Source: Saprospiraceae bacterium (GTDB taxonomy: Bacteria; Bacteroidota; Bacteroidia; Chitinophagales; Saprospiraceae). From it: a stretch of 38,929 nt of DNA. Shown one piece after another: positions 1 through 38,929 of the stretch (its first letter is position 1; every line of letters starts with the position of its first letter). The notes beneath the pieces are model-generated. The model had not been told where the DNA came from, did no database searches, and saw only the letters and a program-made list of their open reading frames with translations. The position numbers and the translations under genes are program-made. The stretch covers positions 1 through 38,929 of the forward strand of contig JANWXM010000030.1 of the NCBI GenBank assembly GCA_025055285.1. The letters are read 5' to 3'.

Positions 1-465
1 TTTATCGAAGAAGCGCTGCTAAACCCTACCGCTGATTTTCGACAGATAGCGCACTCGCAGCGATACCTTTCCTGGGCAGGTTTCAGCTATGAAAATGTTT
101 GCCTCACCCACCTCCACCAGATTAAACAAGCCTTAGGCATTAGCGGCGTTCATACAGGTATTTACACGTTCTATGCCCTGCCTGAAGACGGATTGCCGGG
201 TGCTCAGATAGACCTCATCATTGAACGGGCCGACCGATGCGCGCATTTATGTGAGATTAAATTTTCTAAGGCGCCCTACGCACCCAGCAAGACCGAAATA
301 GACCAATGGAAAACACATCAGACCGTCTTTCGCTATCACACAGGCTATAAGTTTCATCTCTTTACCACCTTAATCACTACCTTTGGGGTGGCTGGAAACG
401 CAGCTGCGGGCATGGCCGATCAGGTGCTCACATTGGAGCACCTCTTCCAAGAAGTTGCCGCGTAG
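1..465 (+). CDS. AAA-family ATPase, C-terminal fragment (5' end outside window)
   Basis: Frame 1 is open from the first base to a TAG at 463-465 and gives 154 residues with no start in view, so the gene is truncated by the window edge. The fragment contains the features of the C-terminal half of Bacteroidota ATPases of the DUF234/AAA_14 type: W-A-G-F-S-Y-E-N-V-C, then an IKQALGI segment, then a PD-(D/E)XK-like core QIDLIIERAD...CEIKFS, in which D, E and K are spaced as in nuclease folds. The tail LITTFGV is also typical. The P-loop half would lie upstream. In this family the nuclease-like tail is of uncertain activity; many members are found near mobile or toxin-like loci, but nothing here shows mobility. 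I am confident in the family and not in the function. Confidence 0.8.
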   Translation, partial: FIEEALLNPTADFRQIAHSQRYLSWAGFSYENVCLTHLHQIKQALGISGVHTGIYTFYALPEDGLPGAQIDLIIERADRCAHLCEIKFSKAPYAPSKTEIDQWKTHQTVFRYHTGYKFHLFTTLITTFGVAGNAAAGMADQVLTLEHLFQEVAA

Positions 466-505
466 CGATAAGAGAAAAGCGCTACCGTGTGTAAAAGTTC
501 ATAAA

Positions 506-1006
506 ATGCGAAACGCACCTTGTACATATTTCACGACACTACGCCCGTTCCTTCTTCATATCCTTCTGGGCGTCTTAGCCTGCCGCCCAGTCATTGACCC
601 AGTGGGTAAGGATCTGCTGGTCGAACTCCAGACAGGAGGCTGTTTTGGCTATTGTCCTGTTATTCGACTGAGCGTTTATACCAATGGGCGCATGGAATAC
701 GAAGGTAAGCAATTTGCCGAGCGCCAGGGCAAGGCTAGTTTCCAACTCACCTACGAGGAAATGCGCCAACTGCGCCGCCAGTTGAAGAAAGCCAGCGTGT
801 GCAAATACCCTGAACGCATTGCCTCTGAAGTAGTGGACGCTCCCTGGTCTACGCTGACGACGACCTGTCGTGGCCAGACGAAAAGCGTGACAGGTTCCAT
901 CGACCGGCCGAGGCCACTGCTTGACCTAGAAAATCTGCTGCGCAACCTTGCCGAAGTCCGCGGATACCAGACGCGCCGCGGTGTGCCGCCCAGCACCGAC
1001 GATTAG
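506..1006 (+). CDS. DUF6438-type lipoprotein
   Basis: The 166-residue product starts at ATG 506. The first 20 residues are hydrophobic and end in L-G-V-L-A-C, a lipobox, so export and lipidation at the cysteine are likely. The mature part has the motif G-C-F-G-Y-C-P followed by a strand with Y-T-N-G-R-M-E-Y-E-G. This is the signature of the DUF6438 domain, with a CxxxCP-like pair of cysteines and a G-x-x-x-Y-x-G strand. Molecular function of that domain is unknown. An upstream in-frame start at 383 would overlap the preceding gene and place residues before the signal peptide, so ATG 506 is preferred. The gene is separated from the next by about 70 bases. Confidence 0.7.
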   Translation: MRNAPCTYFTTLRPFLLHILLGVLACRPVIDPVGKDLLVELQTGGCFGYCPVIRLSVYTNGRMEYEGKQFAERQGKASFQLTYEEMRQLRRQLKKASVCKYPERIASEVVDAPWSTLTTTCRGQTKSVTGSIDRPRPLLDLENLLRNLAEVRGYQTRRGVPPSTDD

Positions 1007-1062
1007 CCGACACTTTGTCGCTCTTTGTAATGCAGTCGGTGCGCTTTGCTGCCGAGGTGGGG

Positions 1063-1070
1063 TATATTTG
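1063..1070 (+). promoter_or_regulatory. Bacteroidota -7 box before the yihY-like gene
   Basis: TATATTTG matches TAnnTTTG exactly and ends only 9 bases before the chosen ATG at 1080, which would give a very short or absent leader. A TTG at 1046-1048 is too close (14-base gap) to be a good -33 element. The match is to the box only. Confidence 0.35.
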
Positions 1071-1079
1071 CCCCCACAC

Positions 1080-2045
1080 ATGCCGAAGCGCCGCCTGAAA
1101 CGCATACAAGAACACCTTGAGCGCCATCCTCTGTTGGAGCGCATCATTACCTGGTCGAAGACGCACTCGCTGCCGGGGCTCAAGCGCATCCCGCTTTATA
1201 CTCTTCTCGGCTTCATTCGCGACGAATTGCGCAACAACGACCTGATGGCGCGGGCCGATAGCATTGCCTTCAACCTCTTTTTGGCCATCTTTCCGTCGAT
1301 CATTGTGTTGTTTACGCTGCTGGCCTACACGCCGTTGTACGACACCTTCGACGATGTGCTGGCTGAGGCCATTGAGCGCGTTATGCCTGGTAGTGCCGGC
1401 CAACTCATTTTCAGTACTATTGAGGATATCGCTACGCGCCAACGCGGCGAGCTGCTCTCGTTGGGCTTTCTATTAGCAGTTTGGTTTGCCTCTAATGGCA
1501 TGCTCTCCCTTATGGAGGGATTCGAGAAGGAACATCACCTAACTTTCCGACGGCGCTCTATGTTGGAAAAGCGGCTCGTAGCGATTCAGCTCACCTTTTT
1601 GCTCGGCCTTGTCCTTATCGGCGATGTTATTCTCCTTATCTTGGGGAATGTGCTTCTCGGCGTGCTTTTTACGGTCGTTCAGGTTGGGTTCTTTACTCGG
1701 CTAGCCTTCCTGGCTTTCCGGTGGGTGGTCGTCATCGCTTTGTTTTACGCCGGCTACTCCATTATTTATCGCTACGGGGCTGCTACCCGTCGCCCATTGC
1801 CTTTTTTTAACCCAGGTGCTATGCTGGCCAGCCTGATGAGCATTCTCGTCTCTTGGGGCTTTTCCTTTTATGTGGACAACTTCGGCAGCTACAACAAGGT
1901 TTACGGCTCTATTGGCGCCCTCATTGCCTTCATGATCTGGCTTCAACTCAACTGCGCCATCCTGCTGATTGGCTTTGAATTGAATGCAGGAGTAGCAGTG
2001 CTCAGAGACAGACGGCAAGCCAAGGAGGAAGGGAAAGCGTTGTGA
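1080..2045 (+). CDS. YihY/UPF0761 (RNase BN-like) inner membrane protein
   Basis: This is a 321-residue integral membrane protein. After a basic N-terminal segment it has the family hallmark around residues 50-75 (ADSIAFNLFLAIFPSIIVLF), the counterpart of the AAALAYYTLLSLFP region. Several more membrane segments follow, then YGSIGALIAFMIWLQLNCAILLIGFELNA near the C-terminus, the other conserved block. The family was once called ribonuclease BN; it is now treated as a membrane protein of unknown transport or permeability role. ATG 1080 is chosen because the 44 residues encoded upstream overlap no conserved part and lie across a promoter-like box. The gene ends 13 bases from the converging Cmr operon. 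Confidence 0.85.
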   Translation: MPKRRLKRIQEHLERHPLLERIITWSKTHSLPGLKRIPLYTLLGFIRDELRNNDLMARADSIAFNLFLAIFPSIIVLFTLLAYTPLYDTFDDVLAEAIERVMPGSAGQLIFSTIEDIATRQRGELLSLGFLLAVWFASNGMLSLMEGFEKEHHLTFRRRSMLEKRLVAIQLTFLLGLVLIGDVILLILGNVLLGVLFTVVQVGFFTRLAFLAFRWVVVIALFYAGYSIIYRYGAATRRPLPFFNPGAMLASLMSILVSWGFSFYVDNFGSYNKVYGSIGALIAFMIWLQLNCAILLIGFELNAGVAVLRDRRQAKEEGKAL

Positions 2046-2058
2046 AATCACAAAAAAA

Positions 2059-2493
2059 TTATCGCTTTTCCTCCGTTGCTCTAAGCTCTTTCAAATCCCT
2101 TTGACTTTCTGCTAATCGCTTGATATACAGTAAAAATAGTGTGGCCTCAGACTCCTTTCGCGCGATAGTCTCCTTTGAACAGCTGCAGAGAACTTCCCCC
2201 TGAAATCGGTCTTCGTGGCTCCCTAAAAACTTCGCCAGATGGGCGTAAAGAAGCGCATAAGCCTGCGGGCTGGAGAGGACGGCATTCGTAGCCTGCCCTT
2301 CTTGTTTTCCTTCGTTTTTACTCATTTGCGCTGTGATGTACAACACTGCGCGGCACAAGCCCTGGCTTCCCAAGAGAAGCAGGGCCTTTTGCACGGCATT
2401 GAGGTAGGGCTTAGGATCTTTCCCTGCGATATCGCGTTGGAAATGCGCAAGAGCTTCAAGGGCGATTTCACGTTTAAGGGTAGCGATGCTCAT
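2059..2493 (-). CDS. Second Cmr5-like small subunit (Cmr5b)
   Basis: This 144-residue protein is mostly helical and closes the Cmr operon. Residues 29-100 (YLNAVQKALLLLGSQGLCRAV..., then YALLYAHLAKFL) match the Cmr5 plan: a helix ending in NGL/QGL, then a Y-x-x-L-x-x-x-L helix. The C-terminal E-A-T-x-F-x-L-x-x-I-K-R-L-A-E matches the same place in the other Cmr5 of this operon (ATLEAIRFLEDLKRVA). Cmr5 is the alpha-helical small subunit that lines the Cmr4 filament and helps hold crRNA and target. Its start overlaps the cmr4b stop by ATGA, so the two are translationally coupled. Sequence similarity to Cmr5a is low, so this is a diverged paralogue rather than a recent copy. The assignment rests on pattern and context. 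Confidence 0.65.
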   Translation of the reverse strand: MSIATLKREIALEALAHFQRDIAGKDPKPYLNAVQKALLLLGSQGLCRAVLYITAQMSKNEGKQEGQATNAVLSSPQAYALLYAHLAKFLGSHEDRFQGEVLCSCSKETIARKESEATLFLLYIKRLAESQRDLKELRATEEKR

Positions 2494-3386
2494 GACGATA
2501 AGGAGTGGTTGTTAGAAGGGAAATACCAATTCAGGGTGCAAAAGCCTTTGCCGAGCGAGGCATTGCCGCCTATTCGGATGCAGCGAATCTGTTGACTCAA
2601 TTTATTTTCAATCTCCTGCTGTTCTCTGTCAGGCATAGAGAAGGCCAAGGCGTATAACACTGTATTGGCAGGCAGGTGTTCTTCAGAAAAAAGCAATCCT
2701 CCGCCGGTGGCTCGTGTGGCGTCGTGAATTTTATTTCGGACGTGGATCTCTGTGTAGCGCAGGGTGAACTCGCGCAAATTCTCATCGGAGACGATAACCA
2801 AGTGCTCCGCTAGTGCTTCCAAGGATTTTAACAGCACCACTTCACACTGCCAGGACTCCACCTGGTTCTTTTCGAGTCGTTTGTCTATGGGAAAAGAGTA
2901 GTTTTGAAGGATTAGGTATTTGTCTGAGGCCAGGCGTTGGCCGGCATACACGGCGCTATCACCGATTTGATGGCCTAAGGCCGCAAAAAAATCTCTCGAA
3001 GCATCGGTTTCCTTACCATGGCCAGTCAGCTTTGCCTCGTGCCAAAACTTGTGCAACACGGAGGGGCTAGTCACCCAGGCCCAACCGCCTACTGCTGAGC
3101 GCACAGGAAAGAAGAGCAAGCGAACGTCTGTGAAGTTGAGGCAACCGGATGCGCTTCCTCCATTGCTTACATCCGTCTTGCCGAACAACTCCTCGGCGTT
3201 TTTCGCTAGACCGTACTCGCGCAGAGCGCCTTTAAGGGCATTGCTGCTGATCTTGGGCAACTGCGTATGGACATCGCGGTGGATAGGGCGGTCGAGAATA
3301 TGACTGCCTCCTGCAACGCCGGCATGTAGCGGCGTGAGCGTGCGCAAACCGAGAAGCGCGCGGAAATAGTCGGGCGTGTGGCTCAT
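2490..3386 (-). CDS. Second Cmr4 (Cas7) backbone subunit (Cmr4b)
   Basis: The 298-residue RAMP protein has the Cmr4 landmarks. The N-terminal strand L-R-T-L-T-P-L-H-A-G-V is followed by a loop ILDRPIHRD, whose D32 is at the place of the target-RNA cleaving aspartate of Cmr4. Then come LPKISSNALKGALRE and, near the C-terminus, the glycine-rich loop I-R-I-G-G-N-A-S-L-G-K-G-F. LNFTDVRLLFFPVRS around residues 83-97 is also a strong Cmr4 feature. It follows the CARF nuclease gene by 6 bases and overlaps cmr5b by ATGA. The operon already has a full cmr4 upstream, so this is a second, clearly different backbone subunit. Whether both occur in one filament or in alternative complexes cannot be told from sequence. 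Confidence 0.85.
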   Translation of the reverse strand: MSHTPDYFRALLGLRTLTPLHAGVAGGSHILDRPIHRDVHTQLPKISSNALKGALREYGLAKNAEELFGKTDVSNGGSASGCLNFTDVRLLFFPVRSAVGGWAWVTSPSVLHKFWHEAKLTGHGKETDASRDFFAALGHQIGDSAVYAGQRLASDKYLILQNYSFPIDKRLEKNQVESWQCEVVLLKSLEALAEHLVIVSDENLREFTLRYTEIHVRNKIHDATRATGGGLLFSEEHLPANTVLYALAFSMPDREQQEIENKLSQQIRCIRIGGNASLGKGFCTLNWYFPSNNHSLSS

Positions 3387-3392
3387 AGCGAG

Positions 3393-4721
3393 TTACCGGA
3401 TGTTTAATATCTCTTTAAGCGCGGTTTCAAAATCTTTTTCATCCCGGCCATCCAGCGCGAGGATGGGCAGTTGGGCCCGGCGAGCAGCGCGAGCAGCCTG
3501 GACAGAAGCACCATATGCCCAGTCTCCTGATAAATCATTGAGCTTATTAATCTGCTCCTTCAGCAACGGCGTCAGCAGCACGGGTTTGCCGTACACTCCG
3601 GCAATGGCGTAGGTGGTGTATTTGGTGCTCTTGGCTACGTCGCCAGACATCTCGCCGCTCTTGACTTCAAACACAACCAACTGACCCGTTCGGGTGAGCA
3701 CGACGATATCGAGCTCGTCTATAATGTTGCCCTCTGCCTCCTGTTGTTTTTGCGCATCATCGTAGTACAGGCGCACATTGACGGCCATCTTGGCAATATA
3801 GTCTTTGGCGACGCTCCAAATTTTGCAGGCAAACATCTTCTCTAAGAGGTAACCAAAGGGACGGGCGTGGGACCCATGGGCTAAAATCAACTCAACTTCT
3901 TCATCTAATTCGGAAAAATAATTTTTTGGCTCTTTGGAAAGCACTGACTTTGTAAGGTAGGTAAAGTTGTCCCTTTGGTCAAAGTAGTCCTTACTCTTGT
4001 TCAATCCAAGGAGTTTCTTACGTAGATGCTCCTTTCCTACATATTTTTCTGCCAAACTTAGATATGAACTCGACTCCTTTATTTCAGTAGGTTTAGTTTC
4101 ACTAAGTTCTCCTTCAAATCCCATCAATTTCAGAGCAATGGACAGGGTGAGGTATTCTGAGTTGTTGGCTATGTTGTATCGCTGCATTCCGTGTTCGGCA
4201 TCGGGTATCTTTTCCAGTTTTCCCTCGTCATTCACGCGCAGGAAAGTCAATTGCCCCGCATTGCCTTCTAAATACATTACGATATCGTCCTTTCGGTTGG
4301 CTTCTTTGAGCAATTCAAAGACGGCCATGACAAACGGCCGCTGACCACCCGTGATGTTCCAAAGCACTCGCTTGCCATTAGCTTCCTTTCCAAGTACCTC
4401 CCGAATCGCGTCTACATTATTCACGTCTAGGATTCGGACATGTTCAGAAGGAAGATGAAAGCGAGCGGAGTTTTGTTTCGGTAGACTATCTAAGGCTCTC
4501 TTTAGGTTTTCATCAAACTGCTTGTTTTGAGGGTCGCCTTCTAAGGTCACGTATATTTTAGGCTTTTTAAAGTCGAACAATAGCATAGGCAGGTAATTCA
4601 CCATCTGGTTGAGGGTGGAGAACATGCAGTAGGTATAATTCTCAGCAATTTCTTTTTGCCAGCTGGACACTTCTTCTCCTTTTCGTTGAGCATCTTGCTC
4701 GCTTTTTGCCTTAGTTGCCAT
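3393..4721 (-). CDS. CARF domain - PD-(D/E)XK nuclease, Can2/Card1-like
   Basis: The 442-residue protein is a probable cyclic-oligoadenylate-activated nuclease. The N-terminal half is CARF-like: L-W-N-I-T-G-G-Q-R-P-F-V-M-A-V-F-E-L at residues 120-137 corresponds to the ligand-binding NxTGGTK-M loop and following helix of Can2/Card1 proteins. The C-terminal part carries a DUF1887-like PD-(D/E)XK core: G-Y-L-L-E294, then E336-L-D338-I-V-V, then F-E352-V-K354-S-G. Proteins of this type are activated by cyclic tetra-adenylate and cut single-stranded nucleic acid or nick supercoiled DNA. Length fits (Can2 about 450). The gene starts at ATG 4721, overlapping cmr3 by 11 bases; a TTG 18 bases further upstream is less likely. 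Its place between cmr3 and cmr4b makes it part of the Cmr operon, not a loose neighbour. Confidence 0.82.
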   Translation of the reverse strand: MATKAKSEQDAQRKGEEVSSWQKEIAENYTYCMFSTLNQMVNYLPMLLFDFKKPKIYVTLEGDPQNKQFDENLKRALDSLPKQNSARFHLPSEHVRILDVNNVDAIREVLGKEANGKRVLWNITGGQRPFVMAVFELLKEANRKDDIVMYLEGNAGQLTFLRVNDEGKLEKIPDAEHGMQRYNIANNSEYLTLSIALKLMGFEGELSETKPTEIKESSSYLSLAEKYVGKEHLRKKLLGLNKSKDYFDQRDNFTYLTKSVLSKEPKNYFSELDEEVELILAHGSHARPFGYLLEKMFACKIWSVAKDYIAKMAVNVRLYYDDAQKQQEAEGNIIDELDIVVLTRTGQLVVFEVKSGEMSGDVAKSTKYTTYAIAGVYGKPVLLTPLLKEQINKLNDLSGDWAYGASVQAARAARRAQLPILALDGRDEKDFETALKEILNIR

Positions 4722-5772
4722 AATAGGGAGTAATTTCAAATTGATTGAATCCTCGAGTATTTAGGCCGCAACCGATGTATTCTTTAGCCTTCTGCGCCGT
4801 GCATCTGCCTTCGTCGCCCGTGTATTCCAAGATATAAACGCTGCCCGCTGGCGCCAGCATGACTTTGGGTTTGGGGCGACCTGCCTTCAGGTCGAAACCG
4901 CCCGAGAGGTAAGGCTTGCCCGTAACGCCCGCCTCGACGGTAAAGGGTTTTCCGTCTAAAAATGCCGGGTATCCTTGCCGATTGAGCGGCGCTGGCGAGG
5001 TCAGGTATATCTTGAAGAAGCTGACTTCGTCGTCAGGTGGAGATACGGAAAGCATCTGCTTAAGTACTCTCCCTTTTTCCGACGTGTTGCTCCAGACCTC
5101 GAAATGCGCCATTTTACCTTCGCCGCCTATCTTTAGGATGCCCTCTTCGGGCAGGGTTTCTGAACAGTCCGCTTCGACAACGAAGCGATAGCCAGGCGCC
5201 AATTGAGAGAGACGGATGGTGTATAGCATGCCCTCAGCCGCTGCACGCCGGTCAGGGTCGCGGGAGAGGCCGATTTTTAACTCTGTTTTTACGTACGTAT
5301 CTACCGCCTCTATTTTAGCCGAAAACCAGCGGTCAGCTCCGAGGTAATCTCTCAGACTGCCCACTGACATCAGCTTCTGCTCCGAGGGCTCTACTTCCTC
5401 GTCTGTCTCTGGTTTTAGCAACACGTTTTTCCCCTCTGCGCGCAGAAGGTATTTTTTCTCGTCTTGCCAAAAGAAGCGGTGGTGACACAGTGCACCATGG
5501 TCTGTCTGAAAGATATCTAAAGGCGCTGGTAGGAACAGTTGCGTCAAATTCTCGCCCATCAGGAAGATGCGTCCGATTTTAAGTGCATCCAGAGGGGTAC
5601 TCCTATCTCGATACCAAAGCTGAGAGAAGAGGGCGCCCCATACCACTCCGGGTTGAGGCAGCAGGTCGGCGTCGGTCCACGTGTCTTCGCCCATGTTGAA
5701 AGGGCGGCCTTTGCCGAAGAAGAGGCCATCTAAGGGCGTTATGCAGATGTACTTTTGCGCTTCGATAGTCAT
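4711..5772 (-). CDS. cmr3: Cmr3 (Cas5-group RAMP) subunit
   Basis: The 353-residue product matches Cmr3. The start C-I-T-P-L-D-G-L-F-F-G-K-G-R-P-F-N is the family's PLDxLxFRxGRPF motif, and L-L-P-Q-P-G-V-V-W-G-A-L-F-S follows as the FPPxPxxxxGALR counterpart. Near residues 285-320 is the G-G-F-D-L...P-K-P-K-V-M-L-A-P-A-G-S-V-Y block found in the C-terminal half. Cmr3 binds the 5' tag end of the crRNA and pairs with Cmr2 at the base of the Cmr complex. Its ATG overlaps the cmr2 stop (ATGA), consistent with strict co-production. Nothing is missing from the domain. Confidence 0.9.
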   Translation of the reverse strand: MTIEAQKYICITPLDGLFFGKGRPFNMGEDTWTDADLLPQPGVVWGALFSQLWYRDRSTPLDALKIGRIFLMGENLTQLFLPAPLDIFQTDHGALCHHRFFWQDEKKYLLRAEGKNVLLKPETDEEVEPSEQKLMSVGSLRDYLGADRWFSAKIEAVDTYVKTELKIGLSRDPDRRAAAEGMLYTIRLSQLAPGYRFVVEADCSETLPEEGILKIGGEGKMAHFEVWSNTSEKGRVLKQMLSVSPPDDEVSFFKIYLTSPAPLNRQGYPAFLDGKPFTVEAGVTGKPYLSGGFDLKAGRPKPKVMLAPAGSVYILEYTGDEGRCTAQKAKEYIGCGLNTRGFNQFEITPYYGN

Positions 5773-7646
5773 AAGTTGGTATGCTTGGCGACTAACTCTG
5801 CCATTTTGAGAAATCGGATGAAGTTGTCCATGTCTAGATACTTACCGGCATCTCGTATCTGCTCTTCTAAAAGGGAGATCAGTAGCTCGATAGTTATTGT
5901 GACTTTTTCTTTTTCCTCTCGATTGTCGGCAACGGGTTTTTTCTCTTTTGCCCGTGCCATGAGTCGCTGCAGCTCCCAAAGGGCAAACTGGCGGATGTGC
6001 TCTTGCTCTTCCAAAGTAGTTTCGCCGTGAAAGCCCATGTCGGCCATGTTTTGGGCAAACTGGAAGATAAATTTTGGAGAGTATTTTTTTCTTCGCAGGG
6101 CCTCGAATAGATTATAAAGTAACGCCAGCTTGTCCTGTTTAAAATACACGGTGGTAGTGGCGCCGCTCTTCGTCATAAAGCAACAGGCCACGGCGTTTTT
6201 GCCTTCGGCTTTAAAGCGCTCTTTGGCCGCTCGCAGCTCTGCCCTTGCAGTTCTGACAGCCCGACTCAGCGGCGCTTTGTAGTGGCTGATGACAAAAGCG
6301 GTGGAGTAAGTGAGCGGTAGGCCGCAGGAATTCCATTTTTCCTCTATTTCTTGCAGAATGGGAAACAAGCGTTGCAGGTTGAGCATCAGCAAAAAGTCGT
6401 CGCCGCCAGCGTAGAGGACACGGCCTAAATCGTCTTTTGAAACGACTTCCTCCACTGCCAGTGCAAACTCGTGCAACTTTTGGGCTACTTCTTCCTGACC
6501 CGCCCTGTCCTTTTGCTGAGCCATGTGTTTGCCCAAGCTATCTACGTCTACAGCTACTAGCGCATAATACGGGTGAAGACTAGCGCCTTGTCTTTTCACC
6601 GTTTGCTCGAGAGCTCGCTGTACTCGTATGACCTCTTCGATGTCCTTCTCTAGAACGCCGGCGCTTTGCAGAGCATTCCTCGTGCAGTTTTCTGCAAAAA
6701 GGAACTCTTCGTCGTGTTTTTCGAGTAGTTCACTAAGCTTTTCCCGCTCGGGAGCGCCTGAAAACATAGAGAGGGCATCAGCCGCAGCGACGTAGGCCGT
6801 TGATGGAAAAAGTTTTTTTCTTTTTTCTCCATTCTTTTCAGGGTATTTCTGTTTCCACGCGTCTCTGTTTTCTAAGATTTTCCCTACCTCATCTGGTATG
6901 TAACACCGCTTGAAGAAACTTACAGCCGACAGGCCCTCGCCAGGCTGAATGAGCCTGGGAGAGATTTGAGCGTCGGCAGAGGGAATGATGTGCACTTCCG
7001 ACTTTGTTAAAAACAACTTGTTATTCAGAAAGTCGCTCTTTTCGCTTGCGCGCTGGCGATAGATTTTCACGTTCCGCTCCCCGTCAACAATGCATTTTCG
7101 GCCGGTTTCGCCGAGAAAATCGCGTTCAAACATGTGGTATTCCTGCAGCGCATGCTGATAGGCCATTTGCTTGGGAGTGCGCATGTACTTGCTCATGCCA
7201 AACACTAACTCGGCGCGGCGGAAACTTTCTGCGTAGTTGGTTTCATCATAAGGTGAAAAAATCCAATAAATTTCTAAATGCGTCTCTAATTGCTCCTTTA
7301 AGCCCTTAACGTGAGTGAGATCAACTCCGCCTAACCCAGTTTGCATCGCCATTATGCCCTCTTCTGCGAAGCGATCCCTGACTGCCTTTTCCACAGACGC
7401 ACCCATTTTTCGCGCCTCTGCCTCATTCTCAGTTGCTACAGTACCTACAAAGCGGTTGGTGATTGAGGCACTTTCAATTTTTGGAAAGATGACCGTTCCA
7501 CCCTTGTCGCAAAATACCAATGCGGCATACCGGCAATAGTCCGACACCATGCGGCAGCCCGAGTAGAGATCCTGTGCCTTGCGCGCCTGGGCGATAAAGC
7601 TCTGCACCGGGCCTATGGAGAAAATGAAGAAGTATTGCTGGCTCAT
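5769..7646 (-). CDS. cmr2: Cas10/Cmr2, cyclase type, HD domain absent
   Basis: The 625-residue large subunit begins almost directly with IGPVQSFIAQARKAQDLYSG (residues 11-30), which in ordinary Cmr2 lies after an N-terminal HD nuclease domain. There is therefore no HD domain, and single-stranded DNA cleavage by Cas10 is not expected. The palm domain that makes cyclic oligoadenylate is intact: Y-A-L-V-A-V-D-V-D-S-L-G-K at 361-373 and L-Y-A-G-G-D-D-F-L-L-M-L with GGDD at 414-417. Loss of HD with a kept GGDD points to defence by second messenger, matching the CARF nuclease two genes downstream. The gene overlaps cmr6 upstream and cmr3 downstream by ATGA. Confidence 0.93.
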   Translation of the reverse strand: MSQQYFFIFSIGPVQSFIAQARKAQDLYSGCRMVSDYCRYAALVFCDKGGTVIFPKIESASITNRFVGTVATENEAEARKMGASVEKAVRDRFAEEGIMAMQTGLGGVDLTHVKGLKEQLETHLEIYWIFSPYDETNYAESFRRAELVFGMSKYMRTPKQMAYQHALQEYHMFERDFLGETGRKCIVDGERNVKIYRQRASEKSDFLNNKLFLTKSEVHIIPSADAQISPRLIQPGEGLSAVSFFKRCYIPDEVGKILENRDAWKQKYPEKNGEKRKKLFPSTAYVAAADALSMFSGAPEREKLSELLEKHDEEFLFAENCTRNALQSAGVLEKDIEEVIRVQRALEQTVKRQGASLHPYYALVAVDVDSLGKHMAQQKDRAGQEEVAQKLHEFALAVEEVVSKDDLGRVLYAGGDDFLLMLNLQRLFPILQEIEEKWNSCGLPLTYSTAFVISHYKAPLSRAVRTARAELRAAKERFKAEGKNAVACCFMTKSGATTTVYFKQDKLALLYNLFEALRRKKYSPKFIFQFAQNMADMGFHGETTLEEQEHIRQFALWELQRLMARAKEKKPVADNREEKEKVTITIELLISLLEEQIRDAGKYLDMDNFIRFLKMAELVAKHTNL

Positions 7647-8974
7647 GATTTGGATCGCTTGATCTCTTGAAGTGAGGCAGACGTGATTTTCTCGCCCTTG
7701 CCATCTACTTGAATTGTTACTCTAATGACGTCGTTGATCTTTAGGCTTTGTACGCTACCGTGTACAACTATATTTTTGTATATTTTGCCTCCATAACCAT
7801 ACACTGTTGCTTTACAGGGCTTTCCGGGCGCAGTAACTATTGCGTCAAAAGTTTCTCCGCTTTTTAACTTTTTGCCTGGCGAACCAGATTTAAATTCTGG
7901 CTTAAGTTGGGTAGCACTTGAAGGGTTTGCTTCTGCAGCACTCGCTGCATGCTGGGGCCGTCTCATGCGCCCATAACCCACTGCCGTCTTAGCGCCTACG
8001 CCAGACTCAAAGAGGGCCTCTTGCAGCCACTCTTTGGCTGTTCGGAGCAGGTCTTCATCTTCCTTTTTGATGCCTCCTCGCGGGATGATGCCCAACAAAA
8101 ACTGGAATTCTACCTCTCGCATCGTCAGGAAGAAGATAGGTCTTGGACTGAGCCAGTCGGCAGGCGGCTTTTTAGCCTCGTAGTACTCGGGATAGTGGTT
8201 GTTCATAATATCGGGCTGAAGCATGCCTTCTTTTAGGCTAGTTGGATAGGCATCGAAAAAGATGACGCGGCCTTGTTGGAAAGCTTCTTTTTCGTCATTA
8301 GGGTTGCCAAAAATTTGGATTATCTGGTCTTTATCCTTGTTATTTGCTACGGCCCAATGCCGGGTCATGCCCTTGAGCGAGGAGCCAGGCAGGTAAGGGA
8401 TACCGTAGGTAGGGTGAAAAGTAAAGCCGTTTTCGTATACCGACTCATTGCCTAAGCCAATGGCAACGCGCCATTGGGCAGTGAGTTTGATTTCTTCGTG
8501 GGTAGAGAAAAGGGCTTTGGCAGCTGTATTATAGTCCGACAAGAACTGGTTGTACTGTTTTGTCAACACATCGGAGATGTTCCATTCTTGGGTTAGGTCT
8601 AATAATAAGTACTTTTTATCTTCGTCATTGTTCGCATCTTCTTGAGAAGAGCGCCCTTCCTCTTCGGGTTTGCCCTTTTTTGAGGAAGAAGAGAGCTTTT
8701 CTTCCTTCCGCTTCGGCTGTTGCTTGATCTTAAAGTGCGCTTTGATCTCCTTACTTTTGTCTACATCTTTATTTTTATTCTTATTTTCATCTTCATCTTC
8801 ATCTATTAAGCTAAGAATCTCGCCAAATTCAGCGCTAACATTATCCTTCTCGGCGAAATGCGCCATGCGGTTGAACAGCAGGGCAAAGTTGTCCACTTTT
8901 TCTATCAATTCTTCTCTTACATCTCCAGGCAGTGCCGTATACTTTTTTATGTCAAATAGATTGCTCTTACTCAT
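7643..8974 (-). CDS. cmr6: Cmr6 (Cas7-like) subunit with extra C-terminal domain
   Basis: The 443-residue product has the Cmr6 core at about 160-338: L-G-N-E-S-V-Y-E-N-G-F-T-F-H-P-T-Y-G-I-P-Y, then P-G-S-S-L-K-G-M-T-R-H-W-A, and finally G-V-G-A-K-T-A-V-G-Y-G-R, where most Cmr6 proteins end. Two additions stand out. Residues 57-122 are a highly charged, low-complexity stretch rich in D, E, N and K. Residues 339-443 are an extra tail: a linker rich in A, S and P, then a beta-rich segment (GETFDAIVT...KATVYGYGG...LKINDVIRVTI) that looks like a small OB-type barrel. Cmr6 caps the crRNA 3' end of the filament. The start overlaps cmr5a by 8 bases. The core assignment is firm; the tail fold is my inference. 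Confidence 0.9.
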   Translation of the reverse strand: MSKSNLFDIKKYTALPGDVREELIEKVDNFALLFNRMAHFAEKDNVSAEFGEILSLIDEDEDENKNKNKDVDKSKEIKAHFKIKQQPKRKEEKLSSSSKKGKPEEEGRSSQEDANNDEDKKYLLLDLTQEWNISDVLTKQYNQFLSDYNTAAKALFSTHEEIKLTAQWRVAIGLGNESVYENGFTFHPTYGIPYLPGSSLKGMTRHWAVANNKDKDQIIQIFGNPNDEKEAFQQGRVIFFDAYPTSLKEGMLQPDIMNNHYPEYYEAKKPPADWLSPRPIFFLTMREVEFQFLLGIIPRGGIKKEDEDLLRTAKEWLQEALFESGVGAKTAVGYGRMRRPQHAASAAEANPSSATQLKPEFKSGSPGKKLKSGETFDAIVTAPGKPCKATVYGYGGKIYKNIVVHGSVQSLKINDVIRVTIQVDGKGEKITSASLQEIKRSKS

Positions 8975-9455
8975 CTTTCTTATTGTTTTTACTGTGATAC
9001 AATCGGGCGTCTGCTACTCGCTTGAGGTCTTCTAAGAAGCGGATAGCCTCAAGGGTAGCGCAGCGGATTTCGGCGCTCTTCATTTCGTAGATGCATTTAA
9101 TCGCTTTTTGTCCAGTTTTTTGCACGTGCCCTCGATAGTTTAGCCATTTCGTCAGGTGTTTGATAATTAGCTGATACACATTCTCTTCATTCTTTTCCTT
9201 GTTTGCTTTGCCTAAGGTGAAAAGCAGCGCTGCCGTCAGGCCGCTGTTCAGCACCAGCATGGCGAAGGACTTGACGTACTGGTGATAGGTGTTGGCTATT
9301 TCTTCTGGCGCCCCTTTATTCAGCCTGCACCGAGCAGACGGCGTGAGTTGCCGTCCATTCTGTGTCAGGTGTTTTTCCGCCTTCTCAATCACCTCTTGCA
9401 CACAATTATTGGCGCACCTTAGGCGCTGTTCCGCGATGCTCTCGAGTCGTATCAT
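8967..9455 (-). CDS. cmr5: Cmr5 small subunit (Cmr5a)
   Basis: The 162-residue helical protein is Cmr5-like. It contains A-N-T-Y-H-Q-Y-V-K-S-F-A-M-L-V-L-N-S-G-L (the helix ending in NSGL that marks Cmr5), then V-Y-Q-L-I-I-K-H-L-T-K-W-L, and a C-terminal helix with R-C-A-T-L-E-A-I-R-F-L-E-D-L-K-R. The start at ATG 9455 overlaps the cmr4a stop (ATGA); the 31 codons readable upstream of it lie inside cmr4a and are not needed. Cmr5 stacks along the Cmr4 filament. It is the partner of cmr4a in gene order, just as cmr5b follows cmr4b. Confidence 0.87.
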   Translation of the reverse strand: MIRLESIAEQRLRCANNCVQEVIEKAEKHLTQNGRQLTPSARCRLNKGAPEEIANTYHQYVKSFAMLVLNSGLTAALLFTLGKANKEKNEENVYQLIIKHLTKWLNYRGHVQKTGQKAIKCIYEMKSAEIRCATLEAIRFLEDLKRVADARLYHSKNNKKDE

Positions 9456-10444
9456 TGTTTTTCTTCGTTGAATAAGAGTTCGACAATACCCTTGCCGATG
9501 GAAGCATTGGCGCCAAGCTGGAGAAACCGGCGAGTTTGGCCCTTCCAACCCTCCGTTTTAAAGAACTTCAGCACGTCTTCAGCCGTATTGAAATCGTTCG
9601 GCAAGGCTTTTCTTTGGCTTCCTTGGTGTTGGTCATCTCCCTGGGCTTCTGGCTGTCGAGGCTTGTCGGCCAGCACGATGCTATACAGCAGGGTCTCTGG
9701 GGGTAAGTACTCCTCTGTGAAAAGCGCCCCTTCTTTCACTGTGCCGGTTTTATCGTCAATGGCGTTGCGTGTAACGCGCTCCGTAAACAGTTGGGTGAAG
9801 TCGGCAAAGACGTCGTCGGAGAGGATCACTAAGCGCGTCAAGTCGCCAGGGATAAGTCTACTCAGCGCTGATATTACTTCGCTTGGGATGGGAGTATGTT
9901 CAAAAGGGTACTCCTCTAATATCACCCTTTTTTTGTCGTTGAGAAAAATCAAAGGGCTGTTGCTGTCTCCTAAGCATTTATCGTCTTCCACTTTCACAGA
10001 TTTCAACGCATCGCCGAGGGCTATTCCCGCTAACAACTCTGCGTCTTCCGCTAAGCGCCGCAGCACGTAGGGGCAGGTAGTTAGCGCGAACACTCCTTTC
10101 ATGGAGCGCACTGGAAAAGCGAGCAGGCGAGCATCAGTAAAGGTGAGTGCGCCGGTGAAAAATTGGGCGTAACTATTCGCATCGCCGTCGTCCGAGAAAG
10201 ACTCGTTTACTTCGTAGTCACTCCTTTCGTCATAGCCAAAAGCCAGGTGGATTTTGAGCGGGCAGGCGCCGAGTTGCTCTAGGCGGCTGCGCAAGGCGCC
10301 CTTCAGGGTAGAGGCCTCTATCTTGGGATAGCCGGTAACCACCTCGCGCTGAATAGGGAGGTCCACTAAGCCATTGTCGCTTCCAGCGCCGGCGTGCAGC
10401 GAGGTGATCACGCGAAGGGTGAGAAAGGTTGATCTGGTATGCAT
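9452..10444 (-). CDS. cmr4: Cmr4 (Cas7) backbone subunit (Cmr4a)
   Basis: The 330-residue product is a textbook Cmr4. The N-terminal V-I-T-S-L-H-A-G-A-G-S is followed by G-L-V-D28-L-P-I-Q-R-E, where D28 is the target RNA-cleaving residue, then TGYPKIEASTLKGALRSRLE. L-T-F-T-D-A-R-L-L-A-F-P-V-R-S-M lies at about residues 95-110, and F-L-Q-L-G-A-N-A-S-I-G-K-G near the C-terminus. The protein forms the helical filament that holds crRNA and cuts bound RNA every six nucleotides. ATG 10444 is chosen: it lies 19 bases after cmr1, and the alternative start at 10489 would add residues before the first strand. It is longer than Cmr4b by about 30 residues, with insertions in the middle. Confidence 0.93.
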   Translation of the reverse strand: MHTRSTFLTLRVITSLHAGAGSDNGLVDLPIQREVVTGYPKIEASTLKGALRSRLEQLGACPLKIHLAFGYDERSDYEVNESFSDDGDANSYAQFFTGALTFTDARLLAFPVRSMKGVFALTTCPYVLRRLAEDAELLAGIALGDALKSVKVEDDKCLGDSNSPLIFLNDKKRVILEEYPFEHTPIPSEVISALSRLIPGDLTRLVILSDDVFADFTQLFTERVTRNAIDDKTGTVKEGALFTEEYLPPETLLYSIVLADKPRQPEAQGDDQHQGSQRKALPNDFNTAEDVLKFFKTEGWKGQTRRFLQLGANASIGKGIVELLFNEEKQ

Positions 10445-10463
10445 TATGCCAGGTTGTTTTGTA

Positions 10464-11606
10464 TTACCGCTTGAAAACCAGATAGGCATTATCGCCCACT
10501 ATTTTCAGAAACTCATCTAAAACTGAGTCGTCTTGTTTGGGCCATGAAAATGACCGTCCCTTCGAGTCTTTGAATGACAAACTACTCTCCTGTTCCATAA
10601 AATCACCCTCTAGTTTCGACACAATCCAGTGAGTCCTCCTCGTGCATTTGGCAAGCGTGATCCAGAGAGGCGATGCTCTGCGGTCATATAAAGGTAGGTT
10701 TGAACCTTCCCGGACAGGGGCGAAGTTTACTACATTATCTCTTTCATTTCTAACGGAAACGGGAAGACCGAAAGCTGCCTTTTGATGTAATGTCTTTTGT
10801 GTAAATCGCGGCTTTTCACTGCTGACTTTAGGATCAGGACGTCTGGGTTGTCGTATCCTCAACATAAGCCCGCCAATTTCCTGCAGCGCATTCTCCCACG
10901 TATCAAATTTGCTTTTGCTGACCCATATCTGCTTCCCTATAGTGCTGTATCCCCTCGGATGTTCTGCTGCCTCAGGTACGTCAAAGATTCTCTGTGCTGC
11001 TCCCAGACCTTCCCGCAGGAGGTCAACGAATGCCTTATCGGGCGAAAAGGAAATGCCTGCGGGCAAATCGAAGCCCTCATGTCCTACAACCTCAAATGCC
11101 CCTGCGCCGCGGCGGGCTCGTGTGCCCAATGCTCCGAAATACGTTAATGTCCAAAAAGCGGCAATGTTCTTTTCGAGGGCATTCTCATGCCCTTCTTTGC
11201 AGCGAAACGTAACCTGGAAAGGGAAGTCGGGAGCGATTCCTTCTTTTTCCTTGTTGTGTACAATAAGGGTGAATAGTAGGTACTTTAAACCCTCCCTTTT
11301 GCTCCGCAGGGCATTTCCATTAATCAGCCAGTTTTTAGATGAGGTTACAGGCTCGTGATGTATTTCTATTGATACCTCACTTTTCTTCTGGACAGTAAAT
11401 GCGCCCCCCATGAGCTCTTCATCGTGCCTTAACAACTTTTGAGGAAGCTCTCGCTGCTCCTCAAAGATCCAATGTCTAGCAATTGCTCTTTCCCAAAACC
11501 TCAGCGCTCCTTTCAAGCTGGGCGGGCGCAGTTCTGCCTTGTCTGGGTCGGCTCCTCCAATGAACATGGGGCTGATGGTGCGGCAATGAAAGGTGATGTG
11601 CGGCAT
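10464..11606 (-). CDS. cmr1: Cmr1 (Cas7-like) RAMP subunit, first gene of the Cmr operon
   Basis: The 380-residue protein has the Cmr1 signature at its N-terminus: C-R-T-I-S-P-M-F-I-G-G-A-D-P-D-K-A-E-L-R-P-P, followed by S-L-K-G-A-L-R-F-W-E-R-A. Further in, Y-F-G-A-L-G-T-R-A-R-R-G-A-G-A-F-E at about 154-170 is the glycine-rich RAMP loop. Cmr1 sits with Cmr6 at the crRNA 3' end and is needed for RNA-target recognition. It is the most upstream gene of the operon; about 500 bases without a convincing gene separate it from ctpA, and a -7-like box lies 58 bases before its ATG. Confidence 0.92.
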   Translation of the reverse strand: MPHITFHCRTISPMFIGGADPDKAELRPPSLKGALRFWERAIARHWIFEEQRELPQKLLRHDEELMGGAFTVQKKSEVSIEIHHEPVTSSKNWLINGNALRSKREGLKYLLFTLIVHNKEKEGIAPDFPFQVTFRCKEGHENALEKNIAAFWTLTYFGALGTRARRGAGAFEVVGHEGFDLPAGISFSPDKAFVDLLREGLGAAQRIFDVPEAAEHPRGYSTIGKQIWVSKSKFDTWENALQEIGGLMLRIRQPRRPDPKVSSEKPRFTQKTLHQKAAFGLPVSVRNERDNVVNFAPVREGSNLPLYDRRASPLWITLAKCTRRTHWIVSKLEGDFMEQESSLSFKDSKGRSFSWPKQDDSVLDEFLKIVGDNAYLVFKR

Positions 11607-12106
11607 GTTTAGTTTCTTTGAAGAGGGCGTATTTAGTATATTGAGCGCCTATGCTGCTGTAGAGCAAAAGTAGTTTTTTAGTGCACACTGATAAAAGATA
11701 TATGAAATTTTTATAGCCAACAAGATAAAAATTTCTGAGGTTTCTAGGCAGAGATGCTGCGCAAACGCCTGCGACCAGCATGTCTCGAAAGCGCAAATTA
11801 GCCCTGGCGGTAACCTTGTTTTTCTCGTCTTTGCTCGAGAAATTTAAGCCGAACTTACTCGAGGAGGGCAACGTCTCAGCAACCCTCATTAATTGGCCAA
11901 AACGGGTATATTTTCAATTTGCCTAATTTGTCGCGTAGAATGGGCGAGATTGTTTCGCTCCTCACTCGACCTCACCCACTGTGTATTGTGCTCCTCTACC
12001 CAATGCAAAAGGAGGGCCCACTGGGGCAAGAGAGTCTCTGGCGAGGCATCCAATTAAGTACGAGCAGTATGTCGCGCCTATCAGACATAGAAGTTGGGTT
12101 TTGAGG
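11607..12106. other. Intergenic region between ctpA and the Cmr operon
   Basis: About 500 bases carry no gene I can support. The minus-strand part near cmr1 holds the TACTTTTG box. I searched the stretch by eye for CRISPR-type direct repeats of 25-40 bases with spacers and saw none, so the Cmr operon has no array at its promoter side. A short plus-strand frame (11919-12104) and a minus-strand frame (11476-11889, largely over cmr1) have no recognisable domain or good start and are not called. Confidence 0.5.
11665..11672 (-). promoter_or_regulatory. Likely -7 box of the Cmr operon promoter
   Basis: On the minus strand the bases read TACTTTTG, an exact TAnnTTTG, 58 bases before the cmr1 ATG. 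About 23 bases upstream is a TTTTAT in place of a proper TTTG -33 box, so the promoter is only half supported. It is the best candidate on this strand between ctpA and cmr1. Confidence 0.4.
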
Positions 12107-13738
12107 TTACTTTAGCCCTGGTGCGGCGCCGCGGCGCAGCAGCTGAAGGGCCTTTTCCACGGCGGGATCGTCGTCGTTGAGCACGCGATAGTACCCCTCT
12201 TGCTGAAAGAGTTGACGCGCGATGTGGGCCTTTAATTGGCGCTGAAGTTCGCGGCGGCTTTTTTGCCATTGTTGCGCGTTAAAGGGTATTCCTCGAGAGG
12301 CGGCGTAGTCAGCGAGCTGGTGGCTTAAGTCGGCGGGTATTGAATAGCGGCTGACAAACTCTGTTGCAGTAGTTGGCAGGGTAGAGCGGTCTTGGCCTTT
12401 TAGCCAGTGGGCTGCAAAGGACGATAGAAGTGGCAACACTTGAAGGTAGTAGTCGGTCCAGAAAGAGGTGTCGAGTGGGATGAATATGTCGGGCATAATG
12501 CCCCCTCCGCCATACACGACGCGGCCGGCGCCGGTGAAATAGCGCGTCGTGTCGGCAATTTTATGGACGGAGGAGTCTGTTAGCTCGCCATTGTGCAAGC
12601 GTCGTTGGGCCTCGGCCTCGTAGTTTTCTTCATTTTTGTAGGCGCGCTGAATGCACCGACCACTGGGCGTATAGTAGCGCGAGGTAGTAAGCCGCAGGGC
12701 TCCGCTGTTGCTCAGCGGATACTCTGCTTGGACTAAGCCTTTTCCAAAGGTGCGCCGACCGACAACCCACCCTCGGTCATGGTCTTGCACAGCGCCGGCG
12801 ACGATCTCGCTCGCAGAGGCCGAACCTTCGTCTACGAGGACGACTAAGCCATCTACATTAAAGTAGGTGCGACCGTGGCTCTTGTACTCCTGACGCGGTT
12901 CTGCACGCCCTTCTGTGTATACGAGAAGTTTGCCTTTCGGGAAAAATTGGCTCAAGAGATCGGTTGCTTCGTTCAGGTATCCGCCTGGGTTGCCGCGCAA
13001 ATCCAGAACAAGGTGCTTCATATTGTACTGTTTAACCAGCCGCTCCATTGCTTCCATGAATTCTTGCCGCGTAGTGGCGCTGAAGCGGTTGATTTTGATG
13101 TAGCCAATCTGCTCGTCGAGCATGTAGGCCGCATCCACGCTATGCACCGGGATGATGTCGCGTTCCACCGTAAAGTAGCGCAGTTTGTTCTCTTGACCGC
13201 GTAGAATGCCTAGGCGAACCGTGCTGCCCTTGGGGCCGCGTAAGCGGCGGATAACCTCCGCATTGGTGATACCTACGCCAGCCACGGTGGAGTCTCCTAC
13301 GACAACTATTTTATCTCCTATGAGAATGCCAGCTCGCTCTGAGGGCCCTCCGGAGATAACCGACATCACTTGAATGGTGTCGTTGAGCACTAAAAACTCA
13401 ACGCCAATTCCTTCAAAACTTCCACTGAGCATTTCTTCCTCCATGCGCAACTCCTCTGGCGACAGGTAAATCGAGTGAGGGTCTAATCGCGATAGAAGCA
13501 GCCGAATGACATCCTCCTGTAAACGGAGCCTATTCACTGAATCTACGTATCGCGCCTCAATATACTGAAGCACTTCCTCTATGGGGCTCTTAGCCGCAGA
13601 GAGTCGATAGCTTGCCGGCTTTACCCATAGATGACCGTCGTAGCGCGGTAATTTTTGGCCAATGAACATCCCTACAGCTAGCACGCTAGCTAGAAGGAGC
13701 GGAAGGGAATGCTGTAAACGCTTCGCAGAAGCACGCAT
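12107..13738 (-). CDS. S41-family C-terminal processing protease (CtpA-like)
   Basis: The 543-residue protease has one N-terminal hydrophobic segment (residues 11-27) acting as signal or anchor, so it works in the periplasm. A PDZ domain follows at about 108-190 (GIGVEFLVLND...VISGGPSERAGILIGDKIVVV). The S41 core contains L-V-L-D-L-R-G-N-P-G-G-Y-L at 243-255, the nucleophile S308 within G-S-A-S-A-S-E-I-V-A-G-A, and the general base K333 in F-G-K-G-L-V-Q; their 25-residue spacing equals that of E. coli Tsp. The C-terminal 130 residues are a variable extension. A TATTTTTG box lies 28 bases before the ATG. Confidence 0.93.
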   Translation of the reverse strand: MRASAKRLQHSLPLLLASVLAVGMFIGQKLPRYDGHLWVKPASYRLSAAKSPIEEVLQYIEARYVDSVNRLRLQEDVIRLLLSRLDPHSIYLSPEELRMEEEMLSGSFEGIGVEFLVLNDTIQVMSVISGGPSERAGILIGDKIVVVGDSTVAGVGITNAEVIRRLRGPKGSTVRLGILRGQENKLRYFTVERDIIPVHSVDAAYMLDEQIGYIKINRFSATTRQEFMEAMERLVKQYNMKHLVLDLRGNPGGYLNEATDLLSQFFPKGKLLVYTEGRAEPRQEYKSHGRTYFNVDGLVVLVDEGSASASEIVAGAVQDHDRGWVVGRRTFGKGLVQAEYPLSNSGALRLTTSRYYTPSGRCIQRAYKNEENYEAEAQRRLHNGELTDSSVHKIADTTRYFTGAGRVVYGGGGIMPDIFIPLDTSFWTDYYLQVLPLLSSFAAHWLKGQDRSTLPTTATEFVSRYSIPADLSHQLADYAASRGIPFNAQQWQKSRRELQRQLKAHIARQLFQQEGYYRVLNDDDPAVEKALQLLRRGAAPGLK

Positions 13739-13766
13739 GTCGAAGAGGTGTTTTAAGATACGCTGG

Positions 13767-13774
13767 CAAAAATA
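13767..13774 (-). promoter_or_regulatory. -7 box of the ctpA-like gene
   Basis: On the minus strand the bases read TATTTTTG, matching TAnnTTTG, 28 bases upstream of the ATG at 13738. No clear TTG lies about 20 bases further upstream. Confidence 0.4.
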
Positions 13775-13850
13775 CGTTTACCTCGCCGCCCTATTCGCGA
13801 TGCATTTTTGCACTAAAATTAGGTGACTAAATCCATCTCGCTTTTTTCCT

Positions 13851-15041
13851 ATGCAGCTCGATTCTTTTGTCGTTAAGGAGCGTCCAGACAGTCGCACGAC
13901 AGCGCCTCACATTTTGCCGATTTATGCGACGTCATCATTTGCCTTCGAAAACTTGGATGAATGCATTGCCGTTTTCCAAAATCCGACAACAGCTCATACC
14001 TATAGCCGATACGGCAATCCTACGACTGACGTTGTCGCTCGCAAGATTGCTGATCTGGAAACTTTTAATCTTGATTTTCAGGCGTATGGCATCATGACTT
14101 CTTCGGGCATGGCGGCCATTTCGGCGCTTTTCATCGGCCTGTTGCGCCCTGGAGAGCAAATCCTCACCCAAGGGAATCTCTACGGCGGTACGACGGAACT
14201 ACTCACAGATATTCTTCGCCCCTTGGGTATTGAAGTGATTTTTGCCGACCTTCGCAACATAGAGCAAACTGAAAAGCTTCTTCATACGCATCCGCGCGTC
14301 CGGATTATTTATGCCGAGACGCCGGCTAATCCTACGCTAGCGTGCGTAGACCTTTTGGCATTAGCTCAGTTGGCCCATCATCGCGATGCGTGGTTGGCGG
14401 TAGACAACACTTTTGCCACGCCTATCCTTCAGCAACCCTTTGCTTTCGGAGCGGATTTCATTGTGCATTCTGCCACAAAATTTCTCAACGGGCACGGCAA
14501 CAGCATCGCGGGCGTTGTTGTCGGGCGCGATTTCGAGCTCATGCGCCAAAAGGTCTGGCGTACCGTTAAACTTATGGGCGCTAATTGCTCACCTTTTGAG
14601 GCCTGGCTTGCCCATAATGGCCTTAAGACACTTGCCCTCCGTATGCGGCGCCACTCGGCAAATGCCCTAGCCTTGGCTCAATTTCTCGAACAGCATCCGG
14701 CTGTGAGCCGGGTCAATTATCCAGGCTTACCTGCTCATCCAGATGCCGAAGTGGCGCGCAGACAAATGCGCGGCGGCTATGGTGCTATGCTTAGCTTTGA
14801 ACTCAAAGGCGGCTTTGAGGCCGCTCTGCGATGCGTCAATCGCTTAAAGTTCTGTTCCTTGGTTCCTACCCTGGGCGATGTGGATACGCTGGTGCTTCAC
14901 CCGGCATCCTCTTCGCACATCAACGTACCGCCTGATTTGCGCTTACAGCACGGCATTACCGATGGCCTTATTCGCGTGTCGGTGGGCATTGAAAACCCAG
15001 ATGACATCCTCGCTGATTTTGAACAGGCGCTAGCGGCATAA
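13851..15041 (+). CDS. Trans-sulfuration family PLP-dependent enzyme
   Basis: The 396-residue protein belongs to the Cys/Met metabolism PLP family (cystathionine gamma-synthase, O-acetylhomoserine sulfhydrylase, methionine gamma-lyase). Visible landmarks are Y-S-R-Y-G-N-P-T at 51-58 (phosphate contacts from the neighbouring subunit), S-S-G-M-A-A-I at 84-90, A-V-D-N-T-F at 183-188, and the Schiff-base lysine K210 in H-S-A-T-K-F-L-N-G-H-G. The conserved tyrosine above the cofactor is Y111 in N-L-Y-G-G-T. The cysteine that methionine gamma-lyases carry two residues later is glycine here, which argues against that activity. Substrate cannot be assigned from sequence; a sulfhydrylase or gamma-synthase role is more likely. 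It begins at ATG 13851 in a forward pair with the dihydroorotase-like gene. Confidence 0.85.
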   Translation: MQLDSFVVKERPDSRTTAPHILPIYATSSFAFENLDECIAVFQNPTTAHTYSRYGNPTTDVVARKIADLETFNLDFQAYGIMTSSGMAAISALFIGLLRPGEQILTQGNLYGGTTELLTDILRPLGIEVIFADLRNIEQTEKLLHTHPRVRIIYAETPANPTLACVDLLALAQLAHHRDAWLAVDNTFATPILQQPFAFGADFIVHSATKFLNGHGNSIAGVVVGRDFELMRQKVWRTVKLMGANCSPFEAWLAHNGLKTLALRMRRHSANALALAQFLEQHPAVSRVNYPGLPAHPDAEVARRQMRGGYGAMLSFELKGGFEAALRCVNRLKFCSLVPTLGDVDTLVLHPASSSHINVPPDLRLQHGITDGLIRVSVGIENPDDILADFEQALAA

Positions 15042-15086
15042 TTATCGCTTCGCATAGCCGCAGGTTTTCTAGGCCGATTTCGTATT

Positions 15087-15094
15087 TACCTTTG
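15087..15094 (+). promoter_or_regulatory. -7-like box before the dihydroorotase-like gene
   Basis: TACCTTTG fits TAnnTTTG, 61 bases before the ATG at 15156. It has no clear -33 partner. Confidence 0.3.
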
Positions 15095-15155
15095 TCGCTG
15101 GCCCAGGGAGCTCTCCTTGGAGGCACAGAGAAAAGTCAGCAGAATTTTTTCGTTT

Positions 15156-16436
15156 ATGCATCTGCTTTTTCGCCGCGTGCGCATATTTGTGGAGGGACGC
15201 CTAACGGAGCCTCAAGATCTCTTGGTTCGCGAGGGTGTCATTATGGCGATTGGGCCAGCGCTTCCCATACCGTCGGGCGCCAAAACAATTGCTTTTCCCG
15301 ATGAGGTATGGGCGATGCCAGGGTGGTTAGATGTGGGTGTCCAAGTGGGTGAGCCGGGCTACGAGCATCGAGAAACACTTCACACCGTGGCGCAGGCGGC
15401 AGCAGCAGGTGGATTTACGGCAGTAGCGCCTTTTCCCAATACCTTGCCAGTGGCCGACGATAAAGGCGGTATTGCATTTATTCATCACAAAACGGCGAAA
15501 GAACCAGTACATTTTTACCCGATAGGAGCCTTGTCCGTTGCTACGGCGGGTAAGGATCTGGCAGAGTTATACGATATGCACGCAGCAGGTGCCGTGGCAT
15601 TTTCCGACGGCTGTGAGCCGTTACAAAGTGCTGGACTGTTGGTGCGCGCTTTACAGTACACCCAAGCTTTTGGCGGATTGGTTCTCGACTGGCCTTTGCA
15701 TAGGGAACTAGCTGCCGGTGGCCAAATGCATGAGGGCATCGTCAGCACTCGATTAGGCTTGCGCGGCATCCCGCCTCTAGCTGAGGAGATAGCTGTCCAG
15801 CGCAGTTTGAGTATTTTGGAATACACGGGAGGGCGCCTGCACCTGCATTTGCTTTCTTCAGCCAAAAGCGTAGCACTAGTGCGCGCGGCTAAAGCAGCCG
15901 GTATACCCGTCACTGCCTCCGTGGCCATATTTAATCTTTGCTTTACCGATGAAAACTTGAGCAATTTCGATAGCATGTGGAAAGTGATGCCGCCCTTGCG
16001 CGACGAAACCCATCGCCTCGCCCTGGTGGAAGGTGTAATGGACGGCACTATTGACTTTATCTGCACCAATCATACTCCTTGGCACGTCGAGGCCAAACAG
16101 CTGGAATTCCCCTATGCCGAGCCTGGCGTCATTGGGTTGGAAACGGCCTTTGCCTTGTGCCAAACGTATCTGGCTGATGTTTTTTCTCCTGAAGTGTTGG
16201 TCGAAAAATGGGCACTAGCCCCACGGCGCATCCTTGGCATTCCACAGCCGCAGATCACCGAAGGAGCACCTGCAGAACTAGCCCTTTTTGCTCCATATCG
16301 AGATTGGATGGTTCAGCCTTCTGACATTTACTCGCGCTCGCGCAATACGCCCTTGCTTCACCAGCGCTTGCGAGGCAGGCCCTTGGGCATTATTAGTCGA
16401 GGTCAAGTGGTATGGCAAAATAGCGCATTAGCGTGA
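15156..16436 (+). CDS. Dihydroorotase-like protein, probably non-catalytic (PyrC/PyrX type)
   Basis: The 426-residue amidohydrolase-fold protein aligns with class I dihydroorotases: M-P-G-W-L-D-V-G-V-Q-V-G-E-P-G-Y-E-H-R-E at about 55-73 and a C-terminal G-A-P-A-E-L-A-L-F. The metal-binding H-x-H after the D-V (normally DxHVHLREPG) is replaced by G61-V-Q63, and the catalytic aspartate of the T-D-H-A-P-H motif is asparagine (N305 in C-T-N-H-T-P-W). Such forms are common in Bacteroidota and may serve as a structural or allosteric partner of aspartate carbamoyltransferase. Whether this one has lost all activity is an inference from missing ligands. ATG 15156 is chosen; a TTG at 15117 would add 13 residues before the first strand. 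Confidence 0.85.
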   Translation: MHLLFRRVRIFVEGRLTEPQDLLVREGVIMAIGPALPIPSGAKTIAFPDEVWAMPGWLDVGVQVGEPGYEHRETLHTVAQAAAAGGFTAVAPFPNTLPVADDKGGIAFIHHKTAKEPVHFYPIGALSVATAGKDLAELYDMHAAGAVAFSDGCEPLQSAGLLVRALQYTQAFGGLVLDWPLHRELAAGGQMHEGIVSTRLGLRGIPPLAEEIAVQRSLSILEYTGGRLHLHLLSSAKSVALVRAAKAAGIPVTASVAIFNLCFTDENLSNFDSMWKVMPPLRDETHRLALVEGVMDGTIDFICTNHTPWHVEAKQLEFPYAEPGVIGLETAFALCQTYLADVFSPEVLVEKWALAPRRILGIPQPQITEGAPAELALFAPYRDWMVQPSDIYSRSRNTPLLHQRLRGRPLGIISRGQVVWQNSALA

Positions 16437-16479
16437 GGGAAAGCAGCTGCAGCTCCCCTATTTCTTTCGGTAAATCGCC

Positions 16480-17820
16480 TTACTTCTCCTTGGGCGATTC
16501 AGTAGCCTTTTTAGGCAGTGGATATCGCTCAGCAGGCGCGGTCTGTAAGTTTGGATTCCGCAAGCGCGATTCCGTTGGAGCAGGAATATTGTCGGGTCGC
16601 GGTCGTAATTGAGTCTGGGCGGGAGGCGTAGTCTGGCCGGAGATAGGTGCTTCTACCCGACCTTCTAGCACTGGAAATAACCTCATGCGCTGTAAGATAT
16701 CGGGAGGTAGAGCATTCACATGCATCGTCAGCGAGATGGTATTCATCCGCACGTAGGCATCGGAGGCGTACAAGTAACCTTTTCGCTCTGAAATCTCGCC
16801 CCAAGAATTTTTGACCACGTAAAAGAGACCGCCGTGGGTTTCGTTTACTATACCTGTGATGTGCATTAAGTGGTCATCTTGAGTCTCCAATCGGTCAAAA
16901 GCTTTCTGACGCATTTCTTGAGTGATGACCTTTTCCGGTTCCCAATATTTAAACACGGCGGCAACTTGCTCGGGAGTTTTATTTTTCCAGTCTACATCAG
17001 GCACAATAGCTAGCCCTTCTTTAGCGGAAAATCCTGGATTACTTATGTCTGCATCCCATGCTACAGTGTAACCTCGCTGCAAGGCGTGATTCAGACAGCG
17101 CATCAAGTCATTGAGCGGAAGGTTGTAGTATTGACCGTTGGCGAAGTTGTCGGGTATTTCCAAGACAAAATACGTCCAGAAGGGATGATGGGTAAAGGAG
17201 GTGAGGTGTACGTAATGCTCCGGTTTAATGCCCAGAAAATCGCGAAACGATGTGGGAGTGTACTGAACGCCTTCGTAGACGAAGGTAGTAGGTACGGGCC
17301 CAAATTCATCGTCGAGCACGCGCTCAATCTGAGCTAACCAGTTATCGGCCAATTCATTTCGCTTTGCTTGAGCTATGAAAGTGTCGCAAAGCCGTTTTAG
17401 CGTAGCTTCCAAAGCACCGTGGTCGAGCGGTTTGTTAAGATCTTTTCGACCGGGATAGACACTTTCGGGCACTAGCCCATAGCGTTGGATAGCATTAAGT
17501 TTATCGTGTATTAATCCGCCTTGGCCAAATTGAGCCGCTCCTAAACGGCGGACGTAGTTCTCGCACTTTTGGCGGTAAATGCAGCGCACGGTATACATTT
17601 CCGATAAGTCATGGGCGCCTTTGTTGGTGCGCATCAATTCACTCTCTAGCAGCGAGGCGGCGGCAAAGCTCCAGCAAGTACCTGTGCGTTGTTGGTCCTT
17701 GACCGAAGAGGCAGAGAGGATCTTTACAGGTTTGAATTCGTATGGCTCAGGCTTTTGAGCGTGCGCTAGCAGCGCAAAGGAAACAAAAATGAGCAGACCT
17801 AATCGTTTCTGGTAATTCAT
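16480..17820 (-). CDS. C1B cysteine peptidase (bleomycin hydrolase / aminopeptidase C family), exported
   Basis: The 446-residue protein has a cleavable-looking signal (L-G-L-L-I-F-V-S-F-A-L-L-A-H-A-Q at residues 7-22), unlike the cytoplasmic bleomycin hydrolases, so it is probably periplasmic. The papain-type triad is present: Q-Q-R-T-G-T-C49-W-S-F-A, H in D-D-H-L-M-H-I-T-G, and N in V-V-K-N-S-W-G. The C-terminus has a 70-residue tail rich in P, Q, T and R that is probably disordered. ATG 17820 is preferred because the 18 codons upstream would put residues before the signal peptide. Confidence 0.9.
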   Translation of the reverse strand: MNYQKRLGLLIFVSFALLAHAQKPEPYEFKPVKILSASSVKDQQRTGTCWSFAAASLLESELMRTNKGAHDLSEMYTVRCIYRQKCENYVRRLGAAQFGQGGLIHDKLNAIQRYGLVPESVYPGRKDLNKPLDHGALEATLKRLCDTFIAQAKRNELADNWLAQIERVLDDEFGPVPTTFVYEGVQYTPTSFRDFLGIKPEHYVHLTSFTHHPFWTYFVLEIPDNFANGQYYNLPLNDLMRCLNHALQRGYTVAWDADISNPGFSAKEGLAIVPDVDWKNKTPEQVAAVFKYWEPEKVITQEMRQKAFDRLETQDDHLMHITGIVNETHGGLFYVVKNSWGEISERKGYLYASDAYVRMNTISLTMHVNALPPDILQRMRLFPVLEGRVEAPISGQTTPPAQTQLRPRPDNIPAPTESRLRNPNLQTAPAERYPLPKKATESPKEK

Positions 17821-17927
17821 GGCGCAAGCTGTTATGTGAAATTTGCCGATGTATTTTCGATGCAAATTTCCCAAAAAGGCTGCCTAGTATTCCAATTTTT
17901 TGGTGGCCAAAATATTATTAAAAGTGA

Positions 17928-17950
17928 CAAATGGGGTGGAAACCCATTTG
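17928..17950 (-). terminator. Stem-loop downstream of tex, likely terminator
   Basis: The arms CAAATGGG and CCCATTTG form a perfect 8-bp stem with a 7-base loop, about 50 bases beyond the tex stop on the minus strand. The following minus-strand bases are T-rich (TCACTTTTAATAATATTTT). This suits the end of the accB-accC-tex transcript before the next gene. Confidence 0.45.
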
Positions 17951-18002
17951 CTCTAGAGGGAGAGAAAGCCCTTAATGCGAATACTGCGCGCCCTTCGGAT
18001 GG

Positions 18003-20129
18003 TCAAATGTCGCGCATCGAGAGAGCGATGCGCTGCCGCTCTGCGTCCACTTCTAATACGCGGACGCGAACTGTCTGGTGAAGTTTGACGATGTCAGCAG
18101 GGCTCTGAACGAAGCGATTAGATAGTTGAGATATGTGAACTAACCCACTAATTTTCAGGCCGATGTCCACGAATACACCGAAGTTTGTGATATTAGTGAC
18201 GATGCCCGGTAGGATCATGCCGGGAGTGAGGTCTTCGAGGTGGTGTACGTCGGCAAACTCGAAAGGAGTGGCGCTGCCACGCGGGTCTAGGCCAGGCTTA
18301 TCTAGTTCGCGTAAGATGTCTTGAAGAGTAGGCAGGCCCACGTCGCCACTGATATATCGCTTCAAATTTATGCTTTTGCGAAGATTCTTGTCGGCGATCA
18401 GGTCGTTCAGGCTACAGCCTAAGTCTCGTGCCATTTGGGCAACGAGAGCGTAGCGTTCAGGGTGTATGCCTGTGTTGTCTAGCGGATTTTCTGCATTTCG
18501 AATGCGTAGGAATCCGGCACATTGTTCAAAGGCTTTCGCTCCCAAACGAGGTACTTTTTTCAGTTCTTCGCGCGATCGAAACGGCCCATGCTTGGTTCGA
18601 TAAGTTACAATATTTTGAGCGAGAGCAGGGCCTAGCCCCGAAACGTAGGAGAGTAAGTGTTTGCTCGCGGTATTCAGATTAACTCCCACGGCATTCACAC
18701 AGGACTCAACAGTGCGGTCGAGGGCTTCGCGTAAAAGCGTTTGATTGACATCGTGCTGATACTGTCCGACGCCTATGCTTTTTGGATCAATTTTGACCAA
18801 TTCTGCCAAAGGGTCCATCAAGCGACGGCCAATACTCACGGCCCCGCGTACGGTGACGTCGTAATCAGGCAGTTCCTCGCGCGCTACAGCAGAGGCGGAA
18901 TAGACGGAAGCACCAGCTTCGCTAACCAAATAAAATTCAACGGGCCGCTCAAAGGGTGTATGGCGCAACAATTCCATCGTTTCGCGCCCTGCAGTGCCGT
19001 CGCCGACGGCAATAGCCTCTACCTGAAACATTTCTACGAGATGCACGAGGGTTTTTCGGCTCTCCGAGACTTGTCGCTGCGGTTCGTGAGGGTAAATGGT
19101 AGTATGTTCGAGCAAGTTGCCATTAGCGTCGAGCACAACAACCTTACAACCCGTTCGGAAACCGGGGTCGATGGCTAGTACGCGGCGCTCGCCTAGCGGT
19201 GGTGCCAACAGGAGTTGGCGGAGGTTATCGGCAAAGACGCGAATAGCTTCAGCATCGGCCCGCTGTTTGGCTAAATGACGAAATTCGGTCTCAATGGCTG
19301 GCTGCAAAAGGCGTTTGTAAGCGTCTTCTACGGCCATTTGGACTTGCTGGGCAGCAGCAGCGCTTCCCTTCACCCATAGCTGCCGAAGATCAGCACTTAG
19401 TGCTCCTTCGTCTTGAGGTGCAATAGTGAGGCGCAGATAGCCCTCGTTTTCACCGCGAAACATGGCTAGAATGCGGTGAGAAGGGCATTGAGCCAGTGGT
19501 TCGTTCCAGGCAAAGTAATCGCGGTATTTAGCGCCTTGCCTTTCTTTTCCCTTTACTACCCGGGCGGAAATATGGGCTGAGCGTTCGAAGTGACGACGCA
19601 CGCAGTCGCGCGTTTGGCGGTCTTCGCCGATCCATTCGGCGAGGATATCGCGCGCGCCCTGTAGAGCATCCGCTACAGTGGGAACTTCGCCGTTCAAAAA
19701 GGGTTGAGCAAGAGCTTCGAGGTCATTGATGGATGGTTGCTCTAAGAGGCGACGCGCCAGCGGCTCCAAACCACGTTCAATAGCCACCGTACCACGCGTC
19801 TTGCGCTTTGGCCGATAGGGGAGATATAGGTCTTCTAGGTCGGTTGGTGTGGAAGCTGCTAAGATGGCTGCTCGTAATTCAGGAGTTAATTTGCCCTGCT
19901 CCTCGATGCTCTGCAATACGACTGCCCGACGCCTATCGAGCTCTTCCAAGCGTTTGTAAGCGCTTTGGATTTCGGCAATGCGCACTTCATCTAGCGAGCC
20001 GGTGGCCTCCTTGCGATAACGCGCGATGAATGGAATAGTAGCGCCGTTTTCCAACAACTTTAGTACGGCCTCAACCTGCTGCGGGCTGATGCCTAGTGCT
20101 TGGCCAATGCTTTGCGCACGAGCGGTCAT
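18003..20129 (-). CDS. tex: Tex-family RNA-binding transcription accessory protein
   Basis: The 708-residue product has the full Tex layout: an N-terminal helical part (I-P-F-I-A-R-Y-R-K-E-A-T-G-S-L-D-E at about 33-49), a YqgF/RNase H-like domain starting near R-V-L-A-I-D-P-G-F-R-T-G-C-K, a helix-hairpin-helix segment (V-N-L-N-T-A-S-K...V-S-G-L-G-P-A-L-A) and a C-terminal S1 domain (G-M-I-L-P-G-I-V-T-N-I-T-N-F-G-V-F-V-D-I-G), as in the Tex structure. Tex binds nucleic acids and affects transcription; its exact role is unsettled. The ATG abuts the accC stop codon directly, which indicates co-transcription with the biotin carboxylase genes. Confidence 0.95.
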   Translation of the reverse strand: MTARAQSIGQALGISPQQVEAVLKLLENGATIPFIARYRKEATGSLDEVRIAEIQSAYKRLEELDRRRAVVLQSIEEQGKLTPELRAAILAASTPTDLEDLYLPYRPKRKTRGTVAIERGLEPLARRLLEQPSINDLEALAQPFLNGEVPTVADALQGARDILAEWIGEDRQTRDCVRRHFERSAHISARVVKGKERQGAKYRDYFAWNEPLAQCPSHRILAMFRGENEGYLRLTIAPQDEGALSADLRQLWVKGSAAAAQQVQMAVEDAYKRLLQPAIETEFRHLAKQRADAEAIRVFADNLRQLLLAPPLGERRVLAIDPGFRTGCKVVVLDANGNLLEHTTIYPHEPQRQVSESRKTLVHLVEMFQVEAIAVGDGTAGRETMELLRHTPFERPVEFYLVSEAGASVYSASAVAREELPDYDVTVRGAVSIGRRLMDPLAELVKIDPKSIGVGQYQHDVNQTLLREALDRTVESCVNAVGVNLNTASKHLLSYVSGLGPALAQNIVTYRTKHGPFRSREELKKVPRLGAKAFEQCAGFLRIRNAENPLDNTGIHPERYALVAQMARDLGCSLNDLIADKNLRKSINLKRYISGDVGLPTLQDILRELDKPGLDPRGSATPFEFADVHHLEDLTPGMILPGIVTNITNFGVFVDIGLKISGLVHISQLSNRFVQSPADIVKLHQTVRVRVLEVDAERQRIALSMRDI

Positions 20130-21473
20130 TTACGCTTTTCTAAAATCCCAAGTGTTGAGAAAGCCCGTGTGGAAATTACCCTTTCGGAAATCTTCGTTCT
20201 GCATCAATTTCTGATGAAAGGGCACCGTTGTTTTGATGCCCTCCACAATGAATTCGTCTAGAGCGCGCTCCATTTTCGTAATGGCCTCGTCGCGGGTGCG
20301 CGCTCGCACGATGAGTTTGGCAATTAAAGAATCGTAGTAAGGAGGAATGGTATAGCCGCTGTATACATGAGTGTCTACACGCACTCCGTGTCCTTTAGGC
20401 GAATGGAAGGAAGTGATGCGTCCAGGGCTAGGGCGGAAGTCGTTGAAGGGGTCTTCGGCGTTGATGCGACACTCGATAGCATGCATCTCGGGAAAATAAT
20501 TGCGCCCGGAGATGGGAACACCCGCAGCAATTTTGATTTGTTCTTTAATTAGGTCAAAATCAATGACTTCTTCCGTTACTGTATGTTCTACCTGGATGCG
20601 AGTGTTCATTTCCATGAAGTAGAAGTTGCGATACTTATCTACGAGGAATTCTACAGTGCCTACACCCTCATAGTTAATGGCATGGCAGGCCTTAATGGCA
20701 GCAGCACCCATTTTTTCGCGTAATTCGGGTGTCATGAACGGCGAGGGCGACTCCTCGACCAATTTCTGATGACGGCGCTGGATGGAGCAATCGCGCTCCG
20801 AGAGATGGCAAGCCTTTCCATACTGGTCTCCAGCCACCTGAATCTCAATGTGGCGCGGCTCTTCAAGGAATTTTTCAAGGTATATGCCGTCGTTTCCGAA
20901 GGCAGCCTTTGCCTCTCGGCGGGCAGTTTCCCACTGGCTTTCAAAGTCTGACTCTCTCCATACGATGCGCATGCCCTTTCCGCCGCCGCCGGCAGTAGCT
21001 TTGAGCATAATCGGATAACCGATTTCCCTTGCGAGGGCTAGGCCGGTCTTTACGTCGGTAACTAACCCCTCTGAGCCTGGTATGCAGGGCACTCCGGCGG
21101 CCCGCATCGTTTCCTTTGCTGTAATCTTGTCGCCCATTTTGCGGATTTGCTCGGGCGTAGGGCCGATGAATTTAATGCCGTATTCTCCGCAGACCTCAGC
21201 AAACGTAGCGTTTTCGGCCAAAAAACCATAGCCTGGATGAACGGCATCGGCATTTGTGATCTCTACTGCCGCCATAATCCGCGGAATGTTGAGGTAGCTT
21301 TCTGCAGAGGGTGGCGGGCCGATACAAACAGCTTCGTCGGCAAAGCGCACGTGAAGGCTGTCGCGATCGGCTGTGGAGTAGATGGCCACGGTCTTGATGC
21401 CCATTTCTTTGCACGTGCGAATGATGCGCAGAGCGATTTCGCCGCGATTGGCGATGAGTATTTTTCGGAACAT
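20130..21473 (-). CDS. accC: Biotin carboxylase subunit of acetyl-CoA carboxylase
   Basis: The 447-residue protein is a biotin carboxylase of usual length (E. coli AccC is 449). Visible are [14 protein letters not shown] at the N-terminus, [11 protein letters not shown], the ATP-grasp loop [10 protein letters not shown], and the catalytic block [16 protein letters not shown]. It carboxylates biotin on AccB with ATP and bicarbonate. ATG 21473 is used rather than the one 12 bases upstream because the family begins with [14 protein letters not shown]. It lies 39 bases after accB on the same strand. Confidence 0.96.
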
Positions 21474-21512
21474 GGTATACCTCAATTTCCTAAAAGTTGC
21501 CCGTCAAAGTGG

Positions 21513-22037
21513 TTAAAGAGGCTCTACTAGAAAGAGAGGTTGGTCGTACTCTACGGGAGAGGCATCTTCAACGAGCACTTTGGCGATTTTGCCTTTTACC
21601 TCAGATTCAATTTCGTTAAACAATTTCATGGCCTCGATGATGCAGACTTTGGTTCCTACATCTACGATGTCGCCTACTTTTACAAAAGGAGGCTTGTCCG
21701 GGCCTGGTGAGCGGTAGAAGGTGCCCACCATAGGCGACTTGATAGGGATTAAGTTGCTAGCAGGTGCAGCCTCTGGCGCAGGTGGTTCGCTTGCGGGCGC
21801 AGGTGCTGCCTGCGCAGGAGCTGGGGTAGCCATCGGAGGCAAGGGTGGAAGAGTTGGCACAGAAGTGGGCATCGTCGCCACAGGAGGAGGAAAGGCAACT
21901 ATAGAAGGCCCTGTGTTCGTCTCTGTTTGAGTCTGATTGCGAATGACGAGCTCAAAATCGCCTTCTTTTAGAATGAATTCAGCAATTTTACTTTTGCTTA
22001 CTAGGCGAATAAGTTCCTGTATATGATTGATGTCCAT
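21513..22037 (-). CDS. accB: Biotin carboxyl carrier protein of acetyl-CoA carboxylase
   Basis: The 174-residue protein has three parts: a short N-terminal helix region ([10 protein letters not shown]), an Ala/Pro-rich flexible linker at about 50-95, and a C-terminal biotinyl domain with the attachment lysine K138 in [12 protein letters not shown]. Phe after the Leu, instead of Met, is common in this phylum. It carries carboxybiotin between AccC and the carboxyltransferase AccAD, whose genes are not in the window. It forms an operon with accC and tex. Confidence 0.96.
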
Positions 22038-22104
22038 AAAAATATAGTTTTGACTCGCCCGAAGGTATGGCTTTATTCACAAGGCGCTGGTGGGCGCTGT
22101 GCTG

Positions 22105-22671
22105 TTATTTTTTAACGCGTTCGATGTATTCGCCCGTAGAGGTATCAATCTTAATGTAATCTCCTGTTTCGCAGAATAGCGGTACGCGCACTTCTGCACC
22201 CGTTTCCACAATTGCCGGCTTTAGGGCGTTGGTGGCGGTGTCCCCGCGAACTCCCGGTTCGGTGTAGGTGATCTGTAACACCACGGTCTGAGGCATTTCT
22301 ACTGCTAAAGGAATTTCCTTCTGAGCGTGATAAAGGACGTCTACCACTTCGCCTTCTTTGAGAAAACGAGCATTCTCAATCATGTCGGCCGGAACGGTAA
22401 TCTGTTCGTAGTTTTCTTGGTTCATCAACACTAAGGAGTCGCCCTCTGGATAGAGGTATTGAAATTTACGGCGTTCTACCCGTACTTCGTTGATGGTATG
22501 CCCGCTTTGAAAGGTGTGTTCAATAATTTTTCCCGTGGTAGTGCTCTTCAACTTTGTCCAGACCTTACCGCTACCTCGACCAACCTGGAAGCGCTGAAAG
22601 TCAATAACTTTCATAATGTCGTTGTTCAACTCGATGCAAAGCCCATTTCGAATATCTGCCGTTGTTGCCAT
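22105..22671 (-). CDS. efp: Translation elongation factor P
   Basis: The 188-residue protein has the EF-P layout: an N-terminal KOW-like domain, an OB domain (V-L-Q-I-T-Y-T-E-P-G-V-R-G-D-T-A) and the C-terminal S-T-G-E-Y-I-E-R-V. EF-P helps ribosomes stalled at proline runs. The tip of domain I reads V-G-R32-G-S-G-K; by alignment the residue corresponding to Lys34 of E. coli is arginine. The ATG at 22671 follows a TACCTTTG box by 45 bases; the upstream codons to 22719 are not needed. It is followed by accB at 67 bases, the common gene order in Bacteroidota. Confidence 0.95.
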   Translation of the reverse strand: MATTADIRNGLCIELNNDIMKVIDFQRFQVGRGSGKVWTKLKSTTTGKIIEHTFQSGHTINEVRVERRKFQYLYPEGDSLVLMNQENYEQITVPADMIENARFLKEGEVVDVLYHAQKEIPLAVEMPQTVVLQITYTEPGVRGDTATNALKPAIVETGAEVRVPLFCETGDYIKIDTSTGEYIERVKK

Positions 22672-22716
22672 AATAAAGACTGTTTTGGTGCGTGATTTTT
22701 TTCGCAAAGAGGCGCG

Positions 22717-22724
22717 CAAAGGTA
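22717..22724 (-). promoter_or_regulatory. -7 box before efp
   Basis: On the minus strand the bases read TACCTTTG, an exact TAnnTTTG, 45 bases before the efp ATG. No good -33 TTG is seen at the right spacing. Confidence 0.4.
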
Positions 22725-22773
22725 AGCCTTCTGTCGCTTTTGTGGGTCATCCGGCTCTTCTGTGGAAATGTTT

Positions 22774-23313
22774 CTATAGCTTACCTAGGCGATAACGGCG
22801 AATAAATTCCCAGACGACGATGCCCGCTGCGACGGCGACATTCAGCGAGTGTTTTGTGCCAAATTGAGGAATCTCCAGGGCTCCTGTACATTGTCGAAGA
22901 GCTGCATCTGAGACACCGCTTACTTCGTTGCCTAAGACAAAGGCATAGCGCATATCCCTCTCGACGGTTAACTCCTGAAGCGGAAGGCTAGGATGCACCT
23001 GCTCTACGGCCCAAAGTTGATAACCTGCGGCCTCAAGTTCTTGTAATGCCTGAATGGTGTCTGGGTTGTACGTCCAGGCTACTGAGTCGGTGCTGCCAAG
23101 AGCTGTCTTGTTGATTTCACGGTGCGGCGGGCATGCAGTGATCCCACACAGGACAAGCCGCTCTATTGCGAAGGCATCTGCCGTGCGAAATACCGACCCA
23201 ACATTAAGCGCAGAGCGGAGGTTGTCTAGTACCAACACCAGCGGTACCTTCTCTACTGCGCGAAATTCTTCCACAGTGAGGCGGCCTAACGCAGTTACAG
23301 GTCGCTTTTCCAC
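22774..23313 (-). CDS. TrmH/SpoU-family RNA 2'-O-methyltransferase
   Basis: The 179-residue protein is a minimal SPOUT methyltransferase. Motif 1 is L-D-N-L-R-S-A-L-N-V-G-S-V-F-R-T-A-D-A-F at about 29-48, motif 2 is F-V-L-G-N-E-V-S-G-V, and motif 3 is I-P-Q-F-G-T-K-H-S-L-N-V-A-V-A. The knot region binds S-adenosylmethionine and the N, E and S/N residues are the expected ones. It likely methylates a ribose in tRNA or rRNA; the target is not given by sequence. There is no extra N-terminal RNA-binding domain. Translation starts at GTG 23313, as no ATG or TTG fits better, and a TACTTTTG box lies 23 bases before it. Confidence 0.9.
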   Translation of the reverse strand: MEKRPVTALGRLTVEEFRAVEKVPLVLVLDNLRSALNVGSVFRTADAFAIERLVLCGITACPPHREINKTALGSTDSVAWTYNPDTIQALQELEAAGYQLWAVEQVHPSLPLQELTVERDMRYAFVLGNEVSGVSDAALRQCTGALEIPQFGTKHSLNVAVAAGIVVWEFIRRYRLGKL

Positions 23314-23323
23314 TTTTCTCGTG

Positions 23324-23344
23324 TACTTTTGCCGTGCAAAAGTA
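23324..23344. repeat. Perfect palindrome holding back-to-back -7 boxes
   Basis: The arms TACTTTTGC (23324-23332) and GCAAAAGTA (23336-23344) are perfectly complementary around a 3-base centre. Each arm contains TACTTTTG in its own direction, so it could be two divergent -7 boxes, an operator, or an RNA hairpin in the leader of the methyltransferase gene. The minus-strand box is 23 bases from that gene's GTG. Confidence 0.5.
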
Positions 23345-23468
23345 GACTCCCCTCCTCAAAGAGAGAGAGCGCGCGCACTGCTTTACGGGCGGACTGCTCT
23401 TTGAAGCACGTAGAACTTTCAATCAATCCAGGCGCTCGCTCCCTGTGGGACATGCTGAGCCTTCCTAC

Positions 23469-24683
23469 TTACTGGGTAGGATCCGCAACGTAACCCAAAA
23501 ATAGGATAGCATTGGTCGGGATGTGACGCAGAACTAAGACAAAGGGCTTATCAAACCAAAACCGAGGAGACAAAGAAGTTACGGAAAAGCCGATAGAGGT
23601 CACTGCAGCGCCTTCTGCGCCCTTTTCATCCACGTTTAAGATGGCCTTGTGTTTGATTTGCTTAATGAAGATGTTTTGGCCACCGGGGTGAGTGCCCATA
23701 AGCGAAAAGTCAGCCTTCCGGTTGTCGAACGGAGCCTGAACCTCCAACGCCATCATACTCTCTATGAGGTCGTTCTCATACGACAACTTTAGCTTCGGGA
23801 AGGCAACCTCTGCGCGGGTATATACAACACTATCGTACAGCGACCGCCAGTGCGAAGTGCTTAAGGTGAGGTGCCACTGCGGGTTCTTATTAGTGGGTGA
23901 AGGCTGAATAAAGCTTAGACTATAGGTAGAGTCTCGGAAGGGAATATCTATCATGGAAAATTGAGACGTAGTGGCGACAGTGAAAGGGCGTTCAGCATAT
24001 ACGAAATGCGCACGTGTTTTCGAGCCATCTGCTCGTGTGAAAGGTGCCTCACGCGTCAGCTCTGGAGCAAAACCCTCGGCCCAGTCGGCCTTGAAGTGAA
24101 GTGCGTTGATCAAAAAGGCTACGTCGTAATCTGTGATGCGGTCTAGAATCTTATCGATTTTGCCGTTCGTGCTGCTTTTTACCCATTGGTTAATTTGCTG
24201 AAGGGCTTGTTGCTCCGCCTTGAAATCGAGCGCATCGTAGCCGCTGTGGTAATATGCTTGAAGGGTTTTGACGAAGTCTTCCCGTACGGAGATACGCTTG
24301 GGGTCGTAAAAGTAGCGATTGGCTACTGTCACAGTTGGGTGGCCGCTTTGTCGGGTGAGCTGGTGGTTCAAAGCAAGGTGGTCGGCGTTTAGTTTATTCA
24401 CTGACCAACTTGCGACTCCTAAAAACGCTTGAATCTCCTCTGCAGTTTTTCCGCTAGCTCCATTGAGAGCCATCGAGAAAGCCGTCGAGACACTGTATGG
24501 CGAAATCAGTACATTCTGCTTCGGTTTGGCTAATTGCTCTTGACGAAAGAGTTTCCACCCTACTATTTGACTTATTTCAGCGACATTACTGGCTTGTTCG
24601 GGTAAATCGAAAGGCTCGCCTTTCTGACAGCTAGAAACAAGCCAAACCAGTCCCACCGAGACGAGGAGAGCGACTTTTTTCAT
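23469..24683 (-). CDS. Serpin-family protease inhibitor, lipoprotein
   Basis: The 404-residue protein has a lipoprotein signal (hydrophobic stretch ending L-V-S-S-C19), so it should be anchored in a membrane facing the periplasm or outside. The serpin fold is shown by N-V-L-I-S-P-Y-S-V-S-T-A-F-S-M-A-L-N-G-A (about 62-81), N-A-L-H-F-K-A-D-W, and the C-terminal hinge V-D-E-K-G-A-E-G-A-A-V-T-S followed by F-D-K-P-F-V-L-V-L. The hinge has the small residues needed for loop insertion, so an inhibitory role is plausible. Counting 17 residues from the hinge Glu gives Thr-Ser as P1-P1', which is tentative. ATG 24683 is the natural start; 28 upstream codons would precede the signal. The native target protease is unknown. 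Confidence 0.9.
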   Translation of the reverse strand: MKKVALLVSVGLVWLVSSCQKGEPFDLPEQASNVAEISQIVGWKLFRQEQLAKPKQNVLISPYSVSTAFSMALNGASGKTAEEIQAFLGVASWSVNKLNADHLALNHQLTRQSGHPTVTVANRYFYDPKRISVREDFVKTLQAYYHSGYDALDFKAEQQALQQINQWVKSSTNGKIDKILDRITDYDVAFLINALHFKADWAEGFAPELTREAPFTRADGSKTRAHFVYAERPFTVATTSQFSMIDIPFRDSTYSLSFIQPSPTNKNPQWHLTLSTSHWRSLYDSVVYTRAEVAFPKLKLSYENDLIESMMALEVQAPFDNRKADFSLMGTHPGGQNIFIKQIKHKAILNVDEKGAEGAAVTSIGFSVTSLSPRFWFDKPFVLVLRHIPTNAILFLGYVADPTQ

Positions 24684-24819
24684 AGAAATTACCTTTTGCA
24701 AAGGTGAATAAATATCAACAACGCTGTATGCTTTAAGGTGCAAGAGGTCTACTGCTACCTGTTGCATCGATTATGTTGTTAAAGTAACGCTTTGAAGGTA
24801 AATTGGCATATTTTTTGGC

Positions 24820-24970
24820 TTCATGAAAATGTATCTTATCGCCTTACGAGGCATCAAGCGGCTGGGAATTTGAGTCCTCCTCCAAAAGGCACGTATAATC
24901 CCGTGAGCGACGTTTGTTTTAAATCCGCCTTGCGGCTGCCCGGTCTTCCCTACGGGCAGCCGTCTTTATT
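24820..24970 (+). ncRNA. Candidate structured small RNA ending in a terminator
   Basis: A plus-strand element of about 150 bases ends in a strong hairpin plus T-rich tail. Upstream, CAAGCGGCTGGGAATTT (24855-24871) can pair with AAATCCGCCTTG (24921-24932); all 12 bases of the 3' strand find partners, with small bulges on the 5' side. That stem abuts the terminator directly. No obvious plus-strand gene follows within 130 bases, so a free-standing RNA (a 6S-like or other regulatory RNA) fits better than a riboswitch. I do not recognise a named family. The 5' end is a guess. Confidence 0.35.
24933..24970 (+). terminator. Rho-independent terminator
   Basis: The arms CGGCTGCCCG (24933-24942) and CGGGCAGCCG (24953-24962) form a perfect 10-bp GC-rich stem with a 10-base loop, followed by TCTTTATT. 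It faces the plus strand, opposite to both flanking protein genes, so it must end a plus-strand transcript. Confidence 0.7.
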
Positions 24971-25321
24971 ATAGCAACGCTCTAAACGAGTATTTATTTT
25001 AGGCAAGAATCTTCGAATAAACTCCTGACTACGAGAAGATAACGCTAGGCGATTTAGTCTTTTTGCGCGATTCCTTTAAGGCTCTAATAGGCTTGCTCTC
25101 CCATGCAGAACGGTCGTATAGCAGGTTTAATGAAAGGAGAAGCAGCCTTACGGAGGAGTTTTTACCGATTTTTTCAAGCTTTTTGTGAGAGTTCTCACGC
25201 AGTCAAAAATTTCAACACAATTTATCGAATCAATTTGCGCTTTGACGTTGCAGTGCCGTTGCCTTCAGCGGAGATCATGGCTCGACGCCTACGCTTGTAG
25301 AAGCCCTGCGCCCTGCCTTGC

Positions 25322-25364
25322 GGCGTTTCTCACGACTCCGGTTTTTTAGACGGACGCCCTTTTT
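25322..25364 (+). terminator. Terminator-like hairpin downstream of a small frame
   Basis: The 3' strand CGGACGCC (25351-25358) pairs with TCCG (25337-25340) and GGCG (25322-25325), leaving a bulge on the 5' side, and is followed by CTTTTT. It faces the plus strand and lies just beyond the stop of ettA, which is on the other strand. Confidence 0.4.
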
Positions 25365-25383
25365 AAGAATAAATTACCCTTCA

Positions 25384-27060
25384 TCATCGCTGTTGTAGGA
25401 GGTGTTTTACCCGAGGACGATGAGGCGTAATGTCGCCCAAGCGTGCCTTTTTAGCAGCTTCATAAGCGGAAAAGTTGCCCTCGAAGAAAACGACCTGAGC
25501 ATCGTCTTCGAAGGCTAGGATATGTGTAGCCAATCGGTCGATGAACCAGCGGTCGTGGCTAATGACGAGTACACAGCCGGCAAAATTTTCGAGCGCCTCT
25601 TCTAGAGCACGAAGGGTATTGACGTCAATATCGTTAGTGGGCTCGTCCAGTAACAACACATTTCCGCCGTCTTTAAGCGTCATTGCTAGGTGAACGCGGT
25701 TGCGCTCTCCTCCAGAGCAGACGCCGAGTTTTTTCTGTTGGTCGGCACCGGAAAAGTTAAACCGCGCCAAATAAGCGCGTGCGTTGATGGAGGCGTTGCC
25801 CACCTGCAAGATGTCGTTCCCGCCCGAGACGATCTCGTAAATAGTCTTGTCAGGGACAAGCGCTTCATGGCTTTGGTCTACATAGCTAATTTTTACCGTA
25901 TCGCCCAAGATGATCTGGCCGGCATCGGGCTTTTCTTTGTCCACGATGATTTTGAAAAGCGTGGATTTTCCTACGCCATTAGGGCCTATGATGCCGACGA
26001 TAGCGTTCTTGGGGATGTCAAAGTTGAGGTTCTCGAATAAAAGGCGGTCGCCATAAGCCTTTGTTAGATTGCGCGCTTCGATGACTTTGTCGCCCAAACG
26101 AGGGCCGTTTGGGATCCAGAGCTCGAGTTTTTGTTCCTTTTCGCGCACTTCTTCGCTAGCCATTTTCTCGTAGGCGTTCAAACGCGCTTTGCCCTTGGCC
26201 TGGCGGCCCTTAGCACTCATGCGCACCCACTCGAGTTCGCGTTCGAGTTGTTTGCGACGCTTGTCTTCTTGTTTTTCCTCTAGGGCAAGGCGGCGAGCCT
26301 TTTGCTCTAGCCAAGAAGAATAGTTCCCTTTCCAGGGAATACCTTCTCCTCGGTCGAGTTCGAGGATCCAGCCCGCTACATTGTCGAGAAAATAACGGTC
26401 ATGCGTAACGGCAATAACGGTACCTGGAAAGTTTTGTAAGTACTGTTCTAGCCACATGACCGACTCAGCATCCAAATGGTTCGTAGGTTCGTCGAGCAGC
26501 AAGATATCTGGTTGGCTTAAAAGCAGGCGTGCAATTGCTACGCGGCGGCGCTCGCCCCCTGAGCACACGCGGATGGGAGTATCGTCGGGCGGACAGCGCA
26601 GCGCTTCCATAAACAAGTTAATGCGGTGTTCCAGCTCCCAACCGCCTAATCGGTCTAGCTGCTCAAGCACCTCTCCCTGACGCTCGAGAAGACGCATCAT
26701 CTCCTCGTCGTCGGTCACCTCGGCCAACCTAGCGCTGATTTCGTCGTTTTCGCGCAGCAAATCCACGATGGCCTGGGCGCCCTCTTCTACAATTTGGCGA
26801 ACAGTCTTGTCTTCGTCCAGTTCTGGTTCTTGAGGCAAATAACCGACCTTATAATTCCCTTCAAACTCAACTTTGCCCTCGTAGTTCTGGTCTAAACCGG
26901 CAATAATCCTTAGCAAGGTAGACTTACCTGAACCGTTTAAACCCAAAACGCCTATTTTGGCACCATAAAAGAACGATAGCCAGATGTTTTTAAGGACCTG
27001 CTTTTGAGGAGGAAATGTCTTACTTACCCCCGACATCGAAAAAATAATCTTCTCTGACAC
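25384..27060 (-). CDS. ettA: Energy-dependent translational throttle protein EttA (ABC-F)
   Basis: The 558-residue ABC-F protein has two nucleotide-binding domains: Walker A G-L-N-G-S-G-K-S-T at about 40-48 and G-P-N-G-V-G-K-S-T in the second; signatures C-S-G-G-E-R-R-R-V and C-S-G-G-E-R-N-R-V; Walker B L-L-L-D-E-P-T-N. There are no membrane segments. The N-terminal M-S-E-K-I-I-F-S-M-S-G-V-S-K-T-F-P-P and the arm region match EttA. It binds the ribosomal E site and gates the first steps of elongation according to energy status. Translation starts at GTG 27060, since the EKIIF segment before the next Met is conserved in the family. Confidence 0.95.
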   Translation of the reverse strand: MSEKIIFSMSGVSKTFPPQKQVLKNIWLSFFYGAKIGVLGLNGSGKSTLLRIIAGLDQNYEGKVEFEGNYKVGYLPQEPELDEDKTVRQIVEEGAQAIVDLLRENDEISARLAEVTDDEEMMRLLERQGEVLEQLDRLGGWELEHRINLFMEALRCPPDDTPIRVCSGGERRRVAIARLLLSQPDILLLDEPTNHLDAESVMWLEQYLQNFPGTVIAVTHDRYFLDNVAGWILELDRGEGIPWKGNYSSWLEQKARRLALEEKQEDKRRKQLERELEWVRMSAKGRQAKGKARLNAYEKMASEEVREKEQKLELWIPNGPRLGDKVIEARNLTKAYGDRLLFENLNFDIPKNAIVGIIGPNGVGKSTLFKIIVDKEKPDAGQIILGDTVKISYVDQSHEALVPDKTIYEIVSGGNDILQVGNASINARAYLARFNFSGADQQKKLGVCSGGERNRVHLAMTLKDGGNVLLLDEPTNDIDVNTLRALEEALENFAGCVLVISHDRWFIDRLATHILAFEDDAQVVFFEGNFSAYEAAKKARLGDITPHRPRVKHLLQQR

Positions 27061-27637
27061 GGATATTTTCCTATTGCTGTTTAAAAATTTGAAAAAAGTG
27101 CCACGAAATTAAAGAGAGCTTTCTTCTCCACAAGGGCGTACTGCTCTGGCTTTCCGAAGGCTTTTTTGACGGGAAACTTACCCGAGGAAAGCTACGCCCT
27201 GCGCCGTTTTGCAAACGACAAAAAGTACTGGCACCGCCGCTGTTTTTTAACTACTTTTTACTACGCAAAGAGCAGAGAACCCTAGAGAAAAAGTTTCCAC
27301 ACCAATTCTGCGGCACTTCGCAACTATCTCTTCTGTCCTTGAAGGGAAGTTACTAGAGGGCATGGTTGCCTGCCTTTACAGAGTGCACAGTATGAAAGGC
27401 TACATCTGAGCAAAGGCAGGATCCAACGAATGCACTATCCTTTCAGCCAACCAACTACCTGATACTAAGCAACTATTTGCAATGCGCTGTTCCACAGAAA
27501 TTTGAACGTCGAGTGATTTCTCCTCTGGCGTTTGGGCGAGTGCATCACGCCGGCGCGTCTTCAGAGCGTTCAATAGTTTCCCCTACTTACTACAGGGCAC
27601 GTCATCGCTAGGGTAAGGATGCTTTGTCTACAGGCAG
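27061..27637. other. Intergenic region upstream of ettA with structured elements
   Basis: About 577 bases show no open frame of useful length on either strand. They do contain two sets of inverted repeats. At 27134-27199 GGGCGTA and GCTTTCC on the left pair with GGAAAGC and TACGCCC on the right, closing an inner CGGG/CCCG hairpin. At 27369-27444 three pairs of complementary words occur in the order A B C A' B' C'. As ettA is transcribed leftward from here, the first structure would sit in its leader, about 75 bases before the GTG. No tRNA was found, and tmRNA and RNase P signatures are not convincing. Confidence 0.45.
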
Positions 27638-29596
27638 TCAGTATTTAGAAAAGACTACCGTCTGCCTGTCAGCTGAGGTCGCAATTTGCACGAAGTACGT
27701 GCCAGGAGGCAACTGTTCTACGGGCAGGTGAGCTGTGGTCCCGTACTCAACAAAAAGCCTCTGACTAATCTCTGTAGGACGACCATCGGCATTTAACACT
27801 TGAATGTGTACCTCTGCTGGTTCGGGTACTTGAAGGAACAAACGCGCCCAACTTCCTACCGGATTAGGCCACACAGTGACCTCCATTTTCTCGGCAGGAA
27901 TAAACACAGAACGCCATGGCGAGAAGAATTCTTGTCCGGTTTGGTCTGTTTGTCGGAGGCGGAAAAGATGAGCACCTGCAGTTAGATTATCTACCTCAAA
28001 ATCATAAGTTTGAGTTTGCTGGCTATTACCGCGGCCAGCTACGAAGCCTACCTCGTTCCAGTGATGACCGCCGTTTCGGCTATGCTGGATAGCAAAGCCC
28101 ACCTGGTCTTTTTCGAAAGCAGTTTGCCAATGCAGAAGCGCCTTGCGACCTTCACGGCGCGCCTCGAAAGCGACGAGTTCTGTTGCAAGAGGACTGCCCG
28201 GGCCTCCACTAGTGGGCGCCAGCGCTGCATTCAAAATTGTCACCACACCATTAGACAGAGCGGCGGAGAGTACTTTAGTAACGTACCCTGGCTTGCTAAA
28301 GCTGACGTTAAATGTTCCACTCTGGACCTGACCAATCTTGTATTCGCCGGCGGCATTAGTAGTGCCCGATACACCTGTGGAAAGGATGGTAACCGTCGCA
28401 TTAGGAAGAGGATTTCCCGTCACAGAGTCCGTAACTGTGCCTTCTAGATAACAGCCGCGTTGATAAGTGGGGGTCATTACCCACAGTTCGCCATTTTGGG
28501 TGCCATATGCTCGAATGTTGGAAGCAACGATTGTGCCGGATGGAAAGTAGGGATATACGCCCCAACAGCCCTCAAAGCCACTTCCTGAACCCTGGGGGTA
28601 GGTATCATAACGCCCTACCTCTATCATGTTATCGGGTCGGCTAACATCAATGATGCTGAAGCCATCCTTATACCAAGAAGTAACGGCATAGTCATTTATC
28701 ACGTGCGTATTGTGCACAATAGAGCCTGAACCGGGTGTAATGGCTATCCGGTCTTTTTCTCGAATGTCGGTAGGGTCGCTAATATCGTAACTCGTTAGGA
28801 AGGAGTTACTTACTTCATCGGTAGTAAACAGGTAGTTCCCCGATCGCCATGTGTTGTGCGTAAAAGCTCCAGGGGTCGTTTTGCTACCTAAGAGTATAGG
28901 ATTGCTCTTGTTTGCCATGTTAATAATGGCAAACTTACCGGCGTATATGTGGGCTGAGAAAAGCGTATCGTTGTCGACATAGCCGTCATGTACGTAGCCA
29001 ATGAAGGGAACATGGCCCACGTAACTCGGATTATAAGGGTCGGTATTTAGATTAAATACCTGAGCGCGTCCTCCGTTTAGGTTGCTACCATACACATACA
29101 GGTAACCTTTAGTCTCATCTACATGCAGGGCATGCCCTTTGGTAATGCCACCAGGGTTGACGTTGTGATATGTGATATTCGTATCGGGCAGGTTGCTCAA
29201 GTTAACTACCTGGATGCCGATATTTCCGTGTTCAGTAACTACGTAGGCATAATGCTGATAGGTCTTGATCTCGCGCCAAGAGCTGGTTGGGCCGGGTATC
29301 TGCTTAATAAATTGAGGAGTATCCGGATTTGTAACATCTACGATGATTAAGCCGTTAGCCCCGCCTACGAGAGCATATTCTTTTCCGTTACTAGCGGTGT
29401 AGCCCCAGACGTTGGCCAGATTTTGGTTAGGGAAGGTCATTGTAGCTCGATGGGTAACATTGAAGTTTTGAGCTAACATTCCCTCAGACACTGGCCCGGT
29501 TGCTGCTACCGAAAGTAGCAAAGCGCGACCTACAGAGAGGGTGGAAAGCCTTCTTATGAGGAGGGTAAGTACGAGGAAACGCGGCAGACTTATCAT
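27638..29596 (-). CDS. Choice-of-anchor B / LVIVD-repeat protein with T9SS sorting domain
   Basis: The roughly 650-residue secreted protein has several domains. Repeated L-x-I-V-D-V-T-N-P-type beta-propeller units (G-L-I-I-V-D-V-T-N-P, A-I-I-N-M-A-N-K, S-I-I-D-V-S-R-P) cover about residues 40-385. A carboxypeptidase-regulatory-like domain follows (L-E-G-T-V-T-D-S-V-T-G-N-P-L-P-N-A), then a fibronectin-like segment (F-E-A-R-R-E-G-R-K-A-L-L-H-W-Q-T-A), and finally a type IX secretion C-terminal domain (V-W-P-N-P-V near its start and V-V-F-S-K-Y at the end). It is probably moved across the outer membrane by T9SS and attached at the surface. ATG 29596 is chosen; GTG 29602 is two codons upstream. 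Its molecular role is unknown. Confidence 0.88.
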   Translation of the reverse strand: MISLPRFLVLTLLIRRLSTLSVGRALLLSVAATGPVSEGMLAQNFNVTHRATMTFPNQNLANVWGYTASNGKEYALVGGANGLIIVDVTNPDTPQFIKQIPGPTSSWREIKTYQHYAYVVTEHGNIGIQVVNLSNLPDTNITYHNVNPGGITKGHALHVDETKGYLYVYGSNLNGGRAQVFNLNTDPYNPSYVGHVPFIGYVHDGYVDNDTLFSAHIYAGKFAIINMANKSNPILLGSKTTPGAFTHNTWRSGNYLFTTDEVSNSFLTSYDISDPTDIREKDRIAITPGSGSIVHNTHVINDYAVTSWYKDGFSIIDVSRPDNMIEVGRYDTYPQGSGSGFEGCWGVYPYFPSGTIVASNIRAYGTQNGELWVMTPTYQRGCYLEGTVTDSVTGNPLPNATVTILSTGVSGTTNAAGEYKIGQVQSGTFNVSFSKPGYVTKVLSAALSNGVVTILNAALAPTSGGPGSPLATELVAFEARREGRKALLHWQTAFEKDQVGFAIQHSRNGGHHWNEVGFVAGRGNSQQTQTYDFEVDNLTAGAHLFRLRQTDQTGQEFFSPWRSVFIPAEKMEVTVWPNPVGSWARLFLQVPEPAEVHIQVLNADGRPTEISQRLFVEYGTTAHLPVEQLPPGTYFVQIATSADRQTVVFSKY

Positions 29597-29768
29597 ACCC
29601 ACATTCTTTTTATGAGGGATAGGAGCATTAAAAAGTCATCAATTACCGCCCTGGGCACAAATTTGGGAATTTTTCTTTGCAATTTGCTCCCTACTTTTCA
29701 AAATGAAAAGCGGACAATTGTGCTAAAAAAGCCCAACTGCCCGCGTAGAAGGTCTCTTCGAAAGTGCC

Positions 29769-30398
29769 TTATCGCTTCCCTAAAAGACTGCCTAACAGAC
29801 CGCCCAGCAGGCCCCCCTCGTCGCTCTGGGATTGCTGGGCTTGCCGGCCCGACAGAACAGTCGACAAGAGCGTCCCTACAAGGTCGCCATGCCCGCTTGA
29901 TTGAGCATTCTGTGCGGCACCAACTAAAGCCTGAAGCAAGCCACCCATGTCGAGCTGACCCGACTGGCGCATCCGACCTAATACCGCCATCACAATTGGA
30001 GCCAAAAGGGACATCAACTTGATTATCTGCTGTGTCGAAAGGCCCGTGCTTTGCCCTATCTGTTGCGCCACCATCTCTTGCCGCTCACCTAAGATGTGGC
30101 TCAAAATGCCAGCACCATTTAGCGCTCGAGAATCTGTAGCATTTCCACTGCCCATAAGGGCAATTACTCCTCCTAGGTCGTCTAAAATACTGCCATCGTG
30201 ATCTCGGTCGAGAGCCATGACCAAAGACTGAAGGCCGTTCTCCGAGGAGGCAGTGTTGCCCGCTAAACCACCCACTAGGGCGGCGAAGATGCTGTTCGTT
30301 GCAGAAGCCGTTTGGTCGGGCGCCGCATCTACTTGTCTGCTCAATTGCTGCAAGACGTCGTCCGACAACTGGCTTTGGAGCATGCTTAATAAATCCAT
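29769..30398 (-). CDS. DUF937 (YidB-like) domain protein
   Basis: The 209-residue protein has the DUF937 pattern: an N-terminal M-D-L-L-S-M-L-Q-S-Q-L-S-D-D-V-L-Q-Q-L-S with small and glycine residues (I-F-A-A-L-V-G-G-L-A), a central G-A-G-I-L-S-H-I-L-G block, then I-I-K-L-M-S-L-L-A-P-I-V-M-A-V-L-G. The C-terminus is a G-G-L-L-G-G-L-L-G-S-L-L-G-K-R run. There is no signal peptide. Function of the family is not known. Downstream is intergenic sequence before the T9SS cargo gene. Confidence 0.85.
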   Translation of the reverse strand: MDLLSMLQSQLSDDVLQQLSRQVDAAPDQTASATNSIFAALVGGLAGNTASSENGLQSLVMALDRDHDGSILDDLGGVIALMGSGNATDSRALNGAGILSHILGERQEMVAQQIGQSTGLSTQQIIKLMSLLAPIVMAVLGRMRQSGQLDMGGLLQALVGAAQNAQSSGHGDLVGTLLSTVLSGRQAQQSQSDEGGLLGGLLGSLLGKR

Positions 30399-30576
30399 GT
30401 CGCAAAAATTTTAAAGTGAGAAAAGCTAGTGCAAAGATGAAGGTCTGCGCAAGAAAATAATTCCATTTTGAGGCTATTTTTCAAAAAACACTGACTTTTG
30501 AGCGGCCCTATGGCCAACAAGGTGGCTGCTGAAGGCGTTGAACGAAAGGGAGTGGTCCAGTTGTTGCCTTTGCTAT

Positions 30577-31170
30577 ATGAATTACCGCGCTGCCGAAGAG
30601 TACATCCTGCACCGCTTACGCACGGAATTATCCGAGCGATTGCTCTACCATGGGCTAGAGCATACGCTTGACGTGCTGCGAGTGGCAGAGGCCTTATGTG
30701 CTAGCGAAGGCATCGTAGGTCGAGAGGTGACCCTCGTAAAAACTGCTGCACTCTTCCACGACGCTGGTTTCGTTTATGACCGACATGCTGGACACGAACG
30801 CGAAGGCTGCCTCATCGCGCAGGAAGCTTTGCCCCACTTCGGCTATACCTCTAGCGATATTGAGACTATTTGCAACATGATCATGGCCACTAAAATCCCT
30901 CAAGAGCCCGCAAACCTGCTAGAACAAATTCTCTGCGACGCCGACTTAGATTACCTAGGACGCAGCGATTTCTATCGCATCGGCCGCAACCTGTATGAAG
31001 AACTAACTGCTTATGGCCTCATCCAGGGAGAAGAGGCTTGGAATCGCCTTCAGCTAGACTTCCTTTCTGCTCACCGCTACCATACGCGCACCAATATTGC
31101 TCTGCGCGAACCTGTAAAGCAACGCTATGTGGCTGAATTGCGCAAGCTTGTAGCTTCTTACAAAGTGTAG
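30577..31170 (+). CDS. HD-domain phosphohydrolase
   Basis: The 197-residue protein is an HD hydrolase: Y-H-G-L-E-H-T puts H25 and H29 in the first helix, L-F-H61-D62-A-G-F is the HD motif, G-H-E-R-E-G follows, and a later C-D-A-D-L-D-Y gives the last metal-binding aspartate. Substrates in this class range from nucleotides to cyclic dinucleotides and cannot be told from these motifs alone. ATG 30577 is used; a TTG at 30538 would add 13 residues outside the domain. Its last 13 bases overlap the converging kynurenine monooxygenase gene. Confidence 0.85.
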   Translation: MNYRAAEEYILHRLRTELSERLLYHGLEHTLDVLRVAEALCASEGIVGREVTLVKTAALFHDAGFVYDRHAGHEREGCLIAQEALPHFGYTSSDIETICNMIMATKIPQEPANLLEQILCDADLDYLGRSDFYRIGRNLYEELTAYGLIQGEEAWNRLQLDFLSAHRYHTRTNIALREPVKQRYVAELRKLVASYKV

Positions 31171-32567
31171 AAAACGCCTGAAGGTGCATTATTCACGGGC
31201 TCTTTGTGCTCTTCGAGCCGATGCTGACGGAACCATTCCAAAAATACGCGCTCTACTTCTTGGCTATCCCATTTTTGTTCGATGTCGGGTATAGCTAAAA
31301 TGCGTTCAAACAATTCATTCTGGCGGTCATCTTCTTGTAAGGCCACGTGATAGGGAATGGTGCTGAACGACACCATGGAATATACAGGCAAGAACTCAGG
31401 GTGGCGTTCGTGCAAGCGCGCGGCAATTTTCTTGCGAAGCAAAAACTTGGGATCTGCAACGAGGTCGCGCATCTCGACAAAATTGCGCAACGCCAATTCT
31501 AGAATAGCATCGCCATCTTTCTTGCGCTGTGCCGAAAAGGCCGGCAATATGCGCGACCAGTCGCCGCCGTATTCGTCGTACATCGCGTCTAAAATGGTGC
31601 AGTCTTCGAATCCGGCATTCATCCCTTGCCCGTAGAAGGGCACTATAGCATGAGCAGCGTCGCCAATGAGCAGGATGCGCCCCTGCCATTGCCACGGATA
31701 ACAGCGCGTGGTAACCAGCGATGAGGTCGGATTTCGGCGAAAATCTTCTAGTAACGTCGGCATAAGGGGCACGGCATCGGGAAAATAGCACTTAAAGAAG
31801 TCTGTGACAGCCTCGTCTGTGTTTAGCTGTTCGAAGGCCGGGTTACCCTCAAAAGGCAGGAAAAGCGTGCACGTGAAGCTGCCATCGATATTGGGCAGAG
31901 CAATGAGCATGAACTGTTTTCTCGGCCAAATGTGCAGGGCATTTACCTCCATTTGATGTCGTCCATTGGCTCCAGGCGGAATGGTCAGTTCTTTATAACC
32001 GTGCTCGATGTAATGCTGAGCGTAATTAAAGCGATCAGTGCGTTGCAGCACATAGCGAACAGCCGAGAACGCACCATCTGCTCCAAAGATGAGGGGTGCC
32101 TCTATCGTTTTATACTTGCCTGTGCGCAAGTCCTCAAAGGTAATGAGGGGCTGCTCAAGGTCTACGTCTACGCAGCGATGTTCAAAATGAAAGCAAACAT
32201 TTTCGTAGGCATCAGCTAAGTGGAGCAACTCTAGATTCAGCCCACCTCGCGATACCGAATAGATAGCCTGCCCCTCCTCTCCGTAAGGCTGAAATGTCAG
32301 TTTTCCCTCCAAATCGTGCATCATCCGGCCATACATGGGAATAGCCGTCTGCTCTATACGTTGGCGGATGCCCGCCTTTTCTAAAGCTGTCCACCCTCGC
32401 ACACTCATCGCTAAATTGATCGAGCGACCGCCCGTATAGCCAACCCGGCGCATGTCGGGCCGGCGCTCATACACTTCTACTTGATACCCTCGACGAGCAA
32501 GAAAGATCGTCCATAATGTGCCCACCAAACCAGCACCTACCACTATTACCGGATTCGATGACTTCAT
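31158..32567 (-). CDS. kmo: Kynurenine 3-monooxygenase
   Basis: The 469-residue flavoprotein begins with the FAD-binding V-I-V-V-G-A-G-L-V-G-T (GxGxxG at 11-16), followed by V-Y-E-R-R-P-D-M-R and the family block G-G-R-S-I-N-L-A-M-S-V-R-G. The second FAD motif is L-L-I-G-D-A-A-H-A-I-V-P-F-Y-G-Q-G-M-N-A-G-F-E-D. It hydroxylates kynurenine to 3-hydroxykynurenine with NADPH and oxygen, on the route from tryptophan to quinolinate and NAD. No other pathway genes are in the window. It starts at ATG 32567, which sits at the beginning of the Rossmann strand. Confidence 0.93.
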   Translation of the reverse strand: MKSSNPVIVVGAGLVGTLWTIFLARRGYQVEVYERRPDMRRVGYTGGRSINLAMSVRGWTALEKAGIRQRIEQTAIPMYGRMMHDLEGKLTFQPYGEEGQAIYSVSRGGLNLELLHLADAYENVCFHFEHRCVDVDLEQPLITFEDLRTGKYKTIEAPLIFGADGAFSAVRYVLQRTDRFNYAQHYIEHGYKELTIPPGANGRHQMEVNALHIWPRKQFMLIALPNIDGSFTCTLFLPFEGNPAFEQLNTDEAVTDFFKCYFPDAVPLMPTLLEDFRRNPTSSLVTTRCYPWQWQGRILLIGDAAHAIVPFYGQGMNAGFEDCTILDAMYDEYGGDWSRILPAFSAQRKKDGDAILELALRNFVEMRDLVADPKFLLRKKIAARLHERHPEFLPVYSMVSFSTIPYHVALQEDDRQNELFERILAIPDIEQKWDSQEVERVFLEWFRQHRLEEHKEPVNNAPSGVFYTL

Positions 32568-32758
32568 AACTACTTATGTACTAGATATGACGATTCAAAT
32601 ACACTAGGAAAGGCATTATAGCCACCAATATATTTAACCTTTTAAAGGCTATTCAGTTCTAGCGCTTCTTTCATAAAGGCTTGAGGCAAAGATTAGAGCA
32701 GACGAAGAACTGGCTGAGATAGTGTTATCTTATGCAAGCTGCTGAAGATCATACCCTT

Positions 32759-33475
32759 TTATGGAGAACAGAGAAGTTTGAAGGTTGCGGCTACAGCTAC
32801 ACCTGCTGTCTCCGTGCGCAGGCGCGATGAACCCAGACTAATGGGTATAAATCCATGTGCCTCAGCTAGAGAAATCTCTTCAAAAGTGAAGTCGCCCTCC
32901 GGCCCAATGAGCACCACTGCATGTACTCCGGGGCGGAGCAAGTCTCGAAAATCTACGCGAGGCGTCTGGCCACACCACGCGACGGCGCGAATGGACTCTT
33001 GTGCGCTCCTAACCACAGCGGAGAAGTGGGTGGGAGGTTCTAACAGCGGCATCCAGGCTTGAAGCGATTGCTTGAGAGCAGCCACCATAATTCTTCGAAG
33101 GCGCTCTAGGCGCACTGTGATCCGTTCCGAACGCTCGCACAACAACGGCGTAATTCGATTTACACCCAATTCAGTAGCCTTTTCTACGAACCACTCAAAG
33201 CGGTCGGCGTGTTTCGGTGGCGCAAGGGCAAGATGCAGGTGAGTGACAGGAGGCGGAACAACTTCTTTTGCAAGAATGCGCAACCACGCTTGCTGTTTGA
33301 AGGCTTCGACGAATTCGGCCTCGTAGAAGGCCCCCTGACCATCCGTTAGTTGCACGCGTTGACCTTTACGCGCGCGCATAACGGTTAGTAAATGATGGCT
33401 TTCCTCCTCGTCCAAGGCAATCCGCTTGCCAATGGGTTTGGCAACATAATACAGCTGAGCGTTGCGCACAGGCAT
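32759..33475 (-). CDS. rsmE: 16S rRNA (uracil-1498-N3)-methyltransferase
   Basis: The 238-residue protein has an N-terminal PUA-like part (H-H-L-L-T-V-M-R-A-R-K-G-Q-R-V) and a C-terminal SPOUT knot with I-G-P-E-G-D-F-T-F-E-E and L-G-S-S-R-L-R-T-E-T-A, the SAM-binding motifs of RsmE. The middle A-L-A-P-P-K-H-A-D-R-F-E-W-F-V-E-K-A-T-E-L-G-V is also typical. It methylates U1498 of 16S rRNA. A good promoter (TTG, 18-base gap, TACCTTTG) lies 54 bases before the ATG. Confidence 0.95.
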   Translation of the reverse strand: MPVRNAQLYYVAKPIGKRIALDEEESHHLLTVMRARKGQRVQLTDGQGAFYEAEFVEAFKQQAWLRILAKEVVPPPVTHLHLALAPPKHADRFEWFVEKATELGVNRITPLLCERSERITVRLERLRRIMVAALKQSLQAWMPLLEPPTHFSAVVRSAQESIRAVAWCGQTPRVDFRDLLRPGVHAVVLIGPEGDFTFEEISLAEAHGFIPISLGSSRLRTETAGVAVAATFKLLCSP

Positions 33476-33911
33476 GTTTCTCTACAAGTGCTTAAGCAAG
33501 AGCAAAAATGGGCAACTCGTTGCTCACTGCAAAGGTAGAATGACGAGGCTTTGCCCAATCTAGCAGTTGGTTGAATTAATTGGCAAGCGGGTGGGCCTTC
33601 AAATCAACAAAAGTCTAGAAATCAGCTCTTCCTTTTTCTGAAAGTGAAAGGTCGTCTTTTGTTGCTCTTTGTTCGCGTTTCTTGTCGTGGCCGCGTTGAT
33701 TCCTACCTCGTTCCTAAAAAATATTACTCTACTCCAAAGGAAGGATAGAGGATCTTTGCAGCACGATTCGGAATGGGTTCCTCTTACTCTTTTGTCGAAC
33801 TATCGTATAACTTCTGCAAGTAAATTTGTTGCAAAACTACTTTTGCAGTTCAAGAGTTATTATAATGTGCTTTTTGCGTCAAAAGCACTGTCTTTGAAAC
33901 AAACGCAAACC
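33476..33911. other. Divergent intergenic region between rsmE and panD
   Basis: About 436 bases serve as the upstream region for both genes. It holds the rsmE promoter and, nearer panD, a perfect inverted repeat of TGCAAAA and TTTTGCA arms (33830-33847) that includes a TACTTTTG box at 33838-33845, 66 bases before panD. The panD reading frame stays open upstream to 33669 but that stretch has no PanD features and is not called. Confidence 0.45.
33530..33558 (-). promoter_or_regulatory. Promoter of rsmE
   Basis: On the minus strand TTG (33558-33556) is followed after 18 bases by TACCTTTG (33537-33530). Both elements and the spacing fit the Bacteroidota promoter pattern, 54 bases from the ATG. 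Confidence 0.5.
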
Positions 33912-34268
33912 ATGCTCATTCAAGTCTTCAAAAGTAAAATTCACCGCGTGCGCGTCACGCAAGCTGACCTTAACTACATGGGTAGTATTACCATCGACGA
34001 AGAGTTGCTCGAAGCTGCCAATATTGTTGAGGGTGAACGTGTCCAAGTCGTCAACAATAACAATGGTGCTCGCTTTGAGACGTACGTTATTCGCGGCGAA
34101 CGTGGCAGTGGGGTAATCTGCCTCAACGGCGCTGCAGCTCGGTTAGTCCAGGTTGGCGATATTATCATTATCATTTCTTATGCGTTCATGACGCCGGAGG
34201 AAGCTCGAACTTTTCGCCCTATTACCATCTTTCCGGACGAAAATAACCGACTGAATAAGAACACCTGA
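33912..34268 (+). CDS. panD: Aspartate 1-decarboxylase precursor
   Basis: The 118-residue protein is PanD of normal length. The self-cleavage site is G24-S25 in Y-M-G-S-I-T-I-D, which yields the pyruvoyl group needed to turn aspartate into beta-alanine for pantothenate and coenzyme [16 protein letters not shown] and [12 protein letters not shown] are the other conserved blocks. The start is set at ATG 33912 so that the [12 protein letters not shown]-terminus and cleavage position match the family. Confidence 0.96.
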
Positions 34269-34338
34269 GCGTTGGGGATGCTGCATGGTCAACTTTTTTA
34301 CGCTATAAGAGAGCAGCATTCCTTAAACGAAAGGGTTC

Positions 34339-34346
34339 TATCTTTG
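34339..34346 (+). promoter_or_regulatory. -7 box before a small exported protein gene
   Basis: TATCTTTG, an exact TAnnTTTG, ends 24 bases before the ATG at 34371. The -33 position has no TTG. Confidence 0.4.
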
Positions 34347-34370
34347 TACGTTCCTAAATTGTGCTTGTTT

Positions 34371-34745
34371 ATGCGCAAGGTCTTCTTATCGATTGCTCTA
34401 ATTTTTGCAAGTTTTCTTTCTCTTCAGGCTCAGCGCGTGCCCAAGATTGAAGTTTACTTTCAGCGCTATCATTCGCTGCAGGATTTGAACAACATCCAAG
34501 GGGAACTCAAGGCTATGGGCATTCAGTTGGAGTACGAGCAGATTCAGTTTGACGAACAAGGCCGTCTGCAAGGACTAGGTATTCGCGTAGATTGTAAAGA
34601 TGGATTTTCAGGGAGTGCTTACGTATCGCCTGTTCCTGAAGATCTGTCCTTTGGTTTTCTTCGCGACTATCGGGAGCACGCTGCCTATCCCTTCCTTATC
34701 GGAAATATTGGCAGTTCAAGAAATACTGCTCCGAAGAAGGAGTAA
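34371..34745 (+). CDS. Small exported protein, function unknown
   Basis: The 124-residue protein starts at ATG 34371 with a clear signal peptide (V-F-L-S-I-A-L-I-F-A-S-F-L-S-L-Q-A-Q). The mature part, I-E-V-Y-F-Q-R-Y-H-S-L-Q-D-L-N-N-I-Q-G-E-L and so on, reads as a beta-alpha-beta unit. It resembles a small domain that follows the M56 peptidase region in some Bacteroidota BlaR1-like proteins, but that link is weak. It is not in an operon with panD: about 100 bases and a -7 box lie between them. I cannot name a function. Confidence 0.6.
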   Translation: MRKVFLSIALIFASFLSLQAQRVPKIEVYFQRYHSLQDLNNIQGELKAMGIQLEYEQIQFDEQGRLQGLGIRVDCKDGFSGSAYVSPVPEDLSFGFLRDYREHAAYPFLIGNIGSSRNTAPKKE

Positions 34746-34818
34746 CTTCCCTACTACTAGGTAAGGGGTGGTTTCCTTGCATTTGCAAAGTTGCTGGCCC
34801 TACGAAGAGATGGCGCTC

Positions 34819-35835
34819 CTAATCGCAGAGGTGGAAGCCACGCGTATAAGGAGCAACATCTTGCGCACAGAAATCTCCGCGCAGGTATTTGAAGTAGGCG
34901 GCCATAGCGACCATAGCAGCATTGTCGGTGCAATACTGAAGAGCGGGTACATACGTCCTCCAGCCTTCAAGTTGACCTAGTTGCTCGAAGCGATGGCGCA
35001 GTTCGGAGTTGGCGCTCACACCACCGGCGAGGGCAATTTCGCGAATACCTGAGTGGCGAGCGGCGCGCTGCAGCGTTTTGAGGAGTGCTGAGACGATAGC
35101 GTGCTGCACGGAAGCGCACAGGTCGGCTCGGTTTTTTTCGATGAACTGCGGGTCGGCGGCCAACCTTTCGCGTAGAAAATAAAGGATGGCGGTCTTCAAG
35201 CCGCTAAAGCTGAAGTCCAAGCCAGGGACATTTGTCTCAGGAAAGACAAAACGCGGTTGTCCCGACTGGGCCCAACGGTCAATTAATGGGCCGGCTGGAT
35301 AATCCAGGCCAAGAAGCTTGCCTGCCTTGTCGAAAGCCTCTCCGGCGGCGTCGTCTAGGGTCTGGCCAAGCACCTCCATGTCGTGGGCGGCGCGCACAAG
35401 GACAAGCTGCGTGTGTCCACCGCTGACTGTCAGGCACAAGAAAGGAAAATTGGGCTTGGGCTCTTCAATAAAGTGGGCCAGTATGTGCGCCTGCAGGTGA
35501 TTGACCTCAATGAGCGGGATTTCCCAACTCAACGCTAATGCTTTGGCAAAAGAGGTTCCTACCAGCAGAGCTCCCATGAGGCCTGGCCCTCGGGTAAATG
35601 CCACAGCAGAGAGTTCGCTCTTCTTCACGCCAGCTTGCCGCAGCGCTTGCTCCACAACAGGAACGATGTTTACTTGATGTGCACGCGAGGCTACCTCGGG
35701 AACTACTCCTCCATACTGGCGATGGACTTCCTGATTGGCAATGCAGTTGGATAGCACGCGCCCATCGCGCAGCACCGCAGCTGAGGTGTCGTCGCACGAA
35801 GATTCTATGGCCAATATGGTTACCTGCTTACTCAT
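34819..35835 (-). CDS. tsaD: tRNA N6-adenosine threonylcarbamoyltransferase
   Basis: The 338-residue protein has the N-terminal I-L-A-I-E-S-S-C-D-D-T-S-A-A motif, G-P-G-L-M-G-A-L-L-V-G, the metal-binding H113-L-Q-A-H117 and a late G-G-V-S-A-N-S-E-L-R-H-R-F. It transfers the threonylcarbamoyl group to A37 of ANN-decoding tRNAs with TsaB and TsaE, which are not in the window. Length and motifs are complete. A TAACTTTG box lies 31 bases before the ATG. Confidence 0.96.
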   Translation of the reverse strand: MSKQVTILAIESSCDDTSAAVLRDGRVLSNCIANQEVHRQYGGVVPEVASRAHQVNIVPVVEQALRQAGVKKSELSAVAFTRGPGLMGALLVGTSFAKALALSWEIPLIEVNHLQAHILAHFIEEPKPNFPFLCLTVSGGHTQLVLVRAAHDMEVLGQTLDDAAGEAFDKAGKLLGLDYPAGPLIDRWAQSGQPRFVFPETNVPGLDFSFSGLKTAILYFLRERLAADPQFIEKNRADLCASVQHAIVSALLKTLQRAARHSGIREIALAGGVSANSELRHRFEQLGQLEGWRTYVPALQYCTDNAAMVAMAAYFKYLRGDFCAQDVAPYTRGFHLCD

Positions 35836-35866
35836 TTGCGCATTAACGAATGAAAAAAAAGTTGAA

Positions 35867-35874
35867 CAAAGTTA
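35867..35874 (-). promoter_or_regulatory. -7 box before tsaD
   Basis: On the minus strand the bases read TAACTTTG, fitting TAnnTTTG, 31 bases before the tsaD ATG. No clear -33 TTG is seen. Confidence 0.35.
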
Positions 35875-35991
35875 CGTTGGCGGTTCGGCTTCGTCTTACT
35901 GTAAAAAACACGCTATTTGGCTAATTGGCATGGTTACATATATTTGGTTATATTACAATGCATTTTTTTTAAAATTTTTTTAGCTGAAATC

Positions 35992-36022
35992 TTGTCTTTT
36001 CCTAAAAAGGATCCTATCTTTG
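35992..36022 (+). promoter_or_regulatory. Promoter of the small exported protein at 36049
   Basis: TTG (35992-35994), a 20-base gap and TATCTTTG (36015-36022) make the best full promoter match in the window. A very A/T-rich run at 35940-35985 just upstream could act as an UP-like element. A ribosome binding site AAGGAGG lies 7 bases before the ATG. Confidence 0.6.
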
Positions 36023-36048
36023 ACGCTGAATACAAAAGGAGGCCCGCC

Positions 36049-36486
36049 ATGAAACATGTTGCTGTATCTTTAGCATGTGTGGCTATAACGGCCAGTAGTT
36101 TGTTCGCTCAAGCGGCGAGCAAGACGTTTTCTAAATCATTTAATGCTGAAGGCCTAAGCAAGCTCAGGTTCGAGTTACCAGGAAAGGTAGACTTGAAAGT
36201 CTGGAGCCAACCCAACATACGCGTTGAGATAAATGTGAGCTTGCCCGCCGGAAGTGAGTCTACTTTAGAGCAATTAGCAAAGGTAGGTCGTTACGACTTA
36301 AAGAGTGAGATAAAGGCTGACCAAATGACGATTTCGGCGCCCAACTTACAGCGCTCGGTAAAAGTGAAAGGAGAGGAGCTACGCGAAATCGTTCACTATG
36401 TGGTCTTTATACCCAAAGACTTGGAGGCAGAAATTGGCTCTCCCTCAACGACGACGGGCATGGTTATTGTGGGTAAGAAACCCTAG
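36049..36486 (+). CDS. Small exported protein, DUF4097-like
   Basis: The 145-residue protein begins at ATG 36049 after a strong AAGGAGG site. A signal peptide (V-A-V-S-L-A-C-V-A-I-T-A-S-S-L-F-A-Q) leads into a beta-rich part: L-R-F-E-L-P-G-K-V-D-L-K-V-W-S-Q-P-N-I-R-V-E-I-N-V and later M-T-I-S-A-P-N-L. The pattern of a short strand with V-x-I/L and W-x-x-P resembles the opening of DUF4097 beta-helix proteins. It is shorter than most of them and ends after V-V-F-I-P-K-D-L-E-A-E-I, where the helix would normally go on, so it may be a reduced form. Function unknown. Confidence 0.6.
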   Translation: MKHVAVSLACVAITASSLFAQAASKTFSKSFNAEGLSKLRFELPGKVDLKVWSQPNIRVEINVSLPAGSESTLEQLAKVGRYDLKSEIKADQMTISAPNLQRSVKVKGEELREIVHYVVFIPKDLEAEIGSPSTTTGMVIVGKKP

Positions 36487-36547
36487 CTCGCCAGTAGAGC
36501 GGCTATGCATCTGTAAAGACAGAGACGCGATGCTTGTCCGAGCTTCA

Positions 36548-36555
36548 TACCTTTG
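36548..36555 (+). promoter_or_regulatory. -7 box before the EVE-domain gene
   Basis: TACCTTTG fits TAnnTTTG and ends 39 bases before the ATG at 36595. No TTG is seen at a good distance. Confidence 0.35.
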
Positions 36556-36594
36556 AGGCGAAAAGGGGAGGAGGCAGTCTATCGACTATCTTTT

Positions 36595-37008
36595 ATGCAG
36601 TACTGGCTTATTAAATCCGAACCTGATGTATACAGCTTTCAACAATTAGTTGCCGATGGTTCGACGCGATGGGATGGAGTGCGCAACTATCAAGCGCGTA
36701 ACAACTTGCGCGCCATGCGTTTGGGAGATTTGTGTCTGTTTTACCATAGTAATATCGGATTAGAGATTGTGGGTGTAGCCCGGGTTATCCGCGAATATTA
36801 TCCCGATCCAACAGCAACAGAAGGCGATTGGTCGGCAGTAGATGTAGAAGCGGTATGTGCCCTGGAGCGCCCGGTGCCCCTAAGGGAAATCAAGGAGCAT
36901 CCTGCTTTGAGGCAAATAGGCCTCGTTCGCAATCCGCGTCTTTCAGTTATGCCACTGACGGAGAGGGAATTTAATCTTCTTCTTGAGTTAGGTCAGATGC
37001 GTCTCTAA
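36595..37008 (+). CDS. EVE-domain (PUA-like) protein
   Basis: The 137-residue protein is a single EVE domain: Y-W-L-I-K-S-E-P-D-V-Y-S-F at the start, W-D-G-V-R-N-Y-Q-A-R-N-N-L-R at about 26-39, G-D-L-C-L-F-Y-H-S-N and V-G-V-A-R-V-I-R-E-Y-Y-P-D-P-T. EVE domains bind modified bases in DNA or RNA; in bacteria they occur alone or fused to restriction enzymes. This one is free-standing. ATG 36595 gives the typical N-terminus. Its stop overlaps the stop of the converging membrane protein gene by 3 bases. Confidence 0.92.
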   Translation: MQYWLIKSEPDVYSFQQLVADGSTRWDGVRNYQARNNLRAMRLGDLCLFYHSNIGLEIVGVARVIREYYPDPTATEGDWSAVDVEAVCALERPVPLREIKEHPALRQIGLVRNPRLSVMPLTEREFNLLLELGQMRL

Positions 37009-38606
37009 GGCAAGCGAAAAACGATAAAATGAGCAGTTTCCTCAATTACTTGCCCAGAAAGGTATAAACGCCTGACGAGTGCAAGCTCGGGATTTGTGTG
37101 TAGCGAAGGCAGTGCTGTTTTTTCTAGAAAAAAAGTAGGCTTTTGCCGATGAGCTTCAGCCTCTACTAAACCTTCGCAGCGACCTATCTCGCGCCGTACA
37201 ACCCAGTCGAGCGGCAAAGGTGGACGCGTTCGCGTAAGGAAGTTTGCCTGCGGAAAACTAGGAAGTACTGTAAAATTAGGAGCGTAGCGTTTGGCTAAGT
37301 GGGCGAGCTCAGCATACAGGGCAGCCTTGTGCGGAGTAGTGTAGATGCCGCTGAGGGCGGGAAAGATTCTGCCCAACGAGACTGTCATTTCACTGCGATG
37401 GCCGTCGCGATAAATCCATTTGTAGCCCTGATAAAAAACAAAAAAAACTCCAGTGTATGCAATTAAACTTGCATAACGGGCTATAGAGGAGGGAAGAATG
37501 CATGCTTTTCGGGAGATATCCCAAAGTGCAAACGCCCATGGCACGCTGAAAAGAATAGGTAGATTGTAGCCCCAGCTTAAAGCAGCACACCAGCTTAGGG
37601 CGGCAAGTGCCCAATAACGAGCAGAAAACGAACTTGGCCATTCGTTGCGCCACCCTCGCCACAAAGCATAGACATTCGAAACCCAGAAAAGCAGTCGAAT
37701 TTGAGCAAATGGAACGGTAAACTGGCCGTTCCTCTGAATTTCCCATATGAAAACGGTGCCTAATCCGATTAACCAAAGTATCCAGGTAATGCAGGCTAAC
37801 CTTGAACAAGACCTCCTTGAACTAAACCATACCGCGGCAATCAGCAGTAGCGCGCTCGCTATAGCTACCCATGCTCGAATACGGAAGTAGTCAACTACTC
37901 CGTGCTGAAAGGCCTGTTCTGGACTGGCAGCTCCCGACGTCATGTTCCAAAAACTGCTCCAGAGGTCGGTGCCTATCAAATAGATAGCCAATGCGCTCCA
38001 ACTTAGGGCTGTGCCAACTCCTGCGACAACTCCATGCCGCCATGAATACGCCCAGGATGCCATCCCTATACCGATAAGCGCCATAGGATAAAACGACTGT
38101 TTGCACAACATGGCGGCCCCCAGAAGCACGCCTCCTCCTAGAGTAGTGCTATACTTTGAAGAACGAAAGAGCAGCCACAACCCCAAGGAACCGCAAAGCA
38201 GACCATCAACGGTGTGCCAAGCCGCTGCTGGATAGTGATGTGCGGATAACAAGAAGGAGAGCACAGTCACTTGCCACCTAGCTCTTCCCGCAGGAACGAC
38301 GAGAGCGGCACCCAAAGCACAATAGACTGCTACTTTGAGGTAGAAAAGAAGGCGCTCTCCCCAAACCGCCCACGAATCGGGTAGCAGCAACAGTTCTACG
38401 GCTCGAATCCAAACAGGCAAAGGCGGGCGCACGTACACAACATCGGCATATAAAACTTTGCCGCTGATGAGTTGCCAGGCTAAGCCAGTTATAAAACCAC
38501 CATCGGTTTCATTAATACCATAGCGCCCGTAGAAGAGGGCATAGAAAAGTGGTAGTAGAAGAAAAGTCAATAGCTGGGCGTATCGTGCCTTATGATTGTC
38601 ATCCAT
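37005..38606 (-). CDS. Polytopic membrane protein, GT-C glycosyltransferase-like
   Basis: The 533-residue protein has about ten hydrophobic segments and a soluble C-terminal part of about 100 residues. Close to the N-terminus, in the first loop, N32-E-T-D-G-G and then Y-A-D-V-V-Y-V-R-P-P-L-P resemble the acidic first-loop motif and following P-rich segment of GT-C enzymes such as PMT/ArnT that use lipid-linked sugars. No substrate can be named. It stands alone on the minus strand. A box AATCTTTG, one base off the -7 consensus, ends only 4 bases before its ATG. Confidence 0.6.
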   Translation of the reverse strand: MDDNHKARYAQLLTFLLLPLFYALFYGRYGINETDGGFITGLAWQLISGKVLYADVVYVRPPLPVWIRAVELLLLPDSWAVWGERLLFYLKVAVYCALGAALVVPAGRARWQVTVLSFLLSAHHYPAAAWHTVDGLLCGSLGLWLLFRSSKYSTTLGGGVLLGAAMLCKQSFYPMALIGIGMASWAYSWRHGVVAGVGTALSWSALAIYLIGTDLWSSFWNMTSGAASPEQAFQHGVVDYFRIRAWVAIASALLLIAAVWFSSRRSCSRLACITWILWLIGLGTVFIWEIQRNGQFTVPFAQIRLLFWVSNVYALWRGWRNEWPSSFSARYWALAALSWCAALSWGYNLPILFSVPWAFALWDISRKACILPSSIARYASLIAYTGVFFVFYQGYKWIYRDGHRSEMTVSLGRIFPALSGIYTTPHKAALYAELAHLAKRYAPNFTVLPSFPQANFLTRTRPPLPLDWVVRREIGRCEGLVEAEAHRQKPTFFLEKTALPSLHTNPELALVRRLYLSGQVIEETAHFIVFRLP

Positions 38607-38846
38607 ATTGCAAAGATTAGTGAAGAAAATTGCTCTCCTCCGGTTAAGCGCTTACCTTTCTACAGTGAAAAGTATGCATTAACACCCAGCAGGCAGAGCA
38701 GTGTCGACTTGATGACTATCATTGGAACGAGTACGCTGCGTCAAGACTTCTTGTTCTATGTGGATTCACTTTTTGGAAGAGCTCGACTGCTGTGGTATAA
38801 AGCCCTCTCGAATTGACCGATCTTTTTCACATGCTAGAGAGATCTT

Positions 38847-38929
38847 TCAGCACATCTCCTCGGCCAGCCAGCGCTCGATGTTGCGTTGCTGGCTGGACAA
38901 CTGCACGCCCACACCCACCACCGGCTTGC
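38847..38929 (-). CDS. C-terminal end of an unidentified protein (runs off window)
   Basis: On the minus strand a frame enters from the right edge and ends at TGA 38849-38847. It gives 26 residues of protein-like composition, including G-V-G-V-Q-L-S-S-Q-Q-R-N-I-E-R-W-L-A-E-E-M-C. The local sequence is richer in G and C than its surroundings, with codons such as GTG, GGC and CTG. Too little is visible for a family assignment. The 240 bases between it and the membrane protein gene contain no convincing gene. Confidence 0.45.
   Translation of the reverse strand, partial: KPVVGVGVQLSSQQRNIERWLAEEMC

What the first reader, a model, noticed from the sequence alone, without database searches (positions are those of the whole stretch)
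2059..10444. Type III-B operon with two different Cmr4-Cmr5 pairs
The operon encodes cmr4a-cmr5a near its start and cmr4b-cmr5b at its end, after the CARF nuclease. Both Cmr4 proteins keep the aspartate at the RNA-cleavage position (D28 and D32) and the glycine-rich C-terminal loop, but differ in length and much of their sequence, so this is not a recent copy. Standard Cmr operons have one of each. The second pair could build a mixed filament with different spacing, cap a longer crRNA, or form an alternative complex using the same Cas10. I do not recall this layout as a described III-B variant.
Basis: partly seen in the sequence, partly recalled or inferred. Interest (0 to 1): 0.85.

Follow-up and report, generated by a model that had tools for sequence, protein, structure and literature searches.

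The report
CRISPR operon with two backbone pairs
A bacterial RNA-targeting CRISPR operon carries two distinct versions of the backbone protein pair that normally comes in one version, and the same layout occurs in a second, named bacterium, so it looks like a real, rare variant of a known immune machine rather than an accident.

Summary
A nine-gene minus-strand type III-B operon (window 11606 down to 2059) reads cmr1-cmr4A-cmr5A-cmr6-cas10-cmr3-CARF/PD-(D/E)XK-cmr4B-cmr5B. Profiles and predicted folds place the last two genes in Cmr4 and Cmr5. The Cmr4s are about 33% identical; both keep the catalytic residues. The same order recurs in Phaeodactylibacter luteus, another genus of the family, with A and B orthologues 58% and 52% identical, so the B pair is old and retained. 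It is rare: 2 of 74 Cmr4-bearing contigs in three surveys. Of 41 annotated loci with cas10 and cmr4, 40 have one full Cmr4, after cas10. Spacers beside the P. luteus operon are ordinary, 33-37 nt, which speaks against a longer crRNA. Cas10, Cmr3 and CARF lie closest to canonical III-B loci with the same CARF gene; other genes do not clearly, so a mosaic origin is possible. Best reading: one Cmr complex with a mixed backbone, as solved for type III-D, and not found described for III-B in the papers searched. Complex composition is inferred, not shown. New variant of a known kind.

The parts
   Evidence: TIGR01894 55.2 bits, cut-off 28.65; PADLOC Cmr1
9452..10489 (-). cmr4A; start probably at 10444 (M16 of the longest frame)
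   Evidence: TIGR02580 199.8 bits; P. luteus orthologue 57.7% identical, its start aligns with M16
8967..9455 (-). cmr5A (from the ATG at 9455; the longest frame begins further upstream), overlaps cmr4A by 4 nt
   Evidence: PF09701 66.4 bits; junction
7643..8974 (-). cmr6
   Evidence: TIGR01898 148.7 bits
5769..7646 (-). cas10/cmr2, GGDD at residue 414, no room for an N-terminal HD domain
   Evidence: TIGR02577 100.8 bits; PF22335 palm, and PF12469 from residue 8; motif
4711..5772 (-). cmr3
   Evidence: PF09700 134.6 bits, over cut-off; TIGR01888 89.7, under its cut-off of 100.4
3393..4739 (-). CARF protein with PD-(D/E)XK-like motif (NITGG at 128; ELDI...FEVK from 342), probable cOA-activated nuclease
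   Evidence: PADLOC CARF4--CARF_PDDEXK 282 bits; motifs; no Pfam or NCBIfam match at 0.01; no PDB sequence match
2490..3386 (-). cmr4B
   Evidence: TIGR02580 162.5 bits; fold matches; P. luteus orthologue 52%
2059..2493 (-). cmr5B, overlaps cmr4B by 4 nt
   Evidence: PF09701 23.6 bits; model pLDDT 84.7, PDB fold matches

Best explanation
The locus encodes one type III-B (Cmr) effector whose crRNA-binding backbone is built from two different Cmr4-Cmr5 pairs instead of one. SHOWN: nine intact genes with tight junctions, two Cmr4s with the catalytic residues, one each of Cas10, Cmr3, Cmr6 and Cmr1, the same order in a second genus. INFERRED: Cas10-Cmr3 hold the crRNA 5' handle; Cmr4B-Cmr5B (encoded after cas10-cmr3-CARF) sit on the foot side and Cmr4A-Cmr5A (encoded with cmr1 and cmr6) on the head side next to Cmr6-Cmr1; both Cmr4s cut bound target RNA at 6-nt steps; the Cas10 palm makes a second messenger that switches on the CARF nuclease. 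In the window's genome crRNAs probably come in trans from arrays elsewhere. The second pair was gained once before the two loci separated, either by copying a cmr4-cmr5-cmr6 cassette or by joining parts of two III-B operons.
For: Same nine-gene order in P. luteus (record named), the nine proteins 42-58% identical. The B genes differ between the two genomes about as much as the rest of the operon, third codon positions most (Cmr4B 0.38/0.30/0.62, Cmr4A 0.33/0.25/0.62), which suggests purifying selection (no dN/dS was computed). A and B form separate supported clades (100/99 and 100/100). One cas10, one cmr3, one cmr6 in both loci, so any complex with B must share them with A or do without. H21, D32, K52 and E235 of Cmr4B and the counterparts of Cmr4A align with the residues that PMC5965380 (passages seen) names for Pyrococcus Cmr4 (H15, D26, K46, E227; alignments). 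Ordinary spacer length predicts an ordinary number of backbone sites. Precedent: the III-D complex of Saccharolobus has a backbone of several different Cas7s in strict order, its four backbone types all essential (PMC9945777, passages seen).
Against: Nothing here shows that A and B meet in one complex. Departures of A and of B from positions conserved in 39 single Cmr4s do not avoid each other: of 68 positions A departs at 5, B at 13, both at 2, where about 1 shared is expected by chance, so there is no sign of complementary loss. B is much the more derived (stem 1.79 against 0.67; it lost a Glu and a Ser that are 39 of 39 in single Cmr4s), which also fits a separate role. Only two loci were found, so no co-evolution test is possible. 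Cmr4B's place among Cmr4s is unresolved. P. luteus has a second cmr1, which could serve a second complex.
Confidence: 0.5

Rival explanations
1. Two alternative Cmr complexes share Cas10, Cmr3, Cmr6 and Cmr1: one with Cmr4A-Cmr5A, one with Cmr4B-Cmr5B, perhaps differing in target cleavage rate and so in how long Cas10 signals, or in resistance to anti-CRISPRs.
For: Pairs are present together, each Cmr4 with its own Cmr5. A and B differ at many conserved positions. P. luteus even has two different cmr1 genes.
Against: Caps would have to fit both backbones; in both genomes gene order puts one pair with the head genes and one behind the foot genes, which separate complexes would not require (inference).
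Confidence: 0.27
2. The second pair is a by-product of operon fusion or transfer with little function of its own; the B pair is partly redundant.
For: Patchy distribution suggests transfer: P. luteus is the only one of 6 genomes of its genus with two Cmr4s, and none of 36 other genomes of the window's genus showed a second Cmr4.
Against: Both B genes are intact in two genera at 42-52% amino-acid identity, with third codon positions differing most; catalytic residues are kept.
Confidence: 0.13
3. The B pair builds a longer filament on a longer crRNA.
For: Two backbone genes could allow more subunits.
Against: Spacers in the arrays flanking the P. luteus operon are 33-37 nt (12 and 9 spacers), those of the window genome's C16 array 34-36 nt (40 spacers); the other arrays near the fetched loci average 31.5-40.3 nt.
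Confidence: 0.05

Closest known systems
Canonical type III-B (Cmr) of Bacteroidota, in particular L043 (G329) and L041 (G412 contig C36), which carry a homologue of the same CARF gene between cmr3 and cmr4
   Same: cmr1, cas10, cmr3, CARF, cmr4, cmr5, cmr6; Cas10 and Cmr3 of the dual loci group with them (supports 97.9 and 99.2)
   Different: One Cmr4-Cmr5 pair only; order cmr1-cas10-cmr3-CARF-cmr4-cmr5-cmr6
Type III-D SsoCsm of Saccharolobus solfataricus (PMC9945777, passages seen)
   Same: Backbone made of several different Cas7 proteins
   Different: Another subtype with four backbone Cas7 genes plus a cap; there the mixed complex is solved, here it is inferred
III-G, III-H, III-I and other rare variants in the 2025 classification (PMC12669027, passages seen)
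   Same: The III-G model in a figure legend uses two different Cas7 genes
   Different: [quoted passage not shown] here GGDD is intact. No III-B form with two Cmr4s in the passages seen
Can2/Card1-like CARF nucleases (names recalled, from no call)
   Same: CARF plus PD-(D/E)XK architecture by PADLOC profile
   Different: No sequence match to any solved chain at E 0.01

Membership tests
Type III-B CRISPR-Cas | cas10/cmr2, cmr1, cmr3, cmr4, cmr5, cmr6 in one locus | tested here: met
Type III-B CRISPR-Cas | Cas10 palm with GGDD | tested here: met
   GGDD at residue 414
Type III-B CRISPR-Cas | A single Cmr4 and a single Cmr5 gene (usual, not defining) | tested here: not met
   Two of each; likewise in P. 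luteus
Type III-B CRISPR-Cas | Cmr4 catalytic Asp (target RNase) | tested here: met
   D43 (D28 from M16) and D32; activity itself not testable here
Cmr5 (for the last gene) | Profile match and helical fold | tested here: met
   PF09701 over its cut-off, TIGR01881 under its own; fold
Effector with heteromeric Cas7 backbone, as in III-D | Different Cas7s in one assembled complex | not testable with these tools
   Only single chains could be folded; purification needed
CARF-PD-(D/E)XK effector (Can2/Card1-like) | CARF domain and nuclease motif | tested here: met
   PADLOC CARF4--CARF_PDDEXK 282 bits, motifs
CARF-PD-(D/E)XK effector (Can2/Card1-like) | Activation by a cyclic oligoadenylate | not testable with these tools
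   bench assay needed

The most novel reading that the evidence does not exclude
The operon is a fusion of two III-B systems: the foot genes (cas10, cmr3, CARF, cmr4B, cmr5B) from one lineage and the head genes (cmr1, cmr4A, cmr5A, cmr6) from another, giving a chimeric Cmr effector whose filament changes subunit type part-way, with position-specific Cmr4s on one crRNA. Type III effectors could then evolve by swapping half-filaments.
Probability: 0.25. Interest if true: 0.7.

Novelty: new variant of a known kind. Interest (0 to 1): 0.5.

Why it matters
Most type III effectors repeat one Cas7 along the guide (so written in PMC9945777). A III-B operon with two conserved, divergent Cmr4-Cmr5 pairs suggests that the repeat can be split into position-specific subunits in III-B as well as in III-D, a possible step towards fused single-protein effectors. 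It makes testable whether different backbone positions have different jobs (cutting, timing of Cas10 shut-off, anchoring to foot or cap), and P. luteus KCTC 42180, a named strain, carries the operon beside a cas6 gene and two arrays.

Tried and rejected
Longer crRNA: disfavoured on spacer lengths. In that call I left out of the range two low-complexity repeats of L032 that are not CRISPR-like (spacings 38.2 and 50.5); arrays lie within the fetched stretches and are not proven to serve the operon. Recent tandem copy: rejected, 33% identity and separate clades. Complementary loss of conserved residues as proof of division of labour: tested, not above chance.

Chimeric origin, for and against. 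Cmr1 alone would suggest it (grouping with L041/L043 rejected, p-AU about 1e-80; with L040 not rejected, 0.548; with L028/L070/L071/L051 without L040 rejected, 5.6e-7). But in a control over single loci Cmr1 disagrees with the other genes in about half of cases (its nearest locus is among Cas10's best three in 15 of 33, whereas Cas10's is among Cmr3's in 32 of 37), so Cmr1 is poor evidence. What remains: Cas10 and Cmr3 with L041/L043 (97.9 and 99.2; with L040 p 0.0081 and 0.0363). The Cas10 grouping depends on the set: with the long-branched L064 included the only starred set holding the window row was the pair with P. luteus. By raw scores Cas10's nearest loci are L072 and L049 for the window, and L043 barely ahead of L072 for P. 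luteus. Cmr6 is undecided, L040 slightly better than L041/L043. Cmr4A is not with L041/L043 (p 0.0324, uncorrected), nor shown with L040 (0.0921; with L040+L044 0.323). Cmr4B is unresolved (with L041/L043 0.16, with Cmr4A 0.271; with L028/L070/L071/L051 0.553, with L040 0.0979). The groups were chosen after seeing scores and trees.

Searches that found nothing: Cmr4B alone in genome contigs and viral contigs, the Cmr4B pair in viral contigs, phage records. The Myxococcota locus L046 proved a single-Cmr4 locus. 30 plasmid records matched Cmr4B, 30 places in all, so one each. The promoter and terminator scan gave about what shuffles give. No array in the window.
Full report
WHAT IS THERE. The minus strand from 11606 to 2059 holds nine genes: cmr1, cmr4A, cmr5A, cmr6, cas10, cmr3, a CARF/PD-(D/E)XK gene, cmr4B, cmr5B. 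Gaps between neighbours run from -29 to +6 nt with the longest frames, or +19 before cmr4A if it starts at 10444. The finding's span (2059-10444) leaves out cmr1; its end, 10444, is the likely start of cmr4A (M16 of the longest frame), which aligns with the P. luteus orthologue's start. Cmr5B is the weakest call: PF09701 at 23.6 bits (cut-off 21) but TIGR01881 at 21.6 (cut-off 27.9), and the P. luteus Cmr5B has no PADLOC match at E 0.01, although it matches window Cmr5B at 61 bits. Its predicted structure (pLDDT 84.7) has Cmr5 structures or chains of III-B complexes in PDB ranks 1 to 19, best E 1.1e-3 (chain names partly). Cmr4B's model is poor (pLDDT 59), yet ranks 1-26 are Cmr4 structures or chains of III-B complexes, in line with its 162.5-bit profile score.

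THE TWO CMR4S. They are 33% identical. Both keep the residues that PMC5965380 (passages seen) gives for Pyrococcus Cmr4: a potential catalytic centre H15, D26, E227, and K46 for crRNA binding. These align with H21, D32, E235 and K52 in Cmr4B and their counterparts in Cmr4A. Against 39 single Cmr4s from the loci fetched (divergent rows L035, L036, L067 and L068 left out), 68 positions are conserved at 80% or more. Both orthologues depart from them at 5 positions in A and 13 in B, 2 of them shared. B is the more derived, losing among others a Glu and a Ser that are 39 of 39. The overlap expected by chance is about 1, so this is no evidence of complementary specialisation.

DOES IT RECUR? Yes, once among the genomes searched. 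Identities of the nine proteins to the window's are 43, 58, 52, 56, 53, 57, 50, 52 and 42% in operon order, so the B genes are about as conserved as their neighbours; third codon positions differ most in each gene.

Surveys with the Cmr4 profile, by my count of rows of 89 bits or more: 37 contigs in 396 genomes of the order, 29 in 395 of the phylum and 14 in 395 of the class, 74 different contigs in all. Two of them, the window's and P. luteus's, hold two such Cmr4s. Several contigs are short and could hide a second copy. A survey of 398 family genomes with the Cmr4B pair as query gave 36 genomes with matches and no further double locus (at most 5 candidates per genome were scored). Among 6 genomes of the P. 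luteus genus only P. luteus has it. None of 36 other genomes of the window's genus showed a second Cmr4.

Gene order: I annotated 44 fetched loci, chosen by me from the strongest matches and including P. luteus; hits under 25 bits other than Cmr5 were dropped. 41 have both cas10 and cmr4 (recount). In 40 there is one Cmr4 and it follows cas10, with cmr3 found between them in 37; the exception is P. luteus. One of the 40, L030, has besides its full Cmr4 an 89-aa frame whose first part repeats the start of that Cmr4 (dropped by the 25-bit limit): a fragment beside an inserted gene, not a second pair. Other phyla were sampled only through the plasmid set (30 records, one place each), phages (none) and one Myxococcota locus (single).

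AGE AND ORIGIN. In a tree of 48 Cmr4s, A and B are clades of two (100/99, 100/100), with stems 0.67 and 1.79. The gain of the second pair is therefore older than the split of the two loci. Cas10 and Cmr3 group with L041 and L043 (supports 97.9 and 99.2), which with P. luteus are the only 3 of the 44 loci with a homologue of this CARF gene; the Cas10 grouping was not seen in the tree that included the long-branched L064. Cmr1 groups instead near L040, and grouping with L041/L043 is rejected, but a control shows Cmr1 is commonly at odds with the other genes. Cmr6 is undecided with L040 ahead, Cmr4A is not with L041/L043 (p 0.0324, uncorrected), Cmr4B is unresolved. One genome, G412, carries both the L040 and the L041 operon, so such parts can meet in one cell. 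Two histories fit: a copied cmr4-cmr5-cmr6 cassette placed between cmr1 and cas10 with loss of the distal cmr6, or a fusion of two operons. I lean weakly to a mosaic, without proof.

HOW IT PROBABLY WORKS. Cas10 has GGDD and no room for an HD domain (Cmr2_N begins at residue 8), so it should signal rather than cut DNA. The CARF protein has an NITGG motif and a PD-(D/E)XK-like motif, so it is the probable effector; its activator is not known. With one Cas10, Cmr3, Cmr6 and (in the window) Cmr1, and with cmr4A lying among the head genes and cmr4B behind the foot genes in both genomes, I think a single mixed filament most likely (0.5), alternative complexes less so (0.27). Head and foot are used as in PMC5965380 (passages): Cas10-Cmr3 at one end, Cmr6 and Cmr1 at the other. 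Spacer lengths speak against an extended filament: the P. luteus arrays on both sides of the operon have 37-nt repeats and 33-37 nt spacers, the window genome's C16 array 34-36 nt, other arrays average 31.5-40.3 nt. The window has no array; its genome has 211 copies of one repeat, and an array and Cas1 on contig C16, so crRNAs are probably supplied in trans.

COMPARISON WITH WHAT IS KNOWN. By gene content it is type III-B. [quoted passage not shown] The 2025 classification (PMC12669027, passages) models III-G with two different Cas7 genes but, in the passages seen, has no III-B with two Cmr4s. Searches for two Cmr4 genes in one locus, for Phaeodactylibacter with CRISPR, and for Cas7 duplication found no description of this layout (listings only). 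The library holds only open-licence papers, so a description elsewhere is possible.

VERDICT. Real, conserved in two genera, rare; a new variant of III-B. Mechanism inferred. Interest 0.5.

Noticed in passing
G000 contigs C4 (L026), C22 (L027), C16 (L076): The window's genome has at least three more CRISPR loci: a III-C operon (Cas10c 731 bits), a III-A-like operon followed by two CARF-HEPN (Csx1/Csm6-type) genes, and a locus with Cas1 and an array that looks like type I-B by inspection only.
   Followed up: partly
L037 14156-14497 and 15997-17118: P. luteus has a second, different cmr1 and, between cmr1 and cmr4A, a 113-aa gene that looks HEPN-like (HepT type, by eye; no PADLOC match), perhaps an inserted toxin-antitoxin pair.
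   Followed up: no
L030 (G047:C49) 9863-10905: A zeta-toxin-like ATPase and a small partner gene (by eye) sit just before cmr4, and behind them lies an 89-aa frame that repeats the first 40-odd residues of that Cmr4, as if the insert had copied the start of cmr4. P. luteus also has a small insert just before cmr4A.
   Followed up: partly
L037 2223-3932: Downstream of cmr5B in P. luteus lies a CARF-HEPN protein fused to a Csx20 domain (363 bits), a second signalling effector not seen in the window operon.
   Followed up: no
L037 5065-5556 and 3939-4430: Two 163-aa genes without a PADLOC match between cmr5B and the CARF-HEPN gene in P. luteus.
   Followed up: no
L037 about 459-860 and 17134-17336: Two stretches of short TTTCATACTTCCC-like repeats in P. 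luteus, one beyond the downstream genes and one between cas6 and the first cmr1; origin unexplained.
   Followed up: no
window 193-465: Fragment near the contig edge that looks like the nuclease-like end of a DUF4143-type ATPase (by eye, no search).
   Followed up: no
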